This document shows, in pieces, positions 1 through 64,000 of a DNA stretch of 64,000 nucleotides. The number at the start of each line of letters is the position of its first letter. The stretch's first letter is position 1. The stretch is from Sulfurimonas sp. (GTDB lineage: Bacteria; Campylobacterota; Campylobacteria; Campylobacterales; Sulfurimonadaceae): assembly GCF_018698455.1 (NCBI RefSeq), contig NZ_JABIOQ010000072.1, positions 62,001-126,000 on the forward strand, given 5' to 3'. A model generated the notes under the pieces. That model ran no database searches and had not been told where the DNA came from. It saw only the letters and a list, made by a program, of their open reading frames with translations. A program made the position numbers and the translations under genes.

Positions 1-2
1 TT

Positions 3-182
3 TCGTTTGATGCTTGTACTGCGATTAACGGTTGTACTGGTAATGATGCAGTTACAGCAATGAACGATCACCTTAAAGTGGCTGGTAAAACATACAATGT
101 GACTATTAGTATCTCAGGTATTAATCCAGCAGAGTTAGCAACGAACTATACAACGATTACTGGTACTATTACAACAAAATAA
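3..182 (+). CDS. C-terminal end of an unidentified secreted/pilin-like protein (partial, starts before window)
   Basis: Open frame from base 3: SFDACTAINGCTGNDAVTAMNDHLKVAGKTYNVTISISGINPAELATNYTTITGTITTK, stop TAA at 180-182. Confidence 0.5.
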   Translation, partial: SFDACTAINGCTGNDAVTAMNDHLKVAGKTYNVTISISGINPAELATNYTTITGTITTK

Positions 183-192
183 TGCCTTTGTA

Positions 193-217
193 AAAAAGAG
201 AGGAAACTCTCTTTTTT
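193..217 (+). terminator. Rho-independent terminator
   Basis: AGAGAG-GAAA-CTCTCT hairpin followed by T-run directly after the upstream stop. Confidence 0.8.
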
Positions 218-345
218 ATTTCTCCCTCCAAGATATTTAGATTCTTCAAATTTTATTCCATAAAAAATATAACAAATTGACATATTTTTAATATAATAAT
301 CAAAAATTACATATAATTATAAAAATTAAAACAAGTGAGCCCAAG

Positions 346-1407
346 ATGGATGCAAATAAACAAAAATCATTAGACTTAGCGATGAAACAAATAGATAAAG
401 CTTTTGGAAAAGGTGCATTAATGCGTCTTGGCGACAAGGACATCCAACCGATGAAATCAATAAGTACAGGTTCAATTGGACTTGACTTAGCACTTGGCAT
501 AGGTGGTATTCCTCAAGGGCGTGTTATAGAAATATATGGTCCTGAGAGTTCTGGAAAAACAACTTTAGCACTTCAAATTACAGCTGAGTGCCAAAAGAAT
601 GATGGTGTATGCGCATTTATTGATGCTGAGCATGCACTTGATGTTTTATATGCTAAAAACCTTGGGGTAGATGTAGAGAATCTTCTAGTTTCTCAACCAG
701 ACTATGGAGAACAAGCTCTTGATATTGTTGAAACTATTGCAAGAAGTGGAGCAGTTGATTTAATAGTTGTCGATTCTGTTGCAGCACTTACTCCAAAGGT
801 TGAACTTGAAGGTGAAATGACAGACCAGCAAGTAGGTGTCCAAGCTCGTCTAATGTCAAAAGCACTTCGTAAACTTACGGGTGTTCTTAGTAAAATGAGC
901 TGTACAGTTATATTTATCAATCAACTTCGTATGAAAATTGGAATGATGGGTTATGGTTCACCTGAGACTACTACCGGAGGTAATGCACTTAAGTTTTATG
1001 CATCTGTTCGTATTGACGTGAGAAGAATTGCAGCACTTAAGCAAGGTGAAAATAACATTGGTAACCGTGTTAAAGCAAAAGTTATTAAAAATAAAGTTGC
1101 ACCTCCATTCCGTCAAGCAGAGTTCGACATTATGTTTGGAGAAGGAATTTCTAAAGAGGGTGAGCTAGTTGACTACGGTGTGAAACTTGATGTTATCGAT
1201 AAAGCTGGAGCATGGTTTGCATATGAAGATAAAAAACTTGGTCAAGGTCGTGAAAATGTTAAACAAAAGTTTAAAGATGAACCAGCACTAGCCGCGGAAA
1301 TAGAAGAAAAAATCAAAGTTGCAATGGGAATTAGTGATGTAATGGTTATGGATGTATCAGAAATAAATGATTCTGATGCTGACTCTGATGCAGATAGCGA
1401 TGCTTAA
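346..1407 (+). CDS. recA: Recombinase RecA
   Basis: [10 protein letters not shown] Walker [19 protein letters not shown], full-length 353 aa with acidic [12 protein letters not shown] tail. Confidence 0.99.
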
Positions 1408-1408
1408 G

Positions 1409-1436
1409 TAGATATCTTTATTATACTAGATATCTA
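1409..1436 (+). terminator. Possible hairpin after recA
   Basis: TAGATATCT ... TAGATATCTA inverted/direct repeat between recA and eno; no clear T-run. Confidence 0.3.
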
Positions 1437-1517
1437 AGATTTAATATTATTTAGATAAAATTACACTAATTAATAATATTTTATACCATTTTAGGTATTT
1501 GAAAATAAGGGTAATAG

Positions 1518-2786
1518 ATGTACATAGAAAATGTAAGTGCGATAGAAGTAATGGATTCACGTGGTAATCCAACAGTTAAGGCAACAGTAGAGTTAAGTGA
1601 TGGAACGATCGAAAGTGCAATAGTACCAAGTGGCGCAAGTACTGGTAAACGCGAAGCATTAGAACTTCGTGATGGTGATGAGCGTTATATGGGTAAAGGC
1701 GTTTTAAAAGCGGTTTCTCATGTTAATAACGAGCTTTCTGATGCTCTTATCGGTCAATCTCCATTTAATCAAGCTGTTGTTGATGCTATCATGAAAGAAG
1801 TTGATGGAACTGTGAACTATGGAAACCTTGGGGCTAACGCAGTTCTTGGTGTTTCTATGGCAGTTGCAAGATGTGCTGCTAAAAGTCTTGGCATGCCACT
1901 TTACCGTTACCTTGGTGGTGCAAACGCAATGACAATTCCTACACCAATGTTAAACATCATTAATGGTGGAAGCCATGCTGATAACTCTGTTGATTTTCAA
2001 GAATACATGATTGTTCCTGTAGGATTTGAAGATTTTGCAGAAGGTCTTCGTGCATCTGCTGAAGTTTACCATACTTTAAAAGGTATTTTAAAAGCTAAAA
2101 AACATAATACTGCTCTAGGTGATGAGGGTGGTTTTGCACCAGACCTTTCTTCAAATGAAGAGCCTATCCAAATTATTATGGAAGCAATTGAAAAAGCTGG
2201 ATATAAGCCTGGTGAACAAATTGGAATCGCTTTAGATGTAGCTGCTTCTGAAATTCTTGCAGAAGATGGTGGTTATAGACTAGAGTCTGAAAATCGTACA
2301 ATTACTTCTGCAGAGTTAGTTGATTATTATGTTGATTTATGTTCTAAATACCCTATAGTTTCTATAGAAGATGGTCTTAACGAAGATGATTGGGATGGTT
2401 TTAAACTAATGACAGAGAAGCTTGGTGACAAGATTCAAATCGTTGGGGATGACCTTTTTGTTACAAATGCCAACATATTAGCAAGAGGTATTAATGAAGG
2501 TATAGCTAACTCAATTCTTATTAAACCAAACCAAATTGGTTCAGTTTCTGAGACTATGCTTACTGTGCGTTTAGCACAACGTAATGGTTATACTTGTGTT
2601 ATGAGTCACCGTTCTGGTGAGAGTGAAGATGCATTTATTGCAGACTTCGCTGTAGCACTTAACTGTGGTCAAATTAAAACAGGTTCAACTGCACGTGGTG
2701 AGAGAACTGCTAAGTATAACCGATTGCTTGAAATAGAAAACGAAGTTGTATATGGTGAGTACTTAGGCACTGCACTTTTTAACTAA
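1518..2786 (+). CDS. eno: Enolase
   Basis: [43 protein letters not shown]. Confidence 0.99.
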
Positions 2787-2794
2787 GTAATTTT

Positions 2795-3073
2795 ATGCAA
2801 ACAGAAGAACTTCTTGAAGAGATAGATACATCAGAGAGTGTAACTCAACGGTATCTAGGTCTCTCTTTAAGTAAGTTTTTCCTTCTTTTTTTTATAGTGA
2901 TATTTCTAGGAATTTACCTAGGTGTTTTACTTTATGGCACAAGTTCTTTAGAAGTACTTTTTGGACTTCAAGATTACAAAAGCTATCTTGAAGATGAAGT
3001 CTATAGACTTAAACTAGATAATGCTGAACTTCAGCGTGAATATTTTGAGTTAAAAGAGATTACAGCACAATAA
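2795..3073 (+). CDS. Single-TM small protein with C-terminal coiled coil (FtsB/DivIC-like architecture)
   Basis: One TM segment then YLEDEVYRLKLDNAELQREYFELKE coiled coil; sits between eno and an AMIN protein. Confidence 0.55.
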   Translation: MQTEELLEEIDTSESVTQRYLGLSLSKFFLLFFIVIFLGIYLGVLLYGTSSLEVLFGLQDYKSYLEDEVYRLKLDNAELQREYFELKEITAQ

Positions 3074-3097
3074 TTCATACAAATATTAGGATTTTTA

Positions 3098-3739
3098 ATG
3101 ATACGTTTTTTTATCTTTTTATTATTTATAATTAGTTTTGTTGATGCCAGAGAGAACCCTTTCTTCCCATCTGATGGTGAAGTGGACATGATAATTACTT
3201 CTAATCAGGTGAAAAAACTATCCCCATTGAAGCGTGTTGCTGTTACATTACCTTCTAGTGCAAGAACAATCCAAAGTATGACTATTACTTATAAAGACTT
3301 AGATGGTTCTATACATGATAAAAAAGAGATTCTGGGAAATTCTATAGACTGGCATATCCCTCTTTTCTTATCGCAAAATATTGACGACACTGCATCTAAC
3401 AAAAAGAAAGTGCCACTAAAAATAAAAACAAAGAAGTTTGTAAAGATAGCTACTTTAAAATTTATATCTTTGTATAGTAAAGATAATGAAATTAAAATTA
3501 CAACTAAAGATAAACTTTTGAGAAAGTTTCTTCTTGTAAAACCTCATAGAATTGTATGTGACTTTAGAAGAGAAATAGATATACGAAGTTATGAAAAGAA
3601 TGTAAAGAATGAAGGTTTAGTAACACGTGTCCGAGTAGGAAATCATAGTGGATATTACAGAGTTGTTATAGAACTTGATGGTTACTATAGATATAAGAGT
3701 AAGAAAATAGCTGATGGATATATATTTTCATTACTGTAA
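3098..3739 (+). CDS. AMIN-domain periplasmic protein
   Basis: Signal peptide; C-terminal KPHRIVCDFRREI..VTRVRVGNHSGYYRVVIELDG typical of AMIN. Confidence 0.75.
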   Translation: MIRFFIFLLFIISFVDARENPFFPSDGEVDMIITSNQVKKLSPLKRVAVTLPSSARTIQSMTITYKDLDGSIHDKKEILGNSIDWHIPLFLSQNIDDTASNKKKVPLKIKTKKFVKIATLKFISLYSKDNEIKITTKDKLLRKFLLVKPHRIVCDFRREIDIRSYEKNVKNEGLVTRVRVGNHSGYYRVVIELDGYYRYKSKKIADGYIFSLL

Positions 3740-3761
3740 ATAATATAATTTTGGAGCAAAG

Positions 3762-4430
3762 ATGAGATATATATTTTTATGTTTATTAATAAGTTTAAAT
3801 ATTTTTGCACTTGAGATAAAACCTTTATATAAAGCTTCAGTTATTCCAAAAAATATGACTGTAAAAGTAAAAAAGGAAAGATTTTTTGCACTAATGGTTT
3901 CTCCCATACAAAAAGTACATAAAGAATTATTAGTTGAATTTCAAGATGTGAAGTCAAGCCTTAAACTAGGCATAAACCAAGCTAGAATTGAAGTTTTAAA
4001 GAAAGAGTACAAAGTCACAAGCGATAAAGCACTTTTAAAAGCACTTAAACCACATTCCCCAAGTATAGTTCTTGCTCAAGCTGCTATGGAAAGTGCATGG
4101 GCGACTTCAAGGTTTTTTAGACAGGCAAATAATGTCTTTGGAATGTGGAGCTCAAATAAAAACCAACCTCGTATAGCTGCTGGTGAAAAACGTGGTGGGA
4201 CTAAAACTATTTGGTTACGCAAGTTTTCATCTTTAGAAGAGTCAGTGAGAGAATATTATAAGGTGATGGGAAGAGGACGAGCATATAAAAACTTTAGAGA
4301 GTATAGATATGACAGTAATGATGTTTTTATAATTATAAATGGCTTAGATAAATATTCAGAAATTGGTAAAAAGTACATTAAAGAGCTTGGAAGTATGATA
4401 CGATATAACAAATTAATGAAGTACGATTAG
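3762..4430 (+). CDS. Bax-like glucosaminidase
   Basis: Signal peptide; LAQAAMESAWATSRFFRQANNVFGMWSS, typical of the glucosaminidase/Bax family. Confidence 0.85.
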   Translation: MRYIFLCLLISLNIFALEIKPLYKASVIPKNMTVKVKKERFFALMVSPIQKVHKELLVEFQDVKSSLKLGINQARIEVLKKEYKVTSDKALLKALKPHSPSIVLAQAAMESAWATSRFFRQANNVFGMWSSNKNQPRIAAGEKRGGTKTIWLRKFSSLEESVREYYKVMGRGRAYKNFREYRYDSNDVFIIINGLDKYSEIGKKYIKELGSMIRYNKLMKYD

Positions 4431-4437
4431 GTTTATA

Positions 4438-5766
4438 ATGAATAAACTAACTGAGTATCTTCAATCTCACGATTTAAGTGAGATACATCCCTCAAAAATT
4501 GCAAAAATTCTTAAAGAATTTGATGATGAAGAATTTACGCAAGCCCTAACACTTGTCCCAAAAGATTTACTCGGGGATGTTGCATTAGCACTTCCTGATA
4601 GACTATTTGATGATTTAGTAGAGTCTTTAAGTGTAGATGAGATATCACATGCTGTAACTGAACTTGAGTCTGATGACCAGGCTGAGTTTATGCAAGAGCT
4701 TACCGAACTTGATGAGGAAAAAGCTTTTGAAGTATTTCAAACACTTCATGAAGATGATCAAAAAGAGATACGCAGACTTCATAACTATGACGAAAGTGAA
4801 GCTGGTTCTCATATGCAGTTCGAGCTTTTTACAGCCTACAAAGATGAAATTGTTACAGATGTAATAAAGAGATTTGCAAGATTACGTAAAGAAAATACGA
4901 TTGAGAATGTACAAAATCTTTTTATCAAAAACAAAGATAATAGATTGGAATATGCAGTTGGGCTAGACGATCTATTAATTTTTGACTTTACTAAAACAGT
5001 AAAGGAAAATATCGATACTTCTGATGAGAGTTTCGAACCTATATTTGCTAAAGATACAGATCCCATTAAAGATGTTGTTCATACTTTTGAAGAGTATGAC
5101 CTCTCAGTTTTGGCTATTGTTAATGATTACGGTGTTTTACTGGGTAGAATTACTTCAGATGATATATATGACATCATTAACGAGCATGCAACTGAACAGA
5201 TGTACAACCTTGCTGGGGTTGATGATGAAGCTGAAGAAGATGATGAAATATTTTTAGCAGGCAAAAAGCGTGCCGTTTGGCTTCTTTTTAATCTTTTGAC
5301 AGCGGTCATTGCTTCAGCTGTTATTGGTATATTTTCTGAGACACTTCAAAACATGGTTGCTCTTGCTGTATTAATGCCTATTGTAGCCTCTATGGGCGGT
5401 AATGCAGGGACTCAAACTCTAACAGTTGTGGTACGGCAGTTAGCTCTTGGGGACATCAGTACTGGTGATGCAAAGAGAACAATCAAAAAAGAAGTAACAA
5501 TCTCTCTATTAAACGGAGTCTTCTTCGCTATAATAGTGGGAATTATAGCTACAATCTGGTATGACAAGGGAATGTTAGGTGTTGTAATAGCACTTAGCAT
5601 GCTTATAAATCTTTTTATGGCTGGTATTTTTGGTGCATCTGTACCACTTATACTTAAGCGTTTAGACATAGATCCTGCCATAGGCAGTACAGTTATACTT
5701 ACAACGGTGACAGATGTTGTAGGTTTTTTTAGTTTTCTGGCACTCGCTACATATATATTATTTTAA
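4438..5766 (+). CDS. mgtE: Magnesium transporter MgtE
   Basis: MgtE N-domain, CBS region, TM region with MPIVASMGGNAGTQTLTVVVRQLALG. Confidence 0.95.
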   Translation: MNKLTEYLQSHDLSEIHPSKIAKILKEFDDEEFTQALTLVPKDLLGDVALALPDRLFDDLVESLSVDEISHAVTELESDDQAEFMQELTELDEEKAFEVFQTLHEDDQKEIRRLHNYDESEAGSHMQFELFTAYKDEIVTDVIKRFARLRKENTIENVQNLFIKNKDNRLEYAVGLDDLLIFDFTKTVKENIDTSDESFEPIFAKDTDPIKDVVHTFEEYDLSVLAIVNDYGVLLGRITSDDIYDIINEHATEQMYNLAGVDDEAEEDDEIFLAGKKRAVWLLFNLLTAVIASAVIGIFSETLQNMVALAVLMPIVASMGGNAGTQTLTVVVRQLALGDISTGDAKRTIKKEVTISLLNGVFFAIIVGIIATIWYDKGMLGVVIALSMLINLFMAGIFGASVPLILKRLDIDPAIGSTVILTTVTDVVGFFSFLALATYILF

Positions 5767-5780
5767 GGAAATTGTAAACA

Positions 5781-6824
5781 TTGAGTCTCTTAATACTATT
5801 TTTTATCTTATCAGTTGGAATATCATTTCTCTGTTCTGTTTTGGAGTCGGTACTCCTTTCTACTAACATGTCTTATATCGCTGTTCTTGAAAGGGAACGA
5901 CCCGCTGCCGGACATCTCTTACGAATGCAAAAAGAAAACATAAATAAATCTCTCTCGGGAATTTTAATACTAAATACAATTGCACATACACTTGGTGCAG
6001 CTGCAGTTGGTGCTCAGGCTGCTTTAGTTTTTGGAAATGATGCTGTTGTGATTGTTTCTGTTGTTTTAACATTTGCTATTTTATTTCTCTCTGAGATTAT
6101 TCCAAAAACTATAGGGGCAATTTACTGGAAGAAGCTAGCACCATTAGCTTCTCAGTTTATAAGAATCCTTATCTGGATTACTTACCCGATTATACTTACG
6201 ACCTTAGCAGTAACCAATAAAATTTCAAATGGAAATGATGATGCAAACTCACTTACTAAAGAGGAACTCTTAGAGAGTATGCTTCAAAGTGAAGATGATG
6301 GTGTCATTGATGAGAAAGAATCAGATGTAATAGAGAATATTTTAAATCTTAATAATATTAAAATTGCAGAGGTGTTGACACCTAGAAGTGTTGTTTTTGG
6401 AATTGATGAGAGCATGACAATAAAAGAAGTTGTTAACACTCAAGAAGAAATCTTTAGATTTTCTCGTATTCCTGTTTTTAATGGAAGTATAGAGGAAGTG
6501 ACAGGTTTAGTACTTACTAAAAAGATATTCAAGCAAGCACTTGTTGATGATAGTGTAACACTAGCCAGTATCAAAAAAGATATTTTTTCCATAAATGAGA
6601 ATGTTCCAGTGGGTAAAGCATTAGATAGATTCATTAACAAAAAAGATCATATGTTTTTAGTGATGGATAACTATGATCAAACAGAGGGAATCATAACACT
6701 TGAAGATTGTGTAGAAACAATCTTAGGTGTTGAAATAGTAGATGAAAGTGATACAACAATAGATATGCGTGAATTAGCAAAGAGAAAAATGAAACTTAAA
6801 CGCAAAGAAAGAGCAGAGAACTAA
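5781..6824 (+). CDS. CNNM/CorC hemolysin-family transporter (TTG start)
   Basis: DUF21 TM domain followed by CBS pair (LTPRSVVFGIDESMTIKEVV..., TLEDCVETILGVEIVDESD). Confidence 0.9.
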   Translation: MSLLILFFILSVGISFLCSVLESVLLSTNMSYIAVLERERPAAGHLLRMQKENINKSLSGILILNTIAHTLGAAAVGAQAALVFGNDAVVIVSVVLTFAILFLSEIIPKTIGAIYWKKLAPLASQFIRILIWITYPIILTTLAVTNKISNGNDDANSLTKEELLESMLQSEDDGVIDEKESDVIENILNLNNIKIAEVLTPRSVVFGIDESMTIKEVVNTQEEIFRFSRIPVFNGSIEEVTGLVLTKKIFKQALVDDSVTLASIKKDIFSINENVPVGKALDRFINKKDHMFLVMDNYDQTEGIITLEDCVETILGVEIVDESDTTIDMRELAKRKMKLKRKERAEN

Positions 6825-6828
6825 ACAT

Positions 6829-7707
6829 TTAATCAAATTTTGTGTTAATAAAGTATACTGCGATTATACTTATAAGCCCACCTATAACAATGTGAAGTTG
6901 GATACTTTCATCAAGAACTAGCCAAGCAGTCAAAAGAGCAAATATTGGAACTAAAAACATAAACGAACTTGTTCTTTGACTCCCTAGTTTTCCCGATGCC
7001 ATAAAAAAGATAGTTGTGGCAATAGTCTGACCAAAAATAGCGAGATAAACGAGTGCTAACCAAAATACATAATCCTGATTAAACACACTTAATAAATCAG
7101 AATCATAAGCATATATAAACGCAGCGATAGTAGCTACAATAGAAATGAAAAAACTGTAGTGAATGGGATGAATATATGCATGAGAGCGTTGAGAGAATAT
7201 AGTCACAAATGCCCAGAATAGAGCAGATAAGGCGAAGTAGATATTTGAGCCCTGTAAGAAAAGGTCGACATCATTTAATTCTAAAATCACAAAACCACCT
7301 ACTAGCCCGAGAAAAAGACCAATGTACTGATGTTTTTGTATAGCTTTACTAAGAAGTAGCGCAACGATAAGAAAGGTTAAAAGAGGAGATAGGGAGGTTA
7401 TGATGACACTTCCCGCACCTGCTAGACCATGTTTTACAGCAATAAATGAAGAAACCATAAATGCAATGTTGAGTGCAGAACTTCCAAAAATGTACTTTAG
7501 GGCACCTCTATTAAGGATTATGGGTTTTTTGAAAAAGTAAAGAATAGGGATAAACGCAAGACTCATAAGAAAAAAACGCCAAAATATAATGATATCCATT
7601 GGCATATTTATAGTGAGTATTTTAAGTGCAGTCCAGCCTCCACCCCAAAAGAGCATGGCTAGAACAAGTAGCCATGAGTAGAGTCTATCTTCGTTTTTCA
7701 GATTCAT
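6829..7707 (-). CDS. EamA/DMT-superfamily transporter
   Basis: About 10 TM segments, EamA pattern (LFWGGGWTALKI..., LDESIQLHIVIGGLISIIAVYFI). Confidence 0.85.
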   Translation of the reverse strand: MNLKNEDRLYSWLLVLAMLFWGGGWTALKILTINMPMDIIIFWRFFLMSLAFIPILYFFKKPIILNRGALKYIFGSSALNIAFMVSSFIAVKHGLAGAGSVIITSLSPLLTFLIVALLLSKAIQKHQYIGLFLGLVGGFVILELNDVDLFLQGSNIYFALSALFWAFVTIFSQRSHAYIHPIHYSFFISIVATIAAFIYAYDSDLLSVFNQDYVFWLALVYLAIFGQTIATTIFFMASGKLGSQRTSSFMFLVPIFALLTAWLVLDESIQLHIVIGGLISIIAVYFINTKFD

Positions 7708-8896
7708 CTATAATTTTAGTAATTATAAGATCAGAGGTTACATTAAGTGAGGTTCTACACATATCTAAGATTCTGTCTACAGCTACAATGAGAGCCATAT
7801 ACTCCACAGGAAGCCCAATCTGGTTAAGGATAACTACCATCATAACAAGTGAAGCACTCGGAAGTGCTGCAACCCCTACACTTAAAGCAACAACAGTAAT
7901 TCCTAAGAGAACCTGATCGCCAAATGAGAGAGCAACTCCGGCTAGATTTGCTATATAGAGTACAGCAACTGTAAGATAAGCAGCAGTACCATCCATAGAA
8001 ACTGTTGCTCCCAATGGAAGCACAAAGGAGGCATTCTTTTTCTCAACACCACCAATTTCTTCAACAACTCTCAGAGATACTGGAAGAGTTGCTGCCGATG
8101 AAGCTGTAGAAAATGCCATAATTGGAGCCTCTCTTACTAGGGATAGATATTTATAAGGATTTACTTTTGTAAAGAATCTAAGGACTGCTGGAAGTGTAAA
8201 TAGTGCATGAAATAGGATTACACCCACAACAAGAAGGACATATTTATAAAGTCCAAAAATAACTTCTATCCCTTGTTCGGCAATAACATAAGAGATAAGT
8301 GAGAAAACACCAATGGGAGTTATTAAGATGACCCACCCAGCCATCCTAAGCATAGCTTCGCTTACAGAAGTGAAGAGATTTACTAAAGGCTCTTGTTGTT
8401 TTTGGGAGAGATATAAAGAGGCGATACCAAAAAGAATAGCAAAAACGATGATTTGCATCATGGCTCCGCTACTAAGAGCATGAAAAATGTTTGTTGGGAT
8501 AAATGAGAGTATCATGGATTCAAAAGAGAAAGGTGCAATAGTCGCAGCCTTTGCAAATTCTAATCCTTCATTACTTACTTGCTCCCCGATATTAAAGAGA
8601 TTCATCGCTATGATAGCTGTTAGAACAGCTATAGCCGTTGTAAGGAGATAAAGTCCTATGGTTTTTAGACCCATATTTTTAAGATGTTCTATAGAGCCTA
8701 AACCTAAAATGGCAATATAAATGCTTGAAAAAACAAGAGGGACAACAAGCATTTTTAAGAAGTACACAAAAGCACTTCCTATAACTTTTTGCTGGAGTGC
8801 TATTTCAGGTAGAAAGCTTCCAAAGAGAGCTCCCAAAATAATTCCTAGTAGTACAAGAGTATTTGTCGTCGAATATTTTTTTATTTTTTGAATCAC
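7685..8896 (-). CDS. Dicarboxylate/amino acid:cation symporter (DAACS)
   Basis: FSTASSAATLPVSL and LPLGATVSMDGTA signature motifs. Confidence 0.93.
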   Translation of the reverse strand: MIQKIKKYSTTNTLVLLGIILGALFGSFLPEIALQQKVIGSAFVYFLKMLVVPLVFSSIYIAILGLGSIEHLKNMGLKTIGLYLLTTAIAVLTAIIAMNLFNIGEQVSNEGLEFAKAATIAPFSFESMILSFIPTNIFHALSSGAMMQIIVFAILFGIASLYLSQKQQEPLVNLFTSVSEAMLRMAGWVILITPIGVFSLISYVIAEQGIEVIFGLYKYVLLVVGVILFHALFTLPAVLRFFTKVNPYKYLSLVREAPIMAFSTASSAATLPVSLRVVEEIGGVEKKNASFVLPLGATVSMDGTAAYLTVAVLYIANLAGVALSFGDQVLLGITVVALSVGVAALPSASLVMMVVILNQIGLPVEYMALIVAVDRILDMCRTSLNVTSDLIITKIIDESEKRR

Positions 8897-8933
8897 TATG
8901 AGCCTTTTATGTAGTAGTGTATATTAGCATAAA

Positions 8934-10730
8934 CTAGAGTAAATTCTTTTTGATCCAGTAAGATAGGACATATAATCCCCAAACATGTTGTTTAAACTTA
9001 CCTGTTGAGGCTCCTTGGACATATTCATCTAGTTTATCGCGTTTAAAGAAACCAGTCTGCTCATTCACTTCATGAATGAGTTCTAATTTACCCGAGTTTA
9101 CTAAATACTCCATGTAAGGATTAGAAAATCCTTTTTTCTTGCGTTTGAGTATACTTTCATCTAGATGAGGTTGCATTATTTTTTTGAGAAGTGACTTAGT
9201 CACACCATCTTCATACTTTAATTTTGGAGAAAGAGAAAAGAGAGTGTTTACAAGTTTATGGTCTAAAAATGGGGTGCGAGATTCTATGGAGTGAGCCATA
9301 CTCACCCGGTCGAGTTTTGTTAAAAAGTGCTCGGCCTGAAAAAGATTGAGGTCAATGTATGAGTACCAAGAACTTTCATCTGTATGTTCTGAAGCATCAA
9401 ATCTATCTCTATATGGTTGAAGATATTTAAGTGATTGATTATCTTTAACATTTCGTTTAAGAAGAAAGTTTTTCTGTAGGTCTGTAAATTTCTCTCCTGA
9501 AGTACGAAAGAGTAGGGTGTCATCGAAGATACGTTTATACCATTCCCACTCACGGTTTTGAGAGTAGTTAGCTCTAAAGTAGTTTTTGAGCCAACTTTTA
9601 TGGGCAAGTTCTTGTGTCTTTTGGATGTCTAGGTACTCAAAATATTCTCGATAGCCTAAAAAGAGTTCATCACTTCCCTCACCACTAAGAACAACCTTAT
9701 ATCCATCTTTTTTAATCTCGCCAAAAAGAAGATACAGAGGTATGGAAGCGGGGTCGTTTAATGGTTCATCGAGTGAGTCCAAAACACTATCCATCGCATT
9801 TATAAACTGATGTTCATCTATCTCAATTTCTTTGTTGTTTAGACCTATGAGCTTAGCACTCTCCCTTGCATTGTCTCTCTCATCATACTTACTAAACTCT
9901 TTATACCCTAAAGTATAAGTTTGGAGTGGCTTACCAAACTCTTTTGCATAGTAGTTTATCGTGGCACTGTCTATTCCACCTGAGAGGAGTGAAGCCATTG
10001 GAACATCAGAACTTAAACGCAGGGAAATAGACTCTTTTAAAGTTTCTTCCAACTTAGAAATAGCTTCATCTGCATTGGTGATAATATTTGGAGGAGTATG
10101 GATGTCATAATATCTTTTTATCTCGACTTGATTGTTCTTGAGTTTTAAATACTCACCTGCAGCTAACTTTTTTATGCCTTTATAAAATGTATAAGGAGGT
10201 GTTGGTGCTAAAAATGAGAGATAAGAGAGGAGGGCATCATCATCAAGTTCTTTCTTCGCTAAAAATGGAGTCAATGCTTTTATCTCAGATGCAAAAACAA
10301 AAGAGCTATTGTGAAGATAGAAAAGTGGTTTCTTACCAAGTCTATCACGAAAAAGGTATAAGGTGTCATTGTCGAGGAGTGCTATTGCGAACATCCCTCG
10401 TAAATGCTGGACAAAATCAACTCCCCATTTAAGATAAGCGGCTATGATAACTTCACTATCACTTTGTGTTTGGTAGTCGTACCCCAACTCTTTTTTGAGT
10501 TCTTTGAAGTTGTATATTTCTCCATTAAAAGAGAGTAAAATGTTTTTATGCTGTAATGGCTGATGTGCACTGTGATGAGTGTCTTGTATACTCAAACGCT
10601 GGTGTGCAAAAAAGAGGTTTTCTTTTTGGATGATGCCACAATTGTCTGGTCCACGGTGTGCTAAACGCGACAGCGCATCTTTAGCAGTAGTATCGTTATA
10701 TGCACCAACTATTCCAAATATACCACACAT
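8934..10730 (-). CDS. asnB: Glutamine-hydrolysing asparagine synthase
   Basis: N-terminal MCGIFGIVG Ntn hydrolase; SLLSGGIDSATI PP-loop; SGEGSDELFLGY. Confidence 0.95.
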   Translation of the reverse strand: MCGIFGIVGAYNDTTAKDALSRLAHRGPDNCGIIQKENLFFAHQRLSIQDTHHSAHQPLQHKNILLSFNGEIYNFKELKKELGYDYQTQSDSEVIIAAYLKWGVDFVQHLRGMFAIALLDNDTLYLFRDRLGKKPLFYLHNSSFVFASEIKALTPFLAKKELDDDALLSYLSFLAPTPPYTFYKGIKKLAAGEYLKLKNNQVEIKRYYDIHTPPNIITNADEAISKLEETLKESISLRLSSDVPMASLLSGGIDSATINYYAKEFGKPLQTYTLGYKEFSKYDERDNARESAKLIGLNNKEIEIDEHQFINAMDSVLDSLDEPLNDPASIPLYLLFGEIKKDGYKVVLSGEGSDELFLGYREYFEYLDIQKTQELAHKSWLKNYFRANYSQNREWEWYKRIFDDTLLFRTSGEKFTDLQKNFLLKRNVKDNQSLKYLQPYRDRFDASEHTDESSWYSYIDLNLFQAEHFLTKLDRVSMAHSIESRTPFLDHKLVNTLFSLSPKLKYEDGVTKSLLKKIMQPHLDESILKRKKKGFSNPYMEYLVNSGKLELIHEVNEQTGFFKRDKLDEYVQGASTGKFKQHVWGLYVLSYWIKKNLL

Positions 10731-11311
10731 TATCTATAAAAGCCTAGAGTGATATCATTTTGGATGTAGTCTTTTGCTTCTCGCTTTGTTGTAACATTGA
10801 GGGTGAGGAGCATGTCTTTTAGTTGAGAGGGTTTTATATAATTGTATGTTTCACTCTCTGTTTCACCATATAAGGCATTGAAAATAAAGCCAACTCTAGA
10901 AGATGCATAACAGTTTTGTATGAACTGGTAGGACTCAAATGGTGTCAGAACATTTAGCGCACCACTGCAGATATAATAATCCGCTGTTGGAAGTTGTTGG
11001 GTACATATATTAGCATGAATAATTTCTTGACCTGTTGCGTTTGAAGCGATAGAGTGCATATCTGTGAGCGAATCAATGCCGATGTACTTTTTTGGAACTC
11101 TTTTTTTCTTGAGTAAATAATGATAAAAGTCTCCAAAACCACAACCTGCATCAACAATAGTAAAGTCAGTTAAATCTTTTGGTAGAAAATCAAGAATCAT
11201 CTTAAAACGAAGAAGTTGATTTTCCTTTGAAGCCCAGTTAACACCTTTGGCAGTTATTCCATGCTTTTTAATTGCACTAGAATAAAATGTTACATCATCA
11301 ATTAAGGGCAT
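10730..11311 (-). CDS. SAM-dependent methyltransferase
   Basis: FTIVDAGCGFGDFYHYL SAM-binding motif; adjacent to asnB. Confidence 0.75.
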   Translation of the reverse strand: MPLIDDVTFYSSAIKKHGITAKGVNWASKENQLLRFKMILDFLPKDLTDFTIVDAGCGFGDFYHYLLKKKRVPKKYIGIDSLTDMHSIASNATGQEIIHANICTQQLPTADYYICSGALNVLTPFESYQFIQNCYASSRVGFIFNALYGETESETYNYIKPSQLKDMLLTLNVTTKREAKDYIQNDITLGFYR

Positions 11312-11323
11312 GAAAAATTCTCT

Positions 11324-11488
11324 TTATTCATCAATAAGTTCAAACTCCGACTTCGCTTCCCCGCAATCAGGACAAACCCAGTCATCAGGCAAGTCTTCAA
11401 AGGCAGTTCCTGGAGGAAAACCTGCATCAGGGTCTCCTGTTTCTGGGTCATAAATATAGTTACAAGTTGGACATTTGTAGCGTTTTAT
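11324..11488 (-). CDS. Rubredoxin (54 aa, not in supplied ORF track; apparent ATA/ATT start)
   Basis: Translation (I/M)[53 protein letters not shown] with two CxxC metal knuckles; AAGGA upstream; in-frame TAA stop 4 codons upstream of the ATA. Confidence 0.9.
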
Positions 11489-11636
11489 AATAGTTCCTTA
11501 GATACGTGACTTTATAGGAAGTATAAGCCTTTTTATTTGTGTTAATGCTTAATTTTCTAAGATAAAGAATTATTTATTATCTTAATTAATGCTATTGTGT
11601 AATAATCTCTACAATTAAATAAAATAGGAGTTAATC

Positions 11637-12164
11637 ATGGCAATGCAAAGAGTTGTACTTGGTGGTGGGTGTTTTTGGTGTACAGAAGCAGTTTATAAAA
11701 ATGTGAAAGGTGTTATAAGTGTTGCAAGTGGTTATGCAGGTGGTAATAGACCAAACCCAAACTATGAGATGATTTGCACTGGAGTAAGTGGTTATGCAGA
11801 GATAGTAGATATAAAGTATGATGCCGATGTAATTACTTTGAGTGATTTACTCGATATATTTTTTGTTATCCATGATCCAACTACTTTAAATGCACAAGGA
11901 GGAGATAGAGGAACACAGTACCGTTCAGTGGTCTACTATGCACATACACAAGAAGAAGTTATTATAAATGATGCAATTAAAAGAAACCAAGCTTCATTTA
12001 GTGATGCGATAGTGACTGAAGTAAGTGCTCTACCTGAAGTGTATCCAGCAGAAGGGTATCATCAAGATTATTATAATTTAAATAAAAATCAGGGCTATTG
12101 TCAGGTGGTTATTGCACCAAAACTTCAAAAGTTTATGATGACATTTCCCCAAAAACTAGCTTAG
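11637..12164 (+). CDS. msrA: Peptide-methionine (S)-S-oxide reductase
   Basis: GGGCFWCTEAVY active site, VASGYAGG, QYRSVVYY, YHQDYY. Confidence 0.97.
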   Translation: MAMQRVVLGGGCFWCTEAVYKNVKGVISVASGYAGGNRPNPNYEMICTGVSGYAEIVDIKYDADVITLSDLLDIFFVIHDPTTLNAQGGDRGTQYRSVVYYAHTQEEVIINDAIKRNQASFSDAIVTEVSALPEVYPAEGYHQDYYNLNKNQGYCQVVIAPKLQKFMMTFPQKLA

Positions 12165-12180
12165 AGATTTCTAAGCATAT

Positions 12181-12528
12181 CTAGATAATAAGAGCTGAGT
12201 CTCTCTCACTCATTTCTCCATCAGGTGTTTTTAGAGTGAGTGCTAATTCGCAGTGTAGATATTGGGCTGTAGACAAGCAGTTTTCTTTGTCACTAAAGGC
12301 AGCTTTTTTTGCAGCAATGATGATGTTTTTTAAGAGAGAGTCTAGTGAATTGTTTGTACTAAAAGAGTGCTTGCATTCACCCTTTATATATACCTGTACA
12401 GTTACTTCGATTTTTTCATTAAGTAAGGGATGTTCGAGGAGAAGAGCTTTAGAATCTATTTTATTTTCAGCCTGTATGACTTCTTCTATGGAATCACGAG
12501 CGAGTTGAAGTAGAACTGATCTAGCCAT
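12181..12528 (-). CDS. Hypothetical; possible divergent AMMECR1-like domain
   Basis: LLQLARDSIEEVI at N-term and LLKNIIIAAKKAAFSD resemble AMMECR1, but the GCIG motif is not seen. Confidence 0.35.
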   Translation of the reverse strand: MARSVLLQLARDSIEEVIQAENKIDSKALLLEHPLLNEKIEVTVQVYIKGECKHSFSTNNSLDSLLKNIIIAAKKAAFSDKENCLSTAQYLHCELALTLKTPDGEMSERDSALII

Positions 12529-13685
12529 TATTGGCTCACAGTTTTTTGTTTAAAAATATGAATGACTTTGATGACTATCATAACACTGATGACTTGAAAC
12601 AGTGCCGCTAAGATGAATGCAAAGTAATGTAGTTTATCTATTGAGTCCGCTGTAAATGCGAGAGTAGCCATTGCTATAAGAAGTGTTAGCGGCATAGAGT
12701 GAGAAAGCCCCATAAGAATAGCTCCCCTCACCCCCAACTCTTGTATAAAAACTAAAGATGCGATGATACGCATTATAATCATAACAGCGGTGATAGTAAG
12801 AGCTTTCTCAATGAGTCCAGTCATAAATAGTGCATCAAGGTTAAAAGAACTCCCAATGTGAATGAAAAATATAGGAATTAAAAATCCAAAACCATAAGAG
12901 GCAAGTTTTTCTGGAAGTTCATGCTTGTGTTCAAAAAATGTAGGGATAAATATTCCAGCTAAAAAGGCACCAAAAGCTAGCTCTAGGTGGAGATAAAGCA
13001 TAGCCCCTATGAGAAGAAAAAAGATTCCCATACTTAATCGTATATCTTGTTCTTTGTTGTCTTCATGAGGCATCAGTATGGTTGAGAGAACTGGGTACCA
13101 CCAAAAAAGGAGCTGCATCGCGCGAAAGAGTAAGAACATAAAAACTAAAAACGCGATGAGTGCTAAAATAGTTTGAAAAAGTCCAATTCCTATGCCTGAC
13201 TCGAGTGCCGCTGAGGTAATGGTAAGAATAACAATACTAGCGACTTCTCCAATCCCTCCAACAGTCATAGAAAGACTAAGCCAAGGGGTCTTTCCATACT
13301 CTTTTGAGAGGGTTGCGACAAGGCCAACGGAGATAAGTGGTAGAAGCACCATAAATATTTTACCAAGCTGAAAGTGTATGGAAAATATAATGGAAAAACT
13401 ATAAAGAAATATTAGGTAAATAACAACTTTTTTTATAATTGTTGAGGAGGTTTGTAGAACATTTTTGAGATTAATCTCAGTACCTGCAATAAACATAAGA
13501 TACAAAAATCCCAGTTCGGCAATGATGTCAAAAAGGTGTTCTGAATGAATAAATCCAGCATATCCAAGCACAGAACCAAGAATGATTTCTATAGGTGTTG
13601 TAGGAAGTTTTAAAAATTTCGCAAAAAATGGAGAAAATATAATAATGAGCGATATTGTCGTAATAAGTGCGATATTATCATTCAT
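12528..13685 (-). CDS. Kef-type cation:proton antiporter membrane domain
   Basis: CPA2-like 12 TM protein (ELGFLYLMFIAGTEINL..., AFLAGIFIPTFF). Confidence 0.85.
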   Translation of the reverse strand: MNDNIALITTISLIIIFSPFFAKFLKLPTTPIEIILGSVLGYAGFIHSEHLFDIIAELGFLYLMFIAGTEINLKNVLQTSSTIIKKVVIYLIFLYSFSIIFSIHFQLGKIFMVLLPLISVGLVATLSKEYGKTPWLSLSMTVGGIGEVASIVILTITSAALESGIGIGLFQTILALIAFLVFMFLLFRAMQLLFWWYPVLSTILMPHEDNKEQDIRLSMGIFFLLIGAMLYLHLELAFGAFLAGIFIPTFFEHKHELPEKLASYGFGFLIPIFFIHIGSSFNLDALFMTGLIEKALTITAVMIIMRIIASLVFIQELGVRGAILMGLSHSMPLTLLIAMATLAFTADSIDKLHYFAFILAALFQVISVMIVIKVIHIFKQKTVSQ

Positions 13686-13697
13686 ATTTTATTTCTC

Positions 13698-14543
13698 CTA
13701 TTGTACTTTTTTTGCTACTTCTAAGTCTAAATCTTTTAACATATCTAAATCTTTACTCATTAGTCTACCTGAAGTGGTAAGATAGTTGCCAATAACTATA
13801 GAATTTGCACCATGACTAAAAATCTCATTTTGACGTTCCCCAAACATAAGCTCACGTCCACCCGCAACCATAATTCTTTCTGCGTTTGGAAGTGTGTTTC
13901 GAGTTAGTTGTATGAGTTCTAGGCCTTCTTCTATACTAAGAGAATTTGGGGTAAGGTCAAGAGCTTCATTGTGGTGATAAAAGTTTATAGGAACAGAAGT
14001 TGGGTTAAGCGAAACAAGAGATGCTAACATGCTTTCTCTATCCGCTTGTGTTTCACCAAGACCAAAAATACCACCACTTATAAGAACTAAACCTGACTTG
14101 TTAACATTTTGACATGTCTCGTAGCGTTCACTCCAAGGGTGTGTTGTACAGATCTCGGAGTAAAAAGCTTCACTTGTCTCAAGGTTGTGATTATATGCTT
14201 TTATACCCGCTGCTTTAAGAGTAAGGAGTTGTTCGAGTGAAGCTGTTCCGTTACACGCTATTAAACGCAGGTTTGGTGCTACTTCTAAAACTGCCTTAGC
14301 TACAGTGCAAACGAACTCTAAACTTTTAGGAGTTAAACCCTTAGTTGCAGTAACTAAACAAAAACCTAAGGCACCGTTATCTCGTGCAGTAATTGCTTCT
14401 TCTTGAATGAGTTTTATATCTTTTTGTTTGTATCTATCTATGTCTGCTTTATAACGGACACTCTGAGAACAGAACTTACAATCTTCCTTACATGTTCCAC
14501 TATTTATATTACAAATTGAGCATAAAAATATTTTTTCATCCAT
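13698..14543 (-). CDS. bioB: Biotin synthase
   Basis: CKEDCKFCSQS radical SAM motif, YNHNLETSEAFY, FYHHNEALDL, VAGGRE. Confidence 0.93.
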   Translation of the reverse strand: MDEKIFLCSICNINSGTCKEDCKFCSQSVRYKADIDRYKQKDIKLIQEEAITARDNGALGFCLVTATKGLTPKSLEFVCTVAKAVLEVAPNLRLIACNGTASLEQLLTLKAAGIKAYNHNLETSEAFYSEICTTHPWSERYETCQNVNKSGLVLISGGIFGLGETQADRESMLASLVSLNPTSVPINFYHHNEALDLTPNSLSIEEGLELIQLTRNTLPNAERIMVAGGRELMFGERQNEIFSHGANSIVIGNYLTTSGRLMSKDLDMLKDLDLEVAKKVQ

Positions 14544-15061
14544 TATAAATTCCTTTTATATAAAAATTCTTCTTTTAAGAGAAACTCTTTTTTTGGTTTT
14601 CTGACAAAGTAAGAAACCTTAAGCTCTTTTTTACTTACTTCAAGCATTACACATTCTGAAAGAGGTTTATTTCTTGCACAAGCTTCACCTGGATTTAAAA
14701 AGAGGGTATCTCCTGTAAATTCACTATGAAATTCATGCGTATGACCTGAAATAACTACATCAGCATCAGGAGCCATATAAAAAGGCAGGTGCATAAGTTT
14801 AAACTTTGTTTTAGCATACTTGAAGTAGTAAGGCTCTTGTACAAGGTTGTAGTCATTATGATACTGGGCAAGATGCGCATCGTTGTTCCCGTAGACTGCA
14901 ACATACTGTTTACCGCAGTTTTTAAGAAGTTCTAGTACTTCATACTCGACTATGTCTCCAGCATGAACTATAAATTCGGCACCATTGTCTATGAGTAGGT
15001 CCAAGGCTCGCGAAGCCTTTTTGACTTTAGAGTGAGTGTCTGAGAGTATTCCTAGTTTCAT
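14543..15061 (-). CDS. YfcE/MJ0936-type metallophosphodiesterase
   Basis: LGILSDTHSK, HAGDI, YGNND, SGHTH motifs. Confidence 0.93.
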   Translation of the reverse strand: MKLGILSDTHSKVKKASRALDLLIDNGAEFIVHAGDIVEYEVLELLKNCGKQYVAVYGNNDAHLAQYHNDYNLVQEPYYFKYAKTKFKLMHLPFYMAPDADVVISGHTHEFHSEFTGDTLFLNPGEACARNKPLSECVMLEVSKKELKVSYFVRKPKKEFLLKEEFLYKRNL

Positions 15062-15062
15062 A

Positions 15063-17321
15063 TTATTCTGCTGGCTTTTCTTCTGTTACTACTGCCGGTG
15101 TTTCTTCTTCTCTAGGAGTACGAGCCTTACATTTTACACACTCATATACTTCTTTATTTCTGTATGTACGAGGGGCTAAAACACCTTTACAGCCTTTTTC
15201 TTTACACTTGATAGTTGTAGGTTCAAACTTTGAGATGAACTTACAATCAGGGTAGTTGTTACAACCCCAAAAAGGCCCACGACGAGAGTTTTTAAGACTT
15301 ATAGATCCACCACAGTCTGGACATGGCGTTTCACTGTTTTGCTCTTCAACATTAATACTTTTTGTGTTTTTACAATCAGGGTAATCACTACATGCTAAAA
15401 ACTGACCATTACGACCATTTTTAACTACCATATCTTTCCCACATTTGTCACATTTCTCTTCGCTTAACTCTTTTTTCTCTTCTACCTTGTTTCCCTCTTC
15501 ATCGCACTGTTCAGTGTACTTACACTTAGGAAAACCACTACAAGCTATGAAGTTTCCAAAACGTCCACTTCGTAGTAGAAGTTCTGACTCTCCGCATTTT
15601 GGACAAGTTATTCCAAGAGGTTTCGCTAGTTTGAGACTTACTATGTTTTCTTTTCCTTCTTCTACTTGTTTCATAAAAGGAGTATAGAAGTCAGCGAGAA
15701 GTTTCTGCCAGTCTTCATTACCTTCACTTACTTCATCGAGTTTTTCTTCCATGTTTGCTGTAAAAGAGATATCTACTATGTTTGCAAAGTGTTTTTCTAG
15801 TATTTCTGTAACAGTAAACGCCATCTCAGTAGGAATGATCTGTTTCTTCTCTATAGTCACATAAGTACGACTACTTAAAGTTGCAACTGTTGGTGCATAT
15901 GTAGATGGACGACCAACACCTTCAGACTCTAGTTTTTTGATAAGACTTGCTTCAGAGTAACGAGCAGGTGGTTCTGTAAAGTGTTGTTCTGGTTTTATAC
16001 TTTGTATCTCAGCCTTGTCGCCTTTAGTAAGCACTGGAAGAAGTTTATCTTTATCTTCAGCTCCAGTTACCGCGTAAAAACCATCAAAAATAAGCTTTCT
16101 ACCACTTGCGCGGTACTCATTTTCTTCACCAGTAAAGATGATACTTTGTTGTTCGAACTGTGCGTCTTCCATCTGACAAGCCATAAAACGCTCATATATA
16201 AGACGGTAAAGTTTAATCTCATCAGCTTTGAGGAAGCTCTGTGCTACTTCTGGAGTAAAAGAAAGCATAGTTGGACGGATAGCCTCGTGAGCTTCTTGAG
16301 CACCCTTAGACTTTTTGTTATAAACTTTTGGTTCTTGGGGTAAGTATTTCTTACCAAATCTACTTTCAATGATACCACGAACAGCTATTACAGCTTCGCC
16401 AGCAAGGTTAAGTGAATCCGTTCTCATGTAAGTTATAACACCTGAAGTTCCATCTGGTGTTTTTACACCCTCATACAAAGACTGTGCAACCATCATCGTT
16501 TTCTTAGGAGTAAAGCCTAGTTTAGATGAAGCTGTCTGCTGAAGAGTAGAAGTCATAAATGGTGGAGGAGTAGAAGACTTTCTCTGTTTCGTTTCTATTT
16601 TACTTATAATATAGTTGTCAGCAGATGCACTTGAAGTGATAGCTTCAGCCTGTGCTTTGTTTTCTATAGACATCTTAGTAATTTTCTCGCCCTTATGCAA
16701 GATGAGTGCAGCTTCTATGTCTTTTGTAAACGCAGTGTCAATAGTCCAAAACTCAACAGGAATAAAAGCTTTGATCTCGCGTTCACGTTCTACTACGAGT
16801 TTTAGAGTAGATGACTGAACACGACCACCTGAAAGACCCTTTTGGATTTTAGATGCTAGTAGAGGTGAGAGTTTATAGCCCACAACACGGTCAAGCATAC
16901 GACGAGCTTGCTGTGCATTTACCATGTCCATATCTAGTGTACGAGCAGATTCAAGAGCATGCTTGATAGCAGTTTTTGTTATCTCATGAAAGACTATACG
17001 AGGAAGCTCTGCAGGGTCTTTTTTAATAGCATGGGCAATATGCCATCCAATAGCTTCACCCTCGCGGTCCTCATCGGTCGCGATATAGATGATCTCTGCT
17101 TTTTTTGCTAAAGCCTTAATCTCTTTGACGATAGCTGCGTTTTCTTTTGCTACGGAGTAAGTAGGGACAAGTTGAGAAGTCTCTTCATCAAGTGTGATTC
17201 CAAAACGCGACTTAGGTAAATCACGAATATGACCTTTAGAAGCGATAACTTCATAGCCCTTGCCCAAAAAGTTCTTTATAGTCTTAGCTTTAGCTGGTGA
17301 CTCGACAATTATTAAATCCAA
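15063..17321 (-). CDS. topA: DNA topoisomerase I
   Basis: IVESPAKAKTIKNFLG, ATDEDREGEAIGWH, ITYMRTDS, three C-terminal zinc-finger repeats. Confidence 0.98.
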   Translation of the reverse strand: MDLIIVESPAKAKTIKNFLGKGYEVIASKGHIRDLPKSRFGITLDEETSQLVPTYSVAKENAAIVKEIKALAKKAEIIYIATDEDREGEAIGWHIAHAIKKDPAELPRIVFHEITKTAIKHALESARTLDMDMVNAQQARRMLDRVVGYKLSPLLASKIQKGLSGGRVQSSTLKLVVEREREIKAFIPVEFWTIDTAFTKDIEAALILHKGEKITKMSIENKAQAEAITSSASADNYIISKIETKQRKSSTPPPFMTSTLQQTASSKLGFTPKKTMMVAQSLYEGVKTPDGTSGVITYMRTDSLNLAGEAVIAVRGIIESRFGKKYLPQEPKVYNKKSKGAQEAHEAIRPTMLSFTPEVAQSFLKADEIKLYRLIYERFMACQMEDAQFEQQSIIFTGEENEYRASGRKLIFDGFYAVTGAEDKDKLLPVLTKGDKAEIQSIKPEQHFTEPPARYSEASLIKKLESEGVGRPSTYAPTVATLSSRTYVTIEKKQIIPTEMAFTVTEILEKHFANIVDISFTANMEEKLDEVSEGNEDWQKLLADFYTPFMKQVEEGKENIVSLKLAKPLGITCPKCGESELLLRSGRFGNFIACSGFPKCKYTEQCDEEGNKVEEKKELSEEKCDKCGKDMVVKNGRNGQFLACSDYPDCKNTKSINVEEQNSETPCPDCGGSISLKNSRRGPFWGCNNYPDCKFISKFEPTTIKCKEKGCKGVLAPRTYRNKEVYECVKCKARTPREEETPAVVTEEKPAE

Positions 17322-17395
17322 AATAGTTTTCCTATATAAGTAGTATAGTTGTTTTAAGTTCGAAAGTGTATCAAAAAAAGATTAAATAAAATATA

Positions 17396-17719
17396 TCACG
17401 AGCATTCTAGGCGAGCAGATAACTCTTTTTTAACTTTAGAAAAACTTTCTTTTTTTAGTGATGCAATAAATCTTGATCCCATGAGTAAGCTTGCATCAAC
17501 GGCAGTCAATTTTGGAACTATAAGTACAGACTCCTTTTTTATACTTCCATCCAGGATGTCATCGGCTTTTATGATGATGCCATCTCTTTTGAGGTTACTA
17601 GTAAGTGGCAAAACTAAATAGTCACTCTTATCTATGGCCTTATAAACTAAAATAGGTCTAGCTTTGACTTTTGTAAAGTCAGAGTAGGGCATAGAGATAA
17701 AATAGATATGACCTACCAT
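17396..17719 (-). CDS. PemK/MazF-like toxin
   Basis: VKARPILVYKAIDKSDYLVLPLTSN core; start codon overlaps upstream small ORF stop (aaATGgTAG). Confidence 0.7.
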   Translation of the reverse strand: MVGHIYFISMPYSDFTKVKARPILVYKAIDKSDYLVLPLTSNLKRDGIIIKADDILDGSIKKESVLIVPKLTAVDASLLMGSRFIASLKKESFSKVKKELSARLECS

Positions 17720-17924
17720 TTACAATAGTCCTCATCTTCATCATCAAAGTTATTATTAGAGAGACCGATGACTATTTTTGAAAAGTTATCTATTTCATTA
17801 TCTGACCAAAATACCCATTCATCATTTGTACTATTTATTTTTATATATTTTTCATAGTCCATTACTACTACATATGGTTTATCTCTGAATTTTGCTTAAT
17901 CTCTGTTGCGGATATAATATGCAT
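17713..17924 (-). pseudogene. Apparent internally deleted/frameshifted Phd/YefM-type antitoxin
   Basis: Frame A from ATG 17924: MHIISATEIKQNSEINHM* (17868-17924). Frame B: AKFRDKPYVVVMDYEKYIKINSTNDEWVFWSDNEIDNFSKIVIGLSNNNFDDEDEDYCKW* with an internal ATG at 17862. Together these resemble the N-terminus (ISATEIKQ) and mid-domain (KPYVVVMDYEKY) of Phd antitoxins. Confidence 0.6.
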
Positions 17925-18004
17925 AAATAATCCTTTCGTCTGCTTAGGCTATTATAACTCTATTGAAGATAATAAGCCAAATTTAAAAGAATTTGCAAAT
18001 TTAC

Positions 18005-18031
18005 TAAAGTAATTTTTTGTAGTGCCGATTC
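18005..18031 (+). promoter_or_regulatory. Sigma28 (FliA)-type promoter of the flagellin gene
   Basis: TAAA-N15-GCCGATTC. Confidence 0.85.
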
Positions 18032-18111
18032 TATTAACATCTAAAAGGCAAGGAAGCCGGAAAGATTAAAAATTAACCAGAGCGAAAGGCTCTACCCAAA
18101 AAGGATTTATT

Positions 18112-18951
18112 ATGGGATTTAGAATTAACACAAACGTCGGTGCTATGAATGCACATATGAATGCTACAAGAAATAATGTTGGACTTGATAAAAGTCTTAA
18201 CTCACTTTCTTCAGGTTTAAGAATCAATAAAGCTGCTGATGATTCAGCTGGTCTTGCAATTGCTAACAAACTTTCTTCTCAGTCACAAGGTCTTGGCCAA
18301 GCGATTAAGAATTCTAATGATGGTATCGGTCTTCTTCAGACTGCTGATGGAGCCTTAGAAGAGTTTGGAAACATCCTTCAAAGAGTTCGTGTATTGGCTA
18401 CACAAGCAACAAATGATACTCAAGATACTGATTCACGTGGATTTATTTCTCAAGAAATCACATCATTGATGGAAGCAGCAGATGATATTGTATCAACTAC
18501 AAAATTTAATGGTATTAACTTATTAGATGCTAGTGGGGGTACTGGAGGTTCAGGTACCTTTACTTTCCATACAGGTGCATATGCTGGTGAATCACAAAGT
18601 GTGCAAATTGCTACAGCAACTGTAACAAATTTAGTTGGTGCTTCGACAACATTTGAGGTAACTACTTTAACAAAGGCTGAAGTTACTATTAGTACTATGG
18701 ATGCAGGTATCAAAGCTGTTGATGGCTTACGTGCAACAATAGGTGCTGCTCAAAATAAACTTGAATCAACTGTTAGAAATATTTCTGTATCTCAAGTAAA
18801 TATAGCTGCAGCTGAATCAAATATTAGAGATGTTGATTTTGCAGCAGAGAGTGCAAACTTTGCAAAACATAATATCTTAGCTCAGTCTGGATCTTATGCG
18901 ATGAGTCAAGCTAACTCTGTTCAACAAAATGTAATGCGTCTACTTCAGTAG
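18112..18951 (+). CDS. flaA: Flagellin
   Basis: [22 protein letters not shown]...[23 protein letters not shown] and C-terminal [32 protein letters not shown]. Confidence 0.98.
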
Positions 18952-19018
18952 ATTCATTACGAGGTTGCTTAGGCACTATATTTTTTATCATAAGAGGGGT
19001 TAAAGCCTTTCTTGTGAT

Positions 19019-21004
19019 TTACAACCTTTTTTCAATAAAACTCTCAAAAGCTCCTTCATAAATATTTACGATATCGAATAATGCATTTTGGATAAATATA
19101 TCCATGTCTCTAAGATGTTTTTTTTCATTTTTAATACCCTCTGTATTGAAGAAATCAAAAACTATTGGAAGAATATATTTAAAAAAGCTATCGTACACAG
19201 AAGCCAAATTTGATGATTCTCTGTCAAACCGTTCTATAATTTTCAACTCTAGTGCTAGCAAGTTGTAGAGGTATTTATTAGTATCAGAATACTTTACATT
19301 TTTTTTGTACTTTAGAAGATACTTTTTGATTGTTTTGGAATGCTTTAGTCTCTCTTTTATTGATACTTCATCTTCTTTACTTAAATCTTTAAAAGAATGA
19401 GAGCTTAAGAGCTTTTCAATGTCAAAGTGCAAATCTTTTTTGTTTATTTCTTTAAAGTTATTAAAATCTAAACTTTCTATTTTTGTAGGAATCGTTAACC
19501 TTAGTTTTGCCCCATCGTTGAGATTGTAGATATGCTGTTCTTTCGTTTTATAATTATTAATAAGGTTAAATATAGCCTGAACTGAAAGATAAAATAGAGA
19601 TGAGGTGTATACGGTATCTGTGAAATTTCCCGGAATTGGAAAAATATTTACACGAAGACCCATCGTTTGAGAAATACTTTCTTTGTTGTCAAGATTAACA
19701 ACTGTCTTTGTTACATGGTCCTTGGAATGTGTTGCTCCAGTTTCTTGATCAAATGCTAGGTCTAAACCTAGCAGAAAAAGTTCTTTTGTATTTAGTAGCA
19801 AAGATAATGCAAGAGTTAAGGACCCTATACATGAGCCTTGAAGATTCCCGGAGTCTTTGAAATAAGAAGTTCCTTCTTCATAAAAAAATATATTTTGTTT
19901 TTGAAAGTTGATTTTCAAATTTGTTGGTGTGAATGGACCAAAAATTGCGATAGTATCCTGGAGGAACTCTTTAGCATTAAAGCCTTCAAATAAGCTATAT
20001 GAAGCATTAAAACCATCAATATGTGTGACAATATCTGGTCGAATATTGTGTTTATGTAAGATTTTTAGAGAAGAAGCAACAGCAATAATAATAAACTTGC
20101 CCTGATTTTTCTGTACCAGTGCTATATTTTTTAATAATGATGGACCAGAAGCTAATAAAAGTACGGGTTTCTCAAAAAAAAGTTTATCTTCTAAGTGCTT
20201 AGAAACATTTAGGTTATTATATCCATCATTGATATGCTCTAAGGGCCGAATAAATTTCGATAAAGAAGCATTATATCCAAAGACTGCAAAGTCGTTTGAA
20301 GAGAGTGCATTTTGAATGAGTTTAATTTTGCTTGTATCATGTGCCGGGAAATGTGTATATTTGAGAAATCTATTCAGGTGGAAGGTATGCTCCAGAAAAA
20401 CTCGAAATTTATTTGTAAAAATATTTTCATTATCATTTATAGAAAAGTAGATATTAGAATTCTTCGAAATTTTAGCATAGTCTGTAGTAAATAATGAAAG
20501 ACGAAATAACTCAATATCATCTTCAATGATGAAGTATTGATGGGCATTTAACTTCTCATGTGTTAGCTCTATATGCATGCCTAATCCTACCCCAATGAAA
20601 ATGTACTTTTCGATTTTCTTCATAGTTTCTAAATTTAAATGGTGAACATTATCAATATAGTATTCCATAATAGGTAAAACACCTTTGATTGTATTATTCA
20701 TTTCACTTATATTTTCTCTATGTTGATTTGTAATATAATAAAGTGGGAATCCCTCAAAACAAGAAGTACTTTTAGAATTATTTATTCTATCTGTTAATTG
20801 TTTAGAAATATTGCTACTATTACCTGCATAAAGATAGCGATTTGTGTGTAACTCTTTGACATCAAAATATTCTTCGAGATAATCCAAGGCATAAGTTGTA
20901 GTGCTTATGGAACTTACTATTTTATGTATATCTGGATGTGAATCTAGAAGATAACTCATGTTTTTTTCATATGTGTGAAGGGCTTTTTCTTCAATACTTT
21001 TCAT
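19019..21004 (-). CDS. Motility-associated factor (Maf/DUF115, MptE-like) glycosyltransferase
   Basis: KPVLLLASGPSLLKNI, LFLLGLDLAFDQETGATHS. Confidence 0.85.
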   Translation of the reverse strand: MKSIEEKALHTYEKNMSYLLDSHPDIHKIVSSISTTTYALDYLEEYFDVKELHTNRYLYAGNSSNISKQLTDRINNSKSTSCFEGFPLYYITNQHRENISEMNNTIKGVLPIMEYYIDNVHHLNLETMKKIEKYIFIGVGLGMHIELTHEKLNAHQYFIIEDDIELFRLSLFTTDYAKISKNSNIYFSINDNENIFTNKFRVFLEHTFHLNRFLKYTHFPAHDTSKIKLIQNALSSNDFAVFGYNASLSKFIRPLEHINDGYNNLNVSKHLEDKLFFEKPVLLLASGPSLLKNIALVQKNQGKFIIIAVASSLKILHKHNIRPDIVTHIDGFNASYSLFEGFNAKEFLQDTIAIFGPFTPTNLKINFQKQNIFFYEEGTSYFKDSGNLQGSCIGSLTLALSLLLNTKELFLLGLDLAFDQETGATHSKDHVTKTVVNLDNKESISQTMGLRVNIFPIPGNFTDTVYTSSLFYLSVQAIFNLINNYKTKEQHIYNLNDGAKLRLTIPTKIESLDFNNFKEINKKDLHFDIEKLLSSHSFKDLSKEDEVSIKERLKHSKTIKKYLLKYKKNVKYSDTNKYLYNLLALELKIIERFDRESSNLASVYDSFFKYILPIVFDFFNTEGIKNEKKHLRDMDIFIQNALFDIVNIYEGAFESFIEKRL

Positions 21005-22983
21005 TTACTTTCCTCGTGTTTTAGGCTTTCTTGTACTGTTTGAGTATAAAAGTCAATTATCTCAATCAAGTGAGATGATAACAGTATATTAAAGTGTGAA
21101 ATATTACTAGATAAATATTCATTTGTGTTAAAAAAGTTGAAAATATAGCTCATTACATAACGTAAATATGTATTTAATACATTGTTGAGCTCAGAGGAAG
21201 TTGTTTCATATGTACTAATACGCTCATAGAGCTTAGAGATATCATCTAAGTATAGTTGATGTGATACATAGTTTGTTGAGGCAATTTGAGATATATTATC
21301 TTTGTATAATTTATAAATAGCTAATTTCTTCTTAAGTGTAAGAATTTCTTCTTTTGTGAAGTTCTCCTGAATGTTTTTATTAAGGGCACTTGTGAGTTGG
21401 GATATGTTAGGGGATGATTCTTTTATAGAAATATTGCTAGCAGCAGGTACATCTTGTAGCATCGCACCATCTGATAGATTATAGATTTCAGTGTCCCCTT
21501 TAAATAGTCGTGTTGAATTATTGATTGTGTATATTGAAGTAAAAAAGTGAGGAGTAGTCAAAACTTTTTTTGAAAGGTTCCCCTCTACTTCTAGTAATGA
21601 TTCTTTAAACTTGAGTATACTTAAATCATTCGAAGCCTTTTGTACTTGCAGTTTTTTATGTTCGTGAAACGAGGAATGTGTTTGTCCTGTACTCATGTAA
21701 ATGCTAAGGTCTAGACCAAGAAGGTAGAGTGTATCAACTTGAAGTAACAAAAGTAATTGGTAACTAATAGAACCAACACAGGGAGCAGTTGGCTTGAGAG
21801 AGTTTTTTGTATAGTTGGTACCATTCTCAAACATAAATACTTGTTCTTTTTGAAATAGATTTATGACTTCAGGGTGAGTTCTATCAGAAAATAAACAAAT
21901 TGAGTCTTTAAAGTAGTTAATATCTTTTATTTGTTCAAAATAGCGCATTGCAATTTGTTGGGCATCTAGTTGAGTTATAATATCAACATGTATATTTTCA
22001 CTTTCCAAGTATGGCAGTGTAACCGAAACGGCTACAATGAAAAACTTATGATGGTTTTGTTTGAGCCAATGTATGTTTTTTTGTAATGAGGGACCAGCAG
22101 CAAGTAATAAAAAAGGTTTATTTTTCAAGTTATTTGTTGATAACGAACCACCTTTTTTTAGCATTTTATAATTTTTGGAAATGTATTCTAGTGGCTGAAG
22201 TACTTGGTTGAGCAAGTCATTGTAAAAAAATGAAAGATGTGATTGCAACAAGGTTGCTAAGTGAAACTGTTCTTTTTTATGATTTTCATGGTTTAGCATG
22301 TGAAAAAACTTGATATAGTGGTTAAAGTAAGGTTTATAGTTTAAAAATTGTTCAGCTACAAGTAGAAACTCATCTCTTTCATCAAATACAGAAAAGAATA
22401 ATTGAGCATTTTGTGATAAGTTTTTGTAGTTCGTTGTCATTGCAGATAATCTGAATAGTTCTAGATTGTCTTCAATAATTAGATAAGACTTAGAAAGTAT
22501 TTTACTATTAATAGTACTGATATGTGTACCAAGTCCTGTACCAAAGAAAATAAATTTTTCAATTTTTTTTAAAGATATTTCTTTTTTAGAAATATTTTGT
22601 GCATAATTCATAATTGGAGCATGTCCATACATTGCATGACTAAAAGGTTCTATTTTTGTTATTATATCTAAGTCGCTATCTGAGATACTATGTTTATGAA
22701 AAGTCTCAAATGTGTCTTCATCCACATTAAAGTTGATACTTTGTGCTGCACATTGTGCATACTCCATTTCTTTTCCCTGATAGAGAGTAGACTCGCTATT
22801 TTCTTCATAAACATCAAAAGAAGAGTTTTTATAGCTCAATGTATATTGTTGAGTGTGATATCCCTTATCAATTGCTACTTCAAATTCAGTTAATTTTTGA
22901 AACACTTTAGGGTGATGCACTTCAAAGTAGTTCATGTTGTCTTCAAAGTTTTTTGCAATTATTGTGTTTATATCTATTTCCAT
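21001..22983 (-). CDS. Motility-associated factor (Maf/DUF115, MptE-like) glycosyltransferase, second paralog
   Basis: KPFLLLAAGPSLQKNIHWL, LYLLGLDLSIYMSTGQTHS. Confidence 0.85.
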   Translation of the reverse strand: MEIDINTIIAKNFEDNMNYFEVHHPKVFQKLTEFEVAIDKGYHTQQYTLSYKNSSFDVYEENSESTLYQGKEMEYAQCAAQSINFNVDEDTFETFHKHSISDSDLDIITKIEPFSHAMYGHAPIMNYAQNISKKEISLKKIEKFIFFGTGLGTHISTINSKILSKSYLIIEDNLELFRLSAMTTNYKNLSQNAQLFFSVFDERDEFLLVAEQFLNYKPYFNHYIKFFHMLNHENHKKEQFHLATLLQSHLSFFYNDLLNQVLQPLEYISKNYKMLKKGGSLSTNNLKNKPFLLLAAGPSLQKNIHWLKQNHHKFFIVAVSVTLPYLESENIHVDIITQLDAQQIAMRYFEQIKDINYFKDSICLFSDRTHPEVINLFQKEQVFMFENGTNYTKNSLKPTAPCVGSISYQLLLLLQVDTLYLLGLDLSIYMSTGQTHSSFHEHKKLQVQKASNDLSILKFKESLLEVEGNLSKKVLTTPHFFTSIYTINNSTRLFKGDTEIYNLSDGAMLQDVPAASNISIKESSPNISQLTSALNKNIQENFTKEEILTLKKKLAIYKLYKDNISQIASTNYVSHQLYLDDISKLYERISTYETTSSELNNVLNTYLRYVMSYIFNFFNTNEYLSSNISHFNILLSSHLIEIIDFYTQTVQESLKHEESK

Positions 22984-22994
22984 TGGTGTTATCC

Positions 22995-24056
22995 CTAGGT
23001 GTTTATTTTTTTGTATAGTCTAAGCTGAGAATGAAAATCATCTTCCATTTTCAATCCAAAAATTGCTTCATCTGTTGTAACAAGGCGATAGTTTGAAAGG
23101 TATTCATCATAGTTTATACCTTTAATAGGGTCTTTTACACCATATAAAAAATCTTTATCTTGTTTTCTTTTTCCCTCTTTTATATTCCTAAGTAAGATAT
23201 ATTTTGGAGAGAGCCTATCTACGTGCTTGCAGTAGTTCTTTACGACTTCAGGTTCCATCTCTTGAAAGGAGATGAAGTTAACAAACAAGTCAATACTTCC
23301 CTGTAATTTTGGTGTGAACCATGATGGAATATTGAGTGCTTTATAATTTACCTTTAAGCTTTGAATATCAATCGTATCTAGATCTTTTAACTCCTCAAAT
23401 GTTGCAATATTTGACTCCCCAAATATTTCTTTAAGATAATAACTAGATACATGGACAACAGGTGGAATGTCCGCATTTATATAAAAACAATCGTTACGTG
23501 AATCTCCGAGTAGTATCTCTCCTAAAGTTCCGTAACCTCCACCTATCTCAAATACAGTTTTAATTTCTTCTGTGTCTAAATGCTTCTTTAAGAAAGATAA
23601 GCCAAGAAGATAATTTAAAAATGATCTTGAAAATTTTCTACCATCAAATTCAAACTGTTCAAGTGGAGTACCAATATTGCTCTCAGAAACTTTGTCGGTG
23701 TACGGAGGGGAGTCTATATTCCCAGCATTTAGTACTCTATAATCTGCAAATGCTTGCACTTTCCCTGTAATTGTATTAGTGAGTTTTATCTTAGATTTAA
23801 TGTCATCAGTTGTTTTCTCTAAAAGATTCTGCACTGGTTCAAATTTTGATTTGTTTTTGAGATAATAAGGAAAAGCATATGTTGGTGCAAACATACTTAA
23901 AGATGAATCAAATGCTCTAAAGTATTTTATATCTTTAGCATTAAGTTCATCACTAATAATTTTAGATGCTTCTTGCCAGAATGTAGTTGGTTTGTAAAGA
24001 GATGACTGTTTACTCATCTCTTTTAAAAGTTCCTGTAGTTGTTGTGTTTGTTGCAT
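22995..24056 (-). CDS. Putative sugar O-methyltransferase
   Basis: KTVFEIGGGYGTLGEIL SAM-binding motif; located in glycosylation locus. Confidence 0.7.
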   Translation of the reverse strand: MQQTQQLQELLKEMSKQSSLYKPTTFWQEASKIISDELNAKDIKYFRAFDSSLSMFAPTYAFPYYLKNKSKFEPVQNLLEKTTDDIKSKIKLTNTITGKVQAFADYRVLNAGNIDSPPYTDKVSESNIGTPLEQFEFDGRKFSRSFLNYLLGLSFLKKHLDTEEIKTVFEIGGGYGTLGEILLGDSRNDCFYINADIPPVVHVSSYYLKEIFGESNIATFEELKDLDTIDIQSLKVNYKALNIPSWFTPKLQGSIDLFVNFISFQEMEPEVVKNYCKHVDRLSPKYILLRNIKEGKRKQDKDFLYGVKDPIKGINYDEYLSNYRLVTTDEAIFGLKMEDDFHSQLRLYKKINT

Positions 24057-24060
24057 ATAA

Positions 24061-25098
24061 TTACTCCTTATCTGTCATTTGTAGTCTGTTTGCAAACTTT
24101 ATGTCATGTTTTGCAGTCTTACCAAGAAAGTCATTTAAATATTTTGGATGAAGACCATGACCAGGTCTAACACTTCGTATGTTTTCCTCAGTAAAAACCT
24201 CACCCTTTTTTATATCTTTGGCAACATAAAGACTTCTTGCAAATTGTCTATTTTGTTTCTTTTTTTCATCAACACTATAGTCAACTTTACCAAGTAGTTT
24301 TTCAGTATCTCTAATAGCTTGTATCATCTGTGAAACCTCTTCTTTATCCAAAGAAAAAGCAGCATCAGGACCACCGAGAGATTTGTCTAGTATAAAATGC
24401 TTTTCTATCACTTTAGCACCTAGTGCCGCAGCAACAACTGGTGCAGTAACTCCAAGAGTATGGTCAGAAAAACCACTTATAACCCCGAAGGTTTGAGCTA
24501 GGTTCGGGATGCTTAAAAGATTGGCATCTTCAAGTGCTGCAGGATAGGCACTTGTACATTTTAAAAGTATGATATTGTTATTCCCTACTTTTTTGCATAT
24601 AGCAACAGCATCTTGTATTTCGTCTATAGTTGCAATACCTGTCGATATGATGATAGGTTTCATTTTAGATGCAGTATATCGGATAAGTTCATAGTCTGTA
24701 ATTTCAAAAGATGCTATTTTATAAGCCGAAGGGTTAAGCTGTTCAAGAAAATCAACAGCTGATTTATCAAAAGGGGAAGAAAAAATATCTATTCCAATTT
24801 TTTTAGCATATTCAAAAAGATCTTTATGCCACTCCCAAGAGAGAGCGGCCTCTTTGTATAAATCATAAAGTTTTTTATCATCCCAGAGTGTGCCGCCTTT
24901 AATAATAAAATCCTCTTTGTCGCTGTTGAGTGTTAGTGTATCGGCTGTATAGGTTTGAAGTTTGATTGCATTGGCCCCAATCTCGTGGGCTGCTTTTATA
25001 GTTTCTTTTGCTATAGAGATTTCTCCACCATGATTTGCACTTAGTTCAGCAATAATATATACACCATCATTTTCTAAATCAAACTTGCTAATCTTCAT
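24061..25098 (-). CDS. pseI: Pseudaminic acid synthase
   Basis: NeuB/PseI family: IIAELSANHGG, KIASFEITD, SAF-like C-terminal domain (RSVRPGHGLHPKYL). Confidence 0.93.
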   Translation of the reverse strand: MKISKFDLENDGVYIIAELSANHGGEISIAKETIKAAHEIGANAIKLQTYTADTLTLNSDKEDFIIKGGTLWDDKKLYDLYKEAALSWEWHKDLFEYAKKIGIDIFSSPFDKSAVDFLEQLNPSAYKIASFEITDYELIRYTASKMKPIIISTGIATIDEIQDAVAICKKVGNNNIILLKCTSAYPAALEDANLLSIPNLAQTFGVISGFSDHTLGVTAPVVAAALGAKVIEKHFILDKSLGGPDAAFSLDKEEVSQMIQAIRDTEKLLGKVDYSVDEKKKQNRQFARSLYVAKDIKKGEVFTEENIRSVRPGHGLHPKYLNDFLGKTAKHDIKFANRLQMTDKE

Positions 25099-25564
25099 TT
25101 TTTAGCTCCATGTATATTAGTTCTCTTGTTTCTAAGTTTTTTCTACTTTTCTCTTGAAAGCTGTGTCGTTTATAGAGCATAATCGCTTGTGTATTATCTG
25201 AAAATACTTCAGCACCAATTATAGCTAACTTGAGGGTATCAAAGGCATACTCGCTAATGATATTTAAAAGAATATCCCCTACATTATGGGTTTGAGGATT
25301 TTTGTAAAGACCAAGCATGCAACCCTTACCTTTAATCTGAGTAAAGTCAATAACACCAATATAATTATTTTCATATTTTACTAAAAAGTAAAGTTTATCA
25401 TCTCTATTGTTAAGTGATGAAACAAAGTCTAAGTGTGACTTTAGAGAGATATCTAAAGGGTTTAACATAAATTTCTGAACACTCTTTGTATTCCTCCAGT
25501 TATGTGTCATTTCTAGCTCTTGTTTAGAAAGTTGAGTAAAGTTGAGAAGTTGAGTATTCTTCAT
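25088..25564 (-). CDS. pseH: GNAT acetyltransferase, UDP-4-amino-4,6-dideoxy-AltNAc N-acetyltransferase
   Basis: GNAT fold; MTHNWRNTKSVQKFM; position in pse cluster. Confidence 0.85.
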   Translation of the reverse strand: MKNTQLLNFTQLSKQELEMTHNWRNTKSVQKFMLNPLDISLKSHLDFVSSLNNRDDKLYFLVKYENNYIGVIDFTQIKGKGCMLGLYKNPQTHNVGDILLNIISEYAFDTLKLAIIGAEVFSDNTQAIMLYKRHSFQEKSRKNLETRELIYMELKNED

Positions 25565-26478
25565 TAAAGCTGCTTTAATGTCTTTTTTAGTAGACGAGTG
25601 AGTTTTTTATAGTTGATTTTTTTAATTGTTGCATAGTGTTTTAATTTAAGAAATGTATATAGGTCTTCTTGATTATCGGCTGTTTTTACAAGCATAAAAG
25701 GAAGTTGCAAAAAGTAAGCTTCATTAGCTGTTACACTAGGTGTTATGATTCCAAAATCACTTTTTCTCATTAGTCGTGCAACACTAGATGAGTTAACGTG
25801 TAGCTTAATGTTTTTTTTATTTTTAGTATAGTTTTTAAGTCTTTGAAGATTTGCATTTGCATATGTTGTAAGTAAATTAACTTTTAAGTTTTTAAACTTT
25901 TGGAGAACTTCTAAAATTTTAATATTTATATTACTATGATCTGATCCACCTATAGACAGAAAAATAGTTTTTTTCTTGTTTTGTTTATAGAGTTTTTTCT
26001 TCTCTTTAATGAACTCATCTCTTAGCAGGGTATATTTACTGCCTGCTCTCACTTCGCAATATTTTGGTACTAAACCATTGTACCTCTTTTTATCTCCACT
26101 AATATTATGGTTTAAGAGTATATCGCAATAATGTTTTTTATAAGTATCATCAAGACTGAAAATCTTTAATGATGAGTTTTTAAGTTTTAAGTTTTTTTCA
26201 TAGCTGTAATTAATTCCATAATGGTCTATAACTATCATATCAATATTTAATTTGACAATGAGTTTATGAAGTTCTTTGATATCATTTGATTTTAAGATTT
26301 TTATCTTGTATCCAGCTTCTAAAATCTTATAATTTATGTTACCGACTAAATTTTGAACAGCGAAAGTAATAGTTGCATTTTGATACTGACTAGCTAAAAC
26401 TAAATCGCGCATTATATGACCAGTACCGAGAGTTGAAGAAGAGTCTGCTCTAAAAAGTATATTTTTAATTTCTGACAT
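25564..26478 (-). CDS. pseG: UDP-sugar hydrolase PseG
   Basis: ILFRADSSSTLGTGHIMRDLVLA, FLSIGGSDHSN; position in pse cluster. Confidence 0.9.
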   Translation of the reverse strand: MSEIKNILFRADSSSTLGTGHIMRDLVLASQYQNATITFAVQNLVGNINYKILEAGYKIKILKSNDIKELHKLIVKLNIDMIVIDHYGINYSYEKNLKLKNSSLKIFSLDDTYKKHYCDILLNHNISGDKKRYNGLVPKYCEVRAGSKYTLLRDEFIKEKKKLYKQNKKKTIFLSIGGSDHSNINIKILEVLQKFKNLKVNLLTTYANANLQRLKNYTKNKKNIKLHVNSSSVARLMRKSDFGIITPSVTANEAYFLQLPFMLVKTADNQEDLYTFLKLKHYATIKKINYKKLTRLLKKTLKQL

Positions 26479-26480
26479 TT

Positions 26481-27226
26481 TTAATCTTTTTTGTTATGAT
26501 AATCAACTGTCTTACCTCTGTTGGCTAATCTTCCTTCGAAGAGATAAATCTCATAAAGTTTTTCAGCTCTGTTCCAATCTTCTAAGGTGTCTATATCTTG
26601 AACTAAATGTCTAGGTAAAATTATAGGAATAGAATCTTTTGAAAATATAATTTCAGAACTCTGTATATTTATGTTTTCCCAGTAAAACTGTCCTGCATCT
26701 TGATATGCTTCTTCTAGATCTTGGCTTCTTGTCATATAATGTTCTGGTGTAAACATTTGGCATCTTCCACTATGTGTAAGTTTAAATGTTCTCTGTATAG
26801 GGAAAGGCATACTTGTTGCACTAAAAGAGTGTCGCGCATTACTATTTTTGAGTGTGTTGAAGCCTTCGATAAGGTATTTCACTTGCAACAAAGGAGCGGT
26901 TGCATATAGTGTACATATATAGTCAAATTTCTCTCCTTGGTCTTGGAGATATTTTACTGTGTGTAGTATAACTTCGCCTGTCCCTGTAAAATCATCAGAA
27001 AGCTCACTAGGTCTAATGAAGGGTACTTCTGCTCCACACTCTCTAGCTATTTTTGCAACTTCATCGTCATCTGTTGAGACTATAACCTTATTAAAAAGTT
27101 CAGATTTAAGGGCCACTTCAATACTATAAGCTATAAGTGGTTTTCCAAAAAAATCTTTTATATTTTTTCGTGGTATTCGCTTACTCCCGCCACGAGCTGG
27201 AATTATCGCAATGGCATTTTTTGTCA

Positions 27227-27227
<1 letters not shown>
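26481..27227 (-). CDS. pseF: Pseudaminic acid cytidylyltransferase
   Basis: IAIIPARGGSKRIPRKNIKDFFGKPLIAYSI. Confidence 0.93.
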
Positions 27228-29358
<2,131 letters not shown>

Positions 29359-29402
29359 TTAATCTAAAAGCAATAATAGTACCATAGTAGTTGAGTTAAC
29401 AT

Positions 29403-29429
29403 TAAATGTTTTTGATGAATAGCCGATTT
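29403..29429 (+). promoter_or_regulatory. Sigma28-type promoter of fliD
   Basis: TAAA-N15-GCCGATTT. Confidence 0.82.
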
Positions 29430-29467
29430 ATATTTTATAGTAGATATTATTATTTGAAGGATTTATT

Positions 29468-30859
29468 ATGGGTATCAGTTCTCTAGGTGTTGGCTCAAGT
29501 ATACTAACACAAGATGTATTAGATCAGTTAAGAGAGGCTGATGAGGCTGGACAGATAGAGCCAATTACATTGGATATTGCAAATGAGAATGACAAAAAAG
29601 ATGCGATGGATGTTATAGATGCATCTATGACAAATTTTATTGATATCATCAATGATGTTAAAAGTCAGTCACTTTATGATGAGCGTGTGACAGAAGTGAG
29701 TGGTACAGCGGCTGAAGTAATAGCCGCCGCAAATACGGATATTCAGGATTTTACTTTAAGTGTTAATGTTTTAGCAACTAAGCAAATAGAAGAGTCGGGT
29801 GCATTTGCTTCTGAAGACATATTGGTCGCAACTGCTGCGGGTACAATGGAGTTGAATGTTGATGGTGAAGCATTCAGTATAGCTTATGACACAACCACTA
29901 CTCTAAAAGACTTGAAAGCATTAATTAACGAAGAAGCAGGTGATAAGGTAGATGCAACTATAGTTCAGATAAATAGTGGAGAGTTTCGTCTTTTTATCAG
30001 TTCTGTAGATACGGGTACAAACCAAGATATAACTCTTGCTGATACAAGTGGATTCTTATCAGATGATGGTGGGACAACTGCAGGTGGAGTAAATCTAACT
30101 ACCGCTATGACAGCCATACAGTCTGGAGTAGATGCTGAATTTACATTTAATGGTCAAGCTATTTCAAGAAGTAGTAACAGAGTAGAGGACTTAATTTCTG
30201 GTCTAGACATTACACTCAAAGAGACCGGGACATCAGTTGTTAGTGTATCCCAAAACCGTGATAATATTATGACGAAACTAGACTCTTTTGTTGAGAAGTA
30301 CAACTCATCTATTGCTGAACTAGATAGGATGACCAAACCGAGTGCTGATTCGGACAAAGGAATTTTCTCATCAGAGAGCACTATAAAGAACATGAAAAGA
30401 GCTATTGAAAGTATGTTTGGTAGTGTTGGAGGGGGTGTTGGGAGAATGGCTGATTTTGGATTTGATGTAGATAGAGATGGAAGAATGACCCTCGATAAAG
30501 ATGTTCTCAATAGTACTATGGATGATAATTCTAAAAATATAGAAGCATTTTTCTCAGGTGGAACATTTACAAATAGTGATGCAAGTACTACGGAAGTGGA
30601 TGGGGTGTTCACAGAAATGTCGGCAATTGTAGAGGGATACACAGAGTACAATGCTACTCTTAATCAATTTAGTACTTCAATAGTGGATCGTATCTCAGAT
30701 TTAGAAGATAGAAAAATAACAGCTACTGAGCGCTTAGATGCAAGATATGAAATACTTAAAAAACAATTTGCTGCATATGACCTAATGATAAATAAATATA
30801 ATTCTGCATCATCAATGTTCTCTGAGATAGTAGCAGCGGATAATAATAATAATAATTAG
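29468..30859 (+). CDS. fliD: Flagellar filament capping protein FliD
   Basis: FliD N- and C-terminal domains (LNSTMDDNSKNIEAFFSGG; C-terminal coiled coil); followed by fliS. Confidence 0.92.
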   Translation: MGISSLGVGSSILTQDVLDQLREADEAGQIEPITLDIANENDKKDAMDVIDASMTNFIDIINDVKSQSLYDERVTEVSGTAAEVIAAANTDIQDFTLSVNVLATKQIEESGAFASEDILVATAAGTMELNVDGEAFSIAYDTTTTLKDLKALINEEAGDKVDATIVQINSGEFRLFISSVDTGTNQDITLADTSGFLSDDGGTTAGGVNLTTAMTAIQSGVDAEFTFNGQAISRSSNRVEDLISGLDITLKETGTSVVSVSQNRDNIMTKLDSFVEKYNSSIAELDRMTKPSADSDKGIFSSESTIKNMKRAIESMFGSVGGGVGRMADFGFDVDRDGRMTLDKDVLNSTMDDNSKNIEAFFSGGTFTNSDASTTEVDGVFTEMSAIVEGYTEYNATLNQFSTSIVDRISDLEDRKITATERLDARYEILKKQFAAYDLMINKYNSASSMFSEIVAADNNNNN

Positions 30860-30898
30860 TAAAGTTGTAAATTTTGACTTGATTTTAGAGTAAATGGC

Positions 30899-30925
30899 TA
30901 AACAATATATTGAAGATGCCGATGT
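30899..30925 (+). promoter_or_regulatory. Sigma28-type promoter of fliS
   Basis: TAAA-N15-GCCGATGT in the fliD-fliS gap. Confidence 0.75.
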
Positions 30926-30971
30926 AATTAGTAAATAAAATTATAATTAAGAGACATGAAAAGGATTTCAA

Positions 30972-31343
30972 ATGTATGGTAATAATGCACATAGTATTTA
31001 TACTCAAAACGATGCTGGTGTGGAATCACCCACTAAGCTTATAGAGATGTTATATGAGGGGGTACTTCGTTTTAATGCTCAGGCAAAAAAAGCTGTCAAA
31101 GATAGCGATGTTGAGAAAAGAGTTTATTGGCTCAACCGTTCTGTTGCAGTCATTACTGAATTAATATCTACTCTTGATATGAAAGAAGGCAATATTTCTG
31201 AGTACCTTGAGGGTCTATATAACTACGAAATACACCTTTTAGCAGAAGCAGGAAATAAAAATAGTTTTGCAGAGATTGATGAATGTAGCAATGTTTTCAA
31301 AACTCTTTTGGAGGCATGGAGAGAAAGTACGGATGTGGCTTAA
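30972..31343 (+). CDS. fliS: Flagellar export chaperone FliS
   Basis: SPTKLIEMLYEGVLRFNAQAKKAV; downstream of fliD. Confidence 0.92.
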   Translation: MYGNNAHSIYTQNDAGVESPTKLIEMLYEGVLRFNAQAKKAVKDSDVEKRVYWLNRSVAVITELISTLDMKEGNISEYLEGLYNYEIHLLAEAGNKNSFAEIDECSNVFKTLLEAWRESTDVA

Positions 31344-31587
31344 GCAGCTTACTATAGCCATAGTTGAGAGAAACATTGATAAAGTAAATGAGTTGATGGA
31401 TAATCTTCCTCAACTTGAAAAAAAAGAAGACTTAGATCAGGCAGTGTGTCTTTTAAAAGAAGCAACTACTTTAGTTCAAGGCTTTAAAGATGATACCCAA
31501 GTATCGATGATACAAATGAAAAAAAATATCAAATTTTTAGAAGCTACTCAACTGAAAGCACCACGGCGTTTAGATATAAAACTATAA
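31333..31587 (+). CDS. Small helical protein, FliT-like by position
   Basis: ATG inside the end of fliS (11-nt overlap): MWLKQLTIAIVERNIDKVNELMDNLPQ...; helical, no clear motif. Confidence 0.5.
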   Translation: MWLKQLTIAIVERNIDKVNELMDNLPQLEKKEDLDQAVCLLKEATTLVQGFKDDTQVSMIQMKKNIKFLEATQLKAPRRLDIKL

Positions 31588-31588
31588 A

Positions 31589-32287
31589 CTACTTTTTCTT
31601 TATGCCAAACTTCAAACTTCTTATAGTGTAGTCAGTTACAACGGCACCTTTTCTCATGGTTAGTATATGCTCAACTGCATCTGCAATGTCTGAACATAAA
31701 AGTTTTTCATCTTCTCTCTCACTTGTGGCAAAACGCAACTCATCGTAAAAGTTTGACTCAGTCATGTCAGGGTTTATGTTTGTGACAGAGAGTCCACTTT
31801 TTCTAGTCTCTTCAAAGAGTGAACTAGAGAATGACTTCAGACCAGCTTTTGTAGCACTATAAACACCGGCAAATTTACTAGCACGAAGTGCTTCAATGGA
31901 GTTGATATTAATGAGATAACCATCATTGTTTTTCATATCTCGAAGAAGAGCATTTGTGAGAAGCATAGGTGCCGTAAGGTTTAAGAATGTCATAGTTGTT
32001 ATTGTCTGAGCACTTAGTTCTTCGTGCGGCTCAAAACGACCAAAACCAGCTGCATTTATAAGGATGGAGATATTTTCTTGCCCCAGTTTTTTACACAGTA
32101 CTAAGGTCTCTTTCTCATCTGATAAATCAGCTTGAATAGCTTGAAAATTACCATTATCAAAAAAGTCTATGTTTATGGACCTACTTACACCTATGACACT
32201 GTATCCGAGACTTAGTAGTCTATGGCTTATTTCTTTACCTATTCCACTACTTGCACCGGTAATGACTACATTTTTATGACTATGCAT
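31589..32287 (-). CDS. Short-chain dehydrogenase/reductase
   Basis: VVITGASSGIGKEI, NAAGFGR, YSATKAGLKSF. Confidence 0.93.
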   Translation of the reverse strand: MHSHKNVVITGASSGIGKEISHRLLSLGYSVIGVSRSINIDFFDNGNFQAIQADLSDEKETLVLCKKLGQENISILINAAGFGRFEPHEELSAQTITTMTFLNLTAPMLLTNALLRDMKNNDGYLININSIEALRASKFAGVYSATKAGLKSFSSSLFEETRKSGLSVTNINPDMTESNFYDELRFATSEREDEKLLCSDIADAVEHILTMRKGAVVTDYTIRSLKFGIKKK

Positions 32288-32326
32288 TTCGTACTCCTAG
32301 TATTAAATTTTAGCTATACTACTTTT

Positions 32327-33151
32327 ATGAAAAATATTTATATAACTGATTTAGACCATACACTACTGTATGATGATTTATCCATAAGTGATTATACTAA
32401 AAATATATGGAACTCTTATGAAAATGAAGCGATTTTGAGTGTTGCTACTGCGAGAACCTACAAAAAAACAATGCAGTTTTTAAATGGTTTTAGCGTAAAC
32501 GCACCGATGATACTTTTAGATGGGGCACTCGTTGTAACACAAGATAAAAAGATAATCGATACAAAGTTTATGAGTAAAGAGGTTTCGGATGAAATCATCT
32601 TTTTAGGAGCTAAACTTTGTATTTACCCTTTTATAATAGCGCTTGATGATGGAGGTTTTAACGAGCTGTTTCTTCACTCAGACATTTTAAACAAAGACCA
32701 AGTAGAAGTGCTTACCCGTTATACAAAAGATGACAACTTGATAGAAAAAAAGAACATTCAAGCAATGGAGAAAAACTTTAAACTTGTCTATATGGGTGAA
32801 GAGCAAAAACTCAGAGAATTAGCAAAAAATTTAGAATCTACCTTTAGCGATACTCTCAAATACATTCTTGCTCCAGAAGCTTATACTGGATGCTATTTTT
32901 TAACCATCTTACATAAAAACGCAGACAAAGCTCATGGCATAACAACCATAAGTGAGTATATGGGCTTTGACTTACAAAAGCTTACAGTCTTTGGAGATAA
33001 CTTTAATGATGTAGGAATGTTTGATTTAGCTGGAATCTCTGTCGCTGTAGCAAATGCACAAGTTGGTGTGAAAGAACTAGCTGACATCGTACTTCCTCAT
33101 ACAAATCACGAAGATGCGGTAGCAAAGTATTTAGAAGGATTAAGAAAATGA
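32327..33151 (+). CDS. HAD-superfamily (Cof-type) sugar phosphatase
   Basis: MKNIYITDLDHTLLYDD start; FGDNFNDVGMFDLAGISVAVANA; ATG at 32327 is preferred to the longer ORF. Confidence 0.85.
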   Translation: MKNIYITDLDHTLLYDDLSISDYTKNIWNSYENEAILSVATARTYKKTMQFLNGFSVNAPMILLDGALVVTQDKKIIDTKFMSKEVSDEIIFLGAKLCIYPFIIALDDGGFNELFLHSDILNKDQVEVLTRYTKDDNLIEKKNIQAMEKNFKLVYMGEEQKLRELAKNLESTFSDTLKYILAPEAYTGCYFLTILHKNADKAHGITTISEYMGFDLQKLTVFGDNFNDVGMFDLAGISVAVANAQVGVKELADIVLPHTNHEDAVAKYLEGLRK

Positions 33152-34380
33152 TAATTATTGGAATAATGTTTTTTATATTTGGTTTTGTGACTTGGCTTAA
33201 CGGTTCTTTGATTCCGTTTTTAAAAGTTATCTGTGACTTGAGTGACTTTCAGGCACTGTTTGTAACCTTCGCGTTTTATATAGCTTATACGGTTATGGCA
33301 TTTCCAATGGCGGCACTGTTAGAGAAAACTGGGTATAAAAAAGGGATGAGTATCGGGCTTTTAGTGATGGCTATTGGGAGTCTATTGTTTATTCCTGCGG
33401 CATTAAACGCGGAGTACATACTTTTTTTAGTCGCACTGTTTACATTAGGAACAGGACTTACTATTTTACAAACTGCTTCAAATCCTTACATCGTACTCAT
33501 TGGTCCACAAGAGAGTGCTGCAATGCGAATAAGTATCATGGGACTTATAAACAAAAGTGCAGGGGTATTAGCTCCTCTTGTTTTTACTGCATATATCTTT
33601 TCAGGAATCGGTAGCATAGAAACTCTCGATGCTTTACAAATAGAAACTCTTGGAGAAAAACTTATACAGCCTTATATGTATATGGCTATTGCTTTAGTTT
33701 TTTTAGCTGTTTTTGTAAAGTTCTCGACTTTAAAAGAGATAGAGTATGAAGATGACGATGATTTTGATAATGGAACAGTTTTTGCCTTTCCTCGTGTCGT
33801 GTTAGGTGCTGTAGCACTCTTTTTCTATGTAGGTATAGAAGTTATAGCAGGAGATACTATTGGGCTATATGCACAAGGTTTAGGAGTTGTAAACGCGACG
33901 ACTCTTACATCGTACACTATGGTCTTTATGGTTTTTGGTTATATCGTAGGAGTGACTTGCATACCAAAGTTTCTTTCTCAAGAAAAGGCACTTGTATTTT
34001 CCGCAGTAAGTGGGATCTTACTACTTTTAGGAGTCGCGTTTAGCTCAACAACATCTTCAGTTATAGCGGAGACTTTATGGGGATGGAGTGGGATTATGAC
34101 ACTGCCAGACAGTGTTACATTTGTAGCGCTACTAGGATTTGCAAATGCTCTTGTTTGGCCTACTATTTGGCCGCTTGCTCTTGAAGACTTAGGGAGACAT
34201 ACGGCTAAGGGAAGTGCCTTACTCATTATGGCAATTGCCGGTGGAGCATTGCTTCCTATCGCGTTTGGTAAGATTGCAGAGGTGAGCGGCAGCATGCAAG
34301 AAGCTTATCTTTATGGGATTGTTTGTTATCTGTTTATATTGGTTTATGCTCTTAAATGGCATAAAATGAAGACTTGGTAG
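33148..34380 (+). CDS. Sugar MFS transporter (glucose/fucose-type)
   Basis: 12 TM; LQTASNPYIVLIGPQESAAMRISIMGLINK typical of FGHS family. Confidence 0.85.
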   Translation: MIIIGIMFFIFGFVTWLNGSLIPFLKVICDLSDFQALFVTFAFYIAYTVMAFPMAALLEKTGYKKGMSIGLLVMAIGSLLFIPAALNAEYILFLVALFTLGTGLTILQTASNPYIVLIGPQESAAMRISIMGLINKSAGVLAPLVFTAYIFSGIGSIETLDALQIETLGEKLIQPYMYMAIALVFLAVFVKFSTLKEIEYEDDDDFDNGTVFAFPRVVLGAVALFFYVGIEVIAGDTIGLYAQGLGVVNATTLTSYTMVFMVFGYIVGVTCIPKFLSQEKALVFSAVSGILLLLGVAFSSTTSSVIAETLWGWSGIMTLPDSVTFVALLGFANALVWPTIWPLALEDLGRHTAKGSALLIMAIAGGALLPIAFGKIAEVSGSMQEAYLYGIVCYLFILVYALKWHKMKTW

Positions 34381-34387
34381 ATTTTAA

Positions 34388-35242
34388 GTGTACACTTTAA
34401 AAAAAAGAGAAAATGGATTTGAATACTTAGAACTTCAAAACAGTGTCGCACATGCAAAAATAGCACTACAAGGTGCGCATATATTTGAGTATAAACGAGA
34501 GAAAGAAGAAGATCTTTTATGGTTAAGTACTGAGAGTTTTTTTGAGAAAGGAAAAGCTATAAGAGGGGGAGTTCCCATCTGTTGGCCGCGTTTTGGAACA
34601 CTTGATGAGAGTATGCCGGCACATGGATTTTCAAGAACTGCAATGTTTACTCTAGTTGAGGTTCTTGAGACTAAAGTAGATTTGACAGAAGTGAGATTTT
34701 TACTCACAGGTGATGAGCAAAGCCGTAAAATATGGAACCATAAGTTTGAACTTGAAGTGATTTTTAGTATTGGCGAGTCTTTAGAAATTGAGCTTAAAAC
34801 AAAAAACTGTGAGAGTGAAGAGTTTATGATAACACAAGCACTCCATTCTTACTTTTGCGTTTCAGATATCAGTCATGTAAAAATCAAGAACCTAGATAAA
34901 AAACCTTATTTTGATGCTCTTTTAGGAAAAACTTTCTTTCAAAAAGGTGATGTAACATTTGAAAAAGAAGTTGATAGAGTCTACCAAGAAGTAGATACTA
35001 TAGTAGTTTTAGAAGATAAGAAAAGAGTAGTGCATGTACAAAACAGTGGTTCATCTTCTGTGGTTGTTTGGAATCCATGGTGCGAGAAAGCTACAAGACT
35101 CGCTGGAATGCGAGATGTAGATTATAAAGAGTTTGTGTGCATTGAGTCTGCAAATGCTTTTGATGACTTTAGAGTCATAAAAGCAGGGGAGACTCATTCT
35201 CTTAAAGTAAGTCTAAGTACATCGTCTAAAACTGTGTTATAG
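34388..35242 (+). CDS. D-hexose-6-phosphate mutarotase (GTG start)
   Basis: RGGVPICWPRFG, PAHGFSR, VVWNPWCEKATRLAGMRDVDYKEFVCIESAN. Confidence 0.92.
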   Translation: MYTLKKRENGFEYLELQNSVAHAKIALQGAHIFEYKREKEEDLLWLSTESFFEKGKAIRGGVPICWPRFGTLDESMPAHGFSRTAMFTLVEVLETKVDLTEVRFLLTGDEQSRKIWNHKFELEVIFSIGESLEIELKTKNCESEEFMITQALHSYFCVSDISHVKIKNLDKKPYFDALLGKTFFQKGDVTFEKEVDRVYQEVDTIVVLEDKKRVVHVQNSGSSSVVVWNPWCEKATRLAGMRDVDYKEFVCIESANAFDDFRVIKAGETHSLKVSLSTSSKTVL

Positions 35243-35274
35243 TTTTATAAATAATTTTAATTCAGGAAAAATAA

Positions 35275-36537
35275 ATGATAATAGCATTTAGTATATTTTT
35301 AATAACTTTAGTATTTATAATTTGGCAACCTCGTGGTTTACAAATAGGAACTTCGGCAGTTATTGGAGCTATTGTGGCTTTGGTTATAGGTGTTGTTAGT
35401 TATGCAGACGTTATAACAGTAACTTCAATTGTTTGGGACGCGACTCTTGCGTTTATAGGTATTATCATTCTTTCAATGGTTTTAGATGAGATAGGTTTCT
35501 TTGAATATGCTGCTATTAAAATGGCAAAATTTAGTGGTGGTAGTGGAAATAAAATGTTTGTGTACATACTACTTCTAGGCGCCTTAGTAGCCGCTTTTTT
35601 TGCAAATGATGGGGCTGCACTTATACTCACTCCAATTTTACTCGCAAAGATGAAATACTTAAAAATGAAACCACTAGCAATTTTCGCCTTTTTAATGGCT
35701 GGAGGATTTATTGGGGATAGTGCTTCAAATCCATTAGTTATCTCAAATCTTACTAACATAGTAACTGTTGGTTATTTTGACATAGGCTTTACAGAGTATG
35801 CAAAAAATATGTTTTTACCAAACTTACTTAGTATAGCGGCTTCCATAGTTGTCTTGTGGCTTTACTTCAGGAAAGACATTCCACTTGTTGTAAATGTAGA
35901 TGATTTACCGGAGGCTTCATCGGTTATAAAGAACAAGATGATGTTTAAGTTTTCATGGGTATTTCTAGCCATATTAATGCTTGGGTATTTCATCGGTGAT
36001 AAATATAATCTTCCAGTATCTCTTTTTGCTCTTGGCGGGGCTTTAGTGTTTTTAGCAATTGCTACACTACAAAAAGCAGTAAAACCTGTGAGTATTATCA
36101 AGGGAGCTCCTTGGCAGGTTGTTTGGTTTAGTATAGGTCTCTATGTTGTTGTTTATGGTCTTAAAAATGCAGGATTAACCGATGTTATAGCATCTCTGAT
36201 TGTAGAGCTTAGCCAGCATGGAAAAACTGTAGCTATCATTGGGACAGGATTTTTATCTGCGTTTGTTAGTTCTGTTATGAACAATATGCCAACGATTATG
36301 ATTATGGATATAGCCATTGATAAAGTAGGCTACATTGGAAATGAATCACTTGTGTATGCAAACATCTTAGGTTCAAACCTTGGTCCAAAAATGACACCAA
36401 TCGGGTCACTTGCAACACTTCTGTGGCTTCATGTTTTAGCACAGAAAGGTGTAAAAATAACATGGACTGAGTATATGAAAGTAGGTCTTGTAATTACTCC
36501 ACCTGTGCTATTTGTGGCTCTCTTAGGGCTATTATAG
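35275..36537 (+). CDS. ArsB/NhaD-family transporter
   Basis: ArsB-like: WDATLAFIGIIILSMVLDEIGFFE, FFANDGAALILTPI, SNPLVISNLTN. Confidence 0.88.
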   Translation: MIIAFSIFLITLVFIIWQPRGLQIGTSAVIGAIVALVIGVVSYADVITVTSIVWDATLAFIGIIILSMVLDEIGFFEYAAIKMAKFSGGSGNKMFVYILLLGALVAAFFANDGAALILTPILLAKMKYLKMKPLAIFAFLMAGGFIGDSASNPLVISNLTNIVTVGYFDIGFTEYAKNMFLPNLLSIAASIVVLWLYFRKDIPLVVNVDDLPEASSVIKNKMMFKFSWVFLAILMLGYFIGDKYNLPVSLFALGGALVFLAIATLQKAVKPVSIIKGAPWQVVWFSIGLYVVVYGLKNAGLTDVIASLIVELSQHGKTVAIIGTGFLSAFVSSVMNNMPTIMIMDIAIDKVGYIGNESLVYANILGSNLGPKMTPIGSLATLLWLHVLAQKGVKITWTEYMKVGLVITPPVLFVALLGLL

Positions 36538-36555
36538 TTTTTAAAATAAAAACTT
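36537..36555. terminator. Possible bidirectional AT-rich terminator
   Basis: AGTTTTTA-AAA-TAAAAACT inverted repeat between convergent genes. Confidence 0.45.
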
Positions 36556-38218
36556 ACTCTGAGCCTACTATAATCTCAATAGGAAGAGGTTTAGAGTAGT
36601 AGTTACCCTGTGCATAATCCACTTTCATATCTCTTAAAATTTCCTCTACAGCTTCATTCTCGACATATTCACATATGGTTTTTAGTCCCATAATATGCCC
36701 AATCTCATTTATAGACTTTACCATGGCTCTATTTATTTCATTTGTATCTATATCTGCTACAAAGGCACCGTCAATTTTTAGGTAATCAACTGGTATGTCA
36801 TGTAAGTATGCAAAAGAAGAGTGACCAGAGCCAAAGTCATCAAGAGAAGCTTTAGCACCTAAGAGTTTCATTTTATTTATAAACTCTATCGCGGTGTCAA
36901 TATTTGCGATTGCAGCACTTTCAGTCACTTCAAAACATATATCTTCATAGGGTATTTTATACTTTTTAAAGAGATCCTCAATGGTAGCAGCAAGTTTTTT
37001 ATCACTAAATGAATTTCCAGAAAGGTTAATACTAAAAGAGTAGGAAATTCCTGTTTGTTTTAGTATCTTTGCATACTGGATAAATAGATTTTCTACAACC
37101 CATCTATCAATTTCTTGCATAAGTCCAAAGCGCTCAGCTGCTGGTATAAATGCCATTGGTGGGATTATTTTATTTTCATTCTGTAAACGAATTAGAACTT
37201 CATAGTGTTTTTTAGTTTCTCTATAGTCTAGAGGTACGATTGGCTGTATAAAGAGTCTAAACTCATCATATTCAAGTGCACGTGTTAGTTTTTCAACCCA
37301 CTGCAGTTGCCCACGTTTTTCTAACATTTTTACATCATCTTGTGTTGCAACATGAATACAGTTCCTGCCCTGTTCTTTAGCTGCATAACAAGCAGCATCT
37401 GCAGAAGCTACCACTTCTAGGAGAGAAGAACTGTCCCGTGTTATTTCAACAAGCCCCATACTCGCACCGACAACAAAGATTTTATCTTCCCAGCAGAAGC
37501 GGTAACGTTTTATTGCCTTTAAAAGATTTAATGCTTTGTCATGCACCTGATTTAGAGTATTAGAAGTAAAAAGTATACCAAACTCATCTCCTCCTAAACG
37601 CGATACTAGGTCATTAGGACCGACATTTTTTTGCATAATAAATGCAATTTGTTTAAGAAGCTCATCTCCTGCGACATGGCCAGATGTGTCATTTACCACT
37701 TTAAACTGGTCTAAATCTAAGTAACATAAAATATTTTTAGAAGAAGATGTAGGTGAAAACTTTAAAAGATTAGTGAGACGTTTTTCAAATTCATATCTAT
37801 TAAAGAGTCCTGTGATTTTATCATGTGTTGCTAACTGCTGTAGTTCTTGTGTTCTCTCTTGTATCTCTTCTTCAAGTAAGTTTGAGTGCTGATTGAGTTC
37901 TTCATTAAGTTTGTTGTTTATAAAATCTGTTCTAGCTAGAGAGTCAGTATCAACAGTTATTTTGTATCCAAAGGCAAAGATAAGAGCTAGTAGAACAAAA
38001 ATATTTATACGAATGAGTAGAGGGTCATCTAAAAACATAAACAATAAGATGGAGATACCCGAAATAAGTGTGAAAATATTTAAGTGCATACCACTACATG
38101 AGTTAACATGTAACTTACAGTAGTTACAGCGTTCATAAGGTGTAAATCCATTTCTAGCAAGAGAACAATTTTTATTTACATTATGTTTTTGTTTTGTGAA
38201 AATATTGATAGCATCCAT
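36554..38218 (-). CDS. GGDEF-EAL diguanylate cyclase/phosphodiesterase with two TM segments
   Basis: RLGGDEFGILF (GGDEF), YEVLIRLQNENK (EVLIRL, variant of EAL), DDFGSGHSSFAYL. Confidence 0.93.
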   Translation of the reverse strand: MDAINIFTKQKHNVNKNCSLARNGFTPYERCNYCKLHVNSCSGMHLNIFTLISGISILLFMFLDDPLLIRINIFVLLALIFAFGYKITVDTDSLARTDFINNKLNEELNQHSNLLEEEIQERTQELQQLATHDKITGLFNRYEFEKRLTNLLKFSPTSSSKNILCYLDLDQFKVVNDTSGHVAGDELLKQIAFIMQKNVGPNDLVSRLGGDEFGILFTSNTLNQVHDKALNLLKAIKRYRFCWEDKIFVVGASMGLVEITRDSSSLLEVVASADAACYAAKEQGRNCIHVATQDDVKMLEKRGQLQWVEKLTRALEYDEFRLFIQPIVPLDYRETKKHYEVLIRLQNENKIIPPMAFIPAAERFGLMQEIDRWVVENLFIQYAKILKQTGISYSFSINLSGNSFSDKKLAATIEDLFKKYKIPYEDICFEVTESAAIANIDTAIEFINKMKLLGAKASLDDFGSGHSSFAYLHDIPVDYLKIDGAFVADIDTNEINRAMVKSINEIGHIMGLKTICEYVENEAVEEILRDMKVDYAQGNYYSKPLPIEIIVGSE

Positions 38219-38224
38219 GTTGTT

Positions 38225-38677
38225 TTACTTTTTCCTTATTACTTTGTAGGCGATGTACACAAGAGATGATAAACAAAAACCAAAAAAGCTAGATATGAGC
38301 ATGGCTACAGACATAAACATTGCCATTGCTACTGCGATACCGTAGTAGTTGAAATAGAGATAATAAATGCATATTCCTCCAACTAGACGCATCAAGTCTT
38401 CAATGATAGAAGCTAAGGGAGTAGTTTTGTAGGAATGGGCATACTGAACTGGTGTTGAAAAAAGTTGTTTTCTTAAAAGTATACTAAGTACTCTAAAGAG
38501 AAGGGTTGTCGGAGAGTAGTTTACCCTAGTTATAAGGTTAATAAAATTTAAAAGAATAAAAATTTCTATAAATAAAAGATTATTGGTAAAAATAAATATA
38601 AGTACTAATAGACCAGAGATTAGTCTTTGAAACTGGACATGTTCAGCCTGAGGCTCTATGTATTGTAAAAAAATCAT
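38225..38677 (-). CDS. DUF4395-like membrane protein
   Basis: 4 TM segments; TRVNYSPTTLLFRVLS. Confidence 0.5.
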   Translation of the reverse strand: MIFLQYIEPQAEHVQFQRLISGLLVLIFIFTNNLLFIEIFILLNFINLITRVNYSPTTLLFRVLSILLRKQLFSTPVQYAHSYKTTPLASIIEDLMRLVGGICIYYLYFNYYGIAVAMAMFMSVAMLISSFFGFCLSSLVYIAYKVIRKK

Positions 38678-38736
38678 AGTTTGAGTCTAACATAAGAAAA
38701 CATAATATAAACTTTGAGATTAGAGAAGTAGAGAAG

Positions 38737-38775
38737 AAATAAGCTCCTCTCGAAAGAGAGGAAGATGGCTTATTT
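38737..38775 (-). terminator. Terminator of rpmI-rplT operon
   Basis: Nested stem: AAATAAGC/GCTTATTT outside and CCTCTC/GAGAGG inside, overlapping the rplT stop. Confidence 0.6.
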
Positions 38776-39129
38776 TGCTAGTGCAGCTTTTGAAGCATCA
38801 GCAACAGCAGTAAATGCCGTTGCATCGTTCATAGCCATGTCAGCAAGAATTTTACGGTCAAGTTCGATACCTGATTTGTGAACACCATTCATAAATGTTG
38901 AATAGTTCATTCCATTTAAACGAGCTGCTGCATTAATACGGATGATCCATAGTTTACGGAACTCACGTTTTTTCTGCTTACGGTCACGGAATGCATAATA
39001 AAGTGAACGTTCAATTTGCTCTTTGGCTTTACGGAAGTGCTTACGACGACCACTATAAAAACCTTTCGCTAATTTTAATATCTTTTTGTGTCTTCTTCTA
39101 CGAACAACACCTGTTTTAACTCTTGGCAT
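38770..39129 (-). CDS. rplT: 50S ribosomal protein L20
   Basis: [38 protein letters not shown]. Confidence 0.99.
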
Positions 39130-39233
39130 ATCTTTCCTTTTTCTTTACCTAGCTACTAAACGTAGTCAAGGTGCCATACTGTGATGGACTTGCCCAATTG
39201 TTTAAAATTGGAGATTTATGCATAAACTAAAAA

Positions 39234-39425
39234 TTAGTTTATCATAGCCTTGATGTTTGCAGCGTCAGCTTTTGCAACTGTTGCTGGCTTGTTTTGGTCA
39301 CGACGAGTTTGAGCGTCTTGTTTAGTTAAAATGTGACTCCTAAACGCTTTACCACGTTTAATCGTACCATTTTTCTTAACTTTAAAACGCTTAGTCGCGC
39401 CTTTTACCGATTTCATTTTTGGCAT
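39234..39425 (-). CDS. rpmI: 50S ribosomal protein L35
   Basis: [39 protein letters not shown] at 39425 is preferred to the longer ORF. Confidence 0.97.
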
Positions 39426-39478
39426 CGATAGTCCTTTACGTAAAAATATCATTAATATGTTTTTTATGAACTAAATCC

Positions 39479-39540
39479 ATAAAAAAGCGCTAACCGCTCT
39501 GGCACTAAATCTAACCTCATTTATGAGGTAGAGAAGAGCA
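39479..39540 (-). promoter_or_regulatory. Candidate leader attenuator of rpmI-rplT
   Basis: Minus-strand TGCTCTTCTCTACCTCATAAATGAGGTTAGATTTAGTGCCAGAGCGGTTAGCGCTTTTTT: ACCTCA/TGAGGT hairpin, AGCG-GTTAG-CGCT-TTTTTT terminator-like hairpin, competing GCTCT:AGAGC pairing. Confidence 0.45.
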
Positions 39541-39601
39541 AAACATACTTTGAGAATGGGATTATATCTAAATATTTCTTATTTTTGGTTATAATCCAAG
39601 T

Positions 39602-39829
39602 ATGAATTCAATTAAACACATAGAAAATGCCCTTAAAGAGCTTGATGATGAAGTCCAAACGATTCTTTTAAACTGGGATATTCCACTCAATGAAAAAGAC
39701 AATCTTATGCTTCCAATTTTACAACAAAAAAGAGTGCTTGCTCAAACTTTAGAAGATTTAACATATCTAAAAGAGAACCCACCCTCACCAAACCAACCTT
39801 GTGGAATCTCTAAGTATAGAGAAGACTAA
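39602..39829 (+). CDS. Small conserved-looking hypothetical (75 aa)
   Basis: Complete ORF MNSIKHIENALKELDDEVQTILL...; in gap between divergent/convergent neighbours. Confidence 0.55.
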   Translation: MNSIKHIENALKELDDEVQTILLNWDIPLNEKDNLMLPILQQKRVLAQTLEDLTYLKENPPSPNQPCGISKYRED

Positions 39830-40353
39830 CCCGCGTTTAATACTTTTATTTTTAAAAGTATTTCGTTCTCTTCTTTAAACGCCATATGCACTAAATAGAG
39901 CTCTTTACTAGCTTCTCTTGATTTGTAAACTCTAAAACTTTTTACATTACCCAATTCATCAACAACAAATTCACTATCAGTCCCCAAGGGGTATTCTCTA
40001 AACTCTTTTAGAGATTCTAGTCTATAGAGTTTTTCTTTTTTAACTATATAAGCTACATAAGGGTTCACTCTATTATGGATGGAATTTGATGTCTGCATGA
40101 AAATTACATCTTCATTTTTCGCTTGATTTATAATCTTTATTGTGCTGCTATTTATGTCGGTTTTAATTGCCAAACTATAGTCTAAATATATTACTTTTTT
40201 AAGCCGCTCAATTTTTGAGACTTTTTGAACTTCCTCTGCAAATACTATATTTGACTTGTTGAGTCCTGCGTAACTTTTATATAAAAAAAGCATCAATATA
40301 CTTAGAATGACTATAGAGATCATAAGCTCTATGAGAGTAAAGGCTTTTCTCAT
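39826..40353 (-). CDS. gspJ: T2SS pseudopilin (GspJ-position)
   Basis: Prepilin N-terminus RKAFTLIELMISIVILSILMLFLY; last gene of gsp operon. Confidence 0.65.
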   Translation of the reverse strand: MRKAFTLIELMISIVILSILMLFLYKSYAGLNKSNIVFAEEVQKVSKIERLKKVIYLDYSLAIKTDINSSTIKIINQAKNEDVIFMQTSNSIHNRVNPYVAYIVKKEKLYRLESLKEFREYPLGTDSEFVVDELGNVKSFRVYKSREASKELYLVHMAFKEENEILLKIKVLNAG

Positions 40354-40799
40354 TGAAGTCTCACTCGTATTAGCGTTCCACTGAAATCCTCTGTTTTTAG
40401 CATTGTTTTTCCTATCTCGAAGATTATGCCACTACCATCTGTTATCTCTTCATCTTCACTTTGTTGGAGTTCATTCGTATCTATAATTTCTAGCTCTTCG
40501 TACAGTATCTCAGTTTTTATGGCTTTTAGTTTTCGTCTTAAATCACTCTCTAGTTCAAACTCATTAACTAGTCTTTTCATGTCAATTTTACTATCTTCAA
40601 ATGCATAATTTTCACTATTTGAGAGTAGAAACGAGTTGTATTGATTTGTGTTAATTATCTTTTTTAGTTGAAAAAGTTTGTTGCTAGTATCACCTCTCAT
40701 TTGAAGAAGGGCGGCTATAACAACAGAGACTATCATAACAGCGACCATCACTTCTATGAGAGTAAATGCACTGCGATAAGTGGAGTGGCGTTTAGTCAT
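40350..40799 (-). CDS. gspI: T2SS pseudopilin (GspI-position)
   Basis: YRSAFTLIEVMVAVMIVSVVIAALLQM prepilin signal. Confidence 0.65.
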   Translation of the reverse strand: MTKRHSTYRSAFTLIEVMVAVMIVSVVIAALLQMRGDTSNKLFQLKKIINTNQYNSFLLSNSENYAFEDSKIDMKRLVNEFELESDLRRKLKAIKTEILYEELEIIDTNELQQSEDEEITDGSGIIFEIGKTMLKTEDFSGTLIRVRLQ

Positions 40800-42309
40800 G
40801 GCCTAAACCGATGCGTATCGCTTCATCAAGAGAAGTTTCACCATCGAGTAACATTTGGGAAAGTTGTAGAGAAATAGTTTTAAGACCATCTTTCTCTAAT
40901 TGCATTTTTATAGTATGTTCATCCGTAGTTGTTTTTAAAAGCTCTTTAAGAGAGTCATTCATCACAAGCAGTTCCCCAATGGAACGACGGCCTGAAAAAC
41001 CGCTATAGTTACAAGATTTACAACCACATGCTTTGTAGATTTTTGCATCAGTTGAGAGTCCATAGTCATCTGCAAAATCTTCGGCTATTTCATCTTCTTC
41101 TTTACACTCATCACAAAGAACACGCACTAAGCGCTGTGCCAATATACCTAAAAGAGAAGAACTTATTAGAAATGGTTCTATGTTCATATCTGCTAAACGC
41201 GAGATTGTAGCTGCTGCGGAGTTAGTATGGAGCGTTGAAAAAACTAAGTGACCTGTAAGTGCTGCACGAACGGCGATGGCTGCTGTCTCTTCATCACGGA
41301 TTTCCCCTATCATTATGACATCTGGATCTTGACGCAAAATCGAACGCAGAGCTGCGGCAAACGTAAGCCCAACTTTCTCATTTACTTGAATCTGAGCAAT
41401 CTTGTCTGACTTATACTCAACGGGATCTTCCACTGTTATAAGGTTTATCTCAGGTTTTTCCACTTCACGTAAAAAGGAGTGAAGTGAAGTTGTTTTACCC
41501 GAACCGGTTGGACCTGTCACTAAGATGATTCCATGTGAAGAACGGAGAAGTTTTTTAACGTCATCTATTAGTGAGTCATTAAATCCCAGTTCTGTTATTT
41601 GAGGTATTTGAGAACTCTGCATCAGTAAACGCATAACAACACGCTCACCGTAAAAAGTAGGAAGTATAGAGACACGAATATCTAAAACCTCTCCTGCTAT
41701 TTTTATCTGTGTTCGACCATCTTGAGGGATTCGTTTTTCAGAAATATCAAGGTTAGAGATAACTTTTATACGACTCACTATAAGGCTCACTACTTTTTTA
41801 TCTAGGTCGGCGTTTTTAGCAAGAATTCCATCTACACGAAAACGTACCTCACCTTTTTTCTCTTGTACTTCTATGTGAATATCTGAAGCACGTTTTTTAA
41901 CTGCCTGGTAAAAAAGAGCATTTACAAACTTAATGATTGGTGCTGACTCTTCACTTGTCAGAATATCTGAAGACGTACGTAAAAAATCTGTAAGAGAGAT
42001 GTCTTCTTCAGAGTCTTCTTCATCAGAGTCTTCTTTCATAGTCTCTATGGCTTTATCTGTGCGAAGTTCTAAAAAACGATTATAGAGTCTGTCGTAAGAG
42101 TCCTCGTCCAACATATAAAGAGGGTACTCTTGTTCTAGTTTTGTGTAGTAGTTACTCGCCTCGGCAAAATGATTTTCACATGCAAATGCAGCTACTTCTT
42201 CATTCATCTGACTAAATAGAAGATAGTTTTTAACACTGATGTCAGTTACTAACTCTTGAGGCTCATATACTTCTAATTTGAGGTTATGAATAGGGTCTAG
42301 GTTTAGCAT
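40792..42309 (-). CDS. gspE: T2SS ATPase GspE
   Basis: VTGPTGSGKTTSLHSFL, DPDVIMIGEIRDEETA, CDEC/CGCKSC zinc motif. Confidence 0.95.
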   Translation of the reverse strand: MLNLDPIHNLKLEVYEPQELVTDISVKNYLLFSQMNEEVAAFACENHFAEASNYYTKLEQEYPLYMLDEDSYDRLYNRFLELRTDKAIETMKEDSDEEDSEEDISLTDFLRTSSDILTSEESAPIIKFVNALFYQAVKKRASDIHIEVQEKKGEVRFRVDGILAKNADLDKKVVSLIVSRIKVISNLDISEKRIPQDGRTQIKIAGEVLDIRVSILPTFYGERVVMRLLMQSSQIPQITELGFNDSLIDDVKKLLRSSHGIILVTGPTGSGKTTSLHSFLREVEKPEINLITVEDPVEYKSDKIAQIQVNEKVGLTFAAALRSILRQDPDVIMIGEIRDEETAAIAVRAALTGHLVFSTLHTNSAAATISRLADMNIEPFLISSSLLGILAQRLVRVLCDECKEEDEIAEDFADDYGLSTDAKIYKACGCKSCNYSGFSGRRSIGELLVMNDSLKELLKTTTDEHTIKMQLEKDGLKTISLQLSQMLLDGETSLDEAIRIGLGHD

Positions 42310-44127
42310 CTATTCGTTCTCTTCTTCTTTCTTTTTTTCTAGTGCATCCATAGCTTCTTGGCTATACTCTGCTTGAATTTTTGCAAGTACTCCTAGCTCT
42401 TTTTGGAGTTTAGATAACTCTTCACTTTTGTCAATAACATAAGGGGTTAGAATAACTACTAGGTTGTCTTTTTCTTCATTAACTGATGTTGAGGAAAATA
42501 AGTATTCACCAATCCAAGGGATATCACCTAAGAGAGGAATTTTACTCACTGTTTTTGTATCATAAATTTTAACAAGTCCTCCAATAATAATACTCTCTCC
42601 ATGACCAAGAATAGCCTGTGTCTTGACTTCTTGTTTTGATGTTATTGGATTACCATTAATATCTGGTACTAAAATATTTTCCAAAATAGCTTCTACATCT
42701 AATGTTACCTTGTCAGTAGAAGATACTAAGGGTTTTATTTTTAAAGTCAAACCAATATCTTCACGTTTATAAGAGGCAGTTGGTAGTCCTGTTGTTCCTA
42801 CTGTTGAGGCTGTTTGCACAGAGATAGTCTTACCAACATAGATAGAAGATTCCTTATTGTTTACACATAATATAGATGGATTGCTGATTGACTTAGAAGC
42901 ACCATTTGCTTCAAGAAAATCTAGTGTAGCACCTAGTGCTAAAGATTTTCCCGCACCGCTACCAATCCCTCCTAGGTGATCTAGAACTGATGCACTTGCA
43001 GTACTTGTTAAGGCATCTGAACCAAAATTAGCGCTCATAGCATAGAGTCCTGAAGGTGTAACATCTCCCAGAGCTAAACCATATTTTATACCTATATCAG
43101 AGCTATCATTGTTATTTATTTCAATAATTCTAGCTTTTACATAAACTTGATACTGCTCTTTATCTAGTTCATCAACTATAAGCTTAATCCCTTTTATTAT
43201 TATTGGTTCACCGATGGCGATGATGGCGTTTATCTCTTCACTCGCTGCGATATTTGGTTTCATGGATGGATCAGTAAATGTCTGTTTTGAAATGATGTCA
43301 TTTAAAGTTGCTGCCACAGTCTTTGCATCTGAATTTTTAAGAGAGAAAATCTGTATGCCGTTACTCGCATGAGACTCTACGTCTAAAGTAGTTACAAGCT
43401 CTTGTATCTTTGCCACGTTATCTTTAAGTCCTATAACTATAAGGCCATTAATATTATCATCTAAAATAATTTTGACCTGCTCTGTAAGTACTTTTACATT
43501 AAAAATGGACTTACTTATGTCGACTAGTCTTGTTTGGAGTTTTTTTGCTTCTGCATTTTTTATTGGGATGATTTTTACTATAGCTTGATTGTTTGTATCA
43601 ATCTCTTTTATAACATGCTTGATAGTCTCTATATTTTTAGGATAATCGGTAAGGAGTATAGTATTACTCTCTTTCATTGTCATTAGTTTTGCTGTTTTAG
43701 AAATCAGGTATCGGATTTTAGCTGCGATAATATCGACATTTTCACCTTTAACAGATATAGCCTGAGTGACCATAAGCGAACCATAAATTTTCTTTCCAGA
43801 AGTCATAACTGCTACATTGTTTTTTGCAGCTTCAGTTGAACGAACAACTTCAAAAATAGAACCTTTTTTTACAAGTGTAAAACCTTTAGATTCTAGAACA
43901 GAAATAAGAATACCTATAAGCTCATCATCATAAACGGGTACTGTACTCACAAAGTTAACCGTGCCGTTTATTTTATTATTTATAAGTATGTTTTTATGAG
44001 TAATCTTGGAGATTAGTTTTATAAAGTCATCTATCTGTAAATCAGAAAAATTTACATTTACCTGTTCTCTGGCGTTTAGCGAAAAAACTAAAAATGTACT
44101 TAGGAGTAGTGTCTTAACGAATTTCAT
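42310..44127 (-). CDS. gspD: T2SS secretin GspD
   Basis: Signal peptide, N-domains, secretin domain (VKTQAILGHGESIIIGGLVK, VSKIPLLGDIPWIGEYLF). Confidence 0.95.
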   Translation of the reverse strand: MKFVKTLLLSTFLVFSLNAREQVNVNFSDLQIDDFIKLISKITHKNILINNKINGTVNFVSTVPVYDDELIGILISVLESKGFTLVKKGSIFEVVRSTEAAKNNVAVMTSGKKIYGSLMVTQAISVKGENVDIIAAKIRYLISKTAKLMTMKESNTILLTDYPKNIETIKHVIKEIDTNNQAIVKIIPIKNAEAKKLQTRLVDISKSIFNVKVLTEQVKIILDDNINGLIVIGLKDNVAKIQELVTTLDVESHASNGIQIFSLKNSDAKTVAATLNDIISKQTFTDPSMKPNIAASEEINAIIAIGEPIIIKGIKLIVDELDKEQYQVYVKARIIEINNNDSSDIGIKYGLALGDVTPSGLYAMSANFGSDALTSTASASVLDHLGGIGSGAGKSLALGATLDFLEANGASKSISNPSILCVNNKESSIYVGKTISVQTASTVGTTGLPTASYKREDIGLTLKIKPLVSSTDKVTLDVEAILENILVPDINGNPITSKQEVKTQAILGHGESIIIGGLVKIYDTKTVSKIPLLGDIPWIGEYLFSSTSVNEEKDNLVVILTPYVIDKSEELSKLQKELGVLAKIQAEYSQEAMDALEKKKEEENE

Positions 44128-44950
44128 ATATTATTTCCTTCTCTTGATTGTCTCTTTGGATTGTGAGTGCTATAGTGTCTATCTTGTCTATGTTTTTATA
44201 TAGTTTAAGTGCATCGTTAAATGATGAAAGTTTGACATTGTTTGCTTTAGTAATAACATCACCTTTTTTAAGTCCTAATGTTGCCATTTTAGAGTTTTTC
44301 TTGATGCGGTTTACTTTAAAACCTACTATCTTTCCCGCTTTTTTTAAAGGTGCTATTGCTATATCTTTCCATATCTGTGAAGGATTATTTGAGTATCTCT
44401 TAATGTCTTCTCTTGTTACTTGCTTCTCATCTTCGCTCGCTGATGTAGTTCTTTTGACTTTTGTAAAAACATCACTCATTTTGTTCTTACTCTCTTTAAG
44501 GGACAATATATACTCTTTAGACGCTTTAGTAAAAGTAACATTATTTAAGTCTATTTGTTTAAGCTTATAACCTTCGTAACTTTCTCCTACTGCTGTAATC
44601 TCTGTCTTTTTAGGAGAAGATTTTTTAGCAACAATTACAAAACCATTAAACTTACTTCCATAAAGTCCTTTAAGTAGTAAGTTGTTAATACTGTATGCCT
44701 TGGTCTTAGTTTTTTCAAGGCCTGCAACATCTGCCGCTTTTGAATGAAGTAACATATTGGAGAACTGCACTCTTTGATACTTAGCTTGGTAGGATTTCTT
44801 GGCATGAAGTGCGACACCTTCACTTGGAAGATACCACCAAACGACAAGTGCGATGATTTTGGCGATGAGTAAAAGTACTAGGAGTTTACTTATAACTGCG
44901 ATGAGTTTAGTGTTAGAAAGTTTTTGCATAAACATACTCCCCATTTTCAT
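44114..44950 (-). CDS. gspC: T2SS GspC-like protein with PDZ domain
   Basis: N-terminal TM; LLKGLYGSKFNGFVIVA HR region; C-terminal PDZ (KMATLGLKKGDVITKANNVKLSSFNDALKLY). Confidence 0.85.
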   Translation of the reverse strand: MKMGSMFMQKLSNTKLIAVISKLLVLLLIAKIIALVVWWYLPSEGVALHAKKSYQAKYQRVQFSNMLLHSKAADVAGLEKTKTKAYSINNLLLKGLYGSKFNGFVIVAKKSSPKKTEITAVGESYEGYKLKQIDLNNVTFTKASKEYILSLKESKNKMSDVFTKVKRTTSASEDEKQVTREDIKRYSNNPSQIWKDIAIAPLKKAGKIVGFKVNRIKKNSKMATLGLKKGDVITKANNVKLSSFNDALKLYKNIDKIDTIALTIQRDNQEKEIIYEIR

Positions 44951-45446
44951 CTTTTTTCATCATCTTCATCGTTTTTTTATACTTACTCAACATAATCTTT
45001 GAAGGATAAAGATGTGCATTTAGCACTCTATCTAAAATGTTAAACGCCACCTCTGCTTTACCAAACTTCCCCTCAGCATTTACGTAAAGAACTAGAGGGT
45101 TAAACAGTGTATAAGTCACTTCTATGGTTTGAATATGTGAGGGCACATAAGCATCTACAAGGGAAGAGAGTTTTACATCTGTAAACTTAAGTGAATTATA
45201 AAAGAGAAGGAGTGTTATGTTAGCCTGCTCTACGGTGGCACTCTCTACACCTTTTGTACTTATCTCTAGGTTCTCAATTTCTAGACCAAAAAAGTTACTC
45301 TCAAGTATTTCATTTGAAACAACTACATCAAATTTTTTAAGATTTTTTTCTAGTAAAAAGTAGAAACTCTCTTTTGGTGTAAATGCTACAAGAGCAAGAA
45401 CAAAGAACAAAGAAAAAGCTAAAAATTTCAATATCTTTTTTACCAT
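44913..45446 (-). CDS. T2SS GspN-like protein
   Basis: Single TM, beta-rich periplasmic; position between GspM-like and GspC. Confidence 0.6.
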   Translation of the reverse strand: MVKKILKFLAFSLFFVLALVAFTPKESFYFLLEKNLKKFDVVVSNEILESNFFGLEIENLEISTKGVESATVEQANITLLLFYNSLKFTDVKLSSLVDAYVPSHIQTIEVTYTLFNPLVLYVNAEGKFGKAEVAFNILDRVLNAHLYPSKIMLSKYKKTMKMMKKDENGEYVYAKTF

Positions 45447-45847
45447 TTTATCTCCATCTTAAGACTTGCCTTAGTCTCACTGAGCTTTTTTATTTTGAGC
45501 TCTGTAATGTTATATGAACCATTTAAGATTTTCCCCATGAGTGCATTGAGTGCTTTTGTATCTATGCTTTTAGAACTGATTCTCACAGAAGATTTCTCGC
45601 GTTTGACATCTAGGGCAGCTGTTTTTAATGAACTCTGAGAAAGAACTCTCTCTATCGCTCTCTTCGTCTTTTTCTTGTCTGCATATACATCTTTGAGTGA
45701 ACTGAGTTTTAGCGCTAATTTTTCACTCGTTTCATAGAGTGTTTTTTCTTCTAGCATTTCTGTTTTCATACTACTTAAAGTAAAAAGTAAAAATGCTATA
45801 AGTGCCACTAGAAGTGCCCCAATATGAAGAGGATTTATCTGGTTCAT
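45440..45847 (-). CDS. T2SS GspM-like protein
   Basis: Short TM + coiled coil + ferredoxin-like tail; operon position. Confidence 0.6.
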   Translation of the reverse strand: MNQINPLHIGALLVALIAFLLFTLSSMKTEMLEEKTLYETSEKLALKLSSLKDVYADKKKTKRAIERVLSQSSLKTAALDVKREKSSVRISSKSIDTKALNALMGKILNGSYNITELKIKKLSETKASLKMEIKW

Positions 45848-46782
45848 ATCTTTACCTCCACTTTTAGTTTATCATTAGTTAGTGAAGTTGTAGACTTTAT
45901 ACCTTTAGCATTTAACTGATTTATAATGGCATTTTTACTTGAAGTATTAACCCCACTAATAGTAACACTTAAGAGATTGCTCTTATAAGCTACAAGTGAA
46001 ATCTTTTGGTTTGTTTTTAACTTTAAGGCTAAAAAGTAGGAGATGCTTTCTCTAAATTTTGTCTGTCTATTATGTATCTTAGAGTATTTATTCAGTGATG
46101 AACGATTTTGAAACATTGTTGATTGAAGTTTATACTTAGTAAAAAGCTCGTCTTGTGCGAGGGTGATAGTATCTTTTTTTACACTTGTTATAAATATCTC
46201 GCCTATGAGTATAAGTGCTAGAGTACTAAGAAGTGCTCCTATTTTATAGAGACTTCCATTATCGACTATGTGTCCAAACTGTTGTAATTTTATGGTGTGT
46301 TTTGAGAGTGTTACTGTATCTAGGTTAAGTTTTTCTTTTTCACTTATCCATTCTGATGGAGCAAGCACTAAAAGTTCACCTTTTAAGTACATGCACTGTT
46401 TTTCATTTATACAAAATGCACTTGGAATCTCTATAAACTCACTTTGAGCAAAATGTATAGATGTTGTATTTACAGATGAAATGCCATGTTGTACGAGTAA
46501 GTCGAGTATTTTTTTATCTTCATAAGCAAAGAGCATAAAATCTTCACCATGTTTATAAGCTGTGTATGAGTAGTGCCCCACAGGTAAAGAATCCTCAAAG
46601 ATAGAAGGAAGGAGCTTCTTAACCTCTCGTACATTAGTTACTGGTAAAGACATCTTTTTTACCCAGTATAGAGATGGGGAAAGAATGATGTTTACTTTTT
46701 TACTCGTATCGTAGATGAGCTGCTCTTTTGAAGCAGGATCTAAAAAAAGAGTCGTTGTATCACGTCTAAATTTCATAAACAA
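45844..46782 (-). CDS. T2SS GspL-like protein
   Basis: Cytoplasmic actin-like half, central TM, periplasmic half; operon position. Confidence 0.65.
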   Translation of the reverse strand: MFMKFRRDTTTLFLDPASKEQLIYDTSKKVNIILSPSLYWVKKMSLPVTNVREVKKLLPSIFEDSLPVGHYSYTAYKHGEDFMLFAYEDKKILDLLVQHGISSVNTTSIHFAQSEFIEIPSAFCINEKQCMYLKGELLVLAPSEWISEKEKLNLDTVTLSKHTIKLQQFGHIVDNGSLYKIGALLSTLALILIGEIFITSVKKDTITLAQDELFTKYKLQSTMFQNRSSLNKYSKIHNRQTKFRESISYFLALKLKTNQKISLVAYKSNLLSVTISGVNTSSKNAIINQLNAKGIKSTTSLTNDKLKVEVKI

Positions 46783-47662
46783 AATTGGAACCCTTTTTAT
46801 TTTTTATGTCATACTCAAACTGTATGTTTGAGATACTGTTATTTTGTCTTATCTCTATCTCAACCAAAAGAAAAGGCTCAAAAAAACTAGTCTTAAACTT
46901 ATGAAGTTTTTCTAGTTCATTTGTATCTAGGTTTAAAGAATCATCGTCGGTATAAGTACCTGCATTTATACTTAAAAACTCAGCTCTCTCTTTAGTTGTT
47001 CCCAGAAGAAGTTCCCATACTTCAGTCGTTGCATAGTTTAAGTCTATGCTTATATTTTTATCTTGTGTAAAATAAAAAAGGTTTTTAAGATTAATTTTTT
47101 CAAGAGAATTATCATTATACTCTTGTGAATAAAAATCGTTTATTATCTGTAAATGTTTAGCAGATGCTATGTAATCTCTAAATAAATAAGGATTCTCTTC
47201 GAAAATGGCACTATTATAGCTATTATCTTCTTTAATCCCACTCACATTATCTAATAATATATCAAGATATTGGCTATTGATCATATTGTTAGTTAAATAA
47301 TTAACAAAAGCTTGGCTTGTGTTTGCATCAAGCTGTGCTGGATTAAACTTTGCTCTTGCACTATGCAGTTTTAGTATTATCTCAACACCTGAACTCTCAA
47401 AAGGAATAAAAGATGCCGAAGAGAGTAGTATGAAAAGCTCATCACTAGAGTTAGAATCTGCAGCACGAGCGATATCAGCGGAGTTTTTTAAAATATTTAA
47501 AACATCTTCTACTATGACACTACTCTGGTACATAAAGTTCTCATCTTTGATGATTTTTGCAGCAGAGTTTACTTGTTTGAGTCCAAAACCAATGGCCACT
47601 GTTATGACTATAACAAACATAACGGTTATAAGTAATGCGATGGCGTTTTTGGACTCTCTCAT
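46766..47662 (-). CDS. gspK: T2SS GspK-like pseudopilin
   Basis: Prepilin-like ..AIALLITVMFVIVITVAIGFGLKQV; operon position. Confidence 0.7.
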   Translation of the reverse strand: MRESKNAIALLITVMFVIVITVAIGFGLKQVNSAAKIIKDENFMYQSSVIVEDVLNILKNSADIARAADSNSSDELFILLSSASFIPFESSGVEIILKLHSARAKFNPAQLDANTSQAFVNYLTNNMINSQYLDILLDNVSGIKEDNSYNSAIFEENPYLFRDYIASAKHLQIINDFYSQEYNDNSLEKINLKNLFYFTQDKNISIDLNYATTEVWELLLGTTKERAEFLSINAGTYTDDDSLNLDTNELEKLHKFKTSFFEPFLLVEIEIRQNNSISNIQFEYDIKNKKGSNFVYEI

Positions 47663-47664
47663 GT

Positions 47665-48879
47665 TTAGCTAATACTCATAGAAAAGATTGGAAGAAGCAT
47701 AGCCGCAACTATAAAGCCTATACTTCCACCTACAAAAAGCATAAGAGCAGGTTCAAGCAAGGTAAGGAGTAAGGAGATTTTGTCACGATTTTCTTCAAAG
47801 TAAAGTTCTGAGATATTTGTCAAAACATTTTCAAGCTGTGAAGTTTCCTCACCTAAGGCTATGGACTGTATAAAAGCATTGTCTATTTTTGTGCTTGACT
47901 CATTGAGGGCTTTTGAAAGGAGTTTCCCCTCTACAACTTTTTTACTAGCCCCTACAAAAAGCTCTTTAATCACTCGGTTATTTAAGATGTTTGCACTGAG
48001 GTTAATTGTCTGAACAAAGGGAACACCTGAACGAGTAAGAAGTGAGGCTATATAAGAAAAACGAGCAAGTTCACTTTTGAGTGCGATGGCTCCAAAAAGT
48101 GGAAGTGTAAGAATCAGTTTATCAACACCATAAGCGAAAGCATAAACTTTTTTCTTCAGAGTCATAAACGCGACAACGGCCATAAATATAAACACCAACA
48201 TAAGCTCAAAGTTGTTTGAGAAGAAATCCCCAGCAGCTATGACAAACTGTGTAGGTAGTGGAAGAGCTTGATCCATACTCTCAAATATACCGGTAATCTG
48301 AGGCACTACAAAAGTCAACATAAACGCGATCATCACAAGAGAGATGATGATCATAAAAGATGGATACGCAAATGCCCCTTTAATCTCTTTGTTTATTTGG
48401 TCTTGCTCTTTTAAAAAACGCGAGAGTTCGAGTAAAACTTCATCTAAAATACCACCACTTTCACTTACCTTGATAGACTCTTTAAAAAAAGCTGGAAGTT
48501 CGACTATAGTCTGAGCCTCAAGAGCTGAGTAAAAGTTCTGACCCTCATCAAGATAGGTACTCACCGTAGTTAAAAAGAGTTTTATCTTTTTATTTTTTTC
48601 ATAGTGTGTTTGCACAATTTTAAGTGCTGAAACAATGGAAATACCTGAACGAATATACATAGAAAGTTCACGAGAGAGTGAAGATAACTCTTTTGGTGGA
48701 ATCTTATACTTTCTACCAAAGTCAAACTTCTCGTAAAACGCAGGAGTATCTTCATCTAAAGACTGGTAAATCACACCAATGACTTTGAGCTTACTTCTTG
48801 CTTCTTCAATGCTGGAAGCTTCTACTCTATCACTTACCTTTTTACCCTCGGCATTTATGCCTTTGTACTTAAATATCAT
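47665..48879 (-). CDS. gspF: T2SS inner-membrane protein GspF
   Basis: FSRELSMYIRSGISIVSALKIV, ESGGILDEVLLELSRFL, LLEPALMLFVGGSIGFIVAAMLLPIF. Confidence 0.95.
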   Translation of the reverse strand: MIFKYKGINAEGKKVSDRVEASSIEEARSKLKVIGVIYQSLDEDTPAFYEKFDFGRKYKIPPKELSSLSRELSMYIRSGISIVSALKIVQTHYEKNKKIKLFLTTVSTYLDEGQNFYSALEAQTIVELPAFFKESIKVSESGGILDEVLLELSRFLKEQDQINKEIKGAFAYPSFMIIISLVMIAFMLTFVVPQITGIFESMDQALPLPTQFVIAAGDFFSNNFELMLVFIFMAVVAFMTLKKKVYAFAYGVDKLILTLPLFGAIALKSELARFSYIASLLTRSGVPFVQTINLSANILNNRVIKELFVGASKKVVEGKLLSKALNESSTKIDNAFIQSIALGEETSQLENVLTNISELYFEENRDKISLLLTLLEPALMLFVGGSIGFIVAAMLLPIFSMSIS

Positions 48880-49415
48880 TGCATCACTTCTTGTGCTAGG
48901 TTTTCTTTGTGCGCTACGACCTCTTCTAGAGAGTCATAAACAGGTGTTGAGTCAAAATAACTTGTATAGTCGTAGGCTTTATCTTTATAAGAGACGATGA
49001 CTTGCTGGGCAATACTGTTTTTATAAACTTTAAAAGAGAAACAGACACTCTCTTGAACATCTTCTTCATTAAAAAATACGGACTGTTTTTTAATGATAAC
49101 ACCTTGAAGAACATCATAACGATACATCTCAGAACTCTCATCAAAAAAGCTCTCTATTGTCTTTACTTTCTCACCATCCACATAGATACTGCATTCGCTA
49201 CAATCATCAAGACATAAAAGTCGTGCACTCGCGGCTTCATCTTTTATAAAGCTACCAAGATACTCTTTTAAGTTGGAAAAACTAGGAGTTATCTTCTGTT
49301 CACCAACTGTTCGAAGTTTTGTAACCGCAAGAGTATAAACCACCCCTATGATTACGATGACTATCATCAGTTCTATGAGAGAAAAAGCTTTTTTCAAATG
49401 ACTACTTACACTCAC
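48876..49415 (-). CDS. T2SS GspH-like pseudopilin
   Basis: KKAFSLIELMIVIVIIGVVYTLAVTKL; operon position. Confidence 0.7.
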   Translation of the reverse strand: MSVSSHLKKAFSLIELMIVIVIIGVVYTLAVTKLRTVGEQKITPSFSNLKEYLGSFIKDEAASARLLCLDDCSECSIYVDGEKVKTIESFFDESSEMYRYDVLQGVIIKKQSVFFNEEDVQESVCFSFKVYKNSIAQQVIVSYKDKAYDYTSYFDSTPVYDSLEEVVAHKENLAQEVMQ

Positions 49416-49797
49416 TCATTTTTATATCTTTAGATTCTTTTTTCCCGCCTTCTTTTTTATCGGCGGCTAAAGAGATAAGTTCTATGCTTCCTTCATCGTT
49501 GGTGTAAATGAACTCTTGACCCCATGAATCTTTTGGCATTTTCCCATCTTTGAAGTATGAATCATCTTGTGTTAAAGATTTAAGCCCTTCTTCCGTTGAT
49601 GGATAGATACTATTTTTAATCTTGTACATATCTAAAGCACCATCATAGATAGACTTCATTTGAACACAAACAAGGTCACGTTTAGCTTCTTCGCCTTTCC
49701 CTGTTAAACTTGGCATAACCATAGCCGCTAAAAGACCGAGTATCACGATAACTATCATCAACTCTATGAGAGAGAATGCTTTTCTTCTATTTTGCAT
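49402..49797 (-). CDS. gspG: T2SS major pseudopilin GspG
   Basis: RKAFSLIELMIVIVILGLLAAMVMPSLTGK, YPSTEEGLKSL. Confidence 0.95.
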   Translation of the reverse strand: MQNRRKAFSLIELMIVIVILGLLAAMVMPSLTGKGEEAKRDLVCVQMKSIYDGALDMYKIKNSIYPSTEEGLKSLTQDDSYFKDGKMPKDSWGQEFIYTNDEGSIELISLAADKKEGGKKESKDIKMSECK

Positions 49798-49876
49798 TAT
49801 TTTTGCCTTTAGTATTTTAATTACTTATTATATTGAAATTTAGTTACATTTTGGAAATACATGAAAATTAATGATT

Positions 49877-49896
49877 CTCACCAGAGAAAGTGAGAA
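49877..49896. other. Intergenic hairpin TCTCAC/GTGAGA
   Basis: Inverted repeat in gap between the 1905-aa lipoprotein gene and gspG. Confidence 0.4.
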
Positions 49897-49919
49897 CGAG
49901 GAAATTTAAATCACACCGT

Positions 49920-49942
49920 AAGGACACTACTACAGTGTCCTT
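49920..49942 (-). terminator. Hairpin/terminator downstream of large lipoprotein gene
   Basis: 9-bp perfect stem AAGGACACT-ACTAC-AGTGTCCTT. Confidence 0.6.
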
Positions 49943-49956
49943 TATATATATTCGTA

Positions 49957-52900
49957 CTATGGTTGAGATAAATGGTCCATTATCGCGGTAGCAGCTGTGT
50001 CGTTGAAATAATTTGTTACCTCAATTCTACCAGCTTTTCTAATTTCACCTACCCAAACTGTATTTGTTGCACTCGATGTATTTCCATCGGCAACACCAAA
50101 GTCATCCAAAATATATACTCTACTGTCAAATCTTTCGAGATCATTAGGTGTAATTACAAGCATTTCTGAGTTTCCGCCATTGACATTAATATCTGTTGTC
50201 ACACTCCATGTTCCTGCCATTTCGTTTACAACAAAAGCAGTTCCGGTTGTATAATAGTTGGATATATCCAACTCAACTAAATTTCCACTTCCATCAGTTA
50301 AAGTAGCATTTTTATCAAATACTAAAACTCTATTGATTTGACTTGACCAAGAAATACTGCTTCCATCAGAAACAAAAGATTCCAAAGAGTTGTGAGCAAT
50401 TCCAGATTGATCCGCTCTATAGTCGTATTCCACGCCATAAAAATCATATTCGTCTGTTAAGAACAATAGTGCCGCTTGATAAGCGATAGAACCAGAAGGC
50501 ATACTAATATTTAATTCGCTTGAAAGAGTAGCATTATCTTCAATTGTCCCTATCATTTTCATAGAAACTACTTGTGAATTGATGTCATAAGTAGTGCCGC
50601 CTTCTGAAGCATTTACTTCCCCTGTTGCTAGGGTGTCAGTAAAGTATATCACATCATTGTTTGTATTACCAGAGAACATTAGTTGACCTGATGTTGTGTT
50701 AAACTCCATAATTTCAGTTCTAGTCATATTTGTATCGTAATCTATTCCATAGAAGCTATGCAGACTAGTATCTCCAGGAATTGCTACAGTCGAAGTAGCA
50801 ATGAATGCATCAATATCCATAACAACATCGGATTTACTATACTCAGCTTCTGGAACCGATTGGTGAAGATAAGTTACATTAATAGATACGGTAAACTGAT
50901 CCACTGTGGTATTTGTTTCGTCATTTACATTAACATTTATCAGCGCTGTTCCAACACTAGCATTTGCATCTATAACAACTGTAAACTCTCCAGTAGTTCC
51001 GTTAAGGTCTGTTCCAGCTCCAATCGCTCCAGTAAAGCTTTCTATAATAAAAGTGAGACTAGAATTGGTATCGTCTTGAGGAATGATACCACTTAGAGCC
51101 TCTCCTGGAATCATGCTTAAATATATATCGTCATATGCTACTGTTGTTATGTTTGTATCAGTTGTAGTATTCGTGTCTGCAGCGATTGCAACCGAAAATG
51201 TATAACCGATAGAAGCACTCCCATTACCATCAAGATCACCACATGATAAGAATAAAGTGTCAATCATAGAGAGGCTATAATAACATTCTAAAGAAGTGTT
51301 TGTATCTGTAAATAAACCATTGGCGATATTTGCATCGTCATTTTTTGAAAAAGTTACAATTCCATCAGTATCTCCATCCACTCCCTGAAATGTTACAATA
51401 GATGTGTATGTACCATGTTCCATATCGTTTGTGGAATTTGTATCAAAGTAACCGTCTTGTGTTAAACGTAAAGTCATACCTGATGTACTTTCAACCCATT
51501 CGTTAGCTAGAGAGTGAGAAGTTGTTGTTCCTCCACTTAAATTTGCAGCTAATGCAGCATCTCTATCTTCTACAGTAGAATAAGAGACAATACTCTTAAG
51601 TAGTGTTCCATTATCTAATAAAAGCTTGAATACTGTACCGTTAAAGTTTGCAGTTCCATCATATACAGCAGTACTATTCCCATCTAGATCAAATAATTTA
51701 ATTCCATTTGTTAGAACTTCATAAGTTTCATTATTATCCCATGTACCATACTCATCGGTTCCACTATATGTACCTATGGTAGGACTAACTGTACCTGTGT
51801 AGGTCGTTGAAGTCCCATATGAAGAGCCATTAATTTCACTAGTTTCTATACTGTATATTGTTTTGTTTACAAAATAGCTTTCATAGTCAAAAGTAGAAGC
51901 AGTTGGGATAGAAGCGGAATAAGCTTCTATCGCTGCTTTAATGTCCGCTGTAGCTATATTATTAAAGTTAGCTCCGTTATTTTGATCTACTGTAAAGATA
52001 GTAGTTCCAAGTATGTGAGCACCTACATTGACAACACTATTTGCTACTGCTACTAGATTGCTATCACCATCAAAGTGGCTTTCGTATCCAGTAAGTGGAG
52101 TAAATTCAATAGCTAACTGAGTAGTGTTAGGTAGTGTGATTACACTCCAACTACCTACTGTCATTGGACTATATGATGGTGATGCAGTGTCGTATTTAAT
52201 CATATTACCACTTTGTCCAGCACTTAGTGTAGATATTGCTGCACCAGTAGAATCTATTACTTCTTTATCAAGTACCCAAGATGATGTATTATCATCAAGA
52301 TTTCTTTCAAAGTCTACACCTTCCCATTTACCAAATTCATTATGAATTCCTGCAGGTGAATTATTAGAACCCATGAACTCTTCTAGTGTGCTATATGGTG
52401 TATCTGTTACATTACATGTATTTGTTGTTTGGTTATAATCTGTACAATCAGCAGGAATCCACCAAAGTTTATAACTTTCTGGCTGGATAAAACCTAGTAT
52501 ATAAGCCTCTGCACCAGTACTAAATGTGATGTTCGCATCACCTGGAACTTTATTGTTGACTTCACTTATCACTGCTAATGCCTCAGTAGATGTTGATGTA
52601 AGGTCAATTTGTTGCATAATACTTACTTTCGTACCATTTGTTAACTCTAAATTTCCATCAACTAAAGAGTAAGTTTGAGTGCTAGTATCAACTACCCATG
52701 TTCCATTAGCTTGAAGTACTAAGTCATCTTCATCATTTGATGGAGCTGCTACAAAAACTTTTGATGTTACATCTAGGATCTCTTTTGTTTTAAGTAAACT
52801 TCCCGTTGAAAGAGTGTTTGTATAGATTTGAAGATCTCCATCTCTTTCGTCGAAGCCAGAGATTACCATACCATCAGTAAATGCAAGAGCAGTACCTGCC

Positions 52901-55674
52901 GCTTGATCAGCTGCTGTTTTAATTGCTATTATAGCTGTATGATTTGTTTCAATTGACAAAAAGAGTGGATCAACTGTCGTTCCTAAAACTTCAATCGCAT
53001 CAATTGCAGTTTGAGCATTGTTTAATGCAGTTGTCGCATCGTTAAGATTTTGAGTTGACACTGCTGTTACCATTGAAGAATTTGCATCATTAACAGTAGT
53101 TACATAACCCTCTAAAGTGGCAAAGTGATTACTAAGAGTTTGAGCTGTTGCATTCGCTTCATTTGCTAAAACTAATGCTTCACTACTATTATACTGACTT
53201 GCAATAGAGTACATCTGCGTTATAGTGTCTTGCACATCTGATATTTGTAAACTAGCTTCATCGTATGTAGTATTTGCTGAGATTGCAAACTCTCCTACAG
53301 TAGTAGCCATTGTTTGTATTTGTAAAGCTAATGCTTCTGCCGCAGATGTTTCTATTGCTGCTAATCGATCAATTTCAGTTTGCTTAAGACCTTCCGCAGT
53401 ACTTAAGGCTGTTGCAATACTAGTCTGAATAGTCTGAATTTCAGTCGCTCTTGTTGCTACTTCCTCAGCAGCTGTTTGTGCTTTGATAGCCTCTGCTTGA
53501 GATAAAACTTCCGTTGTGTTTGCATCTTGTGCTTTCACTTGCTCAGCTGCAATGATAGCAATCGAGTTATTTACGTCTGTTGCAAACCCTTGCGCTTCTG
53601 TTTGAGCAGTTAACACTCTTTGGTAAGCTGCTTGGACCGTAGTAGTATCTATAGTTAAAGTTGAATACTCTGTCGCTATTGCTATGGTAGCATTTAAATC
53701 TATCTCAGCTAAAGCAATTTTCATGCTGATAGCTGATAAGTCCGACGATACATTATTATCATTTGCCAAAGCTAATGCTGTGTCTATTAAGCCTATAACT
53801 CTTTGCTTTTCAGCCTCTGCCGCTTCAGCTGCTTGTGCATCCGCCTTGTCCGCTTGAATCGTAAGTACTCTTGCTCTTGTGTTATCAAGCGCTGTTTGCG
53901 CAATCGTTACTTGTGCTTTTGCTAAATTTCCATTAATTATTACAGTTTGTAAAGTAGCGTTAGCATCCGTTACATTTGCATCTGTTACATTTGATTCATT
54001 TGCTACAAGTGCTGCAAAGTCATATAAAGATTGTGCTGAAATGTTTGTATCATTAGCAAGTATGGTTATATCATTCAGTGCTGTATCAGCTTCAGTAAAA
54101 TAACCTGTAATATTGGTATCGCTACTATAGTTGCTGTCTAAAGATTGAATAAAAATAATAGAGTCTTTAGAGGCTTTTACTTGGGGGATATTCCCATAAG
54201 CTTTTGCTACTATAGCTTGTGCTTGAGTTTTCATAATATTTACAGCTGCGTTTCTCTCAGCGTTTGCTGCCGCTAGTTGAGCTGCTTCTAAATTTGCCTC
54301 TAATAAAGCAAGTTTTGCTGCTTCTTCTGCTGCTGCAATTCTAGCTTCTGCTTCCGCTTTTTCCGCTTTCGCTTTTTCTTGTGTTGCTAGAAGTTCCGCT
54401 GCTGCTGCTGCTGCTGCTGCATCTTTGGCTGCTTGGTCTGCTGCAAGTTGAGCTTCTAAAATAGCTGCTTGAGCTTGTGCTTCTGCTGCTTCTGCTTCTG
54501 CAGCTCTTTGTGCTTCTGCTTCTCTTAACTGTTCTGCTTCTGCTTCAAGAAGTGCATCGTAAGCTGCTTTTGCTTCTTCAGCTGATGCATTTGCTGCTGC
54601 AATCTCTGCTTCATGAAGTGCTTGTTGTGCATCTAATGCATTTTGAATTGCTTGTGCAATTGCAGCTTCTTTTTCTTCTTGTAACTGTTGAGCATCTACA
54701 ATTGACTGAAGTGCTGTAGCGTTTAAGTCATTTGCTGAACTTACTGAACTTGCAGTAGAAGCATTAATGTCTGATGCTATAGAAGTATTTACAAGAGTAA
54801 TACCTGAGTTTAGACTTGTTTCAGCCTCTGCAGGTGTTCCTGCTTCAATAGTTGCTTGAGTTTGTTCGGCCGCGTCGAATGCACTTTGAGCCGAATTTTT
54901 CGCATTGTTCTTTACTGAAACAAGGGCTACTGGATTACCCACATATAAATTATTTGCTACTGATTTTGTAACTGCGGTTATGTTTGCAACAGTTAAATTA
55001 ACATCACTAGTTGCACCAGAAAAACTTTTAGAAATTTCAGCAAATACCTCACCCATTACATTTTCAGTACTTTTATTTGAATCTGCACTTGCTACTGCAA
55101 CTGAAGCTGCATGAACAATAGTTTGTAAGTGTGCTTGAGAAGCCATAACAGCTCTGGCATTATTTGCTACAGTTGTATCTACATCTTTTGCACTCTCAAG
55201 TGGATTAAAAGTTGTTAGATTTACATCCGCGGGAATGCCTAGTGCAAATTTAATGTTGTCTTCTGCTTGTTTTGGGGACTTTCCACTTTTAACAAGTGAC
55301 TGAATCGCTGAAGTAAGTGGTGAAATAATTTTTGAACCGGATGGTGCTGTAAGTGAACCTGTAAAAGGAAGACCCGTACCAATATCAGTACCGCCTATTA
55401 CAAGAAGTGGACCCGTCTGTGTAGTTGCAGGAATCTCAAACTGACCTTGTGCATTTGTAGTGGCAGTTGGCTCCCCTGTATCACACTGACCGTTCTCATT
55501 CACATCAATACATACGGTAGTGCCCGAGAGTAAACCATCTATGGCTGTACCACTAAAGGCCTGAGAAACCGCTGCAGCAGCTCCATCACTTGAACCACCA
55601 CCGCTACAACCAGAAATAGCCATAACAGTAGCTAAACTTAGGGACAGTAATGAAGTCTTGAATTTGTTTTGCAT
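49957..55674 (-). CDS. Very large (1905 aa) lipoprotein: carboxypeptidase-regulatory-like N-terminus, Ala/Glu-rich coiled coil, beta-rich C-terminal half
   Basis: Lipobox MAISGCSGGGS; GTTVCIDVNENGQCDTGEPTATTNAQGQFEIP; long AEAQRAAEAEAAEAQAQAA segment; cadherin-like segment near VNVNDETNTTVDQFTVSINVTYL. Confidence 0.85.
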   Translation of the reverse strand: MQNKFKTSLLSLSLATVMAISGCSGGGSSDGAAAAVSQAFSGTAIDGLLSGTTVCIDVNENGQCDTGEPTATTNAQGQFEIPATTQTGPLLVIGGTDIGTGLPFTGSLTAPSGSKIISPLTSAIQSLVKSGKSPKQAEDNIKFALGIPADVNLTTFNPLESAKDVDTTVANNARAVMASQAHLQTIVHAASVAVASADSNKSTENVMGEVFAEISKSFSGATSDVNLTVANITAVTKSVANNLYVGNPVALVSVKNNAKNSAQSAFDAAEQTQATIEAGTPAEAETSLNSGITLVNTSIASDINASTASSVSSANDLNATALQSIVDAQQLQEEKEAAIAQAIQNALDAQQALHEAEIAAANASAEEAKAAYDALLEAEAEQLREAEAQRAAEAEAAEAQAQAAILEAQLAADQAAKDAAAAAAAAELLATQEKAKAEKAEAEARIAAAEEAAKLALLEANLEAAQLAAANAERNAAVNIMKTQAQAIVAKAYGNIPQVKASKDSIIFIQSLDSNYSSDTNITGYFTEADTALNDITILANDTNISAQSLYDFAALVANESNVTDANVTDANATLQTVIINGNLAKAQVTIAQTALDNTRARVLTIQADKADAQAAEAAEAEKQRVIGLIDTALALANDNNVSSDLSAISMKIALAEIDLNATIAIATEYSTLTIDTTTVQAAYQRVLTAQTEAQGFATDVNNSIAIIAAEQVKAQDANTTEVLSQAEAIKAQTAAEEVATRATEIQTIQTSIATALSTAEGLKQTEIDRLAAIETSAAEALALQIQTMATTVGEFAISANTTYDEASLQISDVQDTITQMYSIASQYNSSEALVLANEANATAQTLSNHFATLEGYVTTVNDANSSMVTAVSTQNLNDATTALNNAQTAIDAIEVLGTTVDPLFLSIETNHTAIIAIKTAADQAAGTALAFTDGMVISGFDERDGDLQIYTNTLSTGSLLKTKEILDVTSKVFVAAPSNDEDDLVLQANGTWVVDTSTQTYSLVDGNLELTNGTKVSIMQQIDLTSTSTEALAVISEVNNKVPGDANITFSTGAEAYILGFIQPESYKLWWIPADCTDYNQTTNTCNVTDTPYSTLEEFMGSNNSPAGIHNEFGKWEGVDFERNLDDNTSSWVLDKEVIDSTGAAISTLSAGQSGNMIKYDTASPSYSPMTVGSWSVITLPNTTQLAIEFTPLTGYESHFDGDSNLVAVANSVVNVGAHILGTTIFTVDQNNGANFNNIATADIKAAIEAYSASIPTASTFDYESYFVNKTIYSIETSEINGSSYGTSTTYTGTVSPTIGTYSGTDEYGTWDNNETYEVLTNGIKLFDLDGNSTAVYDGTANFNGTVFKLLLDNGTLLKSIVSYSTVEDRDAALAANLSGGTTTSHSLANEWVESTSGMTLRLTQDGYFDTNSTNDMEHGTYTSIVTFQGVDGDTDGIVTFSKNDDANIANGLFTDTNTSLECYYSLSMIDTLFLSCGDLDGNGSASIGYTFSVAIAADTNTTTDTNITTVAYDDIYLSMIPGEALSGIIPQDDTNSSLTFIIESFTGAIGAGTDLNGTTGEFTVVIDANASVGTALINVNVNDETNTTVDQFTVSINVTYLHQSVPEAEYSKSDVVMDIDAFIATSTVAIPGDTSLHSFYGIDYDTNMTRTEIMEFNTTSGQLMFSGNTNNDVIYFTDTLATGEVNASEGGTTYDINSQVVSMKMIGTIEDNATLSSELNISMPSGSIAYQAALLFLTDEYDFYGVEYDYRADQSGIAHNSLESFVSDGSSISWSSQINRVLVFDKNATLTDGSGNLVELDISNYYTTGTAFVVNEMAGTWSVTTDINVNGGNSEMLVITPNDLERFDSRVYILDDFGVADGNTSSATNTVWVGEIRKAGRIEVTNYFNDTAATAIMDHLSQP
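54398..54420. repeat. GCT trinucleotide microsatellite (7 units + GC), coding for poly-Ala on minus strand
   Basis: gctgctgctgctgctgctgctgc; encodes AAAAAAAA in the lipoprotein coiled coil. Confidence 0.95.
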
Positions 55675-55826
55675 AAATCAACCTTGTATAAAAAAATATA
55701 ATACAATTATAGCTGAAATGTAGTAAAAAAGATGACTTATTGATGAAATACTTATATAAAGCATAATTTTTGTTACTCAAAGAGTGATATAGAAGGTAAA
55801 TAAAATTTTGGGATTGGATTAAAAGA

Positions 55827-55930
55827 CTCTTCTCCAGATACCTGCGGCACATAGTAGCTAAAGGTGTGCTGCTGTATTCCTACCCTGACACATTGTCCTT
55901 AGTAACCATTGCACAGGTCTAAAGAAGAGA
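55827..55930 (-). ncRNA. ffs: Signal recognition particle RNA (small 4.5S type)
   Basis: Minus strand contains helix 8: GTGT-CAGG-GTA-GGAA-TAC-AGCAG-CACAC (55864-55891), with closing stem CTCTTCT/AGAAGAG and a TCTTTT 3' tail. Confidence 0.93.
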
Positions 55931-55968
55931 ACTGAAAGTATATCTAAAAAGTATTCTAATTCAAAGCA

Positions 55969-56307
55969 CTAAAGAGTAATTGTCGCAACTGCACTTTTTG
56001 CAGCTGTAAGATAAGCACTATAGTCAAATGAAGTATCTGATGCACTTGCTGCCATTTCCATCTCTTTGCACATTTCATAAACTTCATTAAAACGAAGGGT
56101 TCCAGCACTTCCTTTTATTGAGTGTGCTAACGATTTAATTACAGCATAATCTTTAGAATCAATCGCTGAGCTTAAGTTCTCTAAAATTGCTCCAGACTCT
56201 TCTAAAAAACTACCTATTAACATAGGTATGTGTTTTGCTTTAAGCCCAATAGAAGCTGCCATGTCCTCATGATTAAGGTCTGAGTAGTTGGGGTTTGTGA
56301 TTGGCAT
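55969..56307 (-). CDS. Stand-alone histidine phosphotransfer (HPt) domain protein
   Basis: LAHSIKGSAGTLRF with phosphoacceptor His. Confidence 0.85.
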   Translation of the reverse strand: MPITNPNYSDLNHEDMAASIGLKAKHIPMLIGSFLEESGAILENLSSAIDSKDYAVIKSLAHSIKGSAGTLRFNEVYEMCKEMEMAASASDTSFDYSAYLTAAKSAVATITL

Positions 56308-56356
56308 AGAGATAATCCTATGATTTTTTCTTTATAGTACCACAAAATAATACAAT

Positions 56357-56908
56357 ATGGATATGAAGTTGATATATATAATAGTTGCATTAAAAAGTGA
56401 AGCACAAGCATTTGTAGATAAATATAAACTTAAGAAGTCAAGACTTAGTGGGTTTCTAGTTTTTTCAAATGCTACAATGAAACTTATAGTAAGTGGTGTA
56501 GGAGTTGGTTTTGCGAGAGATGCAACTCAAACATTTATAAATCACTATGATATTACAGATGATGATATTTATCTCAATGTTGGTATTTGTGGGGGCGATA
56601 AAAACTATGAAATTGGTACACTTGTAGAAGTTGGAAGTGTTACTTATGAGGGCATAAAGTATACTCTAAAAGAAAATAAAAAACAGATACATACCCTAGA
56701 TAAGGAAATGACTCAAGAGGGGTTCGAGCTTGTAGATATGGAAGCTTATGGTTTTTATGATGCAGTCGTGCATAACCCAGCTATAAGAAACGCATATATT
56801 TTTAAAGTTGTGAGTGATCATTTCGAGCCAAAACTAATTACTAAAGAGAAAACAAAAGCGCTAATTTTTGATAAAATAGATGCAATAAATAAAATTATAA
56901 AGATTTAA
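56357..56908 (+). CDS. Nucleoside phosphorylase/nucleosidase family protein
   Basis: VSGVGVGFARDAT, LNVGICGG, VDMEAYGFYDA motifs of PNP_UDP family. Confidence 0.8.
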   Translation: MDMKLIYIIVALKSEAQAFVDKYKLKKSRLSGFLVFSNATMKLIVSGVGVGFARDATQTFINHYDITDDDIYLNVGICGGDKNYEIGTLVEVGSVTYEGIKYTLKENKKQIHTLDKEMTQEGFELVDMEAYGFYDAVVHNPAIRNAYIFKVVSDHFEPKLITKEKTKALIFDKIDAINKIIKI

Positions 56909-56918
56909 AGGAAGAGAT

Positions 56919-58577
56919 ATGAAACATTTTTTACTATTTTTTACATTATTACTCGTGCTTCACGCCAAAGAAATTAAAGATGACACTCTTAAAAAAATGA
57001 TAGGACATATGCTTCTTGTAGGTTTTAATGAGAGTAGTATTACTAAAGACTCTCAAATTGTTAAAGATATAAATGAGTATGAGCTAGGGGGAGTCATTCT
57101 TTTTGATAAGTTTTATAAAAATAAAAATAAAAATAAAAATATCTCTTCACCCGAGCAACTTGCAAAACTTACAAGTGACTTAAAAAAGTTTTCAAATCAA
57201 GCACTGTTTGTAAGTGTCGATCAAGAGGGTGGAAAAGTGGCACGTCTTAAACCTAAGTATGGATTTGAAGAGATTGAGTCTGCATTAGAGGTTTCCCAGA
57301 TGAATGAGTATGCAATTGTAGACATGTATGACAAGCAGTCAACTATGCTTGAGAGTGCAGGTATAACTATGAATTTTGCTCCAGTTGTGGACTTGGCTGT
57401 AAATCCAAAAAACAAAGTTATAGTTGGACTTGAACGCTCCTTTGGAGAAAAACCAGAAGAGGTGAGTAAGTTCGCAAAAGTAGTGATACAAAGTCAAAAG
57501 AAACATAACATTATCTCTGTTTTAAAGCACTTTCCAGGGCACGGTTCTTCTTTGGAAGATTCGCATAAGGGTTTTGTAGATGTGAGTGAGACTTGGAGTC
57601 CTGAGGAACTAGAGCCATATGAGATACTGATAAACGAAAAACAAGTTGATGTGATTATGACAGCACATGTTTTTAACGAATATATTGACGATATGTACCC
57701 AGCAACCCTCTCCTATAGTTTTAACACAGAATTGCTTCGCCAAGAGATGGGTTTTGAAGGTGTTATAATCAGTGATGATTTACAGATGGGAGCTATTTCA
57801 AAGCATTTTACATTAGACAAAAGAGTTTCTTTGGCTATAAACGCAGGAGTGGATATTTTACTTTTTGGAAATCAGCTTGAAAATGTAAGTGTAAAAAAAC
57901 TTGTTAACAGCATCTTGACTCAGGTGAAATCAGGTGTGATACCTATAAAAAGAATCAAAGAGTCAAATGCTAGAATAGATAAACTTCATACTAGATACAT
58001 GATAAAACAAAAACCAATAGTCTTTACAGAAAAACGCAAAAAACTTACACGAGAATACATCAAGAGTCATTATGGTTTGAGTGTAAAAAACATTGAAATT
58101 ATTCCAAAAAGCATAGTCCTTCATTGGACTGCCGTTATGGACTTTGAAAAAAGTTTTGAGCGTTTAAACGCAGAGCTCCTTTTCAGTGATAGAGCAGATA
58201 TAGCTAAGGCTTCAGCACTCAATGTTTCAGCTCATTTTTTAGTTAAACGCGACGGAACCATCTACCAACTTATGCCAGATAACTGGATGGCTCGACATGT
58301 CATTGGGCTTAACTACTCCAGCATAGGAATAGAGAATGTTGGAGGAGAAGGAAACGAAAAGGAAGATTTGACTCAGGCTCAACTTCGCGCGAACATATGG
58401 CTTGTAAAGTACTTAAAGACAAAGTACCCAAGCATAAAAAATGTCATAGGGCATCATGAGTATAGAGATTTTGAAAATAGTTCCTTATGGCTAGAAAAAG
58501 ATGCAGGCTATAGAACACAAAAAGCAGACCCTGGTGTAAAGTTTATGAATGATGTGAGAAGTGCTGTAGATGAATAG
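56919..58577 (+). CDS. Exported GH3 beta-N-acetylhexosaminidase (NagZ-like) fused to N-acetylmuramoyl-L-alanine amidase (Amidase_2)
   Basis: Signal peptide MKHFLLFFTLLLVLHAKE; NagZ motifs KHFPGHGSSLEDSHKG and ISDDLQMGAIS; amidase motifs VLHWTA, SAHFLVKRDGTIYQL, GHHEYRD, KADPG. Confidence 0.92.
   Translation: MKHFLLFFTLLLVLHAKEIKDDTLKKMIGHMLLVGFNESSITKDSQIVKDINEYELGGVILFDKFYKNKNKNKNISSPEQLAKLTSDLKKFSNQALFVSVDQEGGKVARLKPKYGFEEIESALEVSQMNEYAIVDMYDKQSTMLESAGITMNFAPVVDLAVNPKNKVIVGLERSFGEKPEEVSKFAKVVIQSQKKHNIISVLKHFPGHGSSLEDSHKGFVDVSETWSPEELEPYEILINEKQVDVIMTAHVFNEYIDDMYPATLSYSFNTELLRQEMGFEGVIISDDLQMGAISKHFTLDKRVSLAINAGVDILLFGNQLENVSVKKLVNSILTQVKSGVIPIKRIKESNARIDKLHTRYMIKQKPIVFTEKRKKLTREYIKSHYGLSVKNIEIIPKSIVLHWTAVMDFEKSFERLNAELLFSDRADIAKASALNVSAHFLVKRDGTIYQLMPDNWMARHVIGLNYSSIGIENVGGEGNEKEDLTQAQLRANIWLVKYLKTKYPSIKNVIGHHEYRDFENSSLWLEKDAGYRTQKADPGVKFMNDVRSAVDE
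57117..57140. repeat. Hexanucleotide repeat (AAAAAT)x4 inside nagZ-amidase gene
   Basis: Encodes KNKNKNKN. Confidence 0.95.
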
Positions 58578-60054
58578 TAGTTTTACTTCACTTGATTGGG
58601 TGATATTTATAGCTTACTTTACTATTTTAGGTGTCAGTTCTTACCTTTTTTCTCGTGCTAAAATCTCTTCTAGTAGAGAGTACTTCACCGCTTCAAACAC
58701 AATGCCAATACTTGCAGTGGCTATCTCTATCTTAGCTACTTCTCAATCTGCTGCAACTTTTTTGGGAGTTCCTGAGTTCTCATATTCTAACAACTTCACA
58801 CTCATAGGCTTTTACTTTTCTTCACTTCTTGGAGTTATCTTTGTAGCAAAGTTCTTAGTGCCAAAGTTTTACGAGATGAAAGCGATTACGGTTTATGAGT
58901 TACTAGAAAAACGTTATGGTGCATCTGCAAAAAAACAAGCTGGCGTTATGTTTCTTGTTGGTCGGGTTATGGCAAGTGGGGCAAGACTCTACATTGCAGC
59001 ACTCGCTATTAGTATGATTTTATTTTTAGATATTGGCTTTTCTCATATGTTGATTTCTATTTGTATTTTAGTTCTAGGGGCATTAGCTTACACTTACTTT
59101 GGTGGTGTGAAGTCTGTGATTCTAAGTGATATTATTCAGGCTATTACTTATGTAAGTGCAGGTTTAGTAGTAGTATTTTATCTTTACATTTCTTTAGATG
59201 GCATTGATATTTTAAATGTGTTAAACGCGAACGATAAACTTGTTTTTATTGACACTTCTTTAGATGGTAAGTTTAGCATTATTGGTCTTTTAAGTGGTTG
59301 GTTACTGTTAAACATAGCGGCCTTTGGACTTGACCAAGATATGACACAAAGAGTGCTTACTTGCAAGAGTAAAGATGAAGCCTCTCGTTCTCTTATAGTG
59401 TCCATCTTACTTACCATTCCAATAGTTTTACTCTTTCTTATCATAGGGGCTCTTCTGTTTGTGCATTATGAAAGTGCAGAGATAGCTCAAAGTTTTGGAG
59501 ATGAGAAGATAACCATCTTTATGTACTATATACTAAACGAAATGCCCGAGGGTGTTCGTGGGTTTGTAACGGTGGGTGCGATTGCAGCTGCTCTTTCAAG
59601 TACAAACTCTGTTTTAGGTGCTATGGCTTCGGTTGCTATAGAAGATTTATATAGACCTTTGAAGCTTAAACGCGATGCAAAAACAGATGAGACTCATTTC
59701 ATAAAAGCTTCAAGAAACGCAGTCCTCTTTTTTGCAGTAGTATTATTCGCAATGGCAATACTGAGTTACTTTTGGCAAAGATATGCAGAACTATCGCTGA
59801 TAGGTTTTGCCCTAGGTGTAATGGCATTTGCATATACTGGACTACTTGGCGTTTTCTTTTCAGCCATCTTTACTTCGAGGGGAAGTGTAAAAACTGTACC
59901 CTATGCACTAATCGGTGGTTTTGTAACAGTCTTAGCCTTACAGCCTTACACATTTGGCATAAGCATAGGTTTTGCTTGGCAGATAACTTTAGGGACTTTA
60001 GTCGCGTTTATGATAATGCAGACAGGAAAAGTAAAATCAGTAGTATTTGACTAA
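58570..60054 (+). CDS. Sodium:solute symporter (SSS family)
   Basis: 14-TM style; LATSQSAATFLGVPEFSY, AALSSTNSVLGAMASVAIEDLYRPL. Confidence 0.9.
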   Translation: MNSSFTSLDWVIFIAYFTILGVSSYLFSRAKISSSREYFTASNTMPILAVAISILATSQSAATFLGVPEFSYSNNFTLIGFYFSSLLGVIFVAKFLVPKFYEMKAITVYELLEKRYGASAKKQAGVMFLVGRVMASGARLYIAALAISMILFLDIGFSHMLISICILVLGALAYTYFGGVKSVILSDIIQAITYVSAGLVVVFYLYISLDGIDILNVLNANDKLVFIDTSLDGKFSIIGLLSGWLLLNIAAFGLDQDMTQRVLTCKSKDEASRSLIVSILLTIPIVLLFLIIGALLFVHYESAEIAQSFGDEKITIFMYYILNEMPEGVRGFVTVGAIAAALSSTNSVLGAMASVAIEDLYRPLKLKRDAKTDETHFIKASRNAVLFFAVVLFAMAILSYFWQRYAELSLIGFALGVMAFAYTGLLGVFFSAIFTSRGSVKTVPYALIGGFVTVLALQPYTFGISIGFAWQITLGTLVAFMIMQTGKVKSVVFD

Positions 60055-60097
60055 AAGATATAAATAATATATAATATTGATATACAAAGGAAAAAAG

Positions 60098-60370
60098 ATG
60101 CATACATTATCACAACTGGAAAAACAACAGGTTGGTCTGCGTTTACCAAAATACCTTCTTGATGAGATAGATACTTTTACTAAAGAGTATTCGCTTAACC
60201 GTACTGACATCATAGTTGAAGCCTTGAAATCTTATGTAGCAGAGCAAAAAGCAAAGATTTTTTATGATGGGTTTGAGAGCTCAGTTGAAGAATTAAACAC
60301 AGTTTTAACTACTAAAGAGAAAAAGCTACAGTCACTTGATGAGTTAATAGATGAACTTGACAATAACTAG
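60098..60370 (+). CDS. Ribbon-helix-helix antitoxin-like protein
   Basis: VGLRLPKYLLDEIDTFTKEYSLNRTDIIVEALKSYV; SD AAAGGA before ATG 60098. Confidence 0.8.
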   Translation: MHTLSQLEKQQVGLRLPKYLLDEIDTFTKEYSLNRTDIIVEALKSYVAEQKAKIFYDGFESSVEELNTVLTTKEKKLQSLDELIDELDNN

Positions 60371-60683
60371 TTTAGAGAGTTTTTCTAAAGAAATTAAAAA
60401 GCTTTTTAAAAAGTATAAAAATATATCACAAGATTTAAAATCCTTACAAAATGAACTTCTTACAAATCCAAAAGCTGGGATAGAACTAGGTAGCAACTGT
60501 TATAAGATACGACTAGCAAACTCCTCAATTCCAACAGAAAAAAGTGGTGGCTTAAGGGTTATATATTACTATTTAGATGAAAAGAGTAATATTTATCTTA
60601 TGAGCATTTATTCTAAAACAGATTTAGAAAATATTAGCGATAGTAAACTTGTAGATATTCTGACATCAAGTGGATTAAAATGA
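60351..60683 (+). CDS. RelE-type toxin-like protein
   Basis: GIELGSNCYKIRLANSSIPTEKSGGLRVIYYYLDEKSNIYLMSIYSKTD; overlaps antitoxin end by 20 nt. Confidence 0.78.
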   Translation: MNLTITSLESFSKEIKKLFKKYKNISQDLKSLQNELLTNPKAGIELGSNCYKIRLANSSIPTEKSGGLRVIYYYLDEKSNIYLMSIYSKTDLENISDSKLVDILTSSGLK

Positions 60684-61762
60684 ATAATTTATACATAGGT
60701 GTAATGTCTGGAACAAGTTTAGATGGTGTAGATGTTACTCTTTGTGAGATAAATGAGAACTCTTGTAAACTTCTTCACTCTCATGAGTTTGTATTTCCTA
60801 AAGACTTGAAAAATGAGGTTTTAAACGCTATATCTACTAGTGTTACACTTCAAACTCTTGGAACATTAGATCATAAACTAGGACAGCTCTTTGCAGACTC
60901 TATCAATGAGTTTTTAAAGACATATAAAATTAATGCTAAAGATATAAATGCCATAGGACTTCACGGTCAAACGCTATGGCACGAGCCCCAGAGTGAGACT
61001 CCTTTTTCTATGCAGTTAGGCGATGCAAACATAGTAGCAAGTAATACTCAGATAAAAACGGTTGCTGATTTTAGAAGAATGGACATGGCTAATGGCGGGC
61101 AGGGCGCTCCTTTTGCTCCTGCGTTTCATCAGTTTTTATTTTCTAACTTAATGGGAAATGTGGCTGTAGTAAACATTGGTGGTATGGCGAATATAACTCT
61201 TTTAGGAAAAAACCTTAGAGGCTGGGATATAGGTTGTGGCAATGTTCTACTAGATATGTGGATAACGCAAACGCGAGATAAAGCTTATGATAAAGATGGT
61301 GACTTTGCAAGAAGCGGCAGGATCAACAAAGAGTTGCTAAACGCGATGCTTCAAGATGCCTACTTCTTAAAAACACCACCAAAAAGTACGGGAAGAGAGT
61401 ATTTTAATGATACTTGGGTGGCAAATTTTCTTCCTCTTTTCGTAAGTATAAAAGATGAAGACATTCAAGCAACACTTTTAGAACTTACAGCGAGAACCAT
61501 AGCGGACTCAATTAAGAACAGTTCTATTGACACTCTCATTTTATGTGGGGGTGGTGCTAAAAACAGTTACTTGGTTGAGCGACTGGGAAAGCTTTGTGAT
61601 ACTAATGTTAAATGCAGTGATGACTATGGAGTAAGTAGTGATGCTCTTGAATCTATGGCATTTGCTTGGCTTGCATACAAAAGAATACAAGGCGAAGTAG
61701 TAGACCTTAAGTCTGTTACAGGAGCCTCTGAAAACTCACAACTCGGAGCGATATATGGATAA
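60680..61762 (+). CDS. anmK: Anhydro-N-acetylmuramic acid kinase
   Basis: LYIGVMSGTSLDGVDVTL, IGLHGQTLWHEP, NIGGMANIT, LILCGGGAKNSYL. Confidence 0.97.
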   Translation: MNNLYIGVMSGTSLDGVDVTLCEINENSCKLLHSHEFVFPKDLKNEVLNAISTSVTLQTLGTLDHKLGQLFADSINEFLKTYKINAKDINAIGLHGQTLWHEPQSETPFSMQLGDANIVASNTQIKTVADFRRMDMANGGQGAPFAPAFHQFLFSNLMGNVAVVNIGGMANITLLGKNLRGWDIGCGNVLLDMWITQTRDKAYDKDGDFARSGRINKELLNAMLQDAYFLKTPPKSTGREYFNDTWVANFLPLFVSIKDEDIQATLLELTARTIADSIKNSSIDTLILCGGGAKNSYLVERLGKLCDTNVKCSDDYGVSSDALESMAFAWLAYKRIQGEVVDLKSVTGASENSQLGAIYG

Positions 61763-62696
61763 GATGAAAGCTTTTATAGAAGAGACTCCTTATAAAGAGT
61801 GGACTCTTAGCATAGTGAGTGCAGATGCCTCTTTTAGAAAGTACTACCGATTACAAGAGGGGAATAAAAGTGTTGTCGTTATGGATAGCTCATTAGAGTT
61901 AGATTCTCTCGCACCTTTTATAGATGTAACTTCAAGACTTATAAACGCAGGGGTGAAGGCACCAAAGATTTTAGGAAAAAATGAAAAAGATGGATACTTG
62001 ATACTTGAAGATTTTGGTGATGTACAACTTCTTGATGCACTTAATGACTCAAACTTCAAAACTCTCTACTCAAACGCGATGGATGAAATTCTTATGATGC
62101 AAAAAGCAGACAGCTCCAAACTTCCTCTGTATGATAAAGAATTTTTACATTTTGAGATGGATTTGATGAAGGAGTGGTACTTAGGTAAAAACTTGAGCTT
62201 AACACTTAGTGACACTCAAAAGGAGTTAATTAAACATGCTCTTGAGAGAATTTCTGATGTAGTACTAGAACAGCCTCAAGATGTATTTGTGCATAGGGAT
62301 TTTCACTCTCGTAACATTATGCTTACTCCAAGTAAAGAGGTAGGGGTTATAGACTATCAGGATGCTATGAGTGGGGCTATAACTTATGACTTGGTATCTT
62401 TACTCAAAGATTGTTACATAGAGTTTAAACACGAAGACATAGAAGAGTTAGCACTTGCGTTTAGAGATAAGTTAGGTCTACAAACAGAAGATAAAGAGTT
62501 TTTAAAATGGTTTGATTTTATGGGAATGCAAAGACATATAAAAGTGCTTGGTATCTTCTCGCGTTTATCTATTCGTGATGGTAAAGAGGGTTACTTAAAA
62601 GATATTCCTCTTGTTTTGAAGTATACCCTTGAAACAGCTTCAAGATATGAAGAAACAAAAGAGTTTGCAAAGTTTTTAGAGAGTGTGACTTTATGA
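61755..62696 (+). CDS. amgK: Aminoglycoside-phosphotransferase-fold kinase, probable MurNAc/GlcNAc-1-kinase AmgK
   Basis: VFVHRDFHSRNIML, GVIDYQDAMSG; adjacent to anmK and murU. Confidence 0.88.
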   Translation: MDKMKAFIEETPYKEWTLSIVSADASFRKYYRLQEGNKSVVVMDSSLELDSLAPFIDVTSRLINAGVKAPKILGKNEKDGYLILEDFGDVQLLDALNDSNFKTLYSNAMDEILMMQKADSSKLPLYDKEFLHFEMDLMKEWYLGKNLSLTLSDTQKELIKHALERISDVVLEQPQDVFVHRDFHSRNIMLTPSKEVGVIDYQDAMSGAITYDLVSLLKDCYIEFKHEDIEELALAFRDKLGLQTEDKEFLKWFDFMGMQRHIKVLGIFSRLSIRDGKEGYLKDIPLVLKYTLETASRYEETKEFAKFLESVTL

Positions 62697-63349
62697 AAGC
62701 GATGATACTAGCAGCGGGAAAGGGTGAGAGAATGAGACCTCTGACAGACACTCTTCCTAAGCCGCTTTTGGAAGTAAGAGGAAAACCTCTTATCGTATGG
62801 CATCTAGAAAAGCTTAAAAGAAATGGTTTTAAAGAAGTAGTCATTAACATCGCTCACTTAGGTTATAAAATACCTGAGTATCTCGGGTGTGGCTCAAAGT
62901 ATGGGTTAGAGATTAGCTACTCAGATGAACAAGAGTGTGGTGGATTAGAATCTGCTGGAGGCATTAAAAAAGCACTTAGTCTTTTAGGAGATGAACCTTT
63001 TATGGTAGTAAATGGTGATGTGTTTTGTGAGTATGAGTTTGATGCATCATTAGAATTAGCAGGTAAAAAAGCACACCTTGTTTTAGTTCCAAATCCTCCT
63101 CATAATTTAAAGGGAGATTTTGGTTTAAAAGAGTCTTGCGTTTTAAATAAAGATGATGTTATGTATACATTCTCTGGCATAGGTTATTATGCTCCTTCTT
63201 TCTTCGATGAGATAGGTGAGGGTAAGCAAGCATTAGCACCATTTCTAAGAGAAGCTATAGATAAAAAAGAGGTGAGTGGTGAAGTGTTTACAAAAGTATG
63301 GCACGATATAGGAACACCTCAAAGATTAGAAGAGATAAATAATGATTAA
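62693..63349 (+). CDS. murU: Nucleotidyltransferase, probable MurNAc-1-P uridylyltransferase MurU
   Basis: MKAMILAAGKGERMRPLTDTLPKPLLEVRGKPLIVWHLEKL; 4-nt overlap with amgK. Confidence 0.88.
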   Translation: MKAMILAAGKGERMRPLTDTLPKPLLEVRGKPLIVWHLEKLKRNGFKEVVINIAHLGYKIPEYLGCGSKYGLEISYSDEQECGGLESAGGIKKALSLLGDEPFMVVNGDVFCEYEFDASLELAGKKAHLVLVPNPPHNLKGDFGLKESCVLNKDDVMYTFSGIGYYAPSFFDEIGEGKQALAPFLREAIDKKEVSGEVFTKVWHDIGTPQRLEEINND

Positions 63350-64000
63350 AATAATTTTAATAACAGTAAGCCTTACGACACTTCTTATGGCGAAGTACAC
63401 AAACTGTACATTTCAGAACAAAAACTATAGTGATATTTGTGAAAAAGCAGTAGAAGGTGGCGTTACTTACAAGTATGCAAACCAGTTTTTACTTTCATAC
63501 TTTAAAACAAAAAAATATGATGAGGTGAGTTGGAAATACCTACAACCCAGAGAAATAAAAAAACATAGAGCAAGCGAGAAAAAAGCGAACAATGCTCTTG
63601 TGAAATATGTTCCACAAATAGTGAAAAACCTTAAAGAGTATAAAGAAGTATATGATTATGCCGAGAAAAAGTATGGGGTAAACCGTGAAATTATCGCGGC
63701 AATCCTGCTTAAAGAGACAAGGTTAGGAAAGATAAAACCAAAACATGATGCATTTGGGGTTTTTAACACAATAGTGACAAGAGTGAAGACAGAGACTTCA
63801 AGAGAAAAATGGCTGATGAAAATGGGAAAGACAAATATGACAGCCATAATAAAATACTGTTATAAAAAAGGGGTGGTGCCTGAACAATGTAATATTCCAA
63901 GTTCCTATGCCGGGGCTGTTGGAATCCCTCAGTTTATGCCAAATAGTTTCATTCATGCAAAATCATACAAAAGTGAGATCTCTGACCTTACAAAAATGGA
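63342..64000 (+). CDS. Lytic murein transglycosylase, MltB-like (partial, runs off window)
   Basis: MIKIILITVSLTTLLMAKYTNC...; YGVNREIIAAILLKETRLG, SSYAGAVGIPQFMPNSF. Confidence 0.88.
   Translation, partial: MIKIILITVSLTTLLMAKYTNCTFQNKNYSDICEKAVEGGVTYKYANQFLLSYFKTKKYDEVSWKYLQPREIKKHRASEKKANNALVKYVPQIVKNLKEYKEVYDYAEKKYGVNREIIAAILLKETRLGKIKPKHDAFGVFNTIVTRVKTETSREKWLMKMGKTNMTAIIKYCYKKGVVPEQCNIPSSYAGAVGIPQFMPNSFIHAKSYKSEISDLTKM

Follow-up and report, generated by a model that had tools for sequence, protein, structure and literature searches.

In the textbook route of peptidoglycan recycling, the cell imports whole wall fragments. The locus analysed here belongs to Sulfurimonas, a marine sulfur-oxidising bacterium, and has partial counterparts in several described systems. 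The anabolic route of Pseudomonas comprises AmpG, cytoplasmic NagZ and AmpD, AnmK, MupP, AmgK and MurU (PMC5371407); its end steps to UDP-MurNAc (AnmK, AmgK-like kinase, MurU) are common to both organisms, and both do without MurQ. Sulfurimonas differs in having no AmpG, in the predicted export of NagZ and amidase, and in that no MupP was identified; with NagZ and amidase exported, a sugar, and not a muropeptide, would have to cross the inner membrane. In Bacillus subtilis, the MurNAc rescue operon murQ-murR-murP-amiE-nagZ-ybbC brings together, in one cluster, exported NagZ and amidase, external degradation and sugar import (PMC5061867). Exported NagZ and amidase are found in both systems, and of the solved structures, that of B. 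subtilis NagZ is one of those most closely related to the Sulfurimonas GH3 domain. By contrast, B. subtilis uses PTS import and MurQ breakdown, whereas Sulfurimonas would use SSS import, UDP-MurNAc salvage and a zinc Amidase_2 domain. The MurT-MurK-MurQ system of Tannerella forsythia, compared here by description, also provides non-PTS MurNAc uptake, as proposed for Sulfurimonas; for MurT, PMC5790795 gives the sodium symporter superfamily in its introduction and the major facilitator in its discussion. Unlike the Sulfurimonas module, MurT works with a MurNAc 6-kinase and the MurQ etherase, and T. forsythia also has AmpG (PMC5388701). Agrobacterium YejBEF-YepA is likewise an AmpG-free Gram-negative recycling system, but it takes up whole muropeptides via an ABC transporter, with NagZ and AmpD in the cytoplasm, unlike Sulfurimonas (PMC9790009). 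The preliminary description of the locus had proposed a topology distinct from the AmpG route; this stands as regards the missing AmpG and the predicted export of NagZ and amidase, but the general layout is already known from B. subtilis and Tannerella. Our literature search found no paper on Sulfurimonas together with peptidoglycan recycling, and none describing an exported NagZ-amidase paired with an SSS transporter.

The window, i.e., the whole stretch of 64,000 nucleotides that was analysed, carries at positions 56919-64000 of the + strand a GH3/Amidase_2 fusion, an SSS symporter, a toxin-antitoxin (TA) pair, anmK, amgK, murU and an MltB-like gene; Pfam and NCBIfam assignments placed the genes named in the preliminary description at the positions it had given. 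Tight packing, also claimed there, was indeed observed as overlaps of 4-8 bp at the junctions (spacings of -8 bp between fusion and SSS, then -4, -8, -4 and -8 bp), but wider gaps, the only ones, flank the TA pair. The genes are probably co-transcribed. Their order was found again in Sulfurimonas and Sulfurovum relatives, which argues against a chance cluster. The anhydro-N-acetylmuramic acid kinase gene anmK (60680-61762, + strand) was assigned by PF03702 (1e-129, 433 bits, cut-off 24) and NF007139 (455 bits, cut-off 367). It is followed by a gene for a sugar kinase of the MurNAc/GlcNAc anomeric type (61755-62696, +; APH, PF01636), full length and with AmgK as best NCBIfam match (NF045759, 1.2e-73), at 248 bits below the cut-off of 550 and hence named AmgK-like; in nearly all relatives, this gene adjoins anmK or murU. 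The MurNAc-1-phosphate uridylyltransferase gene murU (62693-63349, +) reached 297 bits with NF045761 (cut-off 250, 8e-89). The MltB-like (SLT_2) lytic transglycosylase gene (63342-64000, +; PF13406, 7.3e-22; TIGR02282, 3.6e-14) extends past the window end, the full ORF having 326 aa (L002:343-1323); its product starts with the leader peptide MIKIILITVSLTTLLMA, and it holds the same operon position in most Sulfurimonas loci.

The fusion (56919-58577, +; 552 aa; PF00933, 6e-62; PF01510, 4.8e-21) has six full-length relatives, at 58-65% identity. Its hydrophobic leader, MKHFLLFFTLLLVLHA followed by KE (56919-56966, +), is a predicted signal peptide, called by eye and by hydropathy, in line with the preliminary description: it has an A-x-A-like end (LHA before KE), with A16 invariant in all 7 aligned fusions, and median hydropathy over a 12-residue window was 2.77 in 27 fusions vs 0.6-1.1 in AnmK, AmgK and MurU. 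Within the GH3 domain (Pfam limits 56988-57983, +), the Asp-His dyad D214 and H216 and the nucleophile D286 are invariant in the 7 fusions and align with B. subtilis NagZ, whose own nucleophile, D318, was mutated in 4gyj/4gyk; the domain scored 178 bits against the NagZ model PRK05337, below the cut-off of 207, and is therefore named NagZ-like. The Amidase_2 domain (Pfam limits 58104-58535, +) counts AmpD among its solved relatives and has intact zinc ligands, H402, H512 and D537, invariant across the 7 fusions as well as across an alignment of 13 amidases; this putative AmpD-type enzyme may cleave the anhydroMurNAc-L-Ala bond. The structure model of the fusion had a mean pLDDT of only 70, and the GH3 half alone was confirmed against solved NagZ, no amidase structure being among the best 50 structural matches.

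Further evidence on export came from the relatives. Stand-alone GH3 proteins and stand-alone amidases each have their own leader, which independently supports export, and amidases not preceded by GH3 always bear a signal peptide or lipobox. The genome under study has a single GH3/amidase locus, the leader-bearing one, and no second, cytoplasmic NagZ was found in it. The fusion itself was rejected as an essential feature: in many Sulfurimonas loci the SSS gene is preceded by a lone GH3 gene, the two parts are split in about half of the relatives, and on a tree of 81 SSS proteins the fused or split state needs about seven changes, of which one is probably an artefact of a contig end. The earlier idea of a pathway built around the fusion was thus abandoned, GH3 and amidase being separate exported proteins in many relatives. 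Exported NagZ is common across the phylum, including in genomes devoid of the AnmK/AmgK/MurU/SSS pathway.

The proposed anhydroMurNAc importer (58570-60054, +) belongs to the SSS family of sodium:solute symporters (TC 2.A.21; PF00474, 3.4e-26, 92.5 bits, cut-off 22.8). Its nearest solved relative by sequence is the sialic acid symporter SiaT (1.4e-34), whose substrate is, like anhydroMurNAc, an acidic N-acetylated sugar. SiaT (5nv9) was also the closest fold to the predicted one (TM 0.82), the top Foldseek matches all being SSS/SLC5-type transporters, yet identity is only about 22% and the operon context differs. Ser60 and Thr63 of SiaT TM1 hold the substrate carboxylate (PMC5931594) and are invariant, at identical numbers, in the alignment; the carboxylate-binding Arg135 is replaced by A135, with R132 and R139, one turn off, invariant, while Gln82 is not conserved. 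Among 80 named loci, the gene directly 5' of SSS is the fusion in 31, GH3 alone in 25 and amidase alone in 17, in keeping with a shared pathway. Downstream, anmK lies within 300 bp of the SSS gene in 42 of 65 loci. Import of anhydroMurNAc and/or GlcNAc by this symporter had been suggested earlier; the link to the pathway is much strengthened by the genome distribution given below, and the substrate itself is most plausibly anhydroMurNAc.

This distribution was determined across the phylum, in a sample of 249 genomes. AnmK, a close SSS orthologue (at least 59% identity), MurU over cut-off and full-length AmgK occurred in an identical set of 16 genomes, so that the symporter accompanied AnmK, AmgK and MurU in an all-or-none manner (16/16 vs 0/233). 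Co-occurrence persisted where the genes are unlinked (G234, G186, G126 and G200). The amidase was present in all 16, as part of the exported fusion or carrying a signal peptide or lipobox of its own (the match in G234 being C22:36202); the GH3 search gave no match in one of them, G219. No pathway component was found in the sister Sulfurimonas genomes G015 and G027. The 16 genomes fall into two families and therefore do not represent 16 independent events.

The usual alternative routes were searched for in turn. AmpG (TIGR00901) had no match in the genome under study or in the 15 other pathway genomes, E. coli and Caulobacter both being detected as positive controls. This result and the lack of a second, cytoplasmic NagZ in the genome under study both favour the preliminary description, which had listed an AmpG homologue together with such a NagZ as a refutation. 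No MurQ (TIGR00274) was found over cut-off in 18 genomes, weak matches spanning short SIS-type stretches only, and the Mpl search gave no match over cut-off; the usual catabolic and tripeptide-reuse routes thus look absent. Within the operon, there is no PTS transporter. Neither is a MupP identifiable there, so that the single-operon pathway of the preliminary description is not a complete set. Gph-like HAD proteins occur in all genomes, and one orthogroup is present in 16/16 pathway genomes and also in several lacking the pathway. A TIGR01449 search of 40 genomes and a 60-protein HAD tree, in which paralogue clades mostly follow genome relationships, allowed no MupP to be assigned.

From a mechanistic point of view, the operon probably encodes an AmpG-independent anabolic recycling module, with activities, transport substrate and phosphatase step predicted from sequence. 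Lytic transglycosylases would release GlcNAc-anhydroMurNAc-peptides in the periplasm, where the exported fusion, or the separate exported NagZ and amidase of relatives, would strip GlcNAc and the stem peptide. Free anhydroMurNAc would then cross the inner membrane through the SSS transporter, coupled to sodium, and be converted by AnmK to MurNAc-6-P. A putative HAD phosphatase would remove the phosphate, AmgK would yield MurNAc-1-P, and MurU would complete the salvage to UDP-MurNAc.

Other readings were weighed against this module. It may chiefly scavenge the wall debris of other bacteria, a role compatible with recycling and suggested by hydrolases that are all exported, some as predicted lipoproteins, and by life in mixed communities (according to record titles). 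As the main function this is rather unlikely, since the Sulfurimonas operon includes a lytic transglycosylase and the predicted output is UDP-MurNAc and not carbon catabolism, no MurQ being over cut-off. A little less probable is a symporter importing GlcNAc, the other NagZ product, with anhydroMurNAc or muropeptides using a different carrier. The 25 of 80 loci with GH3 alone directly 5' of SSS favour GlcNAc, as does the AmgK family name, which includes GlcNAc activity. However, amidase and not GH3 is the direct SSS neighbour in Sulfurovum-type loci, many genomes with GH3 and without AnmK also lack SSS, and Sulfurimonas lacks NagA. It is improbable that an Opp/Yej-type ABC transporter imports whole or partly trimmed muropeptides, leaving SSS a different substrate, although Agrobacterium uses an ABC transporter in place of AmpG (PMC9790009) and SBP_bac_5 (Opp-type peptide-binding) proteins, which could import muropeptides, occur in 15/16 pathway genomes. 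Indeed, the sole amidase/GH3 locus of the studied genome is exported, so that these enzymes could not process imported muropeptides inside; moreover, G139 has the whole module and no SBP_bac_5 match, and such proteins are also present in pathway-less sister genomes. Chance clustering of a generic SSS gene of unrelated function near peptidoglycan genes is strongly disfavoured, despite the very varied solutes of the family and the unrelated genes, TA pairs included, that in some genomes separate SSS from anmK, by the strict co-occurrence, kept after loss of linkage.

On balance, then, Sulfurimonas and Sulfurovum seem to recycle outside the inner membrane: an exported NagZ-amidase would dismantle muropeptides fully in the periplasm, and a dedicated sodium symporter, which would be the first assigned to anhydroMurNAc, would feed UDP-MurNAc synthesis without AmpG. 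If so, this would be a third Gram-negative solution to cell-wall recovery, beside AmpG and YejBEF-YepA, and would name a candidate anhydroMurNAc transporter. It would also predict fosfomycin tolerance partly through recycling, no build-up of cytoplasmic muropeptide signals of the AmpC-inducing type, and stem peptides released by the cells. Helicobacter pylori cannot readily use exogenous MurNAc (PMC7012605); together with the presence of AnmK in so few sampled genomes, from two families, this forms a phylum-wide pattern into which the module fits.

The TA pair, described earlier as part of the operon, appears to be a passenger, found at that position in no more than three loci, the present one among them. 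Its toxin gene (60351-60683, +) has a weak RelE match, under cut-off, and the antitoxin-like ORF had no match in Pfam or NCBIfam; other TA-like pairs lie at L157 and L162. The genes that separate SSS from anmK, which include TA pairs, methyltransferases and signalling proteins, were likewise rejected as a missing pathway step, being unrelated and variable from locus to locus. At the other end of the operon, a truncated nucleosidase-like gene (56357-56908) lies 10 bp 5' of the fusion.

The closely packed, same-strand cluster proposed in the preliminary description was indeed found. From 56919 to the window end (part of contig C22 of a 2.23-Mb genome in 76 contigs), seven plus-strand genes and a TA pair, mostly overlapping by 4 to 8 bp, run in the order GH3/Amidase_2 fusion (56919-58577, 552 aa), SSS symporter (58570-60054), antitoxin-like/RelE-like pair, anmK, amgK-like kinase, murU and MltB-like lytic transglycosylase, the last extending about 320 bases beyond the window. 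The closest named relatives of the SSS gene belong to Sulfurimonas, at no more than 87% identity, which marks the organism as a campylobacterote of Sulfurimonas type. The GH3 and AmgK proteins match the NagZ and AmgK models best, in both cases under the strict cut-off, and are therefore labeled NagZ-like and AmgK-like. Judging from conserved residues, the enzymes of the fusion look intact: alignment with Bacillus subtilis NagZ showed retention of the Asp-x-His dyad (D214, H216) and of the nucleophile (D286), and the three zinc ligands of the amidase half (H402, H512, D537) were kept in each of 13 aligned members of its family, whether part of a fusion or not. Residue roles follow what is established for the NagZ and AmpD families.

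The association of these parts was evaluated by using each as a query against a single set of 249 genomes from the phylum. AnmK was found in 16 genomes, and the identical 16 contained an SSS orthologue at 59% identity at least (the next match, at 30%, leaving a sharp gap), MurU above cut-off, and AmgK, for which the only noise was two fragmentary matches with E near 1e-3 (genome G174, with one extra in G219). All 16 possessed the amidase, fused in seven and free in nine, and none gave an AmpG match in a search which picked up the E. coli and Caulobacter controls, in line with the expected co-occurrence without ampG. Every part, GH3 included, was absent from the sister Sulfurimonas genomes G015 and G027, and in four pathway genomes (G234, G186, G126, and G200) the set was still complete with parts unlinked, on separate contigs or apart on one. 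The 16 genomes represent two families, and hence not 16 independent events; despite this, shared function explains the joint absences and the unlinked cases most simply.

Separately, a GH3 or amidase match occurred in 100 of the 249 genomes. Other families of the phylum have exported NagZ-like GH3 proteins (loci L013, L014, L017-L019, L021, and L026-L030), with identities of about 47-56%, but no AnmK, AmgK or MurU, and genomes G074, G145, and G060 have a close amidase (49-62% identity) but lack SSS, AnmK, AmgK, and MurU.

Gene order was compared in 80 named loci, all from Campylobacterota. The gene directly preceding SSS was the fusion in 31, GH3 alone in 25 and, in the Sulfurovum type, amidase alone in 17, and in 42 of 65 loci anmK came no more than 300 bp after SSS. 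On a tree of 81 SSS proteins, the preceding-gene states required about seven changes, of which one is probably a contig-end effect. GH3 and amidase have thus fused or split on several occasions, which would be expected of partners in one process.

Such split relatives offer the most telling check on export. The fusion begins with MKHFLLFFTLLLVLHA|KE, and leader hydropathy in 27 complete fusions ranged from 2.07 to 3.17, whereas the kinases and MurU had medians between 0.6 and 1.1, in agreement with the signal peptide initially proposed. Amidases that stand alone have their own signal peptide or lipobox; separate GH3 proteins have leaders as well, and alignment places the fusion joint where GH3 meets the stretch that otherwise starts the mature amidase. 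Since these two independent architectures agree, both activities are predicted to lie outside the cytoplasm.

Regarding the symporter substrate, anhydroMurNAc is, like sialic acid, an acidic N-acetylated sugar. Among solved proteins, SSS is nearest to the sialic acid symporter SiaT, both in sequence (1.4e-34) and in predicted fold (TM 0.82, model pLDDT 80). The carboxylate-binding residues Ser60 and Thr63 of SiaT (PMC5931594) are invariant at identical positions in SSS proteins; SiaT Arg135 is not conserved, and R132 and R139 are invariant. This likeness is only suggestive of anhydroMurNAc as the substrate, and the stronger argument is that SSS is tied both to AnmK and to an amidase that would produce anhydroMurNAc.

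From a mechanistic point of view, AnmK would yield MurNAc-6-P. No MurQ or Mpl was found above cut-off in pathway genomes, and NagA was found in Sulfurovum-type genomes and not in Sulfurimonas, so that the route would lead to UDP-MurNAc and, lacking Mpl, stem peptides are probably not re-ligated. Pseudomonas requires MupP ahead of AmgK (PMC5371407). Among several Gph-like phosphatases, one orthogroup occurred in all 16 pathway genomes and was absent from G015, G027, and another negative genome, G133; because other negatives possess it, we do not name it MupP. Opp-type binding proteins were present in 15 of the 16, and in both sister negatives, while genome G139 has the whole module without one; peptides or muropeptides could therefore be taken up by an ABC transporter, but one with no tie to the module. 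A gene for a Gph-like HAD phosphatase adjoins one for an Opp-type peptide-binding protein in many of these genomes (G000:C15:13179-17309; G037:C23; G009:C1 near 1830000).

The AnmK-AmgK-MurU end of the operon resembles that of Pseudomonas. The suggestion of a topology different from the AmpG route stands as regards the missing AmpG and the leaders of the hydrolases, but exported NagZ and amidase with sugar import are already established in B. subtilis (PMC5061867). Tannerella has been reported to possess a MurNAc carrier of sodium-symporter type (PMC5790795), and recycling without AmpG is known in Agrobacterium (PMC9790009). Among open-licence papers, we found no description of the one-operon combination in a Gram-negative bacterium without AmpG, nor of an SSS tied to AnmK.

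Around the locus, a 183-aa gene (56357-56908), 10 bp upstream of the fusion, is weakly similar to MTA/SAH nucleosidase and apparently shortened; it retains this position in many Sulfurimonas loci and could be where the operon starts. The SSS-anmK gap holds the antitoxin-like/RelE-like pair (60077-60683), also seen in loci L106 and L127, and different TA-like pairs in L157 and L162; small modules seem to have inserted here repeatedly. Just upstream, the minus strand (49957-55674) encodes a 1905-aa protein that combines a lipobox-like leader with Ala/Glu/Gln-rich repeats and numerous Asn/Thr-rich segments; genome G037 likewise has a related large ORF upstream (L076:1-6156).
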